Part shown: positions 1 through 56,155 of the stretch, piece by piece
Layout: each line of letters starts with the position of its first letter
Position numbering within the stretch: the stretch's first letter is position 1
Assembly (NCBI GenBank): GCA_021734105.1
Contig: JAIPJP010000004.1
Span: forward strand, 1-56,155
Reading direction: 5' to 3'
Length of the DNA stretch: 56,155 nt
DNA from: Candidatus Woesearchaeota archaeon
Lineage (GTDB): Archaea > Nanobdellota > Nanobdellia > Woesearchaeales > SKGA01
Translations under genes and position numbers: made by a program
The notes under the pieces: generated by a model
What the model saw: only the letters and a program-made list of their open reading frames with translations
Told to the model about the DNA's origin: nothing
Databases searched by the model: none

Positions 1-22
1 GTATGATAACTATTATTGAAAA

Positions 23-838
23 ATGAATGAAATAAAAAAACAAATAAATAACCTTGTCAAGGAAGAAGTTTTATCAATCAAATTATTCCATAAAGGTTAT
101 GCGTCAATAATATACAAAGTAAAAACAAATAAAAATAATTTACTTGCAAAAAAATTTATCCAAAGAAAAAATATAACATATCAAAAAAGATGGTCATTAT
201 CAACAGCCATGCTTAACGAAATAAATGTAATAGAGAAATTAAGAGAAGCAAATCAAAGCACCATAATAACTCCTCAAATAACAATCATCGATAGGCATAA
301 CAATATTTTTATTCAGAAATTTATTCCTTCAAAAGAGTTTTATAGATCAATAGTATTAAGTCGAATAACAAAGTTGCCTGTTGAAAAAGAAATATACCGA
401 CTGGGAAGCCTAATATCCAGGTTACATAAACAAAACTACAACAACAAAAACAAAACCACCATCTTACATGCAGATTTAAGTTCACACAATATTCGGTTTT
501 CTCACAATAAAATATTTTTATTCGATCCCCAGGGTTTTAAAGGAGACCCTTACGAAGACATATCAAAAATGATAATAAATTTTCATCTTATTAATCCAAT
601 AATCAAACTATTTATATCAAATAAAATAATGGAACAATGTAAAAGAGCATTTATTAAAGGTTATGAAAAAGAAAACAATCAAAAAATAGATGAGAAAAAA
701 CTAATTCTGGAGATGAGAAAAATATTAATTCATGAAAGGAAATTAAAAGAGAACAAATTAATTAATAGAATTAAACAACAAATAATGAATTATCAAAACA
801 AATTACTAGTAAATAAAATGGAAAATGGAAAATTATAA
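23..838 (+). CDS. Kinase-fold small-molecule/glycan phosphotransferase
   Basis: A 271-aa protein with a degenerate protein-kinase/aminoglycoside-phosphotransferase fold. The catalytic loop HADLSSHN lies at residues 149-156 and a DFG-like DPQG at 168-171; the N-lobe has a candidate ATP-binding lysine in LLAKKF near 43. The C-terminus is Lys-rich and helical. As the first complete gene of an overlapping glycan operon, it most likely phosphorylates a sugar or lipid-linked glycan, as LPS heptose kinases do; this is inferred from context. A possible upstream ORF ends at TGA 24-26, overlapping this ATG, so the operon probably begins outside the window. The substrate cannot be told from sequence. 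Confidence 0.7.
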   Translation: MNEIKKQINNLVKEEVLSIKLFHKGYASIIYKVKTNKNNLLAKKFIQRKNITYQKRWSLSTAMLNEINVIEKLREANQSTIITPQITIIDRHNNIFIQKFIPSKEFYRSIVLSRITKLPVEKEIYRLGSLISRLHKQNYNNKNKTTILHADLSSHNIRFSHNKIFLFDPQGFKGDPYEDISKMIINFHLINPIIKLFISNKIMEQCKRAFIKGYEKENNQKIDEKKLILEMRKILIHERKLKENKLINRIKQQIMNYQNKLLVNKMENGKL

Positions 839-2087
839 AACAATAAAAGTATTCAAGAAAAGACATTCCACCATTTCAGAAGTAGAAAGCGAAGGAAAAA
901 AGTTTATTCAGAAAATATATGACAATAAAAAAAATATTTTAGTAGAAAGAGAACACAAAACAATAAATGAAATAAACAAACTTCTAGATAAAAAAAAACT
1001 ATCAAACCACAAGTACAAATCAATAGAGTATAACAAGAAAGAAAATGCAATAATTATTGAAAAAATAGAAGGTAAACCCTTAAACAAATACATTTTGGGA
1101 AAAATAAAAGATAAGGAAGACTTATTACACCAATTTGGCACATTAGGTAAGATATTTAGAATAGTTCAAGAAAACTATAAAGATAAAAAGACGCTTGGAA
1201 ATTTAAGAAAGGAAATCAAAAAAGAAAAAATTAAGGTATCAAACAAAATACTGTCTCAAATAGAGAGCGACTATTTTTTTTATAATAGAAAGATTTTTGC
1301 AGCAGCTACAGAAAATTTTATAATTAGCAAAAAAGGCATAGTTCCTATTGATTTAGGTAGTCGAAGCGAAAATACAAATAACTTAATTCAAACAGCAAGA
1401 TTTCTAAACACCCTATATTTAGGAGGTTTAAAACCGACAACAATAATTCAATACAATTGGAGATATATAAAAAATTTAGAAGAAGAATTTAACAAAGGAT
1501 ATTTTGGAAAATCAAATATTTACCTAACCACATTAATGAACATTTATAGAATTATATCACTTAGAAAAATAAAAGAGCCACTTTTCAAGCGAAAAAGACC
1601 ACTAAGAACTCTGTATTTGAATATAGCTTGCGGATATGAAATAAAAAGGTTAAAAAGAAAAATAAACCTTAAAAGAATATTAAAAGAAGAACTAAAACAA
1701 CTCACAAAAGATCTTGGAGCTGAACTTAACTGGAGTTTCTATAAAGACGACATACTTTGGCCTCATGTTTGCGAAGATATAGATCTAGTGTTTTCTGAAA
1801 AAGAAACCAAAGTAACAAAAACACTTGAAAATAAAGGATACAAAAAAATATCATCAAATATGTTTAAAAAATATAATAATACCTATCACGCACACTACGA
1901 ATATGAAACCCACACTAAAATAAATGGAAAAGATATTGGGTTTAGAATTCTTAAAAAAAGAAAACTTAGAAAAGGAATCTGGGTTCCAAACTTCTTTTGG
2001 AGACATTTCACAAGGTTTATATATCTAGTTCAGAGACCAAGAGGGTGGCTTTCTAAGCAAATAAAAAGGATAAAATATACAAAATGA
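825..2087 (+). CDS. Two-domain kinase-like / nucleotidyltransferase-like protein
   Basis: 420 aa, overlapping the preceding kinase gene by 14 nt. The N-terminal half looks like a diverged kinase fold: TENFIISKKGIVPIDLGSR (about 161-179) resembles catalytic-loop Asn plus the metal-binding DLG. The C-terminal third (about 290-420) contains CEDIDLVF, similar to the DxD of nucleotidyltransferase folds but without the usual upstream Gly-Ser motif. Position in the operon suggests transfer of a phosphate or nucleotidyl group in surface-glycan synthesis. Both domain assignments are by eye and weak; it may be an uncharacterised family. Confidence 0.5.
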   Translation: MENYKTIKVFKKRHSTISEVESEGKKFIQKIYDNKKNILVEREHKTINEINKLLDKKKLSNHKYKSIEYNKKENAIIIEKIEGKPLNKYILGKIKDKEDLLHQFGTLGKIFRIVQENYKDKKTLGNLRKEIKKEKIKVSNKILSQIESDYFFYNRKIFAAATENFIISKKGIVPIDLGSRSENTNNLIQTARFLNTLYLGGLKPTTIIQYNWRYIKNLEEEFNKGYFGKSNIYLTTLMNIYRIISLRKIKEPLFKRKRPLRTLYLNIACGYEIKRLKRKINLKRILKEELKQLTKDLGAELNWSFYKDDILWPHVCEDIDLVFSEKETKVTKTLENKGYKKISSNMFKKYNNTYHAHYEYETHTKINGKDIGFRILKKRKLRKGIWVPNFFWRHFTRFIYLVQRPRGWLSKQIKRIKYTK

Positions 2088-2716
2088 AAAAACAATTTTA
2101 CTGTCTTGTGGGAATTGATGGAGTGGGTAAAACAACAGTTAGCAGAGCAATTCTGCCAAGATTAAATGAAGAACTAGGAGCATTTAATGTTAGGCACATA
2201 GGTAAAGATTATATCCCACACGGAAGACTTCCATTTAAACCTCCAAAATATGTTTATTCTAGAAAAACTGAAGTCAAAAAGAAAAGAGTTAGTAAGAAAA
2301 AAAAGATCCTTAGAAAAATATATCACTGGGTTGCAAATGTCGGGATGAGTTTAGAATTTACCATAATGTATTTTTTCAAAGAAAAATTATCAAATAGAAA
2401 AAAACACTTACTATTGGATCATTGTCCATATGACCTACTTGTTGAAGAAAATAGGGATAGATTCCTATTAACTGAAAATATTTTGGTTGGGATTATGCCA
2501 AGACCAACACACATATTTTTATTAGTTGATGAATATGAATCAATTAGAAAAAGAAAACAACAAAGAACAACAACAGAAATGAAAGAATATTATGACAATA
2601 TGCGTGATTTATACAAAAAACACAGAATTAAGTATAGTGAAATATATGTTGGAAATGGAGTTGAAGATGCAAAAGAACAAGTTTTTCAAGCACTCAAATC
2701 AAAAATAAAAAAATGA
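2084..2716 (+). CDS. Thymidylate kinase-like P-loop kinase
   Basis: 210 aa. The P-loop GIDGVGKTT is at residues 10-18, a DRx-like motif appears as LLLDHCPYD, and a lid-like basic segment RKRKQQR follows, all typical of the TMK-like nucleoside/sugar monophosphate kinase fold. It overlaps its neighbours by 4 nt on both sides, so it is translationally coupled inside the glycan operon. TMK-like proteins in such loci usually act on glycan precursors rather than dTMP; that specificity is inference. The canonical Arg of the DR(Y/F) motif is replaced by His. Confidence 0.7.
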   Translation: MKKQFYCLVGIDGVGKTTVSRAILPRLNEELGAFNVRHIGKDYIPHGRLPFKPPKYVYSRKTEVKKKRVSKKKKILRKIYHWVANVGMSLEFTIMYFFKEKLSNRKKHLLLDHCPYDLLVEENRDRFLLTENILVGIMPRPTHIFLLVDEYESIRKRKQQRTTTEMKEYYDNMRDLYKKHRIKYSEIYVGNGVEDAKEQVFQALKSKIKK

Positions 2717-3771
2717 AAATTGGAATTTTAGCAGGACTAAAGCCATTAACAAAGAAAAAAGGAAATATATATGGCATATCAAAAATAATCTCTGAAGAAA
2801 ACGAAGTTTATCTAGTAGGATATGATCCAAATACTCAAAAAGAAATTGAAAAAGACCTAAAGTTCAGAAACTACACAAAGATTAAACCAAAAAATATTTT
2901 CTTAAGAATTCTTCGACACAAAATAAATTTATCTAGATTTTGCAAAAAAGAAAAACCTGACATTCTTATGAATATATACCGAGAAGAGTTTGAAGGAGTT
3001 ATAACGGTCATTGTTGCTAAGAAGTTTGGAATTAAATCAATAGTAAGATTTGCAGGAAATCCTTTTGAAGCATATAAACATAAAAAAACATTCTTTAACA
3101 AACTCGGAACATACATACTTACAAACATAATTGCTAAACACTTTTTGAAGAAAGCAACAAAAATAATCACTATGAGTGAAGAAACAAAAATAAACCTTAT
3201 CAAACAAGGATTTAATAAAAAAAAGATAGAAATAGTAATGCAACCAATGAAAATAAACATTCCTAAAGCTAACAAAAACCTTAAAGGTCTAAGCAAGACC
3301 AAAAAAAACGTTCTTTTCGTAGGTAATTTCACCAAGGGAAAAGGGTTTCAAAGTATCATAAACATATTAGAAAATAAAACAATACAACAAAAATATAACT
3401 TTGTATTCATCGGAGCAGATAAAGATAATTACTCCAAAACAATAAACAAATACAAAAATACAAGTATCCTTGGAAGATTAGATCAGGAAAAAGTATTTGA
3501 ATATATGGCTTCTTCAGACATCTTCTTATTTCCCTCATATTTTGAAGGTTTTCCAAAAGCAGTAACTGAAGCATACCTGTGTGGATGTCCAATAATCGCT
3601 AGAGATATAGTAAATATAGATAGATTAGCACAATACACCTTTAAAACAGATAAAGAACTTCTTAATATAATGTTAAATAAAAAAATAAAAAAGGCAAAGA
3701 ATAATCTTCCTGAAGAATTTACCTATAATTATGTTAGAGAAAAATACAAACAATTAGTAAGAGAGATTTAA
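2713..3771 (+). CDS. Glycosyltransferase family 4 (GT-B fold)
   Basis: 352 aa with a GT-B two-domain layout: a variable N-terminal acceptor domain, then a donor domain opening with VLFVGNFTKGKG (about 200-211). It carries the GT4 EX7E signature in FEGFPKAVTEA (277-287; Glu278 and Glu286), then CGCPIIARD. It probably transfers a sugar from a nucleotide donor onto a lipid-linked glycan on the cytoplasmic face of the membrane. It overlaps the TMK-like gene by 4 nt and abuts the following methyltransferase without a gap. Confidence 0.88.
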   Translation: MKIGILAGLKPLTKKKGNIYGISKIISEENEVYLVGYDPNTQKEIEKDLKFRNYTKIKPKNIFLRILRHKINLSRFCKKEKPDILMNIYREEFEGVITVIVAKKFGIKSIVRFAGNPFEAYKHKKTFFNKLGTYILTNIIAKHFLKKATKIITMSEETKINLIKQGFNKKKIEIVMQPMKINIPKANKNLKGLSKTKKNVLFVGNFTKGKGFQSIINILENKTIQQKYNFVFIGADKDNYSKTINKYKNTSILGRLDQEKVFEYMASSDIFLFPSYFEGFPKAVTEAYLCGCPIIARDIVNIDRLAQYTFKTDKELLNIMLNKKIKKAKNNLPEEFTYNYVREKYKQLVREI

Positions 3772-4521
3772 ATGGTCAAAAATAATCATACCTATTGGGC
3801 TAACGCTTTCTCAGATGCAAAAATAAATTTAGATATAAATAAATTAAAACACATAACTAAATATGTAAACAAAAAAGATAAAATATTAGAAGCGGGTTGC
3901 GGACCTGGAAAAGTTGTTTTTCCACTACTTTCAGAAGGTTATAAAATATATGGTTTGGATTTTTCAAAAGATTTAATTAAAGAGTGTCAAGACTATTCGA
4001 AAAAAACAAAAATTGGTAATCCAAATAGTTTTGTAGTTGGCGACATACTAAGATTAGAATACAAAGAAGAATTCGATGTATACATGTCATTTGGCGTGAT
4101 AGAACACTTCAAACAAAGAGAACAAAGAAGAATAATCAAACAAGCAAAAAAATCACTTAAGAAAGGAGGTAAAGTTGTAATAACTGTTCCAAACAGCTAC
4201 AGCCCAAATGTTGTTTCAAGATGGATTATGTCTAAGGTCAAAAAACATCTTCTTAAAGACCCAATGGTGTACCAAAAAAATATCTCAACAAAAAAAATAC
4301 GAAAAATGTTTGAAAGAGAAGGTTTTAAAACCATCTCATGCAAAAATTATGGTTTTGATAAAGCAATAAACAGACTACTTTTACTAAATTACAAAAAAAT
4401 ATTCAGAATCCCTAATTTATTTTATTATCTTAGAAAACCAATATTGAAAGCATCTCAAAAAATGGGAAAAACATTTCATAAGTTTGGAGAAACAACAGAA
4501 TATGTAGGTATAAAAAGATGA
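3772..4521 (+). CDS. Class I SAM-dependent methyltransferase
   Basis: 249 aa. SAM-binding motif I is EAGCGPGK (40-47), followed by an acidic strand end YGLDFS and the post-I segment FVVGDIL. The C-terminal region resembles UbiE/small-molecule methyltransferases. It starts directly after the stop of the glycosyltransferase gene and overlaps the deacetylase gene by 4 nt. It likely methylates a sugar or lipid intermediate of the surface glycan; the substrate is not readable from sequence. Confidence 0.85.
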   Translation: MVKNNHTYWANAFSDAKINLDINKLKHITKYVNKKDKILEAGCGPGKVVFPLLSEGYKIYGLDFSKDLIKECQDYSKKTKIGNPNSFVVGDILRLEYKEEFDVYMSFGVIEHFKQREQRRIIKQAKKSLKKGGKVVITVPNSYSPNVVSRWIMSKVKKHLLKDPMVYQKNISTKKIRKMFEREGFKTISCKNYGFDKAINRLLLLNYKKIFRIPNLFYYLRKPILKASQKMGKTFHKFGETTEYVGIKR

Positions 4522-5288
4522 GTAAATTAAAAGTTGTTATTTATTTTGATTATGAATTACAACAAGGAGCAGACATGTGCACAAACCCTCAAAAATGGGG
4601 GCTGGACGACTATACCAATACAGAAAAACTTCTTGAATTACTAAATAAATACGATGTAAAAGTCTGTTTTGCAACTCTCGGAACAATAGCTGAAGGAAAT
4701 AAATTGCCTTACTCAAGTAAAAAACAAATAAAAAAAATACACTCAAAAGGACATGAAATAGCATCTCACTCATATAAACATAACGCTCTAGATTCATTAA
4801 CTAATAAAGAAATAATAAGTGATTTAAAAAAATCTAAAAGACTTCTGGAATCAGTTATTAAAGAAAAAATCATGACATTTGTTCCACCACATAATTTACC
4901 ATTTAATCTACTGGGAATAGCAATTGGTTTAAAAAAAATAGAAAAAGAAGGAAAACCAACAAAAAGAAGACCATACATATCCAAAAGACCAATATCAAAA
5001 TATAGACAAATAATTAACAAAATAGGGTTTAAGGTTATTAGAGAATATGATTTAATAATAAACAAGCTTGATTTCACAGGATTCGACAGCAAAGTAAGAA
5101 ACAAAATATTAAAAAACAAGAACAAAAATAAAATAATAACCTGTTATGGCCACCCTCATGCTCTGCTAGTAAAAGGAAAACAATCACTAGAAGAACTTGA
5201 AAAAACAATCAAACTAATCAAAAAAGAAAAAATAGAAGTAATATTGCCACGAGAGATAAAAAGATGTTTAGAAAAGAATGGAATTTAA
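4518..5288 (+). CDS. Polysaccharide deacetylase (NodB-like, CE4)
   Basis: 256 aa. The NodB metal site is visible: Asp11 in VIYFDYELQ takes the place of the TFDD motif, and H84-x3-H88 in SHSYKH is motif 2. The D-Y-E variant of motif 1 resembles deacetylases of exopolysaccharide loci. No signal peptide is visible, so it probably removes N-acetyl groups from an intracellular, lipid-linked sugar. It is coupled to the preceding methyltransferase by ATGA overlap and overlaps the next methyltransferase by 25 nt. Confidence 0.83.
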   Translation: MSKLKVVIYFDYELQQGADMCTNPQKWGLDDYTNTEKLLELLNKYDVKVCFATLGTIAEGNKLPYSSKKQIKKIHSKGHEIASHSYKHNALDSLTNKEIISDLKKSKRLLESVIKEKIMTFVPPHNLPFNLLGIAIGLKKIEKEGKPTKRRPYISKRPISKYRQIINKIGFKVIREYDLIINKLDFTGFDSKVRNKILKNKNKNKIITCYGHPHALLVKGKQSLEELEKTIKLIKKEKIEVILPREIKRCLEKNGI

Positions 5289-6001
5289 TAAACAAGCCAA
5301 ACATAATCACCAAACTATTTGGAGATCCATCTCTTGGAAGAAGACTAGATTTTCAAGTAATTAAAAAATTATTAAAACAAAATATAAAACAAAATTCAAC
5401 TATACTGGACGCAGGATGCGGTCAAGGATTCTACTCATTCTATATAGATAAAAAATATGATATCAAAGAAATTGATGCTATAGATTACGAACAAGAAAAT
5501 GTTGATAAGTGTAAGCTAATAAACAACAAAGTAAAAAGTAAAAAAATAATATTTAGAAAAGAAGATATGATTAAATATAAAAAAGAAAATAAATATGACC
5601 TAATATTTGCACTAGCCAGCACACACTATGTTGGTGAAGAAGACAACAAAATATTTGAGAATTTTTATCAATCATTACGAAACAAAGGAACATTACTTTT
5701 AGTTACACCTAACAGCAAAATAAGATCTAAAGAATATGGAAGAAAAAGCGGAAAATATGAAAAGCAAGAGATAATAAAAAAACTTCAAAAACAAGGTTTT
5801 AAAATAACATGTGTAAAGCCATTTTCAAATGGTATCACTAACAAAATAAAATTCACCCTTTACAAACTTCACAAACAAAATAAACTAATTTCTAAAATTA
5901 AATACGCAACAATATTCCTTTTTGGACTTTTAATAATCAAACTTGACAAATTCTTTGATAACAAAAAAAATGCGTCTTGGCTTGTTTTAGCGAGAAAATA
6001 A
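5264..6001 (+). CDS. Class I SAM-dependent methyltransferase
   Basis: 245 aa with motif I LDAGCGQG (48-55) followed by an acidic strand (IDAIDYE). Its C-terminus has a hydrophobic stretch (ATIFLFGLLIIKL) that could associate with membrane, fitting a lipid-linked substrate. It is the last gene of the plus-strand glycan operon; the ATG lies inside the deacetylase gene and its 3' end overlaps the convergent flippase gene by 15 nt. Function beyond methylation is unknown. Confidence 0.82.
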   Translation: MFRKEWNLINKPNIITKLFGDPSLGRRLDFQVIKKLLKQNIKQNSTILDAGCGQGFYSFYIDKKYDIKEIDAIDYEQENVDKCKLINNKVKSKKIIFRKEDMIKYKKENKYDLIFALASTHYVGEEDNKIFENFYQSLRNKGTLLLVTPNSKIRSKEYGRKSGKYEKQEIIKKLQKQGFKITCVKPFSNGITNKIKFTLYKLHKQNKLISKIKYATIFLFGLLIIKLDKFFDNKKNASWLVLARK

Positions 6002-7522
6002 TTTAAACAACATTCTTAACAACTTAGACAATGAAGGTACGCTCTTACCATATTTACGCTCTAGTTTAGATAGCGTATCTAAATCATCTTTATCTAGAAA
6101 CTTAAGAATAAAAATAAGAATAAAGTATAAACACAACAATAAAAGGAATAAGAAAACCAATAAATAATTGTTATCCCAAACCAAAGAAAAAATCTTTAGA
6201 ACAATTATTCCTAAAAGAGAGATTATTATTAATTTAAAATTAGACTTGTGATCAATAAATAACGGATAAAGTCTTCTAGCATAAAGATAAAACAAAATAT
6301 TTTGCAAAGAGAGACATATAGCTGAAGATATGGCAGCACCAGTTATTCCAATATACGGTATTAACAAAACGTTTAGAACAATGTTTAGAATGGCTATAAA
6401 AATATTAACTTTAGCAATATGTTTAGTTTTTTTATACACATGAACAATCACTTCATTTAAACCAGTATACAAATTAATTAAGAAACCCAAAGAAATAATC
6501 GACAAAGCAGCAGAACCAACAACATATTCAGCCCCGAATAAAATAAAAAGAATTTTCTTTGAGAAAAATATCAACAACAAAATAAAAGGCAAAGAAAACA
6601 AAAGAACCCACTTTTGAGATTTAGTATATAAAAAACCCAAGTCTTCGCTCTTTTTATTATGAAGTTCCATAAATAAAGGCGAAGCTATCCTCGAAAAAGC
6701 AAGTTGAACAAATTTTAATAAAGAAGCAGTCGAATAAGCGATAGCATATATTCCTAATAATTCCGCAGACAAGAATATGCCAATAATAATATTGTCGCTC
6801 CAACCTATAAGATACATCAAAAAACCAGACACAAATAAAGGAATTGAAAAGTTAAACCATTCTTTAGTTTGGGATTGTTTAAAAAGAGAGAAGGGAACAT
6901 CTATTCTTTTCGTCAAAAAAAAGTTTAAAATAAAGGAAAGCACTATGGAAATAAAATATAATAACAAAAGATAAAATAAAGACAAATTAAAATAAATTAT
7001 TAGACCAACACCAACAATAAGAATAAAAGGCTTTAAAACAGTACTCCACTGACAATAAAGCATTCGTTTGTAGCCTGAGAGAATATTTGAAAGAACTATT
7101 TCTAAAACCCTAAAAGGAAGAGAAAGAAAAACAAAAGTTAACACATAAACACTCATAGAGTTGAAACTAAAAATATCTTTTAAAAAAGGAATCGTTAGAA
7201 AAAACAAAGCCGTAAATACCAAAGATATAACCAAAGGAACAATAGAAGAAAAACCAATAAACGAAGAAAGAGATTTTGAATCTTTCTTTGAAATATAATC
7301 CGAAACATACCGAGGAATACTGCTATGAATACCAATCAACGAAAATATAAACATGAACCCTAAAATAGTGACTCCAAATTCAAAATAACCCCAATCTTCA
7401 GGACCAAAATAACGAGATCCGATCATTTTGAACACAAACATAAAAACATAACTGAGAAAAGACATAAAAAGAATTATTCCGGCGCCCTGAAATAACTCTT
7501 GATAAGATGATTTTAAACCCAT
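5987..7522 (-). CDS. Wzx-type oligosaccharide flippase (MOP superfamily)
   Basis: 511 aa, almost wholly hydrophobic, with about 12-14 predicted transmembrane helices and the length typical of polysaccharide biosynthesis/MATE-like flippases. It begins with an amphipathic segment (SSYQELFQGAGIILF) typical of the family and ends in a basic cytosolic tail. It should flip lipid-linked glycans across the cytoplasmic membrane. It lies 48 bp downstream of the epimerase gene on the same strand and has GGTG just before its ATG, so the two are probably co-transcribed and converge on the glycan operon. Confidence 0.88.
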   Translation of the reverse strand: MGLKSSYQELFQGAGIILFMSFLSYVFMFVFKMIGSRYFGPEDWGYFEFGVTILGFMFIFSLIGIHSSIPRYVSDYISKKDSKSLSSFIGFSSIVPLVISLVFTALFFLTIPFLKDIFSFNSMSVYVLTFVFLSLPFRVLEIVLSNILSGYKRMLYCQWSTVLKPFILIVGVGLIIYFNLSLFYLLLLYFISIVLSFILNFFLTKRIDVPFSLFKQSQTKEWFNFSIPLFVSGFLMYLIGWSDNIIIGIFLSAELLGIYAIAYSTASLLKFVQLAFSRIASPLFMELHNKKSEDLGFLYTKSQKWVLLFSLPFILLLIFFSKKILFILFGAEYVVGSAALSIISLGFLINLYTGLNEVIVHVYKKTKHIAKVNIFIAILNIVLNVLLIPYIGITGAAISSAICLSLQNILFYLYARRLYPLFIDHKSNFKLIIISLLGIIVLKIFSLVWDNNYLLVFLFLLLLCLYFILIFILKFLDKDDLDTLSKLERKYGKSVPSLSKLLRMLFKLFSR

Positions 7523-7570
7523 ATAAACACCAACTAATAATAACTTTAAAAACTTAATGAAATAAAAACG

Positions 7571-8524
7571 TTATTTTTCAAAATAAGACAAATACCAATT
7601 CACGAACTCATTTACACCTTCTTTTATAGATACTGAAGGGTTATAGTTTAATAATTGTTTAGCTTTTGAAACATCGGAAAAGGTTTCTGGAACATCTCCT
7701 GGTTGCATTGGAAGAAACTCTAATTTAGCTTTTTTATCTAAGTTTGATTCTATTTCACCAATAAAATCCATTAAATTAACAGACTCTCCTCTTCCTAAAT
7801 TAAAAACATTAAATCCGGTTAGTTCTGCATCAATAGTTGAAACGATACCATCAACGATATCTTTAACATAAGTAAAATCCCTTTTCATATTGCCTTTGTT
7901 ATAAACATCTATAGATTTTTCTTCATTTATTCCCTTGGTAAATTTAAACAAAGCCATATCAGGACGCCCCCAAAGACCATAGACTGTAAAAAACCTAAGA
8001 CCTATAGTCGTTAGACCAAATAAATGACTATAAACATTTGCTTGAAGCTCATTAGCTTTTTTAGTGGCTGCATACAAAGATATGGGATTATCAACAGAAT
8101 CAGTCTCTGAGAATGGAATCTTATCATTTCCACCATAAACACTCGAAGAAGACGCATATACCGCTCGTTTGATATCATATTTTCTTGCTAATTCGAAAAT
8201 ATTATTTGTTCCTTGAACATTTGTTTGAATATAAGTATCGGGATTTTCCAGACTATAACGCACACCTGCTTGCGCTGCTAAATGAATTATCACATCAAAA
8301 GAATGTTCTTGAGCAAGAGAATCTAACAATTCTTTATCCAAAATATCTCCTTTAACAAAAATAACTTCTTTTGGAACAAGATTTTTTAGTCTTGCTTCTT
8401 TTAGAGAAACATCATAATAATCATTTAAGTTATCTAATCCAATAACCTCATGACCTTCTTCAATAAGAGTTTTAGCAGCGTGAGAACCAATAAAACCTGC
8501 TATTCCCGTGAGTAAGATTTTCAT
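7571..8524 (-). CDS. NAD-dependent nucleotide-sugar epimerase (UDP-glucuronate 4-epimerase-like SDR)
   Basis: 317 aa extended SDR. The Rossmann motif GIAGFIG is at 7-13, the catalytic Ser lies in SSSSVYGG (126-132) and the YxxxK pair is Tyr151/Lys155. The early segment DNLNDYYDVSLKEAR closely resembles UDP-glucuronate/UDP-galacturonate 4-epimerases. It likely supplies an epimerised nucleotide sugar to the adjacent glycosyltransferase. C4 epimerase specificity is family-based inference; a related GalE or dehydratase role is possible. Confidence 0.85.
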   Translation of the reverse strand: MKILLTGIAGFIGSHAAKTLIEEGHEVIGLDNLNDYYDVSLKEARLKNLVPKEVIFVKGDILDKELLDSLAQEHSFDVIIHLAAQAGVRYSLENPDTYIQTNVQGTNNIFELARKYDIKRAVYASSSSVYGGNDKIPFSETDSVDNPISLYAATKKANELQANVYSHLFGLTTIGLRFFTVYGLWGRPDMALFKFTKGINEEKSIDVYNKGNMKRDFTYVKDIVDGIVSTIDAELTGFNVFNLGRGESVNLMDFIGEIESNLDKKAKLEFLPMQPGDVPETFSDVSKAKQLLNYNPSVSIKEGVNEFVNWYLSYFEK

Positions 8525-8584
8525 AAATCATAAAATAAAGATGTCCTTTAAAAAGCTTAGTAAAAATAACTCTTTTCAAAGAAA

Positions 8585-8640
8585 AAAAAGAAAAACAAAA
8601 AAGAGCAAAAAAACAAAAAAAGACCTTGCCCTTAAGCAAG
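8585..8640 (-). terminator. Hairpin plus long T-tract terminator
   Basis: On the minus strand, stem CTTGC / GCAAG with a 6-nt loop (8625-8640) overlaps the stop codon of the small gene at 8632 and is followed by an extended T-rich tract down to about 8585. U-tracts terminate archaeal transcription; the extra hairpin makes it look like an intrinsic terminator insulating the epimerase gene. Confidence 0.6.
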
Positions 8641-8865
8641 ATCTTCGCCTTCAACGACCATTGGATCGTCAGCAAGCGTGTTTTGCACTTCAACATCATC
8701 AACTGAACCTTCACTAGCAGTTATTTTTTCAAAATACGCTGTTGGTCGAATCGTTGTGATGGTCGTTGTGTGCACAATGTACTTCCCATCTTTACTCTTT
8801 CTAAACTTTGTGTCAATAAGCGGCATCTTTCGAAGCTGCTCTTCTTTTTTATTTGTTAAACCCAT
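8632..8865 (-). CDS. Small conserved archaeal protein, unknown function
   Basis: A 77-aa protein beginning MGLTNKKEEQLRKMPL. I chose the ATG at 8865 because GGTGAT sits 4 nt upstream; the longer reading from 8883 would add six residues across that site. The sequence is charged at the N-terminus, has a Thr-rich central strand (VHTTTITTIRP) and an acidic tail. It resembles short hypothetical proteins I associate with DPANN archaea, but I cannot assign a function. No membrane segment or catalytic motif is visible. Confidence 0.65.
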   Translation of the reverse strand: MGLTNKKEEQLRKMPLIDTKFRKSKDGKYIVHTTTITTIRPTAYFEKITASEGSVDDVEVQNTLADDPMVVEGEDLA

Positions 8866-8949
8866 GGTTATCACCACTAGCAAAAATAAAAGAAGTGCTT
8901 AAAGAAATCAACGAAAAAAATTCCGAAAAGTTTTCGGGAAAATAACAAA

Positions 8950-8978
8950 CACTGGACAAAGGCTCGCGAGGTATAAAA
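8950..8978 (+). promoter_or_regulatory. Promoter-like repeat CACTGGACAA...CTCGCGAG-TATAAAA, copy 1
   Basis: The block starts CACTGGACAA, contains the self-complementary octamer CTCGCGAG and ends in GTATAAAA, a good TATA element. Related blocks occur at 9787 and 11077. No long ORF starts at the expected distance; vapB has its own TATA further on, so this copy may drive a leader or be a relic. Confidence 0.5.
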
Positions 8979-9047
8979 AAGAAACACGCGCCATCAACAG
9001 TGTTAAGAACATACGCGAGGTGAAAATAAGTTCATTTACAGAACATT

Positions 9048-9071
9048 TAAATATGTGTAAACACATATTTA
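9048..9071. promoter_or_regulatory. vapBC operator palindrome
   Basis: A perfect inverted repeat with 11-nt arms TAAATATGTGT / ACACATATTTA around AA. It overlaps a TATA-like element (ATTTAAATA, about 9045) and ends 19 nt before the vapB ATG. The position fits an autoregulatory site for the RHH antitoxin. Confidence 0.75.
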
Positions 9072-9089
9072 CACATAAGGTGAAATGAT

Positions 9090-9314
9090 ATGGTAAATGT
9101 GACCTTGGCAATACCAGAAGAATTACATACAAAAATGAAGAAACATTCAGAGATTAGATGGAGTGAAGTTATTAGAAAAACAATCGCTGAAAAAATAAGC
9201 ACTCTTGAACTAGTAGACGAATTAACTAAAAAAAACAAACTCACTACTCAAGATATAAAAGAGATTTCAAAAAAAATTGATTCTGACGTTGCACATAAAC
9301 TAAGACTGAAATGA
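9090..9314 (+). CDS. vapB: VapB-type antitoxin (ribbon-helix-helix)
   Basis: 74 aa. The N-terminal MVNVTLAIPEELHTKMKKH has the beta-strand and helix pattern of RHH DNA-binding proteins, followed by a second helix (WSEVIRKTIAEKI) and a Lys-rich tail likely to bind the toxin. GGTGA lies 5-9 nt upstream of the ATG. Its stop overlaps the PIN-domain gene by 4 nt. It should neutralise that toxin and repress the operon through the palindrome at 9048-9071. Confidence 0.82.
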   Translation: MVNVTLAIPEELHTKMKKHSEIRWSEVIRKTIAEKISTLELVDELTKKNKLTTQDIKEISKKIDSDVAHKLRLK

Positions 9315-9769
9315 AGTGTATTTTAGATACGAACATTCTTTTATCTGCACTTATTAGAAATGCTGCTACAAGAAAAGTACTTATAGAATCAGGATGGAAA
9401 TTCTTCTATCCAGAAATAGCACTTCACGAAATAAGAAAATACGAAGAACTTGTCATAAAAAAATCAGGAATGAGTCCTAACGACTACACAAAACTTATTC
9501 AAATACTATTAACCTATATTACATTAATTCCTGATAACATCATCATCATCAAACACCTGCAAGAAGCCAAACAAGTCAGGGCATCTATTGATCCAGATGA
9601 TGTTGTCTTCATAGCTGCAGGTTTAGGCACCCGTAACTCAATCATTTGGACGGATGATACTGATTTTAAGCAACAAAACAACGTACGTTCATTAACATCT
9701 CCTCAAATAATAACCTTATTCAATCAACAAAGAACTACAAGCAAACAGCATCAACGGCATCGTCCTTGA
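9311..9769 (+). CDS. vapC: VapC-type PIN-domain ribonuclease toxin
   Basis: 152 aa. The PIN acidic residues are in place: Asp6 in CILDTNILL, a mid-region Glu in ALHEIRKYEE, Asp in DPDDVVFIAAG and Asp in IWTDDTDF. Together they form the metal site of VapC-like endoribonucleases. Translational coupling to the RHH gene by a 4-nt overlap is the standard antitoxin-toxin layout. The RNA target cannot be predicted. Confidence 0.86.
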   Translation: MKCILDTNILLSALIRNAATRKVLIESGWKFFYPEIALHEIRKYEELVIKKSGMSPNDYTKLIQILLTYITLIPDNIIIIKHLQEAKQVRASIDPDDVVFIAAGLGTRNSIIWTDDTDFKQQNNVRSLTSPQIITLFNQQRTTSKQHQRHRP

Positions 9770-9786
9770 TGGATTTCTAGATATTA

Positions 9787-9817
9787 CACTGGACAATTCC
9801 TCGAGAGATATATAAAT
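9787..9817 (+). promoter_or_regulatory. Promoter-like repeat, copy 2 (rhuM promoter)
   Basis: Begins CACTGGACAATTCCT, continues with the near-palindrome CTCGAGAG and ends in GATATATAAAT, a strong TATA box. The expected start of transcription, about 25 nt downstream, is only a few bases from the rhuM ATG at 9843, so the mRNA is probably nearly leaderless. Confidence 0.65.
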
Positions 9818-9842
9818 TAGAACTTCTTTCTATTCAACATAT

Positions 9843-10874
9843 ATGGTAAAAGATTTGATTATACGAAACAGTACCGCCGAATTTTTAATATTTCAATCAC
9901 AACAAAAAGAAGATGCTATCGAAGTTAAATACGCCGATGAGAACGTTTGGCTATCTCAAAAAATGATGGCTAAACTGTTTGATGTAGATGTTAGAACCAT
10001 AAATGAACACCTAAAGAACATATTCCAATCTGAAGAATTAGATGATAAAGCAACTATCCGGAAATTCCGGATAGTTCAACAAGAAGGGAACCGACAAGTC
10101 ACCAGAACTGTTGAGTTCTACAATCTAGATGCAATTATTAGCGTAGGGTATCGAGTAAACTCAAAACGAGCAACCCAATTTAGAATATGGGCAACTAAGA
10201 TTTTAAAACAATTTGCTATCAAAGGATATGTTCTAGACAAAAAGAGATTAGAACATGGCTCATTTCTTAATGAGAATTATTTTACTGAACTTTTAGAAGA
10301 AATTAGAGAAATAAGACTTAGTGAAAGACAGTTCTATCAAAAAATCACAGACATTTATGCTACAAGCCTTGATTATGATACGCATGCTTTGACTACAAAA
10401 GAATTCTTTGCTAAAGTTCAAAATAAACTACATTATGCAATTCATAAACATACTGCTCCTGAGCTTATTATGAAAAGATCTGATGCTAAAAAAGATCATA
10501 TGGGTCTTACAACATGGAAAAATGCTCCTGATGGAAAAATCATCAAAACCGATGTTGCTATTGCTAAAAATTACTTAAAAAAAGAAGAGTTAGAGTCTTT
10601 AAGTAGAATAGTTTCAGCATATCTTGATTTAGCTGAAGAAAGAGCAAAAAGAAAAATTCCTATGACCATGGAAGATTGGGCAAAAAGACTGGACGCATTC
10701 TTAGCATTTGATGAACGAGACATACTACAAAATATGGGAAACATAACCCAAGAGATTGCAAAACAACATGCAGAAACAGAGTTTGAAAAATATAGAATTA
10801 TTCAAGATAATTTATTTCAATCAGATTTTGATATGTTAGTTGAAAAATCTCAAAACTTAACAAAAAAGAAATAA
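9843..10874 (+). CDS. RhuM-family protein (putative DNA-binding, mobile-element associated)
   Basis: 343 aa. The N-terminal half matches the RhuM family: VWLSQKMMAKLFDVDVRTINEHLKNIF (helix-turn-helix-like, about 36-61), TIRKFRIVQQEGNRQV and FYNLDAIISVGYRVNS, then a C-terminal helical region. The family is common in mobile islands of bacteria and archaea; its biochemical function is not established. A perfect 25-nt palindrome lies inside the coding sequence at 10052-10076. It sits between VapBC and MNT/HEPN toxin-antitoxin loci, with repeats on its downstream side. It has its own TATA promoter at about 9807. Confidence 0.85.
   Translation: MVKDLIIRNSTAEFLIFQSQQKEDAIEVKYADENVWLSQKMMAKLFDVDVRTINEHLKNIFQSEELDDKATIRKFRIVQQEGNRQVTRTVEFYNLDAIISVGYRVNSKRATQFRIWATKILKQFAIKGYVLDKKRLEHGSFLNENYFTELLEEIREIRLSERQFYQKITDIYATSLDYDTHALTTKEFFAKVQNKLHYAIHKHTAPELIMKRSDAKKDHMGLTTWKNAPDGKIIKTDVAIAKNYLKKEELESLSRIVSAYLDLAEERAKRKIPMTMEDWAKRLDAFLAFDERDILQNMGNITQEIAKQHAETEFEKYRIIQDNLFQSDFDMLVEKSQNLTKKK
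10052..10076. repeat. Perfect 12+1+12 palindrome inside rhuM
   Basis: Arms AACTATCCGGAA / TTCCGGATAGTT around a single A, encoding TIRKFRIV. A near-copy with the same ends occurs in the non-coding palindrome cluster at 36072-36096. Confidence 0.9.
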
Positions 10875-10925
10875 ATTTCTAGAAGATTTTGTGTTCTAAA
10901 TTACTGCTCAAGAAATGGAACTCGG

Positions 10926-11004
10926 GAGGTCACAAATTGTGACCGGTTACAGAATTTAAAGCATTCAGCCAGTCTGCCATTTGTTTTTACTGAACAAGAC
11001 GTTT
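10926..11004. repeat. 79-bp dispersed repeat with GGTCACAA palindrome, copy 1
   Basis: About 79 bp repeated at 12512-12590 with roughly five mismatches. It contains the perfect palindrome GGTCACAA-A-TTGTGACC (10929-10945). The two copies flank the MNT/HEPN locus in direct orientation. The 66-aa open frame over this copy (10901-11101, minus) is not a convincing gene. Confidence 0.85.
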
Positions 11005-11076
11005 CCATACCCTCAGGAGTTCTAAAGAGCGAAAAAGCAATTGGAATCGGCACACTTAACGAACTCTTAAAGATTT

Positions 11077-11107
11077 CACTGGACAATTCCTTGCGAAGCA
11101 TATAAAG
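11077..11107 (+). promoter_or_regulatory. Promoter-like repeat, copy 3
   Basis: Begins CACTGGACAATTCCTTGCGA and ends in GCATATAAAG, aligning with the blocks at 8950 and 9787. The CTCGAGAG core is degraded here. It lies upstream of the MNT gene, which also has its own TATA (CATATTTATA, about 11196-11205), so this may be a leftover of a duplicated promoter. Confidence 0.5.
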
Positions 11108-11210
11108 AAGCTCGAATAGAAAACATGAGTGGAGGAGCGAGTATTTACTTCTTGCACCGCTTGCACATGAAAAACAAGAAATATGTTAACCGAAACATAT
11201 TTATACTAAA

Positions 11211-11230
11211 TAGTATTCACTTGAATACTA
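11211..11230. promoter_or_regulatory. Operator palindrome of MNT/HEPN operon
   Basis: A perfect inverted repeat with 9-nt arms TAGTATTCA / TGAATACTA around CT. It is placed about 10 nt after a TATA-like element and ends 11 nt before the MNT start at 11242, covering the expected transcription start. This is the right place for a self-repressing antitoxin site. Confidence 0.75.
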
Positions 11231-11241
11231 AAAAGTATATA

Positions 11242-11835
11242 ATGTTAACTAAAACACAACTACGGATTATGAAGCTCTTTGTATCAAAGATCCCCACGAG
11301 GTTTAGCCTTAGACAAGTAGGAAAAGAATTAGACATGCATCAAGCCCTTGCGTATCGTTCCAGTAAAGAATTAATCAAACAAAAATTAATTATTCCTGAT
11401 GACGATAAGTATATGTTAAATGTTAAAGAAAATCATCAAGAATTAGCATATATTGAACATCTGAGATGTAAAGAGTTACTTGATAAAAATAAAAGCATTT
11501 CTTTACTCAGAGAAGATATTATCAAAGAGTTTCCTTATGGCTATTTTGTCGCTTTAATTTTTGGTTCTACTGTAACAAATGCAAAACCAAGAGACTTAGA
11601 TGTACTACTCATCATTGAACATACAGAAGACATAGAACAAGCTGAGCGATATCTACACACCATTACAAGAAATCACCCGCTACCCATACACACACTGATA
11701 CTATCCTTTGAGAGTGTTTATGAAATGCTTGCTCCAAGAGAAGATAAGAATGTCATGACAGAAGTTTTGAATAAACACATCATTTTGTATGGCGCTGAAT
11801 TATTCTACAAATTAATCAAGAAAGGACGGGCGTGA
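11242..11835 (+). CDS. MNT-type nucleotidyltransferase with N-terminal winged helix (HEPN antitoxin)
   Basis: 197 aa from the ATG at 11242, preferred over 11125 because the promoter and operator lie between them. A winged-helix region (MLTKTQLRIMKLFVSKI, LRQVGKELDMHQALAYRSSKEL) is followed by a minimal nucleotidyltransferase core: FGSTVTNAKPRDLDVLLI gives the Gly-Ser and the DxD metal site. MNT proteins silence HEPN RNase toxins, in studied cases by adenylylating or AMP-capping them. Its TGA overlaps the GTG start of the HEPN gene by 4 nt (GTGA). Confidence 0.8.
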   Translation: MLTKTQLRIMKLFVSKIPTRFSLRQVGKELDMHQALAYRSSKELIKQKLIIPDDDKYMLNVKENHQELAYIEHLRCKELLDKNKSISLLREDIIKEFPYGYFVALIFGSTVTNAKPRDLDVLLIIEHTEDIEQAERYLHTITRNHPLPIHTLILSFESVYEMLAPREDKNVMTEVLNKHIILYGAELFYKLIKKGRA

Positions 11836-12419
11836 CGTTGTTAGATGAAAAGAAGTTAAAAGAAATTAAGTCAAGAGTAAAAATGTTTCTTGAAGAAGGA
11901 ACTATAAAAACTAAACAATAAAGTGAATTTGTTGATTTCTTTTTAGCCAATGCTAAAAAATCTTTAACAAGCGCTAACGCATTATATGATCTGTCAACAC
12001 ATAAAGACATGCAGTCTTATATGGGCTATCCTGATTTTGATGGATTTTTATGGGTTGTAAACGCTTCATATTATTCTATGTTTTATATGGCAAGGGCTTT
12101 GCTTGAAAGTGAAGGTATTAAGATAAAATCGGATAAGTCTATTCACGCGCTAACGTTTGATGCAATGATACATTTTTTCTATCTTAATGGCAAACTGCAA
12201 AAAAAATTAATCGAGGATTTTGTTGAAAGTTTAGAAGAAGCTTCTGAAATATTAGGCAAACAAAAAGCTGATTTGCTTATGGAAGATTATTTCTTTGAAA
12301 AAGGAAAACGAGCAATTTTCACCTATAAAACTGAAGAGCTAGTAATTAAGGCTAAAGCGAAAACATCTCTTCAACGAGCAATACGGTTTACTAACGAAAT
12401 CAAAAAAATAATACCTTGA
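11832..12419 (+). pseudogene. HEPN-domain toxin interrupted by an in-frame TAA
   Basis: The natural start is GTG 11832, overlapping the MNT stop. The frame reads VTLLDEKKLKEIKS..., hits TAA at 11919-11921 (codon 30) and continues in the same frame with SEFVDFFLANAKKSLTSANA and a clear HEPN helical bundle (WVVNASYYSMFYMARALLE). The downstream open part alone begins at ATG 12009 (136 aa) and would lack the first helix. One base change would restore the frame. It is either an inactivated toxin, an N-terminally truncated one made from 12009, or a sequencing error. Confidence 0.75.
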
Positions 12420-12511
12420 TACTTATGCAATTGTCGTTAAGATCAATTTTATTTTTTAGTTTCAGCTTTTTGAAAGAAACATTCAATAGTTCATAACATA
12501 CACAAACTCTA

Positions 12512-12590
12512 GAGGTCACAAATTGTGACCGGTTGGAGAATTTAAAGCATTCAGCCAGTCTGCCTTTTGTTTTTACTGAACAAGGTGTTT
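12512..12590. repeat. 79-bp dispersed repeat with GGTCACAA palindrome, copy 2
   Basis: Second copy of the repeat at 10926-11004; the perfect palindrome is at 12515-12531. Read on the minus strand, the repeat begins exactly at the end of the RumA-tail fragment, whose stop codon is inside it. Confidence 0.85.
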
Positions 12591-12650
12591 GAGAACCAAA
12601 AGTGTTTCAACGTGATTTGTTTGCGGAAACACGGCGTCATTGTCATTCCT
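12573..12650 (-). pseudogene. C-terminal remnant of a second RumA/TrmA-type methyltransferase
   Basis: On the minus strand this reads ...AVFPQTNHVETLLVLKHLVQ then stop. The intact gene beside it ends FAQTPHVETLLVLKRKSV, so HVETLLVLK is shared. The DNA differs at many positions, so this is an old paralogue tail or a displaced allele end rather than a fresh duplication. No more of the gene is recognisable on either side. Confidence 0.7.
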
Positions 12651-12666
12651 AGTGTCCGCTCAAACT

Positions 12667-13845
12667 TCAAACAGACTTTCGCTTCAGAACAAGCAAGGTT
12701 TCAACGTGAGGAGTTTGAGCGAACATATCCCAGCCTTGCAAGAAGACTTCTTCGTACAAGTCTTTTGGAATGTACTCGAGATCTGTTTTTTGCGTCTTTG
12801 GATTACAAGACATGTAAATAATCGTTTTAGGCTCAACAGCTAAAAGTTTCTCCACCATTTTTCGCTCCAAACCAGAACGCGGAGGATCAACAATAATCGT
12901 ATCCACCTCAAGCGGCGCAAAATCAGCAAATTGCTTCATGGGAGCAGCAAAGAATACCACTTTCTTGTTGTTTTGTTGAGCGTTTTTCTTTGCCAGCGTA
13001 ACAGCCTGCTCTACTTCTTCAATACCAATAATTGAACTTGCTTGGTCTGCAACAAAGAGCGTGATAGCACCCACCCCACAACACAAGTCAATAGTATTAC
13101 CGTGCACGTGCTTTTTAATTTCAGCAAACATCTGCGCTGCAACAATAGTATTTGCCTGAAAAAAACTCCACGGCGAATACGATAACGTAATACCCTCTAG
13201 TTCTTCAGTGATATACTCTTTGCCCAAAATAAGCTTTGGAGGAACAGGAGGAATTGATACATCAGTTATTTCATCATTGATAAGCCAATATATGCTTGTT
13301 ACTTGCGATTCTAATGTGTCAAAGATTGCGCGCAATTCTTTTTCTTGTTGAGAATTTGGCGTAGTTGAAGTGAAGATAAGCATTGATTCGTTTGTGTTAG
13401 GTGCAAAACGAATAGTGACGTAACGAAGAAAGCCAGAATGTTCTAGAAAATCATAGGAAGGAATGGCATGCTCAGCTAGAAGAGATTTAACTTTTGTTAT
13501 AATATCTCGAGCGGTTTTTGGCAAAAGAAGGCATTCATTTATTTCAACAACTTCTCGAAAATTTCCTCTTTTTCGAAGACCAAGTTTTTCGAATGCATAG
13601 ACGAAGTCCATGCGATTTCTATATTCTAGCTCATTTGGTGCAGACTCTAATTCAACATCTCTGCCAAACAAGTCGTTTAGATAATCTTTCTTTATTTGTA
13701 ATTGGTCACTGTATTTAATATGTTGAAAACGACAACCGCCACAGTCAGGAAAATGTTTACAAGAAGGCGCGCATGTAGTTAAGAGAGATTCATCTACCTT
13801 ATCAAAAAAATCTTTCTTCTTACCTCTTTTACTTCTTCGAGCCAT
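12667..13845 (-). CDS. RumA/TrmA-family RNA (uracil-5-)-methyltransferase
   Basis: 392 aa. An Fe-S cluster motif stands at the N-terminus (Cys25, Cys29, Cys35, Cys38 in CAPSCKHFPDCGGC). The SAM-binding segment is DLCCGVGAITLF and the catalytic region includes DPPRSGLERKM and MSCNPKT, the latter with the nucleophilic Cys; the C-terminus HVETLLVL is a family signature. It makes m5U in rRNA or tRNA; archaeal members include both RumA-like and tRNA U54 enzymes, and I cannot separate the two by eye. The usual TRAM domain is absent. It lies 12 bp downstream of cysC on the same strand. Confidence 0.88.
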   Translation of the reverse strand: MARRSKRGKKKDFFDKVDESLLTTCAPSCKHFPDCGGCRFQHIKYSDQLQIKKDYLNDLFGRDVELESAPNELEYRNRMDFVYAFEKLGLRKRGNFREVVEINECLLLPKTARDIITKVKSLLAEHAIPSYDFLEHSGFLRYVTIRFAPNTNESMLIFTSTTPNSQQEKELRAIFDTLESQVTSIYWLINDEITDVSIPPVPPKLILGKEYITEELEGITLSYSPWSFFQANTIVAAQMFAEIKKHVHGNTIDLCCGVGAITLFVADQASSIIGIEEVEQAVTLAKKNAQQNNKKVVFFAAPMKQFADFAPLEVDTIIVDPPRSGLERKMVEKLLAVEPKTIIYMSCNPKTQKTDLEYIPKDLYEEVFLQGWDMFAQTPHVETLLVLKRKSV

Positions 13846-13857
13846 AAAGTATGCTCC

Positions 13858-14460
13858 TTAGTTTTTTCGCAAATTAAGATACTGGATTATTTGATTAACA
13901 CACTCATCAACTGAACAAATATGAGGACTTAATTCAATCTCAGGATTCGTAGGAGGTTCATAAGGCGCAGAATCATGAAAACCAGTCAGATCTTTAATCT
14001 CGCCCTTTGCAGCTCTAGCATATAAGCCTTTAGTATCTCTCTGAATACAAACTTCCAAAGGAGTATTAACGTAAATTTCAATAAAATCATTGGGAGGAAT
14101 AAGTGAACGAGCAAAAGCTCTTTTTTCCTTATAAGGACTAATTGCAGAAACTAAAACATACAAGCCATTGTTGTACGCCATTTTTGCCATGTGGCTAAAT
14201 CGACGAATATTTTCATCTCTGCCTGCAGGAGAAAGACTTAAGTCATTGTTGATACCTCTTCGAGTGTTATCACCATCAATTGAAGCAGTGAGAATTCCCA
14301 AATCATGGAGTGCTTTTTGCGTGGCAACAGAAATCGTTGATTTTCCAGATCCTGAAAGACCTGTAAGCCATAATACTTTATTTTCTTTTAATCCAAGAAG
14401 GTTAAGCTTATCCTCTCGAGAAATAAACCCATTGTGTTCCGTGAAGCTATCATTACTCAT
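13858..14460 (-). CDS. cysC: Adenylylsulfate kinase
   Basis: 200 aa. P-loop GLSGSGKS at 34-41, then DGDNTRRGINNDLSLSPAGRDENIRR, which is the APS-kinase signature region, and a C-terminal TGFHDSAPYEPP typical of the family. It phosphorylates APS to PAPS with ATP. No sulfate adenylyltransferase is visible here, so the PAPS may serve glycan sulfation or the partner gene lies elsewhere. A TATA-like CTTATAAG is about 25 nt upstream of the ATG. rumA probably follows in the same transcript. Confidence 0.9.
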   Translation of the reverse strand: MSNDSFTEHNGFISREDKLNLLGLKENKVLWLTGLSGSGKSTISVATQKALHDLGILTASIDGDNTRRGINNDLSLSPAGRDENIRRFSHMAKMAYNNGLYVLVSAISPYKEKRAFARSLIPPNDFIEIYVNTPLEVCIQRDTKGLYARAAKGEIKDLTGFHDSAPYEPPTNPEIELSPHICSVDECVNQIIQYLNLRKN

Positions 14461-14512
14461 AGAAAAGCGAAAACGAGAAGCATCTTATAAGTGTTTCTTT
14501 AAAAATCAAAGA

Positions 14513-14953
14513 TTAATCTGCGTATTTTAGAGTGGACTTTCGTTTGTCTTTTTCATAACCCCAAGAAATTTTTACCCATAGTAGCTCATGAATGTAATAA
14601 GTCAAGAGTTTAATGAAGAGTTCGAGTGAACCTATAATTAAAGATGTTTCTAGACCAAGACCAAAAATTAATGCAAGACTTGTTGTAAGAACTGATGCAA
14701 TGAAACGCCAGGAAAGACTTTTAAAAATGCTGACTTTTTGAAGACTCCGTACACGAAATCTTTGCCAAACTCGCTCATGACCATAGTATAAAAATAATTT
14801 GAAAATAAATTCTAAAAGACCAACCATCCCTGCAACTGCAGCATCATTACTAAAAACATAAACTAAACTAATAGTTGTTAAAGAAGCAATAATTCTCCAC
14901 GTAAATGTTTTTAACACGCTTCGTTTTTTTGTTTCTGTTTGCCGAGGTCTCAT
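14513..14953 (-). CDS. Duplicated DUF2061 membrane protein
   Basis: 146 aa made of two similar halves, each with two transmembrane helices: RSVLKTFTWRIIASLTTIS...YGHERVW and VSIFKSLSWRFIASVLTTS...YIHELLW. The repeated K-x-x-(S/T)WR and (Y/H)-x-HE-x-x-W motifs are the DUF2061 hallmark. Such proteins are often found beside sulfate-assimilation genes, and here it lies 52 bp upstream of cysC. It overlaps the RNA methyltransferase gene by 4 nt. Molecular function is unknown. Confidence 0.85.
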   Translation of the reverse strand: MRPRQTETKKRSVLKTFTWRIIASLTTISLVYVFSNDAAVAGMVGLLEFIFKLFLYYGHERVWQRFRVRSLQKVSIFKSLSWRFIASVLTTSLALIFGLGLETSLIIGSLELFIKLLTYYIHELLWVKISWGYEKDKRKSTLKYAD

Positions 14954-15921
14954 TTTTTCTGTAGTTTAGCAATAAAAAATCCTTGCATACCTGTTTTATG
15001 TGGCCAAAACCTTCTAGTCAGATTCATATTAGATGATAATTCTTCACCAAATATATAATTATAGCCTTCATCACCAATATTTAAATTCATTGGAAGTAAA
15101 ATCATATCTTCATAACGATTTAAAAACCAATTCACAATAAACTCATCTTCTTCAGGTTCAAGAGAACAGGTTGAATACACTAATGTTCCTCCTGATTTAA
15201 GGGCCCGGTAAGCAGATTTTAACAATTCTTTTTGTAAATTTCCTCGCTCCTTAAAATCCTGCGGTGAGCGAGCTTTAAAAAAATCTTCTTCAACACAAAA
15301 ATTACCCGAGCAAGGAGCATCTAATAACACATAATCAAACAACAATGCCAAATCATCAGCAAACTGCGCATCTTTTTTAAAGACCGACACAGAAGAAATT
15401 TCTAAACGCTCCAAATTACTTTTCAGCGCATCAATTCGAGGCATATTATTATCAAGTGCAATAATAGGAATTTTGTCGTTTGTTAAAGCTGCAAGTTGCG
15501 TTGTCTTTGAACCAGGAGCAGCGCACATGTCAAGAATTGCCACAGGCAATTCTGCAGGGGACGGCGAATCAGCGGTCGGCAAGACAGCATTCTGCTTTTG
15601 AGGGTTCTGACGGTCAGTTTCTGACCAATCACTCAATAATACCCTCGCAGGGAGTTGGCTTGCTGCTTCTTGCAAATAAAACAACCCAGAAAGATACTCA
15701 ATCGTTGATGCTAAAGAAAACGGCGCTTCATAAAAAAACGCATCAGGCAAAAAAGAAATAGGCTCAAGCTTCACGCCTTTTTGAGAAAGTTTATGATACA
15801 AGTCAACAGAAGATATTTTTAGCGTGTTCACTCGCAACGCAGGCCTTACTAACACGTCTTCGGGAGCAAACGACTCACCCAATTGCTCGTAGCGTTTAAG
15901 TAACATATTCATTGTTATCAA
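14950..15921 (-). CDS. NOL1/NOP2/Sun-type RNA cytosine-C5 methyltransferase
   Basis: 323 aa. The SAM motif is ILDMCAAPGSKTTQLA (129-144); motif IV DAPCSG with Cys204 and motif VI STCSLEPEEDE with the catalytic Cys252 are both intact. Family members make m5C in tRNA or rRNA. An insertion of about 30 Pro/Ser/Gln-rich residues (about 96-126) lies between YLQEAAS and motif I and is unlike typical members. The ATG at 15921 could be replaced by ATG at 15912 or 15906. Coupled to the upstream RqcH-like gene (7-bp gap) and the DUF2061 gene (4-nt overlap). Confidence 0.88.
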   Translation of the reverse strand: MITMNMLLKRYEQLGESFAPEDVLVRPALRVNTLKISSVDLYHKLSQKGVKLEPISFLPDAFFYEAPFSLASTIEYLSGLFYLQEAASQLPARVLLSDWSETDRQNPQKQNAVLPTADSPSPAELPVAILDMCAAPGSKTTQLAALTNDKIPIIALDNNMPRIDALKSNLERLEISSVSVFKKDAQFADDLALLFDYVLLDAPCSGNFCVEEDFFKARSPQDFKERGNLQKELLKSAYRALKSGGTLVYSTCSLEPEEDEFIVNWFLNRYEDMILLPMNLNIGDEGYNYIFGEELSSNMNLTRRFWPHKTGMQGFFIAKLQKK

Positions 15922-15928
15922 TCCTTAG

Positions 15929-17050
15929 TTAGTCAACATTAATGTAAATGGTTCCCGTGTTTTTATCCACTTTTTCAACCAAGTCAATATCCTCACACAT
16001 CGCCTCAATTTCATCCCACGAAGCGAGTTTGCGAAGATCAGTAATTTTATCCAGCAAGACCTTAATTTCTGCATAATGCGTGTAGATAAGCTCGCCTTTT
16101 TTTTGGTTGTCGATTTCTTTTTGCTGTAAACCCACAAGCATTTGCTCTTGCTTTTTAATAACCGTCTCTGTTTTAGAAAGCTTTTGTGTTGCATCTTTAT
16201 TTGCATCCACTTCTTCTTGCTTAGTAAGACTGGCAAGCGCAACTTTTGCAATAGCCTCGTTAAACGAAGGCTCCTTTGCAACCCCGCCAGCAACGTCTTT
16301 AAGCAGAATGGGAAATGCTTCATGATTAAAAATAAACGGTGTTGTCGGGGCTACAAATAGGTCATGCAGTGCATCATACAACTGTTCAACATCAGCTTCA
16401 GAAAGCGCGCGAGGAGCTTTTGATTTCTCTACGCCAGCCTGATGCGTGACTTCTTCAGCATACAGCCCGCCAAGACTACAATCAATAGCTAGCGACTTTA
16501 CCACAGACTCCTTGGTGCTGCCCTGTAATAACTCAGCAAACTGTGGTCTGGAAAGCAAACTTGGATCAAGCTGCTCAGGAGGAAACGAATATTGCTTGCC
16601 CGGTAAGAGCTTGCGCTCCTCACTCCAAATTTTAGCATGTAGAACAGAGAGAATTTTATTATCTTCTGTGGTAAGGAGCATGTTACCCGGCGGAATAAAC
16701 TCCATAATCAAATTACTTGAGCCGTGCTTAGTGCTTAGTGTTATCTTGATAATCTTTTCAAAATGATGCTGCTCTATAGCAGTAATACGCGCGTTGGTAA
16801 TTTTTCTTCGCAGACTCGTGCAAAAACCAGGTGGCGCATCAGGAAACACGGGCTTAAAAGAACTTACGCAAAGCAAGCGAGGAAGAGCAACATAGAGTAA
16901 TTGCTTGCCCTTACCTGAGACGTGCAAACTAAAGAGAAAATCATCAGTTGGTTTTTCCTGCTGAAACACCTTCTCAATTTTAGCGCCAACGAGGAATTGT
17001 AGCTCGCGCACCACGTGTCTGAGTTCAAAAGAAGATAACGCGCCTTTCAT
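15929..17050 (-). CDS. NFACT/RqcH-like protein lacking the NFACT-R domain
   Basis: 373 aa. The N-terminus SSFELRHVVRELQFLVGAKIEKVFQ and IPPGNMLLTTEDNKIL are typical of NFACT-N (RqcH/Rqc2/NEMF). A middle region and a coiled coil (about 285-345, QEEVDANKDATQKLSKTETV) follow. The protein then stops at INVD, where full-length relatives continue into the C-terminal NFACT-R (DUF814) domain. Full-length relatives bind stalled 60S/50S-peptidyl-tRNA and add C-terminal tails. The missing half may be a separate gene outside the window. It is followed 7 bp later by the m5C methyltransferase gene. Confidence 0.82.
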   Translation of the reverse strand: MKGALSSFELRHVVRELQFLVGAKIEKVFQQEKPTDDFLFSLHVSGKGKQLLYVALPRLLCVSSFKPVFPDAPPGFCTSLRRKITNARITAIEQHHFEKIIKITLSTKHGSSNLIMEFIPPGNMLLTTEDNKILSVLHAKIWSEERKLLPGKQYSFPPEQLDPSLLSRPQFAELLQGSTKESVVKSLAIDCSLGGLYAEEVTHQAGVEKSKAPRALSEADVEQLYDALHDLFVAPTTPFIFNHEAFPILLKDVAGGVAKEPSFNEAIAKVALASLTKQEEVDANKDATQKLSKTETVIKKQEQMLVGLQQKEIDNQKKGELIYTHYAEIKVLLDKITDLRKLASWDEIEAMCEDIDLVEKVDKNTGTIYINVD

Positions 17051-17400
17051 ACCGTCTTAGAAGCCACAACTCTTTTTATAGATTTGTATCATATGGGCTT
17101 TGTCCGGAAAGGAATACATTTGTATACTGCGAAGAATTATTCTCGCTCTGCTCAAAAGAATTTATCAACAAATGAACTCGCAACACAAGTGTTGCTCATG
17201 CTGTCATGCTCTTTTTGAGCATAACACAACACTATTTTACGCTGTAAAAGCGTAAAATTTGTTTGTCTAAAAAAATCTTCAAGGCAGTATACCAAATTAT
17301 TCTGGACGAAGCCCATTATGTAACGAGTGGAATATATGTAATAGAAAACAATATTCTGTAACACCATATTTTTTTGCACATAAATATATTTAAATGACAA
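17051..17400. other. Palindrome-rich intergenic region upstream of the adenosyltransferase
   Basis: No gene is supported here. Hairpins: CAACAC-AA-GTGTTG (17181-17194), ATGCTC-TTTTT-GAGCAT (17206-17222) and TTTTACGC / GCGTAAAA with a 7-nt loop (17235-17257). A TATA box AAATATATTTAAA (17382-17394) serves the gene at 17503. The divergent rqcH-like promoter must lie at the left end. The 136-aa minus-strand open frame crossing the region overlaps promoter and NrdR sites and looks spurious. Confidence 0.7.
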
Positions 17401-17414
17401 AGAGAAAAAACCAT

Positions 17415-17462
17415 ACACTACATATAGTGGACAGGAAATGTGTGAAACACTATCCCTAGTGT
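17415..17462. promoter_or_regulatory. Tandem NrdR-box-like pair upstream of cobalamin adenosyltransferase
   Basis: Box 1 ACACTACATATAGTGG (17415-17430) and box 2 ACACTATCCCTAGTGT (17447-17462) match the bacterial NrdR-box consensus acaCwAtATaTwGtgt, the first almost perfectly. Start-to-start distance is 32 bp, about three helical turns. The TATA box at 17382-17394 puts the transcription start at box 1, so bound protein would block initiation. The same arrangement occurs upstream of nrdJ at 21409-21456. Confidence 0.8.
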
Positions 17463-17502
17463 TTTTCCTGTGGAATGAAAAAACGCATGTGAGGCGGTAT
17501 AA

Positions 17503-18066
17503 ACGGCAATAACAACAAAAATCGGCGATAAAGGGAAAACAAATATACTTTTTGGGCACCAAGTAGAAAAAACAAGCCCTATTTTAGAAGTAGCAGGAAC
17601 AGTAGACGAACTAAACGCTGCAATTGGCGTAGCGCGAGCCCATGTGGTCGCCCCAGGCATTAAAGAAGAATTATTAAATCTTCAACACGCACTCTTTGTT
17701 ATCGGCGCAGAAGTAGCAACGCTACAAGAAGACTTTCCAAAACTGAAACGAAACATTAACACAGAAAATATTACCCGCATCGAAGAAGACATTAACGAAC
17801 TAGAAAAATACAACGATATTGACAATTGGTTTATCCCGGGCGAATCCCCAAGTTCAGCACAATTAGAACTTGCACGAACCATTGCAAGACGATTAGAACG
17901 ACGACTACTTCACGTCGAGCATCATAACGAGCACACACGTATTTTTGTAAACAGACTCTCTGATTATTTATGGCTACTTAGTCAAAAAGAAGAATATTAT
18001 ATTCGCGGCATCGAGCGAAAAAGTACTGAAGAAGCAAAAGCAAAAGAACAACAAACAACGATTTAA
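17503..18066 (+). CDS. PduO-type cob(I)alamin adenosyltransferase with ACG start
   Basis: 187 aa reading AITTKIGDKGKTNILFG at the N-terminus, the ATP-binding signature of PduO-type adenosyltransferases, then EVAGTVDELNAAIGVAR and the C-terminal ARTIARRLERRLL motif. No ATG, GTG or TTG exists between the in-frame TAA at 17500-17502 and the conserved start. The codon at the expected Met is ACG (17503), with GAGG 8 nt upstream. Starting at ATG 17644 would delete the active-site N-terminus. It makes adenosylcobalamin, the cofactor of the class II reductase nearby, and shares NrdR-box-like sites with it. Confidence 0.82.
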   Translation, partial: TAITTKIGDKGKTNILFGHQVEKTSPILEVAGTVDELNAAIGVARAHVVAPGIKEELLNLQHALFVIGAEVATLQEDFPKLKRNINTENITRIEEDINELEKYNDIDNWFIPGESPSSAQLELARTIARRLERRLLHVEHHNEHTRIFVNRLSDYLWLLSQKEEYYIRGIERKSTEEAKAKEQQTTI

Positions 18067-18119
18067 GAAATCGTTGTAAGTCAAGCAAAGCTTAACAAAA
18101 CGACAATCTAAAATTGTCG
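18055..18119. terminator. Two hairpins after the adenosyltransferase gene
   Basis: A 10-bp stem ACAACGATTT / AAATCGTTGT with a 3-nt loop (18055-18077) spans the stop codon. A second stem CGACAAT / ATTGTCG is at 18101-18119. No T-tract follows, so they may be mRNA-stability elements or DNA sites rather than terminators. Confidence 0.45.
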
Positions 18120-18157
18120 AAGTTCACACTACGTGTAAACAGACCACCATCTAAATA

Positions 18158-18922
18158 TTATAGTCGGTCAACTTCACTTGCAAGCTCAGTAAACGAAGGA
18201 CGATACGCAGGATTCTGTGCAGAACACGCCCCTAACAACCTATCAAGTTTAACATCCATCGATTTATAACAAAACTTAATGGTCTTGGCAAGACTAAACA
18301 CAGAACTCTTCTCAGAAACAAAACCACCACGCAATACTTCTGGAGCCCAATGATATTGTATCATCCGCTCATTAAAATAATCATGCTCTGGACGAACATG
18401 CGGCGTTGCAATAGAAGGATCAACAAAATATATACGATCAGCCTTCACCACATTTCCAAAATTTAAATCAAGATGAAACACGTGTTGTTTGCTTAATTCC
18501 ACACCACACTCCACCATTTCTTTCACATCTTTATGAGTGAGATTCTCTTTTTCTCTAAACACATCTTTTGCTTCTGGAATCCAAGGAATAAGACCATACA
18601 AAAACGTATCAGCAGAAACCACAGAACGAGGCATTGTTGTAAGCTTTGCAGGAGATAAATCCATAAACAAATCTTGTGTAGATATCTTCATTCCAGAGTA
18701 AGGTGGCTTTTCTGACACACCCAATCGTTTAGGCACATACAACGCATCATCTAAAGAAAATACTGGAATAACATCACAACGCCGATGATCATGCTGTTTC
18801 ATAAACGCTTCATCAGATTTATACAATTCATGCTTCCAGTCCAGCATCGCAACAATTGCATCTAAAGGAAACGAATCATCGTTGGGTAATAAACGAAAAG
18901 GAACTAACATACAACAAGACAA
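18158..18922 (-). CDS. Eukaryotic-like protein kinase with reduced N-lobe
   Basis: 254 aa. Catalytic loop HLDLNFGN (150-157), DFG replaced by VDPS (167-170), an APE-like WAPEVL near 193 and a C-lobe YRPSF resembling the conserved subdomain XI Arg. The N-terminal part has no clear glycine loop, so activity is uncertain; Asp152 and Asn157 are preserved. The N-terminus MSCCMLVPF is Cys-rich and may not be the true start. It lies alone between the adenosyltransferase and reductase genes. Target unknown. Confidence 0.6.
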   Translation of the reverse strand: MSCCMLVPFRLLPNDDSFPLDAIVAMLDWKHELYKSDEAFMKQHDHRRCDVIPVFSLDDALYVPKRLGVSEKPPYSGMKISTQDLFMDLSPAKLTTMPRSVVSADTFLYGLIPWIPEAKDVFREKENLTHKDVKEMVECGVELSKQHVFHLDLNFGNVVKADRIYFVDPSIATPHVRPEHDYFNERMIQYHWAPEVLRGGFVSEKSSVFSLAKTIKFCYKSMDVKLDRLLGACSAQNPAYRPSFTELASEVDRL

Positions 18923-18993
18923 ATGACCATCAAGTTATAAAATAAACGATTAAAAAAAAAGAAATAGAAAAAAAATATCAAAGAAACATATTT

Positions 18994-19068
18994 ATTTCAT
19001 ATCACAGCCGCGGCAAAACAAGTCTTGCCTGGGTTACTCAATGAAATTTCATTTCATATCACAGCCGC
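18994..19068. repeat. Direct repeat of the nrdJ 3' end
   Basis: An identical 18-nt sequence ATTTCATATCACAGCCGC occurs at 18994-19011 and at 19051-19068. Both encode the minus-strand tail (G)CDMK plus stop; the outer copy reads FCRGCDMK. It is a relic of a duplicated or displaced gene end. Confidence 0.8.
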
Positions 19069-21391
19069 CTTTAAAGCCACAACCAGCATCACATTCTGTG
19101 CAACCACCAATCTTAGCCATGGTGCCTTTCTTACATATTGGGCAACGCTCGCCAACCTCAGAGCCATAAATAACAGTGTCCTGCGTTTCTGGGTTCGGCT
19201 TAACAGACTCCTGCGTTTCTGGGTTCGGCTTAACAGACTCCTGCGTTTCTTTTGTTTCTGGCGCTTGCGAAGAAGAACCTTTATGCGCAGCATTCTTCTC
19301 CTCAGTCTTAGCATCAGTTGTTAAAATTTGCTCGTCACGAGAACCATCACGATAAATAGTCACGCCCTTACAACCAAGATCAAACGCATATTCATACAAC
19401 TTCATCGTCTGCTCAACCGTAAAGTTACCTGGCACGTTAGCCGTCTTTGAAATAGAAGAGTCAGTCCATTTTTGAATGGTTGCTTGAATTTCTACATGGT
19501 CTTCCGGCGCAAGATCCATAGCGCTCACAAAGAACTCAGGTAAACTGCCATCATCACCTTTTTTGTACTCTTTAGCAAGGTCGATTTCCACCTCGTGAAA
19601 ACCAAGGCGACTTTGTTGATAATACTTAAACGCATAAAACGGCTCAATACCAGTAGATGTTCCCACCATAGAACCAACTGTTCCTGTCGGTGCTTGCGTT
19701 GTTAACGTCACATTGCGAATACCATTTTTTTGCACGGCATCACGCACCTCCTGCGGCATTGTTTTCATAAAACCACTTTCCAAGAATTTTTCCTTATCAA
19801 AATAAGCAAAAGAACCCTTCTCTTTAGCCAACTCACTAGAAGCGAGATATGCAATGGTGGTGATTTTTTTGTAGAGCTTGTCAACAAACTCGCTTGCAGC
19901 TTTACTCCCAAATCGCAAACGAAGACGAATAAGAACTTCAGCAAGACCGAGTGTTCCACAACCAACACGACGCTCAGCAAGTTGGTTTTCTTTATTTTCT
20001 TCAAAAATATACGGTGTTAAATCAATAACGTTATCAAGAAACCGAGTAAGCGTTGCTGTTGACTCTTCTAATGCGTCCCAATCAAACTCATACACCGGAC
20101 CAACAGCATCATCACCAGTTTTATACACGAAATTATTAAGCGCTAAATGACCTAAATTACACACTCCCCACGCAGGAAGACCTTGCTCACCACACGGATT
20201 AGTGCAAATAATATTGTTGTAATAATAAGAATTACTTAAATCGTTGTAGCGACCAGAGAACACGATACCAGGCTCGGCACTCTTCCAAGCAGAGCCAATG
20301 AGTTTATGCCATAATTCTTTTGCACGAACAGTTTTATGCACAGCGGTTTTATACCCCTTAGCTTTCCAGCCAAGTAAATCGCCATCCCACTCCGTATCAT
20401 ATTTCTTTTTGGTTTCTGCGTCTGCAATATCGGGAAATTCTAAAGGCCAATCTGCATCATCTTTCACAGCTTGCATAAATTCGTTAGACACGAGTACTGA
20501 AATATTTGCATTATCTAAAAAACCAATTTGGTGCTTGGAACTAATAAATTCCTCAACATCAGGATGCCAATCAGCAAGCATGAGCATGAGCGCGCCACGA
20601 CGAGAGCCGCCTTGCTCAATAAGACCTGTTGCATTCGAATATAAATTTCCCCAGGACACAGAACCACTAGACTTTCCATTCACGCCTTTGATATACGCGT
20701 ACCGCGGTCGAAGCGTAGATAGATTAATACCGACACCACCGCCACGACTAAAAATTTCTACCATTTGATAGAGTGTGTCTTTGATAATAGACTCTCGAGA
20801 ATCACCAGGAGACGGAATAACATAACAATTATAGAGCGTTAAGTTTGACGTGTATTTACCCGTTTCATCAACATTAGCACCAGCCATAATTCGTCCAGCA
20901 GGTTGAATATATCCTTTGAGTAATGCTCGGGTGAATTTTTTCTCATACAAATCTTTATCCTCTTCAACACTTGCAACTGCTCGACCCACACGCCCATAGG
21001 CATCATAAATACTCTCTATAGGTTTATCGCATTGTAGTTTGCTTACGAGCAAAGGATTTTTATCATCAACATAAACACCAGTAATCATACGAATAGCCCA
21101 CTCATTACCTTTGTCTGCAACAATAATACCTAAGTCTTTTTTTGGATATTTAGGATGATCTTTTGAAACGGCAACAACGAGGTCTCCAACAGTAATATTT
21201 TCTCGAAGATCTTTAATTGCGTAGCGGTCCATAAAAATAATAAGACCCATCTCCTTAAGATACGTTGAATTATTAAGAATATCAGCTGCTTTTGTTGTAA
21301 GTGGTACGCCTTCTGCTTTGAGCGTAGTTACTAGCTCCACGTCTGTTGTTTTCCTCTGTAAATTACTTCCCGAATTTTTTTTTAAATCCAT
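19049..21391 (-). CDS. nrdJ: Adenosylcobalamin-dependent (class II) ribonucleotide reductase
   Basis: About 780 aa. The active-site motif TNPCGEQ (Asn, thiyl-radical Cys and Glu, near residue 400) is intact. A Cys in LYNCYVIP and one in GVCNLG supply the redox pair, APTGTVGSMVGTSTGIEP is the phosphate-binding loop, and the C-terminal tail RCPICKKG...GCTECDAGCGFKGGCDMK carries the redox cysteines typical of B12-dependent enzymes. I prefer ATG 21391 (GGTG upstream) to GTG 21412, which overlaps a regulatory box. It reduces NDPs or NTPs to deoxy forms. A Pro-rich linker of tandem repeats precedes the tail. Confidence 0.92.
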   Translation of the reverse strand: MDLKKNSGSNLQRKTTDVELVTTLKAEGVPLTTKAADILNNSTYLKEMGLIIFMDRYAIKDLRENITVGDLVVAVSKDHPKYPKKDLGIIVADKGNEWAIRMITGVYVDDKNPLLVSKLQCDKPIESIYDAYGRVGRAVASVEEDKDLYEKKFTRALLKGYIQPAGRIMAGANVDETGKYTSNLTLYNCYVIPSPGDSRESIIKDTLYQMVEIFSRGGGVGINLSTLRPRYAYIKGVNGKSSGSVSWGNLYSNATGLIEQGGSRRGALMLMLADWHPDVEEFISSKHQIGFLDNANISVLVSNEFMQAVKDDADWPLEFPDIADAETKKKYDTEWDGDLLGWKAKGYKTAVHKTVRAKELWHKLIGSAWKSAEPGIVFSGRYNDLSNSYYYNNIICTNPCGEQGLPAWGVCNLGHLALNNFVYKTGDDAVGPVYEFDWDALEESTATLTRFLDNVIDLTPYIFEENKENQLAERRVGCGTLGLAEVLIRLRLRFGSKAASEFVDKLYKKITTIAYLASSELAKEKGSFAYFDKEKFLESGFMKTMPQEVRDAVQKNGIRNVTLTTQAPTGTVGSMVGTSTGIEPFYAFKYYQQSRLGFHEVEIDLAKEYKKGDDGSLPEFFVSAMDLAPEDHVEIQATIQKWTDSSISKTANVPGNFTVEQTMKLYEYAFDLGCKGVTIYRDGSRDEQILTTDAKTEEKNAAHKGSSSQAPETKETQESVKPNPETQESVKPNPETQDTVIYGSEVGERCPICKKGTMAKIGGCTECDAGCGFKGGCDMK
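19181..19240. repeat. In-gene 30-bp tandem repeat in nrdJ
   Basis: Two identical 30-bp units (19181-19210, 19211-19240) plus a 10-bp partial unit. They encode two copies of the decapeptide ESVKPNPETQ in the flexible linker before the C-terminal Cys-rich tail. Copy number may vary between strains. Confidence 0.9.
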
Positions 21392-21408
21392 ATACACACC
21401 CATGTTAA

Positions 21409-21456
21409 ACACTATATGTAGTGTCTTCGCTTTACCTTACACACTACATCTAGCAT
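21409..21456. promoter_or_regulatory. Tandem NrdR-box-like pair upstream of nrdJ
   Basis: Box ACACTATATGTAGTGT (21409-21424) is a near-perfect NrdR-box; a weaker ACACTACATCTAGCAT follows at 21441-21456, again 32 bp start to start. On the minus strand a TATA-like TTATTTAAAG (21471-21480) lies about 15-25 nt upstream of the distal box, so the boxes cover the start of transcription. Confidence 0.8.
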
Positions 21457-21538
21457 TGTGAATAGTATTTCTTTAAATAATTAATGTGACTAAAATAGAA
21501 ATATTCGAATATAGATACTTGAACAGTTAGACTACACA

Positions 21539-23332
21539 TTACGTATCTTCTTCGTCTTCAAAAGCAGAAAGACGAGTCTGTTTTTTTGTTGCTAACGCTT
21601 GATCGGCTCTACAACCATCACGATATAACGTTATGCCTTTGCAATGTAAAGTATGTGCTTTCATAATAATTGCTGCAACATCATCTCTTGTTGCTTGATT
21701 GGGCAAATTAATTGTTTTTGAAATAGAATTATCAACAAACTCCTGAAATGTCGCCATAACCATTAAGTGTTCTTCGGGCGCGATATCCATAGCTGTCCGA
21801 TACACCCTTTTAAACGCTTCATCAAGCCAAGAAATCTTTTGGACTGAATCAACAAATTGCAACTGAATTTTAGCAGTCCTATCAACAGGTAACGCGTCAA
21901 TTGCTTCTTTAAACGCCTCATTAAGAATAGTAAATTGCTCACCTTCACTAGTCTTTGTTGTGAAAGAAAACGCATATACTGGCTCAATAGATTGCGACGT
22001 GTGCGCAATAATACTCGTACTGCCTGTTGGCGCAATAGAAGTGATTGTTGCATTACGCATCTGCTTTTTATGAGTTGAATCTTTAAAATCAGTAAATGAA
22101 CCTCGCTGAAGCGCAAGCGCGTGTGACGCATTTCTAGACTCCTCTTTAATAATTGCCATCATAGTTCTAATAACTTCTAAAGATTCCTTAGAACCATAAG
22201 AAATTTCCATTTTAAAAAGTACGTCAGCAAAACCTAATACGCCTAAACCAATTTTTCTTCTCGCTTTTGACTTTGTTTCTAAGATGGGTGTTGGATGTTT
22301 ATGCATGTCAACACAATTATCTAAAAAGTGAACCGCGTTACGAACAATTCGTCGAAGTTTTTGTTCATCAAAAACATATTTTCCACCAACCACAATAAGA
22401 CTTTTAGGCAAATTAAGATGAACATAAGGAACTCCTTCAAAGGATTCTAGTTCATACTGTCCACAAGAACCCGTACAAAGCACCTTTTTTTCTTTAAACG
22501 GATATTTTCTATTCATCTCATCAATAAAAACAACACCAGGATCCCCTGTTTGCCAGGATTGCTCAACAATAGCATCAAATAATAGTTTAGCAGGAATAGT
22601 TCGTACTACTTCACCATTTCGAGGATTAATTAAAGAAAAATCTTTCTCTTCTTTAACTGCATGCATAAACTCATCGGTTAATGCAACAGAGAGATTAAAA
22701 TTTTGAAGAGCTTGTAAATCATGTTTCGCCTCAATAAATGACATCACATCGGGATGAGAAATATGAAGAACAGCCATGTTCGCACCACTACGACGACCGC
22801 CCTGAATAATAGCACTAAATGAGGTATCAAAAATTTTCATCACACTCATAGGACCAAACGCAACATTTTTCATTCCTGAAACAGAATCTTTTCGCGGACG
22901 AATTTTTGAAAAACTAAAACCAACACCACCGCCGTGTTGTTGAATGGTTGCACCAAGTTTTAAAACATCGAAAATTTCCTCAACAGAATCAGGCACATCA
23001 AGAGCATGATCAGAACATAAAAATTGTAACGTATTACCTGCATTCATCAAAATTGGCGATGCAGGAACAAAATCCATCTCCACTAAATGATCAAAAAAAA
23101 TACTTTGAACACCAACAACATTCCCACCATATTTTTTATCGGCTTGCGCAATATTTTTAGCAACGCGAAAAAACATACCAACAGGATCTTCAACAATATT
23201 ACCATCTGCATCTCGCTTTAAATACCGTATCTTCAGTAAATCAAGCGCACTAGGACTCAAATTAAGCTTTCGTCTATACTCTTTATACTTAGGAATACTT
23301 TCTTCATAGCCGGGCGGCAAAACCTCCTCCAT
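21539..23332 (-). CDS. Class II ribonucleotide reductase paralogue with altered active site
   Basis: 597 aa with a clear NrdJ barrel: GGGVGFSFSKIRPR, QGGRRSGANMAVL, GLGVLGFADVLFKM, APTGSTSIIAHTSQSIEPVYAF and ITLYRDGCR. The active-site motif reads TGSCGQ (near 290) instead of TNPCGE, so the conserved Asn and Glu are replaced and only the radical Cys remains. The second redox Cys position reads EGVPYV, and the Cys-rich C-terminal tail is absent. It has no NrdR-box-like pair and lies 126 bp upstream of nrdJ. It could be a diverged reductase, a regulatory partner or a decaying copy. Confidence 0.8.
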   Translation of the reverse strand: MEEVLPPGYEESIPKYKEYRRKLNLSPSALDLLKIRYLKRDADGNIVEDPVGMFFRVAKNIAQADKKYGGNVVGVQSIFFDHLVEMDFVPASPILMNAGNTLQFLCSDHALDVPDSVEEIFDVLKLGATIQQHGGGVGFSFSKIRPRKDSVSGMKNVAFGPMSVMKIFDTSFSAIIQGGRRSGANMAVLHISHPDVMSFIEAKHDLQALQNFNLSVALTDEFMHAVKEEKDFSLINPRNGEVVRTIPAKLLFDAIVEQSWQTGDPGVVFIDEMNRKYPFKEKKVLCTGSCGQYELESFEGVPYVHLNLPKSLIVVGGKYVFDEQKLRRIVRNAVHFLDNCVDMHKHPTPILETKSKARRKIGLGVLGFADVLFKMEISYGSKESLEVIRTMMAIIKEESRNASHALALQRGSFTDFKDSTHKKQMRNATITSIAPTGSTSIIAHTSQSIEPVYAFSFTTKTSEGEQFTILNEAFKEAIDALPVDRTAKIQLQFVDSVQKISWLDEAFKRVYRTAMDIAPEEHLMVMATFQEFVDNSISKTINLPNQATRDDVAAIIMKAHTLHCKGITLYRDGCRADQALATKKQTRLSAFEDEEDT

Positions 23333-23375
23333 GAAGAATCTAAAGATAAGCTGCTATAAAAATATTTGTAAAGAT

Positions 23376-24132
23376 TTACTCAAAAAGAGAAGATTTTTCC
23401 CATAACATGAGCGCATAATGGCTAAAAGCACTAACAAGATCTGCGTCAGAAATATGCATATTTACTTGCTCAGACAGGTCTTTTCTTTTTAACGTCACCT
23501 TACACTGGGCATTATCCGCCATAACTAAAGAGAAGTTTTCCAAAGGATAAAAACGAGCCTGCACACCAAACTCAACACATTTGCTGGCGAGAAATCGAGT
23601 TCTTTGATTATCATCACCAAAAATTATTCGCGCATTAATATTTTTTTCTCCGAGCAAACGAAAAAGTTTTACTGCTCGATGTAAAGATTTTTGTTTTCTA
23701 AATCCCCAACCAACAACGTAAAAAGAGGATTTTGCTTGTTCTAGTAATGAGAAAGAAAGATCTAGGGAGGCTTTTGCTCCTGAAAAAAGCTCGACGGGGT
23801 CGGGCTCTTTAACGAGTCGTTGTTCTTTTAAACGATGCAATTTTGGAGCAAGTTTGTCTTGCAACACAAAAAGATTTGCTGATTGCTTTTCTGCAAGATG
23901 TTTTAAGGCAATACGAGGAGCAATGACTTCATAACGCTTCACATCAGCCCCAAAAGACTTTATTAAGCCCTTCTCTTCAAGAAGTTTTAAATTAGGATAA
24001 ATAGCTGTTAAAGGCACTGTTGTAAATTTTGAAAAGCTCTCTAGCAGAAGACTTGCCCTGTTTTACTAGCGTTTCATACACCTTAATCTCATAGCCCGTT
24101 AAGCCAAATAATTTTAATTCTTCAAACGACAT
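23376..24132 (-). pseudogene. TrmB-family transcription regulator with a frameshift
   Basis: The downstream frame (from about 24030) reads VPLTAIYPNLKLLEEKGLIKSFG and continues to 23376 with a TrmB-like effector region (SSFYVVGWGFRKQ). The N-terminal HTH half, MSFEELKLFGLTGYEIKVYETLVKQGKSSARE, starts at ATG 24132 in another frame. Removing one T from the TTTT run (AAAA at 24032-24035 on the plus strand) joins them as SSARELSKFTTVPL, which is a standard TrmB HTH. Hence a homopolymer frameshift: mutation or sequencing error. Confidence 0.72.
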
Positions 24133-24187
24133 TAATAATTTTAAATTAATAGTCATATAAAAAAGTTACTGTGCGCGTCAGTATAGT

Positions 24188-24757
24188 ATGAAACACAACA
24201 TGCCCAAAGGAACTTATTTAGTTGACATGGACGGCGTCCTTGCAGACTATGTTGGAAAATACAACGAAAAATGGCTTTTAAAATTTCCCCAACGGCCATT
24301 TGTTTCGCGAGAAGCGATGACTAGCCACCAAATTGAAGAACATTACGATAAAAAATATATTGAAGATATTAAAGCAATAAGCCAAGATAAAAAATTCTTT
24401 GCAGAACTTGAAGAATTACCAGGAGCAGTCGAAGGAATTGAACGGCTCTTACATCAAGGAAATGACGTCTACATATGCACGAGTCCAAATATTTTAAACG
24501 ATTATTGTGAACACGGAAAAAAACAATGGGTCAAAGAACATCTCGGTATGTTCTGGGTGAGAAGAATGATTATTACTAAAGACAAAACTCTTGTGCGAGG
24601 AGATTATCTTATCGATGATAAACCAAGGGTTAGCGGAATTATGCAACCAACATGGAAGCAAATACTCTACGACCAACCATACAATAGACAAGAAGAACTA
24701 CAAAACAATAAAAGAATGACATGGCATAAAGGATTATTTACTCTCCAAGGATTTTAA
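24188..24757 (+). CDS. 5'(3')-deoxyribonucleotidase-like HAD phosphatase
   Basis: 189 aa. HAD motif I is [10 protein letters not shown] (Asp13 and Asp15), motif II is ICTSPN, and DDKPR near 153 supplies the motif IV acid, with basic residues RRMIITKDK before it. This is the NT5C layout of (deoxy)nucleoside monophosphatases. Its position near two reductase genes suggests dNMP pool balancing, which is inference. Its 3' end overlaps the convergent yjbQ-like gene by 20 nt. Confidence 0.82.
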
Positions 24758-25151
24758 CGATAACACGTTTTTTTCGCTGACCATCAAATTCAGCATAATA
24801 TAATTGCTCCCACGTTCCCAAGTCTAATTTACCATTCGTTATAGCCATCGTTACTTGATGACCCATGAGTTGCCGTTTTAGATGCGCATCCGCATTATCC
24901 TCACCAGTTTGATGATGTTTATAATCAAGACCATAAGGAGCAAGTTTTTCAAGCCATACAGAAAAATCCTCCAAAAGACCATCCTCTGCATCATTCACAT
25001 AAACAGCTGCAGTAATATGCATGGGATTGACTAAAACTAAACCTTCCTGCACACCTGATTCTCGCACCGCATCTTCTACATCAGCAGTAATATTCAAAAA
25101 ATCATAACGTTTTTCCGTGTTAAAATATAAATATTTTGTAAATGATTTCAT
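24738..25151 (-). CDS. YjbQ/UPF0047 family protein
   Basis: 137 aa from ATG 25151 ([15 protein letters not shown]); the open frame up to 25205 adds an implausible hydrophobic lead. Family signatures are [40 protein letters not shown] and [18 protein letters not shown], with the conserved His and Glu cluster. Bacterial members have weak thiamin-phosphate synthase activity, but the true role is unclear. Confidence 0.87.
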
Positions 25152-25249
25152 GTTGTTGACTAAATATAAAGAACTATATAAATTCTTGCTAAAGAAAACA
25201 AACATGTAAAAATAATAACAAAAACAAAAGAAATGGCTACACCTATTGA

Positions 25250-25690
25250 TTTTTCATAAGTAGTAGAAAAAAATATGAATTAGCAAAAAAAATAATTATT
25301 CCTTCGCTTATCACAAACGCAGGCATTCATATTCTAATAAGTCTTGAAAACGCTTCCGTAGAACCTCTAGGCTACTTGCTTTTGTTTTTATTAGGCGTGC
25401 ATGCCACACTAGGAGGCATTATCTGGTCAAGCATAATACTATTCACTTCAATGAAAAAAACAATAAAAGAAGACCATATTATCAAAAACACAAAAGACGG
25501 GATGCGACAAAAAACGTTTCGCTACTTTTATTGGGCCTATGCAATTGCCAGCATAATTGGACTGGTAGTAGCAATAACAAAAGATAACGAAGCATATGTT
25601 TACCAAATTCCTATAGCCATTATCTTTGCAGGTTTAATTTTGCGGCTGGTAGATATTATAACAAAAAGAAATAAAAAAACTAATAATTAG
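25250..25690 (+). CDS. Four-TM small membrane protein, start unresolved
   Basis: The frame is open from 25250 and encodes four transmembrane helices ([64 protein letters not shown]). The only usual start in frame is TTG 25376, inside helix 2, which would cut the first helix. An ATG at 25233 (MATPIDFS) is in a different frame and stops at 25257-25259, so a frameshift may have split the gene. No family recognised. It marks the left chromosomal side of the large element. Confidence 0.5.
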
Positions 25691-25827
25691 TCATATTCAA
25701 CGCCTTATTTAAATAATTCGCTTGATGTTGATATAGTTTTCGTTTTAGGAAAAAGGTATGTCTAACATCACGAACTAAGTATTTAACCATCTAATTCTAC
25801 CAAGTTAATAATGAGGTAGGAAAAAAG

Positions 25828-27366
25828 ATGACTGGACAAAATCTTATGATGAACACTGGATCTTTTACGTATAAGATCTACAAATTCATAGTAAGAAAAC
25901 GGGCTGTAATATCAAGTGAGATAGCAGAAGAATTCAAGGATACTCCTCTGCAAAAGCATCACGTATCCAGTTATTTAAAACAACTTCTAAAAAACGAGCT
26001 TATCGTCAAGAGTACTGACAAAGTCCAGTCCAAGAACAGGATGTGCTCAAGGTCTTTCGTGTACGGTCTTTCTGAAGAAGACATCAGACGAAAGATAGAA
26101 TCATTCAATAAGTCCATTGATACAGAAGATCTTCTTGTAGGCATCAAAGCCAAAGTATTTGAGATATTTCAAAATAACAGGTCAGGACTTACTTTAGCAG
26201 AAGTCTTCTATCAATTAAAGGATTATCCTACTTTAGAGGATTATGCTAACTGGGATTATACGTATCAGTGTATCAGGGAATTGTTTACTGCTGGAAAGAT
26301 CAATAGAAGTGAGTTTAGTATTCCTGCAACTGAGATGATCCATGGCAGAAAGCCAGGATATGTCTATGGCAAGGATGAAGAAGCTATACGGATAAAGGTC
26401 CTTGATCTTATGCCAAAACAGGTAAGGACTGCCTACTTGGATATTATTCAGTCTAATGAGATCTATCCAATAGATGTCTTAAAAGAGAAGTACAAGATTG
26501 AAGAAGAAGTCATCAAATCGTGGTTTGTGTACAGACTTGCTTCAGTCTCTTGGGTAAAAGTCTTTTCCTATAAGCAAAGAAGATATTACTATAATCCATC
26601 AAGACCAGAGAACCTCATCGCTGAATTAGTACCAAAGATACATCAAAAAGAGGTTGTTAGGAGTATTCTAGATAATAGTACTCTTGGATTTGCGTTTGAA
26701 GAACAAGCAATATTTTACTTTGTAATGTACTTAATCAAGAGATATAAATTACAGGTTCGTCTTAATGCTGATTTTCCTAAGAAGATTCCTTCATGGTTTA
26801 ATAAGGATCATATCCATAAATATACTGATGAGAAAGGTAAACGATTAGTTGATGTGTGGAAGTTTGATAATGATCCAATAGATTATCTGATTTATGTCTA
26901 TGATGATATCATGGATGTTCCTATCATGGGTTATGCTGTTTCTATTAAGCGAGATAAGAAAGGAAAATATCTTGGTATGGCTGGAAAAAAGTACATCACT
27001 TCTATGATTGGTTGTATGTCTCAAGGTTTCTCATATGATATGAGAAAGATTCCTCAATTTAATTCTTTGAAGCCTGTGTTAATTATGAATAATCCAATGG
27101 GAATCAAACTTTTTGATTGGGCAAGACAGACAGGATGTTTGTTGTTATATGCTAAAAAAGTAGAGAGGATAATTGCGTATTGTAATGCAATGGGAATACA
27201 GTATCACAAGGATAAACAAATCAAAGACTTGCACGAAGAGACTATTCTTCTTGAGAGATATGAGAACCATGAAGATGTGATTGTTGGTAAATGTAAAGCT
27301 CATGATCTTGTAAAAAAACAAGTGGAGGTAAGACTAAATGAGACTGAAGAGTCATCTGCAATATGA
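25828..27366 (+). CDS. Winged-helix protein with possible nuclease-like C-domain (left copy)
   Basis: 512 aa. The N-terminus is a winged helix (FTYKIYKFIVRKRAVISSEIA, HHVSSYLKQLLKNELIV). Two more wHTH-like segments follow, then a C-terminal domain with FEEQAIFYFVMYL (about 290), RLVDVWKF and MGYAVSIKRDKKGKYLGMAGKKY. Spacing of the Glu, Asp and Lys positions loosely recalls a PD-(D/E)xK core but is unproven. A paralogue of the same length is at 53533-55080 minus. It overlaps the resolvase gene by 29 nt. A replication initiator or DNA-end processing role is plausible from context. Confidence 0.7.
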   Translation: MTGQNLMMNTGSFTYKIYKFIVRKRAVISSEIAEEFKDTPLQKHHVSSYLKQLLKNELIVKSTDKVQSKNRMCSRSFVYGLSEEDIRRKIESFNKSIDTEDLLVGIKAKVFEIFQNNRSGLTLAEVFYQLKDYPTLEDYANWDYTYQCIRELFTAGKINRSEFSIPATEMIHGRKPGYVYGKDEEAIRIKVLDLMPKQVRTAYLDIIQSNEIYPIDVLKEKYKIEEEVIKSWFVYRLASVSWVKVFSYKQRRYYYNPSRPENLIAELVPKIHQKEVVRSILDNSTLGFAFEEQAIFYFVMYLIKRYKLQVRLNADFPKKIPSWFNKDHIHKYTDEKGKRLVDVWKFDNDPIDYLIYVYDDIMDVPIMGYAVSIKRDKKGKYLGMAGKKYITSMIGCMSQGFSYDMRKIPQFNSLKPVLIMNNPMGIKLFDWARQTGCLLLYAKKVERIIAYCNAMGIQYHKDKQIKDLHEETILLERYENHEDVIVGKCKAHDLVKKQVEVRLNETEESSAI

Positions 27367-27697
27367 AAGAGATTTTTGTAATCTCATGAAGGAACGAGGT
27401 TTTCATACAGAAAGAGTAGCTGCATCAGGACGAAGAAAATATTCTGTCTGTGATGTTGTTTTGTTTAGTAAGACAAAGACTTTCCTTGTGGAAGTAAAAA
27501 GTACGGCTGAAGAGAAATTCAAAATGAGAGGACTGCATGGAATAATTGAGAAAGCCAGAGAGTTTAATGTTGGTTCTTTGCTGGCTGTTTATTTCAAGAG
27601 TTCACACTCGTCACAAGGTAGCGGAAAATGGGTTTTAAAGCTACTTAATTCCGAGCTTAAGGAGGTTACCAAAAATGATAGATCTGACGAAATTTAA
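27338..27697 (+). CDS. Archaeal Hjc-like Holliday junction resolvase (left copy)
   Basis: 119 aa. Hjc-type catalytic residues are visible: Glu10 in QYERDF, Asp39 in VCDVVLF and the E-V-K triad Glu52/Lys54 in LVEVKST, with RVAASGRR between them. Hjc dimers cleave four-way junctions. It overlaps the winged-helix gene (29 nt) and the ligase gene (23 nt). The first 36 residues are nearly identical to the copy at 53199-53561. Confidence 0.85.
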   Translation: MRLKSHLQYERDFCNLMKERGFHTERVAASGRRKYSVCDVVLFSKTKTFLVEVKSTAEEKFKMRGLHGIIEKAREFNVGSLLAVYFKSSHSSQGSGKWVLKLLNSELKEVTKNDRSDEI

Positions 27698-28487
27698 ACC
27701 ACAATTAGTAGGAGAAGGCGACCTAGGAATATTCCTCTACAACAACGACGGAGTATTTGTAGAACCAAAAATTGATGGGGTTCGTATTTTGTGTTTGAAG
27801 CGAGAGGATAGCATACAATTCTTTGCAAGAAGTGGAGCAGAATGGACACAAAGATTTGGAGATATAGGTTCTGAGATAATAAAAGGAATACATGGAAATA
27901 ACATGATCTTAGATGGAGAAATGGCAGTAGTTCAAGATGGAAAAGTATTGAGTTCAAACGCAGTATTACAGAAGAAATTACCTAAAGGACAGAAATTTGT
28001 TTACTTTGTCTTTGATGTGTTACAGATAGGGGAACATTTCCTGTATAAAGATCCATTGCTTACTCGTAAACAACATCTCGGATTGTTGATTGAGGAGAAT
28101 GATCATCTTTCTCACGTTCCTTTCTTTGGCACAAATACAATAGTAGACATACAAGAGTTCTACAAGAAAATGATAGAAAAAGGAATGGAAGGAATAGTAG
28201 TAAAGAACTGCAGTCCATATCATCCAGGATCAAGATATAACTGGCTAAAAAAGAAACCTTTGAAGACCGTTGATCTTGAAGTAATCAGTCGAAAAGAAAG
28301 AAAAGACAATAGAGGATGGATATACACACTAGCAGAAGGAGAAAAACAAATAGCAACAGCAAGCTCACAGTTAGATATTGGTAATGGTCAAGTTGTGGAA
28401 GTTGGTTATGATTTGAAATACGAAAAAGACGATGGTGGCTACAAACTAAGATTTCCTAAGATATTAAGAGTGAGGGAAGATAAATAA
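27675..28487 (+). CDS. Minimal ATP-dependent DNA ligase (left copy)
   Basis: 270 aa. Nucleotidyltransferase motifs: EPKIDGVRI with the adenylated Lys32, LDGEMAV (motif III), VVKN in GMEGIVVKN (motif IV) and NWLKKKP (motif V), followed by a short OB domain ending RFPKILRVRE. No N-terminal DNA-binding domain, so it is a virus/plasmid-sized nick-sealing enzyme. It completes the three-gene overlapping module and has a paralogue at 52424-53221. Confidence 0.87.
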   Translation: MIDLTKFKPQLVGEGDLGIFLYNNDGVFVEPKIDGVRILCLKREDSIQFFARSGAEWTQRFGDIGSEIIKGIHGNNMILDGEMAVVQDGKVLSSNAVLQKKLPKGQKFVYFVFDVLQIGEHFLYKDPLLTRKQHLGLLIEENDHLSHVPFFGTNTIVDIQEFYKKMIEKGMEGIVVKNCSPYHPGSRYNWLKKKPLKTVDLEVISRKERKDNRGWIYTLAEGEKQIATASSQLDIGNGQVVEVGYDLKYEKDDGGYKLRFPKILRVREDK

Positions 28488-28527
28488 ATACAATTATTTA
28501 TTAATAAAACAATTTTACAAGCATCAT

Positions 28528-29370
28528 ATGGGTCATGCTAGTAATTTACATGTTGAAATGATGGAAGAGGAAGCTAAATTAAAAAATCCTTGTCCTAAAT
28601 GTCCTGAAGGTGATGGTTATTTAGTTCCATCTGATGATATATCTAGAATGAGTGAAGGGCAATATATGGATTGGCTTGCAGGACATGGACATCAATTTAC
28701 TTGTGATAATTGTGGTTATGAAGAAGAAAGAGAAGTTGACATGTTCAAAGATATTCCTGAAGAGGAAGATTTATTTAAGTTTGATGATCAGATTAACGAG
28801 CATGTAATTGAAGATTTAATTGAAAGAGCAATAGAAAAAAGATGTTTTATTGAAGCCTTATCTTTAATACATAATGTGATTGAATTATACTTGAAATACC
28901 GTATTAAATTACATATTTTTAAAAAAGAAGGTCTTGATGGATTCGGAATTGATTTATCAAAGCATAAAAAAGATGAGCAAGGTAGAGAAATAGTAGAACA
29001 TTTTGGAGATGAAACAGATAATGAAAAAAGAGCAAAAATAAAATTCAAAATGTTATTTACAAAAAATAATTATCTTCACAATTATAAAGAGCTTTGTTTT
29101 ATTCTTAACTTAATTGACAAAGAGATGGTTAATTTGATTACTGATTTTAATAAAAGAAGAAATTTAGCAATTCATAATTTATTGAGAGAAGATAAATCTA
29201 AAGGAAATCATATGAAGTATAGTGAGATAATATTAACTGCAAAATTAGGAAGGAGAATTCAGTTAAAACTCAGCCCGATAAATCATTCAGATCAAGACAT
29301 TAGCAATATCTTGAAGAAATTTGACATATCTGATGATGAAGTACAAAAGGACCAATTCTTAAAAAAATAA
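28528..29370 (+). CDS. Zinc-ribbon plus HEPN-like protein
   Basis: 280 aa. A split zinc ribbon, CPKCPEGDGYL (22-32) and CDNCGYE (about 59-65), precedes an all-helical domain. KRRNLAIHNLL near 213 fits the R-x4-6-H motif of HEPN ribonucleases. Proteins of this layout are frequent in defence and element cargo. No partner antitoxin is adjacent; the small RHH gene at 29413 is the nearest candidate. RNase activity is inference. Confidence 0.55.
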   Translation: MGHASNLHVEMMEEEAKLKNPCPKCPEGDGYLVPSDDISRMSEGQYMDWLAGHGHQFTCDNCGYEEEREVDMFKDIPEEEDLFKFDDQINEHVIEDLIERAIEKRCFIEALSLIHNVIELYLKYRIKLHIFKKEGLDGFGIDLSKHKKDEQGREIVEHFGDETDNEKRAKIKFKMLFTKNNYLHNYKELCFILNLIDKEMVNLITDFNKRRNLAIHNLLREDKSKGNHMKYSEIILTAKLGRRIQLKLSPINHSDQDISNILKKFDISDDEVQKDQFLKK

Positions 29371-29412
29371 TTTTAATTCTGTCAATTCCTCTACAAGTTT
29401 GGAGGAGTATAA

Positions 29413-29598
29413 ATGAAAAGAACAAGATTCATCAATTTCAGAGTAACGGCAAGACAATACGAATTAATACAACTAAGAAAAGAATGCAAAGGATATCATT
29501 CTCTATCTCAATTCATCAGAGACTTATTGTTAAGCGATGAGATGATTACAGAAAAAAGAATAAGAGAAATGCATGAAATAATTGTACAAAAAAAGTGA
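29413..29598 (+). CDS. Small ribbon-helix-helix-like protein
   Basis: 61 aa: MKRTRFINFRVTARQYELIQ then HSLSQFIRDLLLSD, which fits a beta strand and two helices as in RHH/MobC-like DNA-binding proteins. GGAGG is 9 nt upstream of the ATG. It may be a regulator or an accessory protein of a relaxation/partition system; no relaxase is seen. Confidence 0.62.
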   Translation: MKRTRFINFRVTARQYELIQLRKECKGYHSLSQFIRDLLLSDEMITEKRIREMHEIIVQKK

Positions 29599-29722
29599 AG
29601 AATTTTTGGAAAAAACTCCGAAAGCGTTGTTTGTTGGAGTATTTTAAGCTAAAAAACCACAAAATATATAAATAAGTTACGTATACTATTTGGTTATGTA
29701 TTAAGAAATGGGGGATTATAAT

Positions 29723-29995
29723 ATGGCAGAACCAATTCCGAAATGGATGCAAATAAAATTTTCACAATTATGGAGTGCTTTTGAAAGCAGAGGATTCACA
29801 ATGGCAGAATGCCAAGAAATATTAGAAGAGAATAAAAGAGAAGTTGTCGCTGTCGTTTTATCAAGACTCAAAGCAACTGGATGGTTAGAAGTAACTTCTG
29901 ATCCAAAAGATAATCGAAAAAAAACATATCATCTTTCAAGACCAGACATAATACTTAAGCAATTAGCAACAGTGGAGGTAACTACAAATGCATAA
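29723..29995 (+). CDS. Winged-helix transcription regulator
   Basis: 90 aa from ATG 29723 (MAEPIPKWMQ), selected because GGGGGAT precedes it at the right spacing; ATG 29708 is inside the leader. Helices and wing: FTMAECQEILEENKREVVAVVLSRLKATGWLEVTSD. A TATA box AAATATATAAATA lies near 29662. It overlaps the next gene by 8 nt, so the two are co-expressed. Confidence 0.68.
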   Translation: MAEPIPKWMQIKFSQLWSAFESRGFTMAECQEILEENKREVVAVVLSRLKATGWLEVTSDPKDNRKKTYHLSRPDIILKQLATVEVTTNA

Positions 29996-31136
29996 AATTA
30001 CACAAATAGGATTAGGATCATCAAATAATGAAATGAAATACAAAATTGTTAATACTACCGCAGGAACCTTTAAAACAAGATGTTCTGCATATAATCAAAC
30101 ATTAGAAAGAATTGAAAAAATTCTTGAAACTAATGCGGGAACTACTCTTTCAGGTCCACCAATTAAAATATGGACTTTTATGTATGATAGAGAATTTAAA
30201 CCAAGACAAAAATTTCTTCATATAAAACAATTAACAGAAAGTAGACTCACAGGTAAAAAATTTTATGGTGTCGATGTGTTTGACTACGAAATTGATTTTC
30301 TTAAAAAACAACTAAGTAATTCTGATAAGGTGGTAGTTGTTAATCACCTTATGCCTCTAAAACATTGGGATGTTTTTAATAATGAAGATATTTTAAGTAT
30401 GTCAATAGCTTTAGCAAAAACTAACACCCCTCATGTTTCAATACCTCTCTCGCCAAAATGGACGGCTGAAGAATGTATCGATGTAATAAAAGAAACTAAA
30501 AAACACATGACTGAGGAACAAACTTATTTTTTAACATTACATCCTCACATGGATCTTGATGAAGAAAAAAGATTATTAAATTCTATTTCTTCAGATGTTT
30601 ATTTTCAAGGAATCATGATTAATGGAGCAACACCTATGGAAGCACACAATATGGTTTTCTATAGGCAAGCATCTAAAATTCTTCCAGATAATAAATTAAT
30701 AATGTTTGTTAATGTCAATGACGTGTTTGGAGGATTTAAACTTCCTACACAGATGGCTTTTAGAATGTTAAATGCAGACATAACTTGTCGTTCAGTAAAA
30801 CCTTATTTAGCTGGAAATATATTTAATGATGAAAGAAAAAAGAGCATAAATAAAATAGGTATTTACGTAGATGAAGTTGGTGCCATATTAAATGATCATG
30901 AACAACGTCAATGGACTGAGAAATCTGCAACAGAATTCTTAACAGAATATTTTTCTTTAAGAAACAATGTTAATTTTAGAGAGATTGCAATGGCATATAA
31001 TTTTCAGGCATTGAATAAAACTGGAGAACTTGAAAGAAATTATATTGATCAAAAAATCCATGAAAAATATATTGAAGATAGAGTTCATCTATCAGCTTTT
31101 ATGAATTCAGTTCAGAAGGTCGAAGTGAGATTGTAA
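29988..31136 (+). CDS. Unrecognised 382-aa element protein
   Basis: I do not recognise this family. The middle part alternates hydrophobic strands and amphipathic helices (VVVVNHL, TPHVSIPLS, TYFLTLHPHMD, GIMINGATP, KLIMFVNVND), which would suit a TIM-barrel or Rossmann-like enzyme. Conserved-looking polar residues include HPHMDLDE and FNDERKKS. GGAGG precedes the ATG and the start overlaps the winged-helix gene. Its 3' end overlaps the convergent small gene by 30 nt. Confidence 0.6.
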   Translation: MHKITQIGLGSSNNEMKYKIVNTTAGTFKTRCSAYNQTLERIEKILETNAGTTLSGPPIKIWTFMYDREFKPRQKFLHIKQLTESRLTGKKFYGVDVFDYEIDFLKKQLSNSDKVVVVNHLMPLKHWDVFNNEDILSMSIALAKTNTPHVSIPLSPKWTAEECIDVIKETKKHMTEEQTYFLTLHPHMDLDEEKRLLNSISSDVYFQGIMINGATPMEAHNMVFYRQASKILPDNKLIMFVNVNDVFGGFKLPTQMAFRMLNADITCRSVKPYLAGNIFNDERKKSINKIGIYVDEVGAILNDHEQRQWTEKSATEFLTEYFSLRNNVNFREIAMAYNFQALNKTGELERNYIDQKIHEKYIEDRVHLSAFMNSVQKVEVRL

Positions 31137-31313
31137 GATATCTTTCATAATTTTTTTACTTTCTTTTTGAAATTTACTATTAACTTTTTTTCTCATTAGA
31201 ACTCTAAGTTCTTTTTCATCCAACTTTGGATTTTCTCTTCTAACCGAATATCTATACAACAATACTTGACTCTCCAAAGCATCTAATGCAGTATCAACAT
31301 CACTCATATTCAT
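31107..31313 (-). CDS. Small helical protein downstream of AbrB-like gene
   Basis: 68 aa, entirely helical by eye, with charged repeats (KLDEKELRVLMRKKVNSKFQKESKK). GAGGTG lies just upstream of the ATG. It begins 8 bp after the AbrB-like gene ends, on the same strand, so the two form an operon. No family recognised. A toxin role is suggested only by this layout. Confidence 0.6.
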   Translation of the reverse strand: MNMSDVDTALDALESQVLLYRYSVRRENPKLDEKELRVLMRKKVNSKFQKESKKIMKDILQSHFDLLN

Positions 31314-31321
31314 AACACCTC

Positions 31322-31486
31322 TTATTTATTTTTTTGTTTAACTTTCTTTATACCAATTTTCACAAAAGAACCTTTGTCTATATTTAGAAACTCAGCTTCT
31401 GTTTTTGGAATCCACAGCATATAGCTATTTCTAGATTTAATCGCTTTTGCTACAAAACTCGTATCCACTTCCATTTGCGCTGACAT
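31322..31486 (-). CDS. AbrB/MazE-like small DNA-binding protein
   Basis: 54 aa, translated by eye: MSAQMEVDTSFVAKAIK, then RNSYMLWIPKTEAEFLNIDKG and SFVKIGIKKVKQ. The W-I-P-K-x-x-A-x-x-L-x-I-D-K-G pattern fits a swapped-hairpin AbrB fold. The start codon is inside a perfect inverted repeat (31483-31509), which suggests autoregulation. It is followed 8 bp later by the 68-aa gene at 31107-31313, a layout like antitoxin-toxin pairs. Confidence 0.7.
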   Translation of the reverse strand: MSAQMEVDTSFVAKAIKSRNSYMLWIPKTEAEFLNIDKGSFVKIGIKKVKQKNK

Positions 31487-31509
31487 TGTTATACTAAGTT
31501 TAACAATGT
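31483..31509. promoter_or_regulatory. Operator inverted repeat of AbrB-like gene
   Basis: Perfect 9-bp arms ACATTGTTA / TAACAATGT separated by 9 nt. They span the AbrB start codon (31486) and adjoin the minus-strand TATA region (TATATATTATA, about 31510-31520). Confidence 0.75.
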
Positions 31510-31601
31510 TATAATATATAAAGTTTTTTAAAAATAGTTGTATTTAAAATGTATTTATCTTGTGGTATTCATATATATAATTTGTAGTATGAATCATCTC
31601 T

Positions 31602-32339
31602 ATGAGTACAGATGATTTAGTGGAAATTGATGTAAAAGCAGAACTGCAAAAAATTAATGATAAAGGATATATCAAAACTTTAAGAAATGCAGACACAGGA
31701 ATTGGTAAAACTCTAGAAACAGAATTAGGCATTGTTGAAAATAATAATCCTCATGGTGATTTGAAATTTAGAGGGAAAGTTGTAGAGCTTAAAGCACAAA
31801 GAAAAAATTGTTCTTCCAATATCACATTATTTACTTTTGAACCAAGATATAAAAAATATTCAGATGCAGAACTTCTTAAAAAGTATGGCTATAAAGATAA
31901 AGATGGAAGAGTCGGATTAAAAATCACTATGAAGGTAGGAACTATTAATAATCAGGGTTTCACGTTAAAAGTTGATGAAGAAGCAGAAAAAATCAATATT
32001 GTTCATGTAAAGGATGGAGAAGAAGAAATTGTGTGGTCTTATTCATTTGAAAATATTCAAAAGAAACTCGAGAAAAAATTAGCAACAAATCTTTTAATTG
32101 TTCTAGCAGACTCTGAAAAAAGAGAAGACGAATTTGAATATTTTAATTACAATGTTGCTTATTTATTATCTGATTTAAGTTCAGAAAAGTTTGCAGAATT
32201 AATTGATGAAGGAAAAATGGTTGTAGAATTTAGAATGCACCTTAAACCCTCAGGAATTGCAAGAAATCATGGAACTGGATTCAGATTAAATGAAAGATAT
32301 ATTGCTGATCTTTATGAAGATAAAGAAGTCTTAATGTAA
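31602..32339 (+). CDS. MvaI/BcnI-family type II restriction endonuclease
   Basis: 245 aa. NADTGIGKTLETELGI (about 25-40), ENNNPHGDLKFRGKVVELKAQR with the catalytic D...ExK, and NITLFTFEP are characteristic of the MvaI/BcnI fold. The C-terminus has RNHGTGFRL, the loop contributing the conserved His. These enzymes cut CC(W/S)GG-type sites; specificity here is inferred from family only. It precedes a convergent ASCH protein and a matching methyltransferase. Confidence 0.83.
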   Translation: MSTDDLVEIDVKAELQKINDKGYIKTLRNADTGIGKTLETELGIVENNNPHGDLKFRGKVVELKAQRKNCSSNITLFTFEPRYKKYSDAELLKKYGYKDKDGRVGLKITMKVGTINNQGFTLKVDEEAEKINIVHVKDGEEEIVWSYSFENIQKKLEKKLATNLLIVLADSEKREDEFEYFNYNVAYLLSDLSSEKFAELIDEGKMVVEFRMHLKPSGIARNHGTGFRLNERYIADLYEDKEVLM

Positions 32340-32603
32340 TCATTTAAAGTTTTTAATTTCTAAAATTTTCCCCAAATGTATGGAAAATTCTCCTTTTTCT
32401 TTTTTCAAGCCCCTCCATTCAACCCTCATAAATGGTGCATCTTTATTATAACCATTTTTGAACCAAATCTCATCATAAGTTTTATTCTCTAAACGTTTAA
32501 TCCAATAAGGTTTTATCTCTCTATACTCTTTAGTTTTTTCACCAGAAGCAATTTTTTCAAACCATTTTCTAAGCAAAGTGAGATGAAGAATACGCTTTTC
32601 CAT
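32340..32603 (-). CDS. ASCH/PUA-like domain protein
   Basis: 87 aa: RILHLTLLRKWFEKIASGEKTKEYREIKPYW is a typical ASCH opening (L-x-x-x-W-x-x-x-I-x-x-G-x-K-x-x-E-x-R). The domain binds RNA or modified nucleotides. It sits 1 bp from the endonuclease stop and directly behind the methyltransferase gene, so it may belong to the restriction-modification operon. Confidence 0.8.
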   Translation of the reverse strand: MEKRILHLTLLRKWFEKIASGEKTKEYREIKPYWIKRLENKTYDEIWFKNGYNKDAPFMRVEWRGLKKEKGEFSIHLGKILEIKNFK

Positions 32604-32604
32604 T

Positions 32605-33879
32605 TTAGTTCTTCTCTAAAATAACAATCCATTCCTCATTCATAGTTACTGCATGGTTTCCAGATTTATTTGTTGGACTATTTAATTTAGGCATCCTTTT
32701 ATGAGGAATATTTCGAATAAAAGTATTAATGTGATCATACGAATTCTGAGCTTTGAATAATTCAATAATAATTTCATCTGTAGGAATTTGAACACCTTTT
32801 ACTGTTCTATTCCCAACAACAAAACATAAATGAGATCCTTTTTTCATGATTCTATCTAACTCTTTTACACACAAGTCAAAATCAATATAAAAACTCAGAA
32901 CATCTCTTGCTCTTTTTGGATCAATTGAACTAATTTTATTAATTATTTTCGTTAATGTAGGGGAATTTAGATCATGTAATAAGTCTTTGGTTGGCTTTCC
33001 CCCCAAACTTACTTTATCTATGTTGATTACTGTCTCTTTGTCATAACCCAACCATTGCAAAGCTAATCTTGAAAATTGACCATAAGCAACAGTTGTTCTA
33101 CTATCTCCATATGGAGGAGAGGTTACTATTAAATCAACCGAATTATCGGGGATGGATGTTTTTAATCTTGTATCTTCTGCAAGTATATTTATTTCACATT
33201 TATCGTTATATTGTGACCAGTATTCCTTCATTTGAACAATATTTTTTGTTGCTTTTTTATGAAATTCCTCGATAGTATTAGGATTATGATCATCCATCAT
33301 CTTTTGATTCATCCTATATAATTTGAATTCTCTATTTCTAGTGTAAGAAACATTTCTAACAGTTTCAGAAAAAGCAATTAAGAAAAAATCTCTTATATCT
33401 TTATCTTTAATTGAATTAATACACTCTTTAATAACAGCAAGATCTGTTATCACATCTTCTTTAAACCAAAACTCTATATTAAAAAAATTTGGTTTTGAAA
33501 TATTTGATTTGTCATCAATTGAGTTGATCTTTTTCATTAAATTTTGAAAAGCAGAATCTAATTTCACTGGATTAATAGGAGTAGTTTTGACCTTTGAAAT
33601 AAGCAAGGCTAAGGGATTTATATCTATCCCATAAGACTTTTTAAAATTAGTATGTAGTGTTGCTTCAAGTAAAGCAGTTCCTGACCCCATAAACGGATCT
33701 AGAATCACAGACTTATCACCCCCATACATTTCTATTAATCTTTTTGCGACTTGAGGAATCATCATTGCAGGGTATGTGTGAAATCCATGATTACTATATT
33801 TAGTAAAGGAAGTCCTAAAGTCCCAAGTCTCATCCTTATATTTGATTGGTTTATCCATTTGTAAGCTTACTGATTGCAT
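32605..33879 (-). CDS. DNA methyltransferase, probable N4-cytosine type
   Basis: 424 aa. SAM motif DPFMGSGTALLEA (about 61-73) precedes the catalytic motif TSPPYGDS (about 247-254); S/T-P-P-Y favours N4-cytosine or N6-adenine amino methylation. It should protect the sites of the MvaI/BcnI-like nuclease, whose classical partner methylates N4 of cytosine. An internal ATG at 33858 is an alternative start. It overlaps the HTH gene by 29 nt. Confidence 0.85.
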   Translation of the reverse strand: MQSVSLQMDKPIKYKDETWDFRTSFTKYSNHGFHTYPAMMIPQVAKRLIEMYGGDKSVILDPFMGSGTALLEATLHTNFKKSYGIDINPLALLISKVKTTPINPVKLDSAFQNLMKKINSIDDKSNISKPNFFNIEFWFKEDVITDLAVIKECINSIKDKDIRDFFLIAFSETVRNVSYTRNREFKLYRMNQKMMDDHNPNTIEEFHKKATKNIVQMKEYWSQYNDKCEINILAEDTRLKTSIPDNSVDLIVTSPPYGDSRTTVAYGQFSRLALQWLGYDKETVINIDKVSLGGKPTKDLLHDLNSPTLTKIINKISSIDPKRARDVLSFYIDFDLCVKELDRIMKKGSHLCFVVGNRTVKGVQIPTDEIIIELFKAQNSYDHINTFIRNIPHKRMPKLNSPTNKSGNHAVTMNEEWIVILEKN

Positions 33880-34117
33880 TTTTTCCTAACTCCGTTAATT
33901 CATATAAGCGACCTTTTTTGTTGTCCTCATTTAAGCATTCAACAATTCCGTGTGATTTCAACTCTTTTAAGAATGTACTTACATGATTCAAACGGATACT
34001 GGTCTGTTCGGCAATTTCTGAAGGCATAATAGTCTTGTTTCCAATTACTTTAACTATTTTAAACCTATATTCACTTGATTTTAATAATGAAATTGCATCA
34101 ACCATATCTTTTTCCAT
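33851..34117 (-). CDS. ArsR/MarR-like winged-helix regulator of the RM operon
   Basis: 88 aa: SSEYRFKIVKVIGNKTIMPSEIAEQT, then RLNHVSTFLKELKSHGIVECLNED and a wing RLYELTELGKN. It is a minimal single winged helix. It is transcribed first in the operon with the methyltransferase, and a perfect palindrome sits 7 nt upstream of its ATG. It probably sets the timing of methyltransferase and nuclease expression. Confidence 0.75.
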   Translation of the reverse strand: MEKDMVDAISLLKSSEYRFKIVKVIGNKTIMPSEIAEQTSIRLNHVSTFLKELKSHGIVECLNEDNKKGRLYELTELGKNAISKLTNG

Positions 34118-34123
34118 ACATTT

Positions 34124-34137
34124 GATGTAAGTACATC
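34124..34137. promoter_or_regulatory. Operator palindrome GATGTA-AG-TACATC
   Basis: Perfect 6+2+6 inverted repeat 7 nt upstream of the winged-helix start and close to the minus-strand TATA (TTAAATATATATA, 34139-34151). A candidate autoregulation site. Confidence 0.6.
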
Positions 34138-34147
34138 TTTATATATA

Positions 34148-34200
34148 TTTAACCACAATATAAGTACAAGTTTAATACATTAATAAACTTTGTGGTTAAA
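34148..34200. promoter_or_regulatory. Long-spaced inverted repeat in a divergent promoter
   Basis: Perfect 11-bp arms TTTAACCACAA (34148-34158) and TTGTGGTTAAA (34190-34200) separated by 31 bp between the HTH gene and the DUF2779 gene. It could regulate both. Confidence 0.6.
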
Positions 34201-34241
34201 AAACCGAAAATTATTCAAATAACCAAATTATTACATTATTA

Positions 34242-35690
34242 ATGACAGAAAAATTACTAACAAAATCCTTATTTATGAATGGTTTGCAATGTCCTAAGTT
34301 GCTTTGGCTATCAGAAAGAAAAGAACTTCCAAAACCATCCATTGCAGATCAGCAGAAATTTGAACAAGGAAGAGAATTTGAGAAATATGTCAAACAGATA
34401 TTTTCTAATTCAATTGATCTTAAAGATATAAAATATCCTGAGAACATCCAAAAAACAATAAAGCTAATTGATGAAAGAAAAACTATTTTTGAAGCTGCAT
34501 TTCAATTTGAAAAACTATATCTTAAAGCAGACATAATTGAACCAACTAAAACAGGTTGGAACTTATACGAAATTAAAGCAAGTACAGAAGTAAAAAAAGA
34601 ACACATCCCTGACTTAGCATTTCAAAAATATGTGTGTGAAAAGGCAGGATTAAAAATAGAAAAAGTTTTTGTTCTTCATCTAAATAAAGAATTTATCAAA
34701 AAAGGAGAAATCAATTCTAAAGATTTGTGCAGTATTGAAGAGGTAACTAATGAAGTTAATCAAGTAAGTAAGATTGAAGAAAATTCTAGCAAATATATAG
34801 AAGTAATCAATAAAGAACGTTTGCCTGAATTTGTTATTTCTATGAATTGTAATAAACCACGAGAATGTCCATTAAAATCAGAATGTTGGAAAATGTTACC
34901 CGAAAACAATGTTTTACAATTAACTAATTGGAGGCAATATTGGAAACTATTTGAAGAAGGGTTTGAAGACATGAAAGAAATTCCTGAAGAGATAATATTA
35001 AAACCAAAAGATGAAGTTATACTTCAATCAACTTTAAAAAATAAAATTTATCTTTCAAAAGACCACATAAAACATTTTTTGAATTCACTAACTTATCCCC
35101 TTTTTCATCTTGATTTTGAAACATTTGATACCGCAGTACCTATTTATGATAAATCAAGACCTTGGCAAAAAATCCCTTTTCAATATTCATTACACATTCA
35201 ACATAATGATGGAAACGTAGAGCATTTTGAATATTTGGCAGATGGAAAAGAAGATCCACGATTAAAATTATTCATCAATCTCAAAGAACAGATTCAAGGA
35301 TCAGGAACTGTGATTGTATTTAACAAAACATTTGAGATTAATGTATTGAAGAAACTAGCTGAAGACTTTCCAGAAAATAAGGCTTGGATTCAAAATGTTT
35401 TAGATAGAATAATTGATTTAGCATTACCATTTCAAAACTATTATTATTACAATCCAAAACAAAAAGGCAAATACTCTATAAAAAAGGTATTACCTGCAAT
35501 AACTGGCAAAGGTTATTCTGATTTAGAAATAAATAATGGTGGAGATGCCAGTGCTCAATATTTCTACACACATATTAAAAATAAAGATCAAGATAATTCT
35601 GAATTAAGAAAACATCTTTTGAAATATTGTTGTCTTGATACTGAAGGTATGGTTTGGATAATTAACGAATTAAATAAGTTAGTTCAATAA
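34242..35690 (+). CDS. DUF2779 protein: Cas4/RecB-like nuclease plus RNase H-like domain
   Basis: 482 aa. The N-terminus SLFMNGLQCPKLLWL has the first Cys of a Cas4-type Fe-S site; CNKPRECPLKSECWKM (about 204-219) supplies the others. The RecB-type acid/Lys core is YEIKAST near 108. The C-terminal part is DUF2779, with DEDD-exonuclease-like LDFETFD (about 290), FNKTFEINVL and CLDTEGM. It is likely an exonuclease that trims DNA or RNA ends. It stands alone between the restriction-modification cluster and the palindrome region. Confidence 0.8.
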   Translation: MTEKLLTKSLFMNGLQCPKLLWLSERKELPKPSIADQQKFEQGREFEKYVKQIFSNSIDLKDIKYPENIQKTIKLIDERKTIFEAAFQFEKLYLKADIIEPTKTGWNLYEIKASTEVKKEHIPDLAFQKYVCEKAGLKIEKVFVLHLNKEFIKKGEINSKDLCSIEEVTNEVNQVSKIEENSSKYIEVINKERLPEFVISMNCNKPRECPLKSECWKMLPENNVLQLTNWRQYWKLFEEGFEDMKEIPEEIILKPKDEVILQSTLKNKIYLSKDHIKHFLNSLTYPLFHLDFETFDTAVPIYDKSRPWQKIPFQYSLHIQHNDGNVEHFEYLADGKEDPRLKLFINLKEQIQGSGTVIVFNKTFEINVLKKLAEDFPENKAWIQNVLDRIIDLALPFQNYYYYNPKQKGKYSIKKVLPAITGKGYSDLEINNGGDASAQYFYTHIKNKDQDNSELRKHLLKYCCLDTEGMVWIINELNKLVQ

Positions 35691-35706
35691 ACTCTGATTT
35701 AAGAAT

Positions 35707-35901
35707 TTACATAAAGATTTTGTACTTTTTCCCATCTACATCTTCTAATTTCAACTGGTTAGTATTACTAACCAACTCACTTTCTTCCTTTTTTAGCTTA
35801 TTTTTAAGCCATTTCCAGTAATTACGAACCTTTTGATAATCTGACTGATCAGTTAAAATTCCAATTACATTAAGTATAAATGACCAAAATTCATTATTAA
35901 A
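35707..35901 (-). pseudogene. Remnant of a BRO-N-type antirepressor gene
   Basis: The minus strand reads FNNEFWSFILNVIGILTDQSDYQKVRNYWKWLKNKLKKE...VSNTNQLKLEDVDGKKYKIFM then stop, with a stop also just upstream (35902-35904). This matches the core of the BRO-N prophage antirepressor domain (VIGxLT, DYxKxRxYWxxLKxKLxKE, NxxQLKL). The start and the C-terminal part are missing. Confidence 0.7.
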
Positions 35902-35904
35902 CTA

Positions 35905-36300
35905 AAGATTTTGTGAAAAAATCACAAAAATAGCACTTTAATCCCTAAAAATAGGCTTTTTAGGAAGAACATAAGAGTAGGTACAAATTGTACCCCCTTT
36001 CAACTGTACACAAATTGTGTACAATTCACAATTTCTTCAAATAAGAGATATCGACAAATTGTCGACATCTCAACTATCCGATTTTTCCGGACAGTTCAAT
36101 CGTTTACTTTCATAAACATATGATTACAAAAATAAACTCAACTATTTGGAAATACTTAACAGTTCAAAAGTAGACAAATATGCGAATCATATATTAATAA
36201 TTCGCATTAACATATACTCTAAAAAAACACAATTTCCTTTAAATAGGAAATATCGACAAATTGTCGACGCTTCAATTGTACGATATAATCGTACATCTCA
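35905..36300. repeat. Cluster of different palindromes
   Basis: No gene. Palindromes in order: TTTTGTGA/TCACAAAA (35909-35929); CCTAAAAA/TTTTTAGG (35944-35964); GGTACAA-A-TTGTACC (35980-35994); TGTACACAA-A-TTGTGTACA (36005-36023); a 27-nt one with arms GAGAT-ATCGACAA (36045-36071, one mismatch); AACTATCCG.../CCGGACAGTT (36072-36096); a decayed relative at 36140-36164; TGCGAAT/ATTCGCA (36181-36206); TCGACAA-A-TTGTCGA (36253-36267); TGTACGAT-ATA-ATCGTACA (36277-36295). A 40-bp direct repeat (36027-36066 and 36228-36268) includes two of them. Confidence 0.9.
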
Positions 36301-36308
36301 GAGTATAA

Positions 36309-36563
36309 TTAAGCTGAAACTTGTTCATAACTCTCTTTCAATTTAGTAAGTCCAAACACTCCATCTCCCATTCTTACAAACACATTATGTGTATCTCTCA
36401 TGAGTACTGCGATGACTGTTCTTTCTGGTGTTTTTCCTTTGCTTGATTTTGTCTTGAGTATCTCTTTTGTCAAATCTACATAGTGCATAGGTTTCTTCTG
36501 TTCTTTGAGTACTTTGTATGCCATATCGTAAAAAGATCCTTTCTGTACTTTTGTATCTTTCAT
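36309..36563 (-). CDS. HARE-HTH domain protein (left copy)
   Basis: 84 aa: GSFYDMAYKVLKEQKKPMHYVDLTKEILK and KTPERTVIAVLMRDTHNVFVRMGDGVFGLT form a HARE-HTH (HB1/ASXL/RpoE-delta type) winged helix. GGAGG is 8 nt upstream. It is the last gene of the minus-strand replication module; a conserved TTTATAAA element sits in the repeat just upstream. The partner copy is at 45283-45522. Confidence 0.8.
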   Translation of the reverse strand: MKDTKVQKGSFYDMAYKVLKEQKKPMHYVDLTKEILKTKSSKGKTPERTVIAVLMRDTHNVFVRMGDGVFGLTKLKESYEQVSA

Positions 36564-36604
36564 GTTTTTTACCTCCTGTATAAGTTATCTTATTTAATAC
36601 AGAA

Positions 36605-36901
36605 GATGCTCTAAGAGATTTATAAACACCGTCGAGATACAATCTAGCCATTGGAATCGCTAGATTCGTCTGTAGGAAACAAGAAAGAAACATACTTCTT
36701 ATTCAAAGAATATTTCTTATTCAAAAACTCTAAAGTATCAAGATCTTTTTTAGAATAAGTAAGAGAAGAGGCAACCTGCTTAGAAAAATCCCTATTGCCC
36801 TTCATCTTCTGCAAAAGAAAAAAACAATAACCATCACTTCTTTTAGAACACTCACCAATTGCAGGGCAATCAATGCAACGAAGAAGCAGATGAAGATTAG
36901 A
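36605..36901. repeat. Long inverted repeat, left arm
   Basis: The reverse complement matches 44957-45253 with constant coordinate sum (81858), hence no indels, and by eye over 90% identity. It covers the 3' half of the KGGK/CxxC gene and the downstream promoter of the HARE-HTH gene. Flanking parts of the same genes are much less alike. Confidence 0.85.
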
Positions 36902-37036
36902 AGAATACTTGCCATGTTTCAAATTTTTTACTCCATTTGATTTTGTCTTCTTTGCACTTGACATCTTACCACCTTTGACTTGATCCTCAAAAGTAAGCAA
37001 GTGAATGTTTCCATTGAAGTTGTCAAGTCTACTCAT
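36644..37036 (-). CDS. KGGK-motif zinc-binding protein, type 2 (left copy)
   Basis: 130 aa. N-terminal TFEDQVKGGKMSSAKKTKSNGVKNLKHGKY, then four cysteines in LRCIDCPAIGECSKRSDGYC, then a charged helical C-terminus (SLTYSKKDLDTLEFLNKKYSLNKKY). It is paralogous to the gene upstream (shared D-x-x-KGGK...K-x-GKY plus Cys4). It may bind DNA through the basic segment; function unknown. The start overlaps the upstream gene by 4 nt. Its 3' half is inside the long inverted repeat. Confidence 0.72.
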   Translation of the reverse strand: MSRLDNFNGNIHLLTFEDQVKGGKMSSAKKTKSNGVKNLKHGKYSSNLHLLLRCIDCPAIGECSKRSDGYCFFLLQKMKGNRDFSKQVASSLTYSKKDLDTLEFLNKKYSLNKKYVSFLFPTDESSDSNG

Positions 37037-37449
37037 CGACTCATTGCCTCTTGAAGTTCAAGCATCATGATAAGAAACTTCTGACCTGCCAATGCTGAAA
37101 CCTCAGGATCATTACTATACGTTTTCATATAAGAATCCAAGAAGTCAGAGATATACAAATCAAACTCTTCAATAGTTGCAAAGCCTTTAGACTTCATGAT
37201 AGAATATATCATCCTTGTAGAAAAGAGTCTGCAAGGCTCATCACTCTTTACCCTGTAAGGACATACTGCAGTGACCTTGCAAAGAGAACACACCTTTATC
37301 GCTTTAGTTGCATACTTTCCAGACTTCATTGAATTAAGTCTTGCAGAAAGAATCCGTTTTAAGGTAACTGTCTTTCCTCCTTTTATTCTGTCTTCTTTTG
37401 TAAGTTTGTGTGGTTTACCACCAAATAATTGTTTTTTATCTTCATTCAT
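37033..37449 (-). CDS. KGGK-motif zinc-binding protein, type 1 (left copy)
   Basis: 138 aa. TKEDRIKGGKTVTLKRILSARLNSMKSGKY followed by VCSLCKVTAVCPYRVKSDEPC (C-x2-C-x5-C-x8-C) and a helical tail. GGAGG precedes the ATG, which overlaps the ATPase gene by 8 nt. Counterpart at 44412-44825. The repeated basic K-x-GKY motif and zinc site resemble small DNA-packaging or replication accessory proteins, but no family is recognised. Confidence 0.7.
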   Translation of the reverse strand: MNEDKKQLFGGKPHKLTKEDRIKGGKTVTLKRILSARLNSMKSGKYATKAIKVCSLCKVTAVCPYRVKSDEPCRLFSTRMIYSIMKSKGFATIEEFDLYISDFLDSYMKTYSNDPEVSALAGQKFLIMMLELQEAMSR

Positions 37450-38992
37450 TTTTATCCTCCTTTTCGACTGTTAGAACCTTCTGATAATCGAATTTACTCA
37501 CTTCGTTTTTTGCTTCATCATCACAGATGAACTCTTCTTCCACAACAAGATTGCTACCTGTCAACCTTGACATATCATTTTCATCACTAAAGGTATGAGT
37601 TTCCTTATCATAATCAACAAAATCAAGAACATAAGGTGCAATCTCTTTTCCTTCATAGATTTCTTTTGCTTCTTTACTATTCAACCAATCTGTCAATACA
37701 CTATCAATCTCTTTTACCTTAACAGGTATGGCTAGGCTACTGATAGGTGAATTGATAGGTCTAAACAAGAAAGCCTTATTTGTGATCATAGCATTGTAGT
37801 AGACATCAATCTTATCCTTATCTTTTAATTCTGCAATCCAACGCTTAATCGTATTGACAGAACTAATGCCAAGATCTTGCTGTGCCTTATGCCTAAGAAT
37901 CCAATTACAATAATGATCCTCAAAACCAAGATTACTGATATCAGCACAATGATTACCAATATTCTCTTTGGCATAATCTAAGAGTCTTTGCAAACGATGA
38001 TCTATTCCTGAATACGTCAAGTTGATAAAATCACTAAATATAATCAATGCATTCAAGAAATCACTTGGCTCAGCATAGATAAAAGTCACATTGTTGATGG
38101 TCTTTGTCACACGCTGTTTTTGATAAAGCCAGGTAATAGCACGAGTAAGAGAAATTATTCTTTTCACATCTCTTTTGACTCTGTCTTTTGTCGTATCAAA
38201 AATTTCTTTACCTGAAACTTCTTTATCAAGAACATCAGTAAATGGTAATATAACGTAACAATCCTTATCAAGTAAAGAGATAGAAGTTGCAATCCAAGAT
38301 TCCTCATCGATAGTCTTTGCAAGATAATAAGAGACATCCCTTGCTTTTTTCAACGTATCAGAAATGACAATCTTATTCTTCTCTTTATATCCTGTTATTG
38401 GAATGATAACATATCTTGTCTCAAGCTCTTCATCACTTTCAGTCTCTGTTGTCCCATAGATTAATGTCTTCTGTTCTTGATCAGTTCTAATCGCTGTCTT
38501 AAAACCAGTCTTTGCATCTTTCTTTAAAGTAGTTGTTCCACCTTCAGCCATCTGCTTAAACGTCTCGACAATCTCAGCATTAGCACCACGCTCACGATTC
38601 TTATTGATCTCAGAAAAAGCAATGATTCGCTTATCCTTAACATCATCCTCAAGAGTCGCAGTTGTTGCTCTAGTCACTTTAATCCAATCATCTTTAGGGA
38701 TATGTGAAAGAACAGTATCTACACAACTATCCTTTCCTGCAGAACTATTACCTTTCAATGCACAACTGCAATGATCTTTAGGATCTTTCAGATAAGAAGA
38801 TATTGCAACAATAAACACACCAAGTTTCTCCTTATGATCAAGCTTATGTCTTTTGTCAAGTTCAAGATGAATCTCTTTTAAGAGTTCATCAGAAAAGAAC
38901 TTCATATCAAGAACTGCATTAATCCTCTTATACTCTGCAACCACATCAGGATCATCAAGCTCAAAGACCAATCGTTTTAATGCCTCACTCAT
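37442..38992 (-). CDS. AAA+/SF3-like ATPase, putative replicative helicase (left copy)
   Basis: 516 aa. Walker A GNSSAGKD at 81-88, Walker B RIIAFSEIN at 122-130, a sensor-like YGTTETES near 180 and an Arg-finger candidate in ETRYVIIP (Arg193). A winged-helix-like region (VNTIKRWIAELKDKDKIDVYYN) lies near 395-420 and the C-terminus is acidic. The gene overlaps the primase gene by 4 nt (ATGA), the pairing typical of primase-helicase modules of plasmids and viruses. Its counterpart is at 42488-44026, with the motifs at the same residue numbers. Confidence 0.78.
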   Translation of the reverse strand: MSEALKRLVFELDDPDVVAEYKRINAVLDMKFFSDELLKEIHLELDKRHKLDHKEKLGVFIVAISSYLKDPKDHCSCALKGNSSAGKDSCVDTVLSHIPKDDWIKVTRATTATLEDDVKDKRIIAFSEINKNRERGANAEIVETFKQMAEGGTTTLKKDAKTGFKTAIRTDQEQKTLIYGTTETESDEELETRYVIIPITGYKEKNKIVISDTLKKARDVSYYLAKTIDEESWIATSISLLDKDCYVILPFTDVLDKEVSGKEIFDTTKDRVKRDVKRIISLTRAITWLYQKQRVTKTINNVTFIYAEPSDFLNALIIFSDFINLTYSGIDHRLQRLLDYAKENIGNHCADISNLGFEDHYCNWILRHKAQQDLGISSVNTIKRWIAELKDKDKIDVYYNAMITNKAFLFRPINSPISSLAIPVKVKEIDSVLTDWLNSKEAKEIYEGKEIAPYVLDFVDYDKETHTFSDENDMSRLTGSNLVVEEEFICDDEAKNEVSKFDYQKVLTVEKEDKNE

Positions 38993-39492
38993 CTCGACTC
39001 CCTCAACAATGTCTTTGGTTGTCCAGTCTTGAAATGCTCAGTATCCTCAAGAGCAATCAACACATTATCAGAAGCCATATGAGGATCACACTTAAACTTA
39101 GAAATCAAATAACCTCTAATCTTCTGACGAGAAACATGAGAATACTTCATCAAAGAATTCTCAAAAATGTGAATGTGATACCCTTTTGAACCACTAAAAT
39201 ATGCCTTATACAAAAAACCATACGTATCAAGCTCATCACAGATATCATTCATTCGTTTTTCAGATGCATCTTCATCCATATCAAGAATTATCTCGGAGTT
39301 GAGAATCTGACGGCAATTAGCAACACCTAAAAACTTCATACCTTCATCTGACTGCCACAACTCAAGCACATTCTTTCGCTTAGTAAACGTTTTTTTGTCT
39401 CCTCGGACAAAACCTTTAGCAACCTTAAAGTCACCATACTTATTACATAATCCGACAAGGTACGATGAACGTTCCCCTTCAGTAAAGACCAT
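38989..39492 (-). CDS. Minimal archaeo-eukaryotic primase (left copy)
   Basis: 167 aa. Motif I ILDMDED with the metal-binding Asp71/Asp73, motif II SGSKGYHIHIF (100-110), and a motif III-like EHFKTG near 152 match the AEP/PriS core, but the protein is less than half the length of cellular PriS and has no visible zinc site. It should prime DNA synthesis of the element with the adjacent ATPase. Its start is inside the end of the small gene at 39479. Confidence 0.8.
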   Translation of the reverse strand: MVFTEGERSSYLVGLCNKYGDFKVAKGFVRGDKKTFTKRKNVLELWQSDEGMKFLGVANCRQILNSEIILDMDEDASEKRMNDICDELDTYGFLYKAYFSGSKGYHIHIFENSLMKYSHVSRQKIRGYLISKFKCDPHMASDNVLIALEDTEHFKTGQPKTLLRESR

Positions 39493-39649
39493 CCTCTAAA
39501 ACCTCCATCCGGACAATCCTACTTTTAGGGATAACATGACGATGATCAAGAGTAATAGAAAACTCATCATCACAAGAGACTACACCCTCACGATAAGAGA
39601 TCTTCTCACCATCATCAAAATATACCTTCGCCTTCTTTGATTTCATCAT
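39479..39649 (-). CDS. Small beta-rich protein of the replication module (left copy)
   Basis: 56 aa, translated by eye: MMKSKKAKVYFDDGEKISYR, EGVVSCDDEFSITLDHRHVI, PKSRIVRMEVLEDGLY. It aligns with the product at 41804-41983 (VKVFFDDGEKIAWREG...DDFSIVLDD...IPLSRVIRMEV), which supports both as real genes. An SH3- or Sm-like beta barrel is plausible. Its end overlaps the primase start by 14 nt. Confidence 0.78.
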   Translation of the reverse strand: MMKSKKAKVYFDDGEKISYREGVVSCDDEFSITLDHRHVIPKSRIVRMEVLEDGLY

Positions 39650-39661
39650 GATCAAACCTTA

Positions 39662-39898
39662 TTATCTTTTCAAAAATTGAGCAAAAGATTCCGCTTTAGC
39701 TTTCATTGATTTTAGATTATTATATTCCTGAACTTGCCACTCCAAATCACTAAATTGTTTAAGAACAGGTTCAAACTTCTTGTCCTCAATTATCTTACCA
39801 AGATGAAACTGCATCTCATCAATAAGATACTGAAGCTCACTCAATTTCTTTCTTGAAATGGTGATGCTTATCAAGTCATTCTCATATTTTGGATCCAT
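39662..39898 (-). CDS. Small coiled-coil protein
   Basis: 78 aa with two long helices (SRKKLSELQYLIDEMQFHLGKII and VLKQFSDLEWQVQEYNNLKSMKAKAE). GGTGGTGAT precedes the ATG. It lies between the OB-like gene and the 56-aa gene and has no counterpart in the right-hand module. Function unknown. Confidence 0.62.
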   Translation of the reverse strand: MDPKYENDLISITISRKKLSELQYLIDEMQFHLGKIIEDKKFEPVLKQFSDLEWQVQEYNNLKSMKAKAESFAQFLKR

Positions 39899-39902
39899 AT
39901 TA

Positions 39903-40337
39903 TCACCACCTCTTTTCTGTTCTGACTTTTTTTCTCTGAATCAAGATGACCTTCTTACCATCAGGAAGATAACCACCTTTCATCTCAATGATTCTTGGAA
40001 CACCATTCTCAATACCAATATCAGACAGCATCTTATTAGGGATAGGCACATAGTAACTATACGTCATCTTAGGCTCACCATCAGCTAACTTGTATGGTCG
40101 CTTCAACTTATACACACTATACGGCTTATAGAAATAATCATCAGGCATATCAAGATAGAACACAAGACCAAGCTCTTCATTCTCATCAATATACCTTAGT
40201 GGAAAAACTTCCAACTCCTTACCAAAAAAATTGGCAGCATCTATTGTGGGAACATAAAAAGCATACTGGTTCCCCATCTTTCGAGGCTTAATAGATCTTA
40301 CCCCAAACTCTTGCACAAAATGTTTTATCACTTTCAT
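39903..40337 (-). CDS. Replication-module protein A (left copy), unknown
   Basis: 144 aa from ATG 40337, chosen because GGAGG lies 10 nt upstream; the reading from 40376 would include the site. Beta-rich sequence with YAFYVPTIDAANFFGKEL, LGLVFYLDMPDDY, then YYVPIPNKMLSDIGIENGVPRIIEM. A distant relative occupies the same place in the mirror module (41405-41791; TYQLPIPKHFLSFL). It may be an AbrB-like or OB-like DNA-binding protein; not established. Confidence 0.65.
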   Translation of the reverse strand: MKVIKHFVQEFGVRSIKPRKMGNQYAFYVPTIDAANFFGKELEVFPLRYIDENEELGLVFYLDMPDDYFYKPYSVYKLKRPYKLADGEPKMTYSYYVPIPNKMLSDIGIENGVPRIIEMKGGYLPDGKKVILIQRKKVRTEKRW

Positions 40338-40775
40338 CTTATTTTTTCCTCCTTGTTCATTTTTGCATAGTGCCATCTAGTTCGATTCATCAAAACACTA
40401 TACAATTAGGGAAAGACGCAGACATACATAAAGCGAAATCATCACACGCTTTCTCCTAAGAAATATAATTCTATTTTTATCTTAATATTATTTTAGTAGA
40501 ATTATGCCAGAATGAAGATTTGTAATGGAAACTAGAGTCCAGTCGAAAAGATTTAAATAGGTCTAAAAGACTACATAGACAAACTGGTAGAATTAGAATA
40601 AGGAATTGATAGTATTTATCGACGAAAACAAAGAAAAACACCAGAAATTCATTCTGGCTTTACTGTTTTCAAGTCGAGCTATTAGTCGTATTCTTCCCGT
40701 TTTAGCATTATAAGGCATGTTTTTGTCCATTGTCTTCATCTTCTTTTTTAGTAATTGTTTTGGTAATATTAGTAA
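40338..40775. other. Central non-coding region near the symmetry axis
   Basis: About 440 bp without a supported gene. It contains A/T-rich DNA, TATA-like ATTTAAATAG (40551-40560) and a long-spaced inverted repeat CCAGAATGAA (40507-40516) / TTCATTCTGG (40648-40657). It is a possible origin or non-coding RNA region, on position only. Confidence 0.4.
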
Positions 40776-41282
40776 TCATACTGGAATAAGCTTTGCGAAT
40801 TGTTTCCCAAAGAGTCTTTCATTTTGTTCTTTTTTGAGGTTCTTGTTTGCTTTAATCATCTGTGATCTTATTTGAGGGTGGATAAACCAGTAATTTTTTG
40901 ATAGTTCTCCACCTGTTGTTTTGGCAATTACAATATTGTCATTTTGCATTTGTTCAAGTGTTGTTTCTATTGTTTTGAAGCTAGGCAATTGGGCATCTAG
41001 TATCTTGTCCACTTCTGCTAGCATCTTGTGTCTTCCTGAGATTTGTTTTTTGATCTTCTCTATTTTCTTGGCTTTCTCTGAGTTTTTGCTCATATTGTTT
41101 ATCTCTGCTTCTATCATTCTGTTTCTTATTTCTGATACTTTGATTGGTTCATTTGCTTGCTGTAGGATAAAGACTATTTTTCTTTCTAGAGAAGTTAGGC
41201 TCATGAGACAGCTTTCTACATAGTCTGGGTCTCCTTCTTGGTTTTCTTTGAGGAGTTCTAGTAGGTTATATTTCTTTTCCAT
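40776..41282 (-). CDS. Helical protein with HTH-like N-terminus, unknown
   Basis: 168 aa. LTSLERKIVFILQQANEPIKVSEIRNRMIE looks like a winged-helix start, followed by a coiled coil (NNMSKNSEKAKKIEKIKKQI) and a second wHTH-like half (SFKTIETTLEQMQNDNIVIAKT). A minus-strand TATA (TTTATATATTAG) is about 25 nt upstream. It is the only gene at the symmetry centre without a mirror partner, so it may be a regulator or initiator shared by both modules. Confidence 0.65.
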   Translation of the reverse strand: MEKKYNLLELLKENQEGDPDYVESCLMSLTSLERKIVFILQQANEPIKVSEIRNRMIEAEINNMSKNSEKAKKIEKIKKQISGRHKMLAEVDKILDAQLPSFKTIETTLEQMQNDNIVIAKTTGGELSKNYWFIHPQIRSQMIKANKNLKKEQNERLFGKQFAKLIPV

Positions 41283-41352
41283 TGGACTTAGTTATTTTTT
41301 ACTAATATATAAATCTTGTCATGTATCGTTAGGTTTTGTGATTTATAGTAAA

Positions 41353-41388
41353 TATTATTAAGAAAAAAACTAACAATTCTTAATAATA
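41353..41388. promoter_or_regulatory. Perfect 12-bp inverted repeat upstream of the right-hand module
   Basis: Arms TATTATTAAGAA (41353-41364) and TTCTTAATAATA (41377-41388) with a 12-nt spacer, ending 16 nt before the ATG at 41405. It is either an operator or a hairpin of the replication region. Confidence 0.65.
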
Positions 41389-41404
41389 CCTAACTAATGC
41401 AAAA

Positions 41405-41791
41405 ATGAGACAAATCAAACCAAAACAGATACTGTACAAACATCCATTCAAGAAAACCCTGATCAATGCAGGAGAAAGTATCTGCTACAATATCCCGAGC
41501 ATCATTGGACATGCTCATCTAAGTGATATTGATTATCAAGTTCCTGAACCAGTTGTTGAAGATCAGCAAGTGAAACTGGGTTTTTGGCTTGATAACCTTG
41601 ATGGTTTTCAAATGCCACCAAGAAGAATATACAAATGTATCAAAGGCAAAACAAAAACTTACCAGTTGCCTATACCTAAACATTTCCTTTCATTTCTCAG
41701 ATTCAATAATGTGAAGCAGACAAGAGTCGGCTTTAGAATCATAGTTGATGAGATTACAAACAATCGTTTGATTGTTCTGGAGAGTGAATAA
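41405..41791 (+). CDS. Replication-module protein A (right copy), unknown
   Basis: 128 aa, beta-rich: SICYNIPSIIGHAHLSDIDY, VKLGFWLDNLDGFQMPP, TYQLPIPKHFLSFLRFNN, GFRIIVDE. The pattern and position match the product at 39903-40337, though identity is low. It opens the plus-strand replication module and ends 12 bp before the next small gene. Function unknown. Confidence 0.65.
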   Translation: MRQIKPKQILYKHPFKKTLINAGESICYNIPSIIGHAHLSDIDYQVPEPVVEDQQVKLGFWLDNLDGFQMPPRRIYKCIKGKTKTYQLPIPKHFLSFLRFNNVKQTRVGFRIIVDEITNNRLIVLESE

Positions 41792-41803
41792 AGATGAAAT
41801 TTG

Positions 41804-41983
41804 ATGGAGCGTTGGAAAAAAATGAAAGGCAAGAAGGTAAAAGTATTCTTCGATGATGGAGAAAAAATAGCCTGGCGAGAAGGCATTGCAACATCACAAG
41901 ATGATTTCTCAATTGTATTAGATGATAAAGATCTGATTCCGTTATCAAGAGTTATCAGGATGGAGGTAGTTCATAATGGATAA
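41804..41983 (+). CDS. Small beta-rich protein of the replication module (right copy)
   Basis: 59 aa from ATG 41804; ATG 41822 (MKGKKVKVFF) is the better match to the left copy's start and may be the real one. VKVFFDDGEKIAWREGI and SRVIRMEV align with the 56-aa protein at 39479-39649. It overlaps the primase gene by 8 nt. Likely a tiny DNA- or protein-binding beta barrel. Confidence 0.75.
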   Translation: MERWKKMKGKKVKVFFDDGEKIAWREGIATSQDDFSIVLDDKDLIPLSRVIRMEVVHNG

Positions 41984-42491
41984 GATTGCTGAAACTGCCA
42001 CCACAGAAAGTTCTACAAGGCTTGTGAATCTTGCTAATAAGTATGGAGATTTTAAGGTTGCATGGGGCTATGCACGAGGAGAGGAAAAGAAGTTTAGCAA
42101 GAGACAAACAGTTAATGAATTAATGAAGTCTGACAAAGGAATTCAGTTCTTAAACAAAGCTAACTGTAGACAAGTCTTACCTTGCGAGATCATTCTTGAC
42201 ATGGATGATAATATTTCTGAAGAACGATTGAATAAGATTTGTGATGAGCTCGACAATTATGGTTTTACTTACAAGGCTTATTCAACGGGATCTAAAGGTT
42301 ATCACATTCATATTTTTGATGATGATCTTGTGAAATACACTGAAAAGTCCATGCATAAGATTAGACATCATCTTATTTCTAAGTTTCAGTGTGACCCTCA
42401 AATTGCTTCAGGTAATGTGTTGATTGCTCTTGAAAATGTTCCTCATTTTAAGACAGGAAAAGTGAAGACTTTAGTGAGGGAATCAAAATGA
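41976..42491 (+). CDS. Minimal archaeo-eukaryotic primase (right copy)
   Basis: 171 aa. Motif I ILDMDDN, motif II STGSKGYHIHIF and motif III-like PHFKTG align with the left copy, including NKYGDFKVA near the N-terminus. Roughly half the residues are shared by eye, so the pair is old or evolves quickly. It overlaps the small gene upstream and, by 4 nt, the ATPase gene downstream. Confidence 0.8.
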   Translation: MDKIAETATTESSTRLVNLANKYGDFKVAWGYARGEEKKFSKRQTVNELMKSDKGIQFLNKANCRQVLPCEIILDMDDNISEERLNKICDELDNYGFTYKAYSTGSKGYHIHIFDDDLVKYTEKSMHKIRHHLISKFQCDPQIASGNVLIALENVPHFKTGKVKTLVRESK

Positions 42492-44026
42492 GTGAAGCAT
42501 TAAATAAGATCATAAAGGAAATGAATGATCCTGAAGTTTTAGCTGAGCATCAAAAGATTAATGCAAGAATTGATCCTAGATTTGAATCTCCTGAACTCTT
42601 AAAACACATTCATGCTGAATTAGATAAAAGGCATAAGCTAGATCATAAGGAGAAATTAGCTGTTTTTATTGTTGCTGCATCAGGTTATTTACGAGATGCA
42701 AGAGACCACTGCAGTTGTGCTTTGAAAGGGAATAGCAGTTCTGGAAAAGATAATGTTATGGATACGGTTCTTGCTCATTTTCCTAAAGATGATGTTATGA
42801 AAGGAACAAGACTGACAAGTCCTAGTTTAGAGGATGATGTTAAAGATAAGAAGGTCATTGCGTTTTCTGAAATCAATAAACATCGTGAAGGTGGAGCAAA
42901 TTCAAGCATAGTAGAAACATTCAAGCAACTTGCAGAAGGTGGAACCTGCACATTAAAGAAAGATGCTAAAACTGGTTTTAAAACAGCTATTCGTAACGAG
43001 CAAAAACAAAAGACACTGCTTTATGCAACAACAGAAACAGAGTCAGATGAAGAGATGGAGACAAGATATGTAATTGCTCCAATCAGAGGCTACAGGGAGA
43101 AGAATAAGATTGTTGTTGACGATGTCTTAGATAAGGCTAGTGATGAAGAATATTATCTTGAAAAGAATAAGCAGGAAGATTCATGGATAGCTACTTCTAT
43201 CTCATTGCTTGATCAAGAAGTGCAAGTAATTATTCCTTACAGCAAAGTATTGTCTCAAAAAGTTGATGGAAAAGAAATATTTGACACTAGAAAAGACAGA
43301 GTTAAGCGAGATGTAAAAAGGATCATGTCATTGACCAGAGCTAATGCCTGGCTTCATCAACTGCAAAGAAAATCTAAGTATGTTAGTGATATGAAGTTTA
43401 TTTATGCAGAACCAGCTGACTTCATCAATGCTCTGAAAATATTTGCTGATCTTGTCAATTTAACCTATTCTGGCATAGATCACAGACTTCAACGATTATT
43501 AGAGTATGTTGAAGAAAATGTCGGGAAGCACAAAGAAGAAATAAAAATAATGGGTTTTCAGGAAAAGTATTTTGATTGGGTCCTTAGACATAAAGCACAG
43601 AAAGCTTTGAAGATAGGTTCAGTCAAGACTATTCGTGACTGGTGTGGAAAACTAGCAGACAAAAATAAGATAGAAATCTACAAAGATCAGTATGTCAATA
43701 AACGTACAGTCATGCTTCGACCTATACATTTGACCAGTAACAACCTAGCACTACCTGTTAATATTACTAATATTACCATGTTGTTACAGGCATGGTTAGA
43801 GTCAGATCATGCTAAACAAATCTATCAAGATCATAAAATTATACCTTTTATTATTGATTTTGAGGATTATGGTGAGGATATTGATGATGAACCAGACAAT
43901 TCTAGTACTTATTATGACGAAAATGACATGTCAGAAAGTACATGTGAAGAACTGATTGTAACAGAAGAATATGTCTCTGATGAAAAAGACACAGAACATC
44001 AAAAAATGTTAGATTTGGAGGATTAA
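42488..44026 (+). CDS. AAA+/SF3-like ATPase, putative replicative helicase (right copy)
   Basis: 512 aa. Walker A GNSSSGKD at 81-88, Walker B KVIAFSEIN, sensor YATTETES and ETRYVIAP as in the left copy, with KRHKLDHKEKL before Walker A in both. The C-terminal acidic tail is also conserved. It is coupled to the primase by ATGA overlap. It most likely unwinds element DNA for the adjacent primase. Confidence 0.78.
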   Translation: MSEALNKIIKEMNDPEVLAEHQKINARIDPRFESPELLKHIHAELDKRHKLDHKEKLAVFIVAASGYLRDARDHCSCALKGNSSSGKDNVMDTVLAHFPKDDVMKGTRLTSPSLEDDVKDKKVIAFSEINKHREGGANSSIVETFKQLAEGGTCTLKKDAKTGFKTAIRNEQKQKTLLYATTETESDEEMETRYVIAPIRGYREKNKIVVDDVLDKASDEEYYLEKNKQEDSWIATSISLLDQEVQVIIPYSKVLSQKVDGKEIFDTRKDRVKRDVKRIMSLTRANAWLHQLQRKSKYVSDMKFIYAEPADFINALKIFADLVNLTYSGIDHRLQRLLEYVEENVGKHKEEIKIMGFQEKYFDWVLRHKAQKALKIGSVKTIRDWCGKLADKNKIEIYKDQYVNKRTVMLRPIHLTSNNLALPVNITNITMLLQAWLESDHAKQIYQDHKIIPFIIDFEDYGEDIDDEPDNSSTYYDENDMSESTCEELIVTEEYVSDEKDTEHQKMLDLED

Positions 44027-44030
44027 AAAA

Positions 44031-44408
44031 ATGAGTATTGAATATGAAATGTATGAAAAGAATTATGTTGCTAGAAAAACGCATCCCTGCATTAATCCAA
44101 GATGCACTAATTTTGTTGAAATGCAAAACAGTTACAATATTTGTATGAAATGTTTTGATTTGCTTGTAGATTATCTTGGTTCAGAACATCTTATTTTTGA
44201 TTATTCTACTATGCCTGCTCTTAGAAGAATGACTACTAAACAGCTAATGAGTGCATTAAGACGGGCTGAGAATAAATATCCTTGTGTTGAGTCTGTTAAG
44301 CGAGGAAGTTCTAATTGTCAAAGAAGATGGCATAAACGAATAATTGTTGAAACGAACAGACAAAAAACACATTTTCTGATAGTTCTAACAGGCGAAAACG
44401 GAGGTTAA
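44031..44408 (+). CDS. Zinc-finger protein present only in the right-hand module
   Basis: 125 aa with HPCINPRCTNFV (C-x4-C) and NICMKCFDLL (C-x2-C) near the N-terminus forming a zinc ribbon, and a basic C-terminus (KRGSSNCQRRWHKR). GGAGG precedes the ATG. The left module lacks this gene between the ATPase and KGGK genes, so it is an insertion in one copy or a loss in the other. Function unknown. Confidence 0.62.
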   Translation: MSIEYEMYEKNYVARKTHPCINPRCTNFVEMQNSYNICMKCFDLLVDYLGSEHLIFDYSTMPALRRMTTKQLMSALRRAENKYPCVESVKRGSSNCQRRWHKRIIVETNRQKTHFLIVLTGENGG

Positions 44409-44411
44409 ACA

Positions 44412-44825
44412 ATGGAAAACAATATGAAGAATTTTAAAGGAAAAATTCATGTACTAACACATGAAGATAGAGTTAAAGGTGGAAAGACAAGGTCACTAAA
44501 AAGAACCCTTTCTGCAAGACTTAACGCAATGAAGAATGGCAAATATTCGCAAGGAATAAAGACTTGTGACAAGTGCAAGGTTACTTTTCCTTGTATGTTT
44601 AAAACAAAAGAGCCATATCAAAAGTGTGAATTGTTTAGTGCTAAGATGATTTATTCTGTTATGAAAGCAAGAGAATTGCCAACAGTTGAAGAGTTTGATA
44701 ATTTCATCTCAGACTTTGTCAATGATTATACAAAGATGCAAGACAAAGATAGTAAAACAGCTATGGCTCATTTTGTACCTTTCATGGAAAAACTTCTTGA
44801 TGTAAAAGAGGCAATGTATAAATGA
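44412..44825 (+). CDS. KGGK-motif zinc-binding protein, type 1 (right copy)
   Basis: 137 aa: THEDRVKGGKTRSLKRTLSARLNAMKNGKY and TCDKCKVTFPCMFKTKEPYQKC match the left copy at 37033-37449, as does FSAKMIYSVMKA. GGAGG lies 8-12 nt upstream of the ATG. It overlaps the next gene by 4 nt. Possibly DNA-binding; unrecognised family. Confidence 0.7.
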   Translation: MENNMKNFKGKIHVLTHEDRVKGGKTRSLKRTLSARLNAMKNGKYSQGIKTCDKCKVTFPCMFKTKEPYQKCELFSAKMIYSVMKARELPTVEEFDNFISDFVNDYTKMQDKDSKTAMAHFVPFMEKLLDVKEAMYK

Positions 44826-45214
44826 ATAGACTTGACAACTTCAAAGATAAATCATACACTTTTACTTTAGAAGATCGAAGAAAAGGGGGAAAGATTTCAT
44901 CTAAGAAGAAAAGTCTTGCCAATGGACTAAAGAACTTAAAGCATGGAAAAAACTCTTCAAATCTTCATTTGCTTCTTCGTTGCATTGATTGTCCTGCAGT
45001 TGGTAATTGTTCTAAACGAAGCGATGGTTATTGTTTTTTTCTCTTGCAGGAGATGAAGGGCAATAGGGATTTTTCTAAGCAGGTTGCCTCATCTCTAACT
45101 TATTCTAAAAAAGATCTTGATACTCTAGAGTTTTTGAATAAGAAATATTCTTTGAATAAGAAGTATGTTTCTTACTTGTTTCCTACAGACAAATCTAGCG
45201 ATTCCAAAGGCTAG
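44822..45214 (+). CDS. KGGK-motif zinc-binding protein, type 2 (right copy)
   Basis: 130 aa. The first 45 residues differ from the left copy, but from SSNLHLLLRCIDCPA to the C-terminus the two are almost identical, matching the long DNA inverted repeat. The Cys4 site and the K-x-GKN segment are kept. This sharp change of identity within one gene is a sign of gene conversion. Confidence 0.73.
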   Translation: MNRLDNFKDKSYTFTLEDRRKGGKISSKKKSLANGLKNLKHGKNSSNLHLLLRCIDCPAVGNCSKRSDGYCFFLLQEMKGNRDFSKQVASSLTYSKKDLDTLEFLNKKYSLNKKYVSYLFPTDKSSDSKG

Positions 45215-45253
45215 ATTGAATCTCGACGGTGTTTATAAACCTCTTAGAGTATC
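44957..45253. repeat. Long inverted repeat, right arm
   Basis: Reverse-complement partner of 36605-36901. It includes a TATA-like TTTATAAA (about 45232) shared by both arms, followed at the same distance by the HARE-HTH genes. Confidence 0.85.
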
Positions 45254-45282
45254 AACACATCAAAACTGGAGGTTTGATAAGG

Positions 45283-45522
45283 ATGGAAAAGAAGGACTCA
45301 TTTTACAACCTAGCAAAAAAGATTTTGCTAGAACAAAAAAAGCCAATGCACTACACAGACTTGACAAAAGAGATACTCAAGATCAAAGCGACAAAAGGCA
45401 AAACACCAGAAAGAACAGTAATAGCAGTAATGCTAAGAGACACACACAACGTATTCATGAGAGTAGGAGACGGAGTGTTCGGCTTAACAAAACTAAAAGA
45501 ACAATATTCCACCAAAACGTAA
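45283..45522 (+). CDS. HARE-HTH domain protein (right copy)
   Basis: 79 aa from ATG 45283 (MEKKDSFYNLAKKILLEQKK). GGAGG is about 10 nt upstream, and the alignment to the left copy starts here, so the longer frame from 45229 is rejected. About 75-80% of residues are shared with 36309-36563, while the DNA is diverged outside the inverted repeat. A winged-helix regulator or replication accessory protein. Confidence 0.8.
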   Translation: MEKKDSFYNLAKKILLEQKKPMHYTDLTKEILKIKATKGKTPERTVIAVMLRDTHNVFMRVGDGVFGLTKLKEQYSTKT

Positions 45523-45577
45523 AAGATTTTTATAAGATTCCTATAATGGCGGAGTGTTAAAATGATTGTAACGATTG

Positions 45578-46765
45578 TTACTCTTTTATTTCTTCTATTA
45601 TGCTGTCCAGTTCTACTGGCTTATATTTTGTCAATTCAACAGAAACATTTATTCGCTTAGTTTTCTTATTGATGAAAGGATAAGTCTCTGGATGGTTATT
45701 GTGATGATGCCCACAAATAGCCCAATCTTTCCAATCCTTTGGAACATTTTCAGGAGTATGCGTAAGGTAAAATTTGAATCCTTTGTATTCCAAGATATAA
45801 TTTTCATGGAACTCTATTTTTTTTGATCTGTCATGATTTCCTTTTATGAATATTACTTTACCATTTAGTTGATTAAGCCAGTAATCTGTTGAATTGCTTC
45901 CAGTACCAAAAGCAAGATCACCCAAGAAATAAACTAAGTCTTTTTTCCCAATTGTATTATTCCAATTATTGATGAGCGTCTTATTCATTTCTTCTGTGCT
46001 AAGAAATGGTCTTTGACAATACTTGATAATATTAGTATGGTCAAGATGCAAGTCAGAAGTTACAAAAACTTTCGGCTTACTAAAAAAGTCTTTAATCTTT
46101 GCAATAATAGACTTATCATTTGCTTTTAGAGACTGATTAACGAAATCATTTGGATTAAACTTATCTTCAAAATGAGCCTTTAATAACTCAACTGTTTGAG
46201 AGTAGACTCTCTTGTCTTTTGCAAGCCTTCGAACCAAAGGTCTTCTCAATAAGAAGTCATATTCTCTTAATATGAATCCACCTTTTAGAAGAGTAGCTCT
46301 AACCATTACATGCTTAAAATGTAGTTTTGGTTTTTTCTTGATATATTTTTTTATGCTTTGAAATTTTTGTTCAGGCAAATTCATCGCAATAGTGGAATGA
46401 AACGCAAACTCTCTTTCATAATCAAAAGGTTTTAAGTTGCAATAAGATTGAAGTTTTCTTGAAAGATTCCATCTGAACTCGTCAAGCTCTTTGCTTGGAG
46501 CAACGTCTAAGAATATCACTTTGCTATTTTCAAATGCGCTAAAACCGCTTATCTCAAAATTAATCAAAGGACTATTTGAACAAAGCCTGTTAAAATCACC
46601 AATCAATTTTTTCTCATCATTTGTTGAGAAAGGTCCTGCAAGAGTTATGTGAGGGATAGCTCTTTTGGTTCTTAATCTGAATTTACGATTAACTTCATGT
46701 ATGAGTTTCTTAATCTCATATTTTGCTTTTCCATGAAACCGAAATTCAATAAGATAATGAACCAT
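45578..46765 (-). CDS. Fusion of a 2H phosphoesterase (LigT-like) and a calcineurin-like phosphoesterase
   Basis: 395 aa. The N-terminal half carries both HxT motifs of the 2H family: PHITL (His39) and FHSTIA (near 123). The C-terminal half is a metallophosphoesterase with SDLHLDH, GDLAFG, GNHD and GHHH. 2H enzymes open 2',3'-cyclic phosphates and metallophosphoesterases remove phosphates, so the fusion would suit RNA-end processing after toxin cleavage. It starts 2 bp after a HEPN toxin-like gene on the same strand, which fits that idea; the coupling is inference. Confidence 0.82.
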   Translation of the reverse strand: MVHYLIEFRFHGKAKYEIKKLIHEVNRKFRLRTKRAIPHITLAGPFSTNDEKKLIGDFNRLCSNSPLINFEISGFSAFENSKVIFLDVAPSKELDEFRWNLSRKLQSYCNLKPFDYEREFAFHSTIAMNLPEQKFQSIKKYIKKKPKLHFKHVMVRATLLKGGFILREYDFLLRRPLVRRLAKDKRVYSQTVELLKAHFEDKFNPNDFVNQSLKANDKSIIAKIKDFFSKPKVFVTSDLHLDHTNIIKYCQRPFLSTEEMNKTLINNWNNTIGKKDLVYFLGDLAFGTGSNSTDYWLNQLNGKVIFIKGNHDRSKKIEFHENYILEYKGFKFYLTHTPENVPKDWKDWAICGHHHNNHPETYPFINKKTKRINVSVELTKYKPVELDSIIEEIKE

Positions 46766-46767
46766 TT

Positions 46768-47232
46768 TTACTGCATAGCCTTGATTTGCTCTCTAATCTT
46801 TTCTATCTCTTTTTGTTCTAAAACAATATTCTTGCATTTGACCAGGAAAGCAGGAGCTTTTTTCATGATAAGATTATAGTTCTGGTCAGGGACTTCTCGA
46901 TTAACATAATACTGCGAGTCAATCCTTGCAGAAAATGCTTTGTCTAAGAGCTCAAAATCTTCTGGCGTGAAATGATCTTTGAGATATCTCTTCGTAAATT
47001 CTATTGTGCAGGAATGAATCTCACACTTAACTCCCATCTTCATCAAAAGAGAATAGATTCCATGATAGATAGTATAATAAGCAGTGGTCAATTGCCAGTC
47101 TCTTACTTTTGTTGATCTTAATGTTTCCAATGCTTCCTCTGACTTAATGAGATAAGCATCTCTAAGATTATCGCTTGGTTCGACAAGCTCAATTCCTTTC
47201 TTTTGGTTTAGACACCATTTTATTTGATCCAT
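46768..47232 (-). CDS. HEPN-domain protein (toxin of MNT/HEPN pair)
   Basis: 154 aa, all helical. LIKSEEALETLRSTKVRDWQLTTAYYTIYHGIYSLLMKMG is a typical HEPN helix pair with the AYYTxYHxxYSLL motif. The start overlaps the nucleotidyltransferase gene by 13 nt. A canonical R-x4-6-H is not obvious, so RNase activity is less certain than in other HEPN toxins. Confidence 0.75.
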   Translation of the reverse strand: MDQIKWCLNQKKGIELVEPSDNLRDAYLIKSEEALETLRSTKVRDWQLTTAYYTIYHGIYSLLMKMGVKCEIHSCTIEFTKRYLKDHFTPEDFELLDKAFSARIDSQYYVNREVPDQNYNLIMKKAPAFLVKCKNIVLEQKEIEKIREQIKAMQ

Positions 47233-47807
47233 TTTGCAACCCTCCAGACAAATCCTTCTACATCTTTTATTATTATATGATTTCCTACGACTTCTTTTAG
47301 TAGGATATCGCTACCAATTTCCTTTTCAAAAAGGTTCATAGGATAACTCTTGATGTTTATATCAATTCCGTACTTTTTGCCAACTTCCTTGATCTTATCC
47401 TCATCATACTTGCCCACTATGAATAGATCAAGATCAGAATCATCTTTCTGGATTCCTTTAGCATAGCTTCCAAATAATATGACTATGCCATGCAGGTAAT
47501 CCTCTGCTTTTTCAAGAATTTCCTTAATCAAGTGATTCTTTTCTAAGAACTGGATTCTCTTATACTGCTCTGTTAAAACAAAATATTCCCTTGATAATCC
47601 AGATTTCTTTATAGAATAAGTCTTGATCTTACCCTTGGTCTTTGACTCTAAAATGCCCTTCTTTTCAAGCTTAGCAAGCGTTACAAGGGCAGTTCTAGAG
47701 CTGACCTCAAGAAGCTTCTCGACCTCTCTGATATAATACTCTTTATCATAGCCTTTCGTGAACAAGTTTAATATTCTCAAATCCATATCGTTTACTTTTG
47801 TAAGCAT
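47220..47807 (-). CDS. MNT-type nucleotidyltransferase with winged helix
   Basis: 195 aa. A winged helix (YYIREVEKLLEVSSRTALVTLAKLEKKGIL) precedes the nucleotidyltransferase core LFGSYAKGIQKDDSDLDLFIV, with Gly113-Ser114 and Asp125/Asp127. ATG 47786 is an alternative start. It should neutralise the HEPN partner and repress the operon through the inverted repeat centred on its start codon. It is similar in design, not close in sequence, to the pair at 11242. Confidence 0.82.
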   Translation of the reverse strand: MLTKVNDMDLRILNLFTKGYDKEYYIREVEKLLEVSSRTALVTLAKLEKKGILESKTKGKIKTYSIKKSGLSREYFVLTEQYKRIQFLEKNHLIKEILEKAEDYLHGIVILFGSYAKGIQKDDSDLDLFIVGKYDEDKIKEVGKKYGIDINIKSYPMNLFEKEIGSDILLKEVVGNHIIIKDVEGFVWRVAKWIK

Positions 47808-47824
47808 ATGAGTATAAAAGTAAA
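47791..47824. promoter_or_regulatory. Operator of the MNT/HEPN operon
   Basis: Arms TTTACTTTT (47791-47799) and AAAAGTAAA (47816-47824), centred on the start codon at 47807. A minus-strand TATA (TTTATATACTTC) lies immediately upstream at about 47827-47838. Confidence 0.72.
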
Positions 47825-47881
47825 CAGAAGTATATAAATGTTTTGGTTTGAATCTCGAAATATTTATATAACATATTTAAT

Positions 47882-47899
47882 ATATGTCTTATGACATAT
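47882..47899. promoter_or_regulatory. Operator palindrome ATATGTC-TTAT-GACATAT
   Basis: Perfect 7+4+7 inverted repeat about 10 nt downstream of a TATA element (AAATATTTATATAA, about 47858) and 21 nt before the winged-helix gene. It covers the expected transcription start. Confidence 0.68.
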
Positions 47900-47920
47900 C
47901 ATAGTTGAAGGGGGATTAAA

Positions 47921-48142
47921 ATGAAAACACGAGAAAAAATACTAGAATATCTAAAAAAAGCAGATTGGCATTCAACAACGGAAGATATAGCTGCAGAAGC
48001 TAATGTATCATGGAATACTGCTCAAGTTCATCTTCTTAAAATGGTTCACGAAGGAATTGTAAGATACAAGAAAGTAGGCAGACAAAACCAGTTTTGGCTG
48101 AATGAAAATTATGAAAAATATTTCAGGGGTGATAGAAAATGA
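47921..48142 (+). CDS. Small winged-helix regulator
   Basis: 73 aa: TREKILEYLKKADWHSTTEDIAAEANVSWNTAQVHLLKMVHEGIVRYKKVG is a complete wHTH. GGGGGAT is 5-11 nt upstream of the ATG. It overlaps the following exoprotein gene by 4 nt, and the palindrome at 47882-47899 is a natural autoregulatory site. It probably controls the four-gene surface cluster. Confidence 0.8.
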   Translation: MKTREKILEYLKKADWHSTTEDIAAEANVSWNTAQVHLLKMVHEGIVRYKKVGRQNQFWLNENYEKYFRGDRK

Positions 48143-50082
48143 AATCAAAATTATTGATAATTACTTTAATCTCTTTATTCTTATTCTCTAATGTTGTTTT
48201 AGCAGATGTAGAAAGAGATATATTCATTATTGATGAAGATGGAAAAACAACATACAAATACCAATATGGTGCTGCAGTGGATTATGGTTATTATTTAGAA
48301 TCTCAAGAGATGACTTTATTAGTTCCTCAGGATTATGATAATGTAAAATTTTATGATTCAGACGGAGCAATAACTGGGACTTATGATTCAGAATATCTCG
48401 GATCAGACATTTATGTTGTAAAAACCAAAGAAATAGAGTATAATGAACCTTATGAAATAGGATTTACTGCAAAATTACCAGATCATACAACAGTTAGATA
48501 TCAAGAAAATTATTTTTTTGAATATCCTTATTACAAAGAATCAGGATATGAAAAAGAAGTATATGTGTGTACCCCTACTTCAGCGAGTAGTTATGTTGCT
48601 TCTTATGATAGTAGTCCTGAAGATGATTGGAGAACACTTGACTATCCAAACTATCAAGATTATAAAATTGTAATACCTCAGCCAATCTATCCTGAACCAA
48701 TATTTACAATAGATGGATGGGGAAATTATAAAAGTATTTCAGATCAATTAGAAAACCTAGATATTTGTCCTTCTGGATACACTGAACACCAAATAACAAA
48801 CATTGAAGAAGATGAGATTACAACAGTTGAGTACGAATTTCAGATATCATCCAAGAAGACAGGACTTTTTTCATATAAGTCAGATTTAATTGAGGTTGAA
48901 GGACCTAAAGTATATCAAAGTTTAATTGAGAGAAATATTAAAGCTTTAGAACCAACATTAAGTAAAATTTCAACTAGGCTTAATCTAAATTCTCCAAGTA
49001 AGTATTATGTTACTTTTGTAAGTAATAATGATAAAGTTCTTGATGGAGATAATGCCCTTGTTTCTTATGAAGACGGAACTGTTTATTTTAAAACAGGAAT
49101 AATTGCTGTCGGGGATGATGATTTAATTCAAATAAATCTTCTGAGAGGAATTATTAATAGTGCTATCTTGAATACATATGGAACAGAAACATATGAATCG
49201 TGGTGGACTAATGGTGTTTTAACAAATCTAGCATTCACATTAATGAAAGAAGAAGGACTTAGTACAAAAGGTGTAACTGAAATTCTTAACGATGTTAGAG
49301 ATTCTATTGACCTTATGACTACAAATGAAATTATTGAATTTATGAATGATGAAACAGTTGCTGATAAACTTCTTGTGGAATCTGCAATTGTTGATGAGTT
49401 AGATAAAATTTGTCCAGATCATGCGATTAAAATAAACAAATTTACAAAAGGTCTTTCATCAATTTCTTTCAAGAATGATAAGCAGTTAAATAATTATTTA
49501 CTTGTTCATTTGGATGAAGAATGCACTGCAGATCCTACTATTGTTTTTGAGAAATATAATTTAGAACATGATAATGCAAAAATTGCAGTTAAGAAATATA
49601 ATGAAATCTCAAATAAATTAAATGAATTAAATATAGATAGAGAGGATATAGTGGAGCTTAATACTGTAAGGGAGAAAGTTCAACTTGCTAATCAGAATCT
49701 TGAAAAAGGAGATGTAGTAGAATCGTTAAAGAACTCTGAGGAAGCAATAGAATTGTTTGATGGACCTTTACAAGAAAAACTCGCAGTATTAAAAAAATAT
49801 AGTCAAGTTGAGCAGTCTGCAGAAAGTATTCCAAAAGTTTTTTCATTTCCTGGAAGTATAGGTCTTAAAAAGAATATGGATTTAGCAATCCAAAATATTA
49901 ATTCTGGAAGCACTAAGGAAGCAGAAAGAAATCTTAACGATGCACAATTTTGGATAAATAATTCTTCGATGTTCTCAATATTGTTTTATTTAGTATTGAT
50001 TGGGATCGTTATAGGTGGATATTTTTTATTTCAAAAGCAACAACAAGGACATCAAAAAAATCCTAAAAAATACAAGCATTAA
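48139..50082 (+). CDS. Large exported protein with C-terminal membrane anchor
   Basis: 647 aa. A signal peptide (KLLIITLISLFLFSNVVLA, cut after about residue 22) is followed by a beta-rich region to about 270, then a helical part containing INLLRGIINSAILNTYG and ETYESWW, a coiled coil around 480-560, and a single transmembrane helix near 625 (FSILFYLVLIGIVIGGYFLF) with a basic inner end. Four cysteines could form disulfides. No HExxH or other catalytic motif is visible. It is the first large gene of a surface cluster with a protease and a CAP protein. Confidence 0.72.
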   Translation: MKSKLLIITLISLFLFSNVVLADVERDIFIIDEDGKTTYKYQYGAAVDYGYYLESQEMTLLVPQDYDNVKFYDSDGAITGTYDSEYLGSDIYVVKTKEIEYNEPYEIGFTAKLPDHTTVRYQENYFFEYPYYKESGYEKEVYVCTPTSASSYVASYDSSPEDDWRTLDYPNYQDYKIVIPQPIYPEPIFTIDGWGNYKSISDQLENLDICPSGYTEHQITNIEEDEITTVEYEFQISSKKTGLFSYKSDLIEVEGPKVYQSLIERNIKALEPTLSKISTRLNLNSPSKYYVTFVSNNDKVLDGDNALVSYEDGTVYFKTGIIAVGDDDLIQINLLRGIINSAILNTYGTETYESWWTNGVLTNLAFTLMKEEGLSTKGVTEILNDVRDSIDLMTTNEIIEFMNDETVADKLLVESAIVDELDKICPDHAIKINKFTKGLSSISFKNDKQLNNYLLVHLDEECTADPTIVFEKYNLEHDNAKIAVKKYNEISNKLNELNIDREDIVELNTVREKVQLANQNLEKGDVVESLKNSEEAIELFDGPLQEKLAVLKKYSQVEQSAESIPKVFSFPGSIGLKKNMDLAIQNINSGSTKEAERNLNDAQFWINNSSMFSILFYLVLIGIVIGGYFLFQKQQQGHQKNPKKYKH

Positions 50083-50084
50083 AA

Positions 50085-51212
50085 ATGGTAAATGAAGACA
50101 TACAAATTCCAGTAATTTTGAAACTCAAAATTTATTTAGGTCTTTTATTGAGTACATCTCTTTTTATTGGGTTGTATGTAATATTGTATTATTTAGGTGG
50201 TTTGATTTATTTAGGAATTGGATTAATTCCCTTAATTTTTGTTTTGTTTATCAAAAATAAACCAATAGGTGTGCTTGTTAAGAGAAAAGAACATCCCAAA
50301 TTAATTGCATTAGTGGAAGAAACTGCTGAAAAACTTAATGTATCCTGTCCAGATGAAATTTATTTAACTGCAGATCCAAGCATAAGTGTTAGTGGTTTTT
50401 TTAAGAAAAGACTTTCTATTGGGATTGCTTCTATAAGGTCACTTTCAGAAAAAGAATTCCAATCTATTATAGCACATGAAATGGGGCATTTTTATGGAAA
50501 AGATACGGTTATAGGAGGATTTTTTTGGAGAGTTGATTATTCTCTTGAGAAATCATCTGAATTTGGAAAAGCATGGTATGATGCAATCCCTATAATGAAT
50601 TTTGCAATAATTGGTTTAGTTGTTATGTTATTTTACAAAGTTTATAGATTCTTCTTTGGAATAATTAATTATTATTATTCCAGGCAAATGGAATATAGAG
50701 CTGATTATGTAGCATCTAAAGTTGCAGGTTCTACAAATTTTCATAAGGGGTTGTTAAACTATTCTAGTTATACTGGATACTTCACACAAGTTGGATATAA
50801 CTCTATGATTCAATTATTAAATCAAGGACAAGCTTTTGTAAATATATACGAAAATGTCCATACATGGTATACTAAAGAAAACGCTAAGAAAATTCAAAAA
50901 CAAGTTATGCTTAATGATAAGTGGAGTCTATTCTCTACACATCCCACTCTGAAAAGCAGGTTAAAGCGAATCCCTCAATCATCAAACTCCGAAAAATCAA
51001 AACCTGCAAAAGAATTATTCAACAATTTTATCAAATTAGAGAAAGATATGACTGAGAAAATTACAGAAGAATTTCATCATAATATCACTGTAAATAGATT
51101 GTATGAAGAAGCAGTAGCGAGAGAAGGGAGATGCCAATTCTGTGGTAAGCAATATAACAAGTTACAGGACTTATTAGAGCATGAGGCTAAGTGTAATAAG
51201 AGAGAAAAATAA
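50085..51212 (+). CDS. M48-type membrane metalloprotease with C-terminal zinc finger
   Basis: 375 aa. Transmembrane helices at about 17-58, the zinc-protease motif HEMGH (131-135), the third ligand Glu in RQMEYRADYVA near 205, and another TM segment between them (FAIIGLVVMLFYK) match HtpX/Ste24-like proteases. The C-terminus adds a C2H2-like finger, CQFCGKQYNKLQDLLEHEAKC, unusual for the family. It starts 2 bp after the exoprotein gene, which could be its substrate or partner. Confidence 0.82.
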   Translation: MVNEDIQIPVILKLKIYLGLLLSTSLFIGLYVILYYLGGLIYLGIGLIPLIFVLFIKNKPIGVLVKRKEHPKLIALVEETAEKLNVSCPDEIYLTADPSISVSGFFKKRLSIGIASIRSLSEKEFQSIIAHEMGHFYGKDTVIGGFFWRVDYSLEKSSEFGKAWYDAIPIMNFAIIGLVVMLFYKVYRFFFGIINYYYSRQMEYRADYVASKVAGSTNFHKGLLNYSSYTGYFTQVGYNSMIQLLNQGQAFVNIYENVHTWYTKENAKKIQKQVMLNDKWSLFSTHPTLKSRLKRIPQSSNSEKSKPAKELFNNFIKLEKDMTEKITEEFHHNITVNRLYEEAVAREGRCQFCGKQYNKLQDLLEHEAKCNKREK

Positions 51213-51213
51213 A

Positions 51214-52422
51214 ATGGTTCGTTGCAATGAATGTAATACTCAGATAAGAGAACTTCCTTTCAAATGCAAATTTTGTGGACAACATCACTGTAGCTCACAT
51301 AGGCTTCCTGAGGATCATCACTGCACTGGATTGCCAAGAAAAAATTTATTTCATAATCTTAAAGGAGGTAAACGAAAACAGCACAGATCACACAACAAAC
51401 TTCATCAATCTTATCAAGCAACTGAAACTAATATTATTAGATTTGCAAAGCGTAAATATCATCAAGCAAAATATTGGTTAAATCGAAGACAACATAGAAA
51501 ATACACTAATTGGAATAATTTCTTCATGAATCTGTTTTGGATTGCAATATTATCAGTATCATTTGGAATAATTTACTCTAATATTGATAAGTTGAATGAG
51601 ATTATCTTATGGTTTATTCCACTTGGAGGGGCATTAATTCTGATGAATATATTTTTCTTGATTAAGTATCTGTGGAAGTTCATAAAGAGAATAGGATATT
51701 GGTATAAAGGAGAAAGAAACTGGATTAAATATTTAGTTCTAATCTTAATTTTACTTTTAGTATGGCAAGGATATCAACATAAGGATACTATTTTTGATAA
51801 AGCGATTGAGAAATATAATGAGGTTAAATTTTCTAATTTATTTCCTTTTGGAATCTCAGATGAAATTTCAGAAGATAGTCTGTTCAGTAAGAAAAGTGTA
51901 AGTACCATCACTGAAGGGGTATCTCAACAAATCAAAGAGGTTGTCGATCCTGATCCTATATCTGATAAAACAATGGATGTAGAAAAAGCTATTTTAAAAT
52001 ATACTAATGCTGAAAGAAGATCAAAAGGATTATCCTCATTAAAATGGGATTCTAAATTAGCTACTGTTGCAAGAGATCATAGTTTAGATATGGTTGAAAA
52101 TGATTTCTTTTCACATGACAATCTTAAGGGCGAAGACCCAACTGACAGAGCTATAAGACATGGATATAATGTACATAAAGAATTAGGCGGTGGTTGGTAT
52201 TCAGATGGCATTGCTGAAAATATAGGAAAAATGCCAACTGGTGATGTTGAAGGAATGGGTTATGTTTCAAGCGATGCAGACAGTATTGCTAAAGCCCATG
52301 TTGAATCATGGATGGATAGTCCAGGACATAGAGCAAATATCTTAGAATCTAAATACTCCATTTTGGCAGTAGGCTGTGCATATGATGGACTATATTATGT
52401 TTGCACTCAAAATTTTTATTAA
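51214..52422 (+). CDS. AN1 zinc finger - TM - CAP/SCP domain protein
   Basis: 402 aa from ATG 51214; the frame from 51181 adds 11 residues overlapping the protease gene. N-terminus: AN1-type finger CNECNTQIRELPFKCKFCGQ and HHCSSHRLPEDHHC. Middle: a basic stretch, then three transmembrane helices (about 108-200). C-terminus: CAP domain with KYTNAERRSKGLSSLKWDSK, ARDHSLDM, FFSHDNLKGEDP, AENIGK and ESWMDSPGHRANIL. Bacterial/archaeal CAP domains are exported, so the finger should face the cytosol. Confidence 0.84.
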   Translation: MVRCNECNTQIRELPFKCKFCGQHHCSSHRLPEDHHCTGLPRKNLFHNLKGGKRKQHRSHNKLHQSYQATETNIIRFAKRKYHQAKYWLNRRQHRKYTNWNNFFMNLFWIAILSVSFGIIYSNIDKLNEIILWFIPLGGALILMNIFFLIKYLWKFIKRIGYWYKGERNWIKYLVLILILLLVWQGYQHKDTIFDKAIEKYNEVKFSNLFPFGISDEISEDSLFSKKSVSTITEGVSQQIKEVVDPDPISDKTMDVEKAILKYTNAERRSKGLSSLKWDSKLATVARDHSLDMVENDFFSHDNLKGEDPTDRAIRHGYNVHKELGGGWYSDGIAENIGKMPTGDVEGMGYVSSDADSIAKAHVESWMDSPGHRANILESKYSILAVGCAYDGLYYVCTQNFY

Positions 52423-52423
52423 C

Positions 52424-53221
52424 TTACTTATCATCCCTCACTCTCACGATTCTTGGAAATCTTAGCTTCTCAAAATTGCCTTTGTTAAAAGAGAGCTCGA
52501 TTACTGAACCAACTTCGTAATCATCTTTACTCATTACTGTGCCTTCCTTTTCCTCTTCTGTTACATACTTGTAGACAAATGCTTTCTCGTCTTTTGTTTT
52601 CTTCTTCTCAATAATTCTTACATCTCTTGTTCTTATTGGCTTTAGCTTGATCCAGTTAAAGCGAGAGTTTGGTCTGTACTCTTCAAGATTTTTAACAACA
52701 ATTCCTTCAAATCCTGACTCAATAAATTTCTTGTATAAGCTCTGGACATCAACAATGGTGTTTGTAAAAGTATTTGGTATGATAGACAAGCTTTCATTCT
52801 CTTCCACTACAAGACCAATGTGTAGTCTTCTGTTGACATAATCTAATTCAGTCAAATCATGTCCATCAACTTCTAAGATATCAAAAACAAAATAAACAAG
52901 CTTCTCGCCTTTTTCTAACTTCTTTGAGATGGCTCTGTGAGGACCCATTACTTTACCATCTTTAACAACTGCAATTTCTCCGTCAAGAACAACATCATTA
53001 ATATGCAATCCTTTTCTAAGATTATCAACAATAGACAAATACCTGCTTGAATAGTCTTTACCATTACGAGTAATGAAACGAAGATCATCGCCTTTTCTTT
53101 CAAGCAATATCCTTATCCCATCTATCTTTGGCTCAACTGCAACTGCATCATTATTGTAAATGAATACTTCAACATCTCCATCGCCAACAAGCTGTGGCTT
53201 AAAGTTCATCACATCCATCAT
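52424..53221 (-). CDS. Minimal ATP-dependent DNA ligase (right copy)
   Basis: 265 aa from ATG 53221, with GGTGA 6 nt upstream. Motifs: VEPKIDGIRI with the adenylated Lys, LDGEIAV, FEGIVVKN, NWIKLKP, and a C-terminal OB fold ending LRFPRIVRVRDD. About half the residues agree with the left copy. It converges on the CAP-protein gene, separated by 1 bp. It overlaps the resolvase gene by 23 nt. Confidence 0.87.
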   Translation of the reverse strand: MMDVMNFKPQLVGDGDVEVFIYNNDAVAVEPKIDGIRILLERKGDDLRFITRNGKDYSSRYLSIVDNLRKGLHINDVVLDGEIAVVKDGKVMGPHRAISKKLEKGEKLVYFVFDILEVDGHDLTELDYVNRRLHIGLVVEENESLSIIPNTFTNTIVDVQSLYKKFIESGFEGIVVKNLEEYRPNSRFNWIKLKPIRTRDVRIIEKKKTKDEKAFVYKYVTEEEKEGTVMSKDDYEVGSVIELSFNKGNFEKLRFPRIVRVRDDK

Positions 53222-53561
53222 TAACACTCACCTTTTCCAGATTATCATTAATTATTTTAAACAACCACTTGCCTTTTCCTTTAGAAGAATGAGCGCTCTT
53301 GAAGTAAACTGCAAGTAATGGTAAAACATTATGTTTAGAGCATACTGGCAAAAGCCCATGCAAACCTCTCTTTAAAGAAAAGCTTTTTTCCTTTGTGCTT
53401 TTTACCTCAACAAGATACGTTTTGTTTAAGGTAAATAATACTGCATCGCAGACAGACTCTTTACGTCTGCCAGATGCTGCAACTCGTTCAGTATGAAAAC
53501 CTTGTTCATTCATTAAGTTACAAAAATCTCTTTCATATTGTAGATGACTTTTCAATCTCAT
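53199..53561 (-). CDS. Archaeal Hjc-like Holliday junction resolvase (right copy)
   Basis: 120 aa. Glu10 in QYERDF, Asp39 in VCDAVLF and E-V-K in LVEVKST are the catalytic set. The first 36 residues differ from the left copy by only about three residues, while the second half is more diverged. It overlaps the winged-helix gene by 29 nt, the same overlap as on the left. Confidence 0.85.
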   Translation of the reverse strand: MRLKSHLQYERDFCNLMNEQGFHTERVAASGRRKESVCDAVLFTLNKTYLVEVKSTKEKSFSLKRGLHGLLPVCSKHNVLPLLAVYFKSAHSSKGKGKWLFKIINDNLEKVSVNDGCDEL

Positions 53562-55080
53562 CAGATATCGCCTCCAATTCTTTTTCTCCTATCTCGCCAA
53601 TAAGTCTCTTGATACTGGACTTTCCAAGAACAACATCCTCATGTCCTTTGTATTTATCAAAGAGTTCACTAAACCTTCTAAGTCTATCAAGCTCCAAGTC
53701 TTTCTCATACTTGATGCCAACACCATTACAGAATGCTCTGAGAAGATCAACCTTTTTCATCCAAAGAAGCAAGACACCAGTAAGCTTAGCCCACTCAAAC
53801 AATTTAGCGCCATTAGGATTATTCATGATAAGCACAGGAGTAAGCTTATGAGACATAGGAATAGGCTTCATATCAAGACTCCTGCTATGAGAAAGACAGC
53901 CAACCATAGAAGTAACATACTTCTTACCAGCACTTCCAAGATACTTGCCTTTCTTATCTCTTTTAATAGAAACAGCAAAACCAAAGATAGGCACTTTCAA
54001 TAATTGATCATAACAAAACACTAAGTAATCAATAGGCTCTGAATCAAACCTCCAAACATCACAAAGCCTTTTCTCTTTCTCGTCAGTATAACGCTTGATA
54101 TCCTTAGGATTAAACCATGAAGGAATCTTCTTTGGAAAATCTTTGTTCAAACGAATCTGCAAGTTATACCGAGTCATCAAATACATCACAAAATAAAATA
54201 TTGCCTGTTCCTCAAAACCATTACCAAGAGTGGTCACGTCAAGAATACTCTTAACAACTTCATCCTTATGCAATTTAGGAGCTTGCTGCAACACAAAACT
54301 CTCAGGCATAGTCCTATTAAAATAATACCTTCGCTGTTTATACGTTACAACCTTGATCCAACCAACACTGATAAATCTATAATCAAACCAGCTCTTAATC
54401 TGATTATAAGTAACCTTAAAACGCTCCTTCATCATATCAATATTATAGATTTCATTAGATTGAGAAATAAGCAAGTAAGCACTTCTAACCTCTTTAGGCA
54501 TGAGCTTGATAATCTTATTGTAAATAGCCTTTTCATCCCTACCATAAACATATCCTGGCTTTCTGCCATGAATCATAGCATTGCCAGGCATCATAAAAGG
54601 ACTTCTCTTAATCAACTGCAGTTTCAAAAGATCATTAAGGCAAGCATAGACATGATCATAATTTCCATACTCCTTGTAATACTCTTTCTCCCTTAAAAGA
54701 TACAGGACCTCTGCAGTAGTATAGCCATCATCAGAATCTATCAAAGCATCAAATATTTCCTTTTTTACACCCTGTAAGAACTCCTTTTCATCAGTCCTGC
54801 TATTAAGCCTCTGAATCTTCTGATTAATATCATCCTGAGTCATACCATAAACAAACACAGAACTGCACTTTCTAGCCTTACTCTGAGCCCTTTTCTTACT
54901 CTTCAAGATCAAATTATTCTTCATTAACTGCCTTAAATAAGAACTAACATGGCTGTTTCTGATGCCCTTGTCTTTGAACTCATCAAAAATCTCTTTAGTG
55001 ATAACTGCCCGTTTTTCAGTTATAAACTTATAAATCTGAAAAGTAGTGCTTTTCTTATCAATAGTGATCTTATCAGCCAA
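53533..55080 (-). CDS. Winged-helix protein with possible nuclease-like C-domain (right copy)
   Basis: About 515 aa from TTG 55080, favoured because GGAGGT lies 7 nt upstream and the length then matches the 512-aa left copy; an ATG at 55125 would add a hydrophobic lead. TFQIYKFITEKRAVITKEIF and HVSSYLRQLMKNNLIL form the winged helix. FEEQAIFYFVMYLMTRY, DVWRFDSEPIDYL and GFAVSIKRDKKGKYLG align with the left copy. MIHGRKPGYVYG is identical in both. Confidence 0.7.
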   Translation of the reverse strand: MADKITIDKKSTTFQIYKFITEKRAVITKEIFDEFKDKGIRNSHVSSYLRQLMKNNLILKSKKRAQSKARKCSSVFVYGMTQDDINQKIQRLNSRTDEKEFLQGVKKEIFDALIDSDDGYTTAEVLYLLREKEYYKEYGNYDHVYACLNDLLKLQLIKRSPFMMPGNAMIHGRKPGYVYGRDEKAIYNKIIKLMPKEVRSAYLLISQSNEIYNIDMMKERFKVTYNQIKSWFDYRFISVGWIKVVTYKQRRYYFNRTMPESFVLQQAPKLHKDEVVKSILDVTTLGNGFEEQAIFYFVMYLMTRYNLQIRLNKDFPKKIPSWFNPKDIKRYTDEKEKRLCDVWRFDSEPIDYLVFCYDQLLKVPIFGFAVSIKRDKKGKYLGSAGKKYVTSMVGCLSHSRSLDMKPIPMSHKLTPVLIMNNPNGAKLFEWAKLTGVLLLWMKKVDLLRAFCNGVGIKYEKDLELDRLRRFSELFDKYKGHEDVVLGKSSIKRLIGEIGEKELEAISDEIEKSSTI

Positions 55081-55209
55081 TGTGCAAACCTCCAGAATTA
55101 GTAAGGAATAACCAATATAAAGCACTAATTGGTAAGAAAAATAGTAAACTTAGTAAGAAGAAAAAAGAAATAGAGTTATAACAACAAAACGCCCTAAATA
55201 ACGAAGTAT

Positions 55210-55950
55210 TTAATCGTTGTCAACACGAGGAGCGAGAACAAAAGATAATTCTAATTTATTTTGCACCACATACTCGAGTCGAAGCGGGTAATCGCGACTG
55301 AATTTAATTTGCACGACATCAGCAATTTTTGCGCCCTGCATCATCTTTTTTAAATACTCAATGGAATACTTGGCTTTAACACCCTCATCTTCGCACACAA
55401 TTTTTGTTGTTTTATCAGCAGGAATATCGACAGCGGCTTTCGTTAAATCACCCTTACTACTGATAGAAAACTTGTCTTGAGTTGCAGAAAATGTTACACT
55501 CTCACCAACAACATCTACATCATCAACAGCGTCAATAAGCGTGCTAGATTGCATTACAATCGTTGCTACAAAAGAAAGATCGGGTACTCGTTGCTCTTTA
55601 TCATCAAGCTCGATGAGTGGCAAATGAAACGTTCGTTTACTTGTTGACTGCAACGTCACTTTAAGTTTATTCTCTTCAAGTTCTAAAGTTAATGTATCAT
55701 TACTTTTTACTCTTCGAAGCACTTGTTTAAGATTATTCAAGTTTACTGTAATGTTTGTTGGACCTTCTATATCATATGTCACAAATGAAGAAGATAATAA
55801 TTTGAAAATTACCAGCGCGACATTAGCCGGATCCATTGCTACAAGTGCTACTGCTTCTGATGTAATTTTTAAAGTTGCTTCAGTGACTATTTCGGAAATA
55901 ATTGCGACACTTTCTTTAAGATATTTTGGTTCTGCAAGCGTTAGTTTCAT
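55210..55950 (-). CDS. pcn: PCNA sliding clamp
   Basis: 246 aa from ATG 55950 (MKLTLAEPKYLKESVAII); the frame from 55980 contains the leader. EAVALVAMDPANVALVIFKL is the archaeal form of the PCNA N-terminal signature, with an interdomain connector LPLIELDDKEQRVP and the C-terminal LELSFVLAPR. The trimeric ring tethers DNA polymerase, ligase and nucleases. A TATA box (TATTTATATACC) lies about 40-50 nt upstream on the minus strand. It is the chromosomal neighbour at the right edge of the element. Confidence 0.92.
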   Translation of the reverse strand: MKLTLAEPKYLKESVAIISEIVTEATLKITSEAVALVAMDPANVALVIFKLLSSSFVTYDIEGPTNITVNLNNLKQVLRRVKSNDTLTLELEENKLKVTLQSTSKRTFHLPLIELDDKEQRVPDLSFVATIVMQSSTLIDAVDDVDVVGESVTFSATQDKFSISSKGDLTKAAVDIPADKTTKIVCEDEGVKAKYSIEYLKKMMQGAKIADVVQIKFSRDYPLRLEYVVQNKLELSFVLAPRVDND

Positions 55951-56064
55951 CCACGTAACCCCCTCGTAAGTACAATACATAAGATATGACTGGGGTATAT
56001 AAATATTGTGCTCTAAAGGCGTTGTTCAAAAAGGTATAAATATGTATACTGACAAGAAATTACT

Positions 56065-56155
56065 ATGGTTCAGACAGAAATTTCCGGTCAGTATGAAGTT
56101 AGTTTACACAAGCAAGTTATTAAAGTTTTTCATGCTTCAGGCATGAAATATCATG
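56065..56155 (+). CDS. Start of an unidentified gene, truncated by the window end
   Basis: The frame opens at ATG 56065 with MVQTEISGQYEVSLHKQVIK and runs off the window after 30 codons. A TATA-like GGTATAAATATG lies near 56030-56042, about 25-30 nt upstream of the expected start. It is divergent from PCNA. Too short to identify. Confidence 0.5.
   Translation, partial: MVQTEISGQYEVSLHKQVIKVFHASGMKYH

Follow-up and report, generated by a model that had tools for sequence, protein, structure and literature searches.

Genes of the BRO-N, ORF6N and RhuM families in archaea, bacteria and phages carry an in-frame palindrome at one fixed place in the N-terminal domain, and the bases of this palindrome change with the recognition helix of the encoded protein. 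Because helix and in-gene palindrome covary when kinship is controlled, each gene holds the predicted binding site of its product, and on this covariation the palindrome is very probably the site bound by the gene's own protein.

The starting point was a set of palindromes in the window, by which we mean the whole stretch of 56,155 nucleotides analysed here. All of the palindromes named in a preliminary description were located, namely GGTACAAATTGTACC at 35980-35994, TGTACACAAATTGTGTACA at 36005-36023, TCGACAAATTGTCGA twice (36051-36065 and 36253-36267), GGTCACAAATTGTGACC twice (10928-10944 and 12514-12530) and AACTATCCGGAAATTCCGGATAGTT at 10052-10076 within rhuM. The description had counted about ten palindromes around 36 kb; the cluster itself was confirmed, with a lower count of about seven strong dyads and one imperfect one. 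Region 35905-36300 contains 7 dyads (arm ≥7, loop ≤5) and has the highest palindrome density in the 1.07-Mb genome, whereas second-order Markov shuffles had 0.36 on average and at most 4, and none of 2000 reached 7. The bare ACAAATTGT core is without genome-wide enrichment (36 sites vs 28 for the reversed pattern). Far from being spread at random, ACAAATTGT dyads with arms ≥8 were confined in a scan of the 1.07-Mb genome to the 36-kb cluster, two ORF6N relics and one BRO gene on contig 5. The distinguishing trait of the palindromes is their long arms, not the ACAAATTGT core. The genes, relics and sites of the window are as follows, with the strand where one applies:

9843-10874, plus strand: intact rhuM gene (PF13310, E 1e-111; PADLOC PDC-S05)
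10052-10076: own-type site of rhuM, AACTATCCGGAAATTCCGGATAGTT, encoding TIRKFRIV; other RhuM genes share its helix VRTINEH and half-site TATCCGGA
10919-11004, plus strand: ORF6N gene relic 1 (VTNCDRLQNLKHSASLPFVFTEQDV), containing GGTCACAAATTGTGACC at 10928-10944
12505-12590, plus strand: ORF6N gene relic 2, 92% identical to relic 1, containing GGTCACAAATTGTGACC at 12514-12530
35728-35901, minus strand: BRO-N gene remnant, helix ...QKVRNYWKWLKNKL, then ELVSNTNQLKLEDVDGK (E 8e-14 in tblastn against BRO proteins; the intact gene L427 shares its helix and site type)
35756-35774: own-type site of the BRO remnant, TGGTTAGTATTACTAACCA, in frame; half-site GGTTAGT as in the YWKWL-type gene L427
35980-35994: array site 1, GGGTACA, assigned to QYIKKM/QYIKRM-type BRO (exact half-site match, 3 genes)
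36005-36023: array site 2, GTACACA, assigned to YW[NS]M-type BRO (exact half-site match, 3 genes)
36045-36071: array site 3, GTCGACA (arms extending to GAGAT with one mismatch), assigned to YWYR type (exact half-site match)
36072-36096: array site 4, minus strand AACTGTCCGGAAAAATCGGATAGTT, imperfect, assigned by eye to RKYWSDL type (GTCCGA) against L288, L431 and L405
36253-36267: array site 5, the second GTCGACA, in a 57-bp repeat of 36027-36082 (assigned by half-site match and repeat)
36277-36295: array site 6, GTACGAT, assigned to KRYWSDL type (exact half-site match, 9 genes)

Around GGTCACAAATTGTGACC the two ORF6N relics read VTNCDRLQNLKHSASLPFVFTEQ. They are of equal 86-bp extent and both start near the left arm of the palindrome; one follows rhuM and the other a nucleotidyltransferase-HEPN-like pair. 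A reading of the relics as cassette ends with repeated promoters was rejected, as it reduced to a common promoter motif. The motif CACTGGACAA...GATATATAAA recurs at 8949, 9786 and 11076, each time ahead of a gene start, and resembles an archaeal promoter or operator common to the three genes.

In ORF6N genes of related archaea, where the PF10543 match was found, the palindrome stands directly before GGRRYLPYVFTEQG, with arms that differ between genes but are compensated. It precedes DGKxYxxxxYNLDAII in RhuM genes and DGKxRxTDCANT in BRO-N genes. Same-place ORF6N palindromes, with arms of up to 20 bp, occur in Bacteroidota, Campylobacterota, Planctomycetota, Patescibacteria and Proteobacteria. 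ORF6N genes carry one to four successive palindromes in frame and several genes have in-frame foreign-type sites too, while part of the RhuM genes are without a clear palindrome. Across 262 related archaeal genomes (120 of them with a BRO match), ORF6N-type sites lie in or beside ORF6N genes, their relics or arrays, and of such sites in 47 bacterial genomes almost all fall inside ORF6N genes. Profile alignment of the N-domains with hhalign placed the palindrome segments of BRO and RhuM against each other (E 2.8e-4, at a probability of only 41%), and that of ORF6N aligned over the helix-turn-helix (HTH) only. An AlphaFold model of ORF6N presents the palindrome segment as a disordered loop between helix and strand (residues 74-83, pLDDT <50), and the modelled C-terminal domain has a phospholipase-D-like fold with NucT and Zucchini matches at modest TM-scores. 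Two further occurrences were seen in passing. A phage gene family (L440, L452, L489, L495 and related viral loci) contains two ORF6N-type sites, GTCGCA and ATCACA, in frame and reading ...RRKITNCDLKDKVADCDLED..., and the ORF6N gene of L058 carries a further palindrome of its own type at the C-terminal end (NLKSQIATSSRY), with two sites of BRO type right downstream.

The preliminary description had proposed that the dyad itself is selected, and this is borne out both by the helix-site matching in three families described below and by synonymous-codon shuffles that kept the protein (ORF6N n=115, BRO n=28, RhuM n=19). The best in-gene palindrome score was 11.1 against 4.5 in the shuffles for ORF6N, 9.5 against 4.3 for BRO and 9.1 against 4.9 for RhuM. 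The palindrome centre falls at codon position 1 or 2 in ORF6N, 2 in BRO and 3 in RhuM, and the ORF6N palindrome is translated in different frames (LRSQIVT, ELVTNCDRF). Since every codon phase is represented, what is conserved is not the peptide, and selection acts on the DNA. Here a DNA site has shaped protein sequence, the conserved RSQIVT motif of ORF6N being the translation of the palindrome.

When ORF6N genes are sorted by half-site their recognition helices are sorted too. Helix LxQ goes with ACA (51/54), LxEQ with GCA (36/36) and Lx[KR]A with CCA (17/20), and helices with LK or LR instead of LN are paired with GGTAT. The rule is valid in both reading frames and across phyla, and more than one palindrome was present in many of the exceptional genes that were inspected. 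A tree built from the ORF6N C-terminal regions shows 38 changes of the helix class and 40 of the base, with 7 of 7 phylogenetically independent pairs agreeing in direction (p=0.016). For BRO, the YWxxx triplets map nearly one-to-one on the half-sites: YWKVL and YWRVL with TTACA, YWNKL and YWRKL with TGACA, YWYRL with CGACA, YWSML with CCACA, YWSDL with [AC]CGA, YWGVL with TAACA and YWGKV with CCCC. In RhuM, TINEH corresponds to GGA, xTKH or xSKH to CCA or GCA, and QNISLH to GTCAAG. The match between helix and site holds after control for relatedness: with C-terminal distance controlled, partial Mantel r was 0.37, 0.30 and 0.54 in the three families (0/999 permutations as high), and among close BRO relatives (C-terminal identity >60%) half-site identity was 0.98 for pairs with the same helix and 0.45 for pairs with different helices. 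The earlier suggestion that the palindromes are sites tied to RhuM/BRO-type genes is thereby upheld, the in-gene sites matching the helices.

The BRO-N remnant said to stand beside the 36-kb cluster is genuine by its tblastn matches, and its helix is YWKWL; the cluster lies upstream of this decayed gene. Since the recognition code assigns its sites to other BRO types, the cluster is likely a multi-specific array of six foreign-type sites with five specificities. All array sites apart from 36072-36096 are exact matches to dictionary half-sites. The description had also held a second class of palindrome to be common to the cluster and rhuM, of which the part concerning AACTATCCGGAAATTCCGGATAGTT in rhuM stands, but the GGAAATTCC-like site at 36072-36096 is nearer the BRO type (GTCCGA) than the RhuM type. 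Two of the seven dyads, 35909-35929 and 35944-35964, matched no known half-site, and Rfam gave no match. Another genome of the same order has a noncoding array (L073) that matches that of the window over 90 bp, with order and spacing kept and with compensated arms (GGTACA/TGTACC vs GGGACA/TGTCCC). Because of these compensated arms the window array looks maintained rather than decaying, as far as this one pair of sequences indicates. DNA of the window array had no match in phages, and that of the L073 array none in plasmids. A further group of four different ORF6N-type palindromes within about 120 bp, outside an ORF6N gene (L310, 1501-1621), resembles the 36-kb array. Within the array, 36099-36145 is 81% identical to 47787-47833, with CATATGATTAC, and the stretch resembling it in L076 runs across the beginning of an HTH-nucleotidyltransferase (MNT) gene; the palindrome array may thus contain a start-of-gene fragment.

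The array adjoins one arm of a large inverted duplication whose copies, 36334-39656 and 41812-45500, have diverged to ~70% identity. The duplicated unit codes for a HARE-HTH protein and for a primase-like protein that is hard to recognise, and is probably a mobile element present as two copies head to head. Nothing links the palindromes to replication, despite the degenerate primase-like module near the cluster, and the idea of a replication origin found no support, as genes of three families hold sites of the same sort in frame in many phyla. Elsewhere in the window, at 31602-33879, an MvaI/BcnI-type restriction enzyme beside a DNA methyltransferase forms a type II restriction-modification pair.

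Dictionary sites also occur in the flanks of intact genes of the three families, at 0.39 per kb within 150 bp upstream and 0.03 per kb farther upstream, with 0 in shuffles. Viruses contain ORF6N-type sites that stand alone, in at least 36 independent contexts compared with 12 and 0 for two scrambled patterns, and in 111 of 120 such viral contigs there was no ORF6N domain in the stretch examined. This excess over the controls is modest, and 13 of the 36 sites resemble transcription terminators with T-runs; because the controls and the terminator-like T-runs weakened them, the stand-alone sites carry little weight as evidence of phage cross-immunity. A scan of viral contigs for TGTCGACAAWTTGTCGA returned mostly chance matches in ordinary genes, together with two BRO genes and a few intergenic sites.

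The main rival to self-recognition is autoregulation, in which the in-gene palindromes are ordinary operators, the protein represses its own gene by an intragenic roadblock and the foreign-type sites upstream serve cross-regulation. It explains the self-site as well as self-recognition does: a cognate helix-site code would be expected of an autoregulator, the additional sites just upstream of genes are in the usual operator place, and an internal operator would preserve regulation after a gene moves to a new promoter. The likeness to autoregulatory HTH repressors extends to a dimer-type palindromic site matching the recognition helix. Here, however, the fixed homologous site is in coding sequence, and sites close to the promoter have other specificities: of the 14 within 150 bp upstream, none carries exactly the half-site of its gene. 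Moreover, across all phyla the own-type sites are found at a depth of >200 bp in the gene, and several genes also hold foreign-type sites in frame. We regard autoregulation as a serious contender with the lesser share of the probability. For the 36-kb cluster, the alternative is a graveyard of several dead BRO genes and nothing more, as the true BRO remnant next to it and the minus strand of array site 2, still readable as ELYTICVQLK, would suggest. Apart from this peptide, the surroundings of the other sites yielded no BRO coding sequence, and the order, spacing and compensated arms kept in the L073 array are not those of a graveyard, which we therefore hold to be unlikely.

Palindromic elements are known from Rickettsia genes, and REP sequences with RAYT transposases are palindromes in and around a gene whose product would read them. 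Small mobile palindromes, which the preliminary description had also offered as a reading, would account for the variable number (one to four) in frame in one loop and for the copies in gene flanks. Against insertion stand the single fixed, homologous position in the genes and the distinct half-site of each helix class, which matches the protein's helix. ORF6N-type sites in the 262 relatives are confined to these genes, relics, arrays or their flanks, and dispersed copies in unrelated places were not found, either among long ACAAATTGT dyads in the genome or with GGTCRCANNNTGYGACC in the 262 relatives. In contrast to REP/RAYT, there is no HUH transposase here and there are no REP-like copies dispersed across the genome. 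Mobile palindromes are accordingly very improbable, and we judge RNA or single-strand DNA hairpins (for mRNA regulation or a hairpin-recognising transposase) to have just as slight a chance. Stems of up to 20 bp with loops of 1-5 nt would suit hairpins, but mismatches have no G-U bias over A-C (21:17; RhuM 0:5, BRO 0:2), and the half-site sequence is conserved beyond pairing and matched to a DNA-reading helix.

We propose that BRO-N, ORF6N and RhuM proteins are HTH proteins with varied C-terminal effector domains which, presumably as dimers, would bind a palindrome (half-site, 3 to 5 nt, inverted half-site) in their own coding sequence. Helix and site are separated by at most ~100 bp, so that they travel and change specificity together. 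Much as aba restrains BstA, the in-gene site would be a self tag by which a replicon escapes the defence-like protein that it encodes; foreign-type sites beside a gene or in an array would confer cross-immunity against other family members. By analogy with BstA and aba, self-recognition tagging of candidate defence proteins, comprising self tag and cross-immunity, has about an even chance of being the function of the sites, and the explanation as a whole (cognate site, multi-specific array and self tag) is slightly favoured.

BstA is a prophage abortive-infection defence protein with a KilA-N-like domain, and aba, which overlaps its gene, restrains BstA, works as DNA and does so only on the cognate variant (PMC8585504). 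The features in common are a DNA-binding N-terminal domain, a short DNA element in or overlapping the gene, and cognate specificity; covariation reveals a cognate in-gene DNA element paired with its own protein variant in all three families. Whereas aba measures 63 bp, sits where its gene starts and has CCCGCC direct repeats, with neither a palindrome nor a recognition code reported for it (PMC8585504), the palindrome here is in a mid-domain loop and its bases are predictable from the helix. In PADLOC, ORF6N and RhuM match PDC-S05 and BRO matches PDC-S13/S04 (the BRO N-domain match to the PDC-S04 profile being weak), and the proteins here thus belong to these very families, which are described as candidate single-gene systems only, with no DNA element mentioned in the papers cited. 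The PDC candidates were nominated by a guilt-by-embedding screen, and most of them await validation (PMC12988326), and deletion of PDC-S04 had no measurable effect in one study (PMC12409345).

A literature search, with subscription papers and preprints mostly outside it, returned nothing on palindromes in ORF6N, BRO or RhuM genes, and 'ORF6N' together with 'palindrom' was met only in a Fusobacterium phage genome paper, which appears unrelated. HTH proteins, candidate defence families and aba are known parts; what appears to be new is a helix-readable site inside the coding regions of three families that span two domains of life, together with the multi-specific arrays. Genes of the BRO-N, ORF6N and RhuM families are very common, and the code gives the predicted binding sites of their proteins from sequence alone, making these sites testable by gel shift. 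It is also a possible molecular basis for cognate self-recognition of the BstA kind. More tentatively, and with somewhat less than even probability, the three families may write their DNA address in their own genes while mobile elements collect the addresses of their rivals, which together would amount to a passport system of self and non-self.
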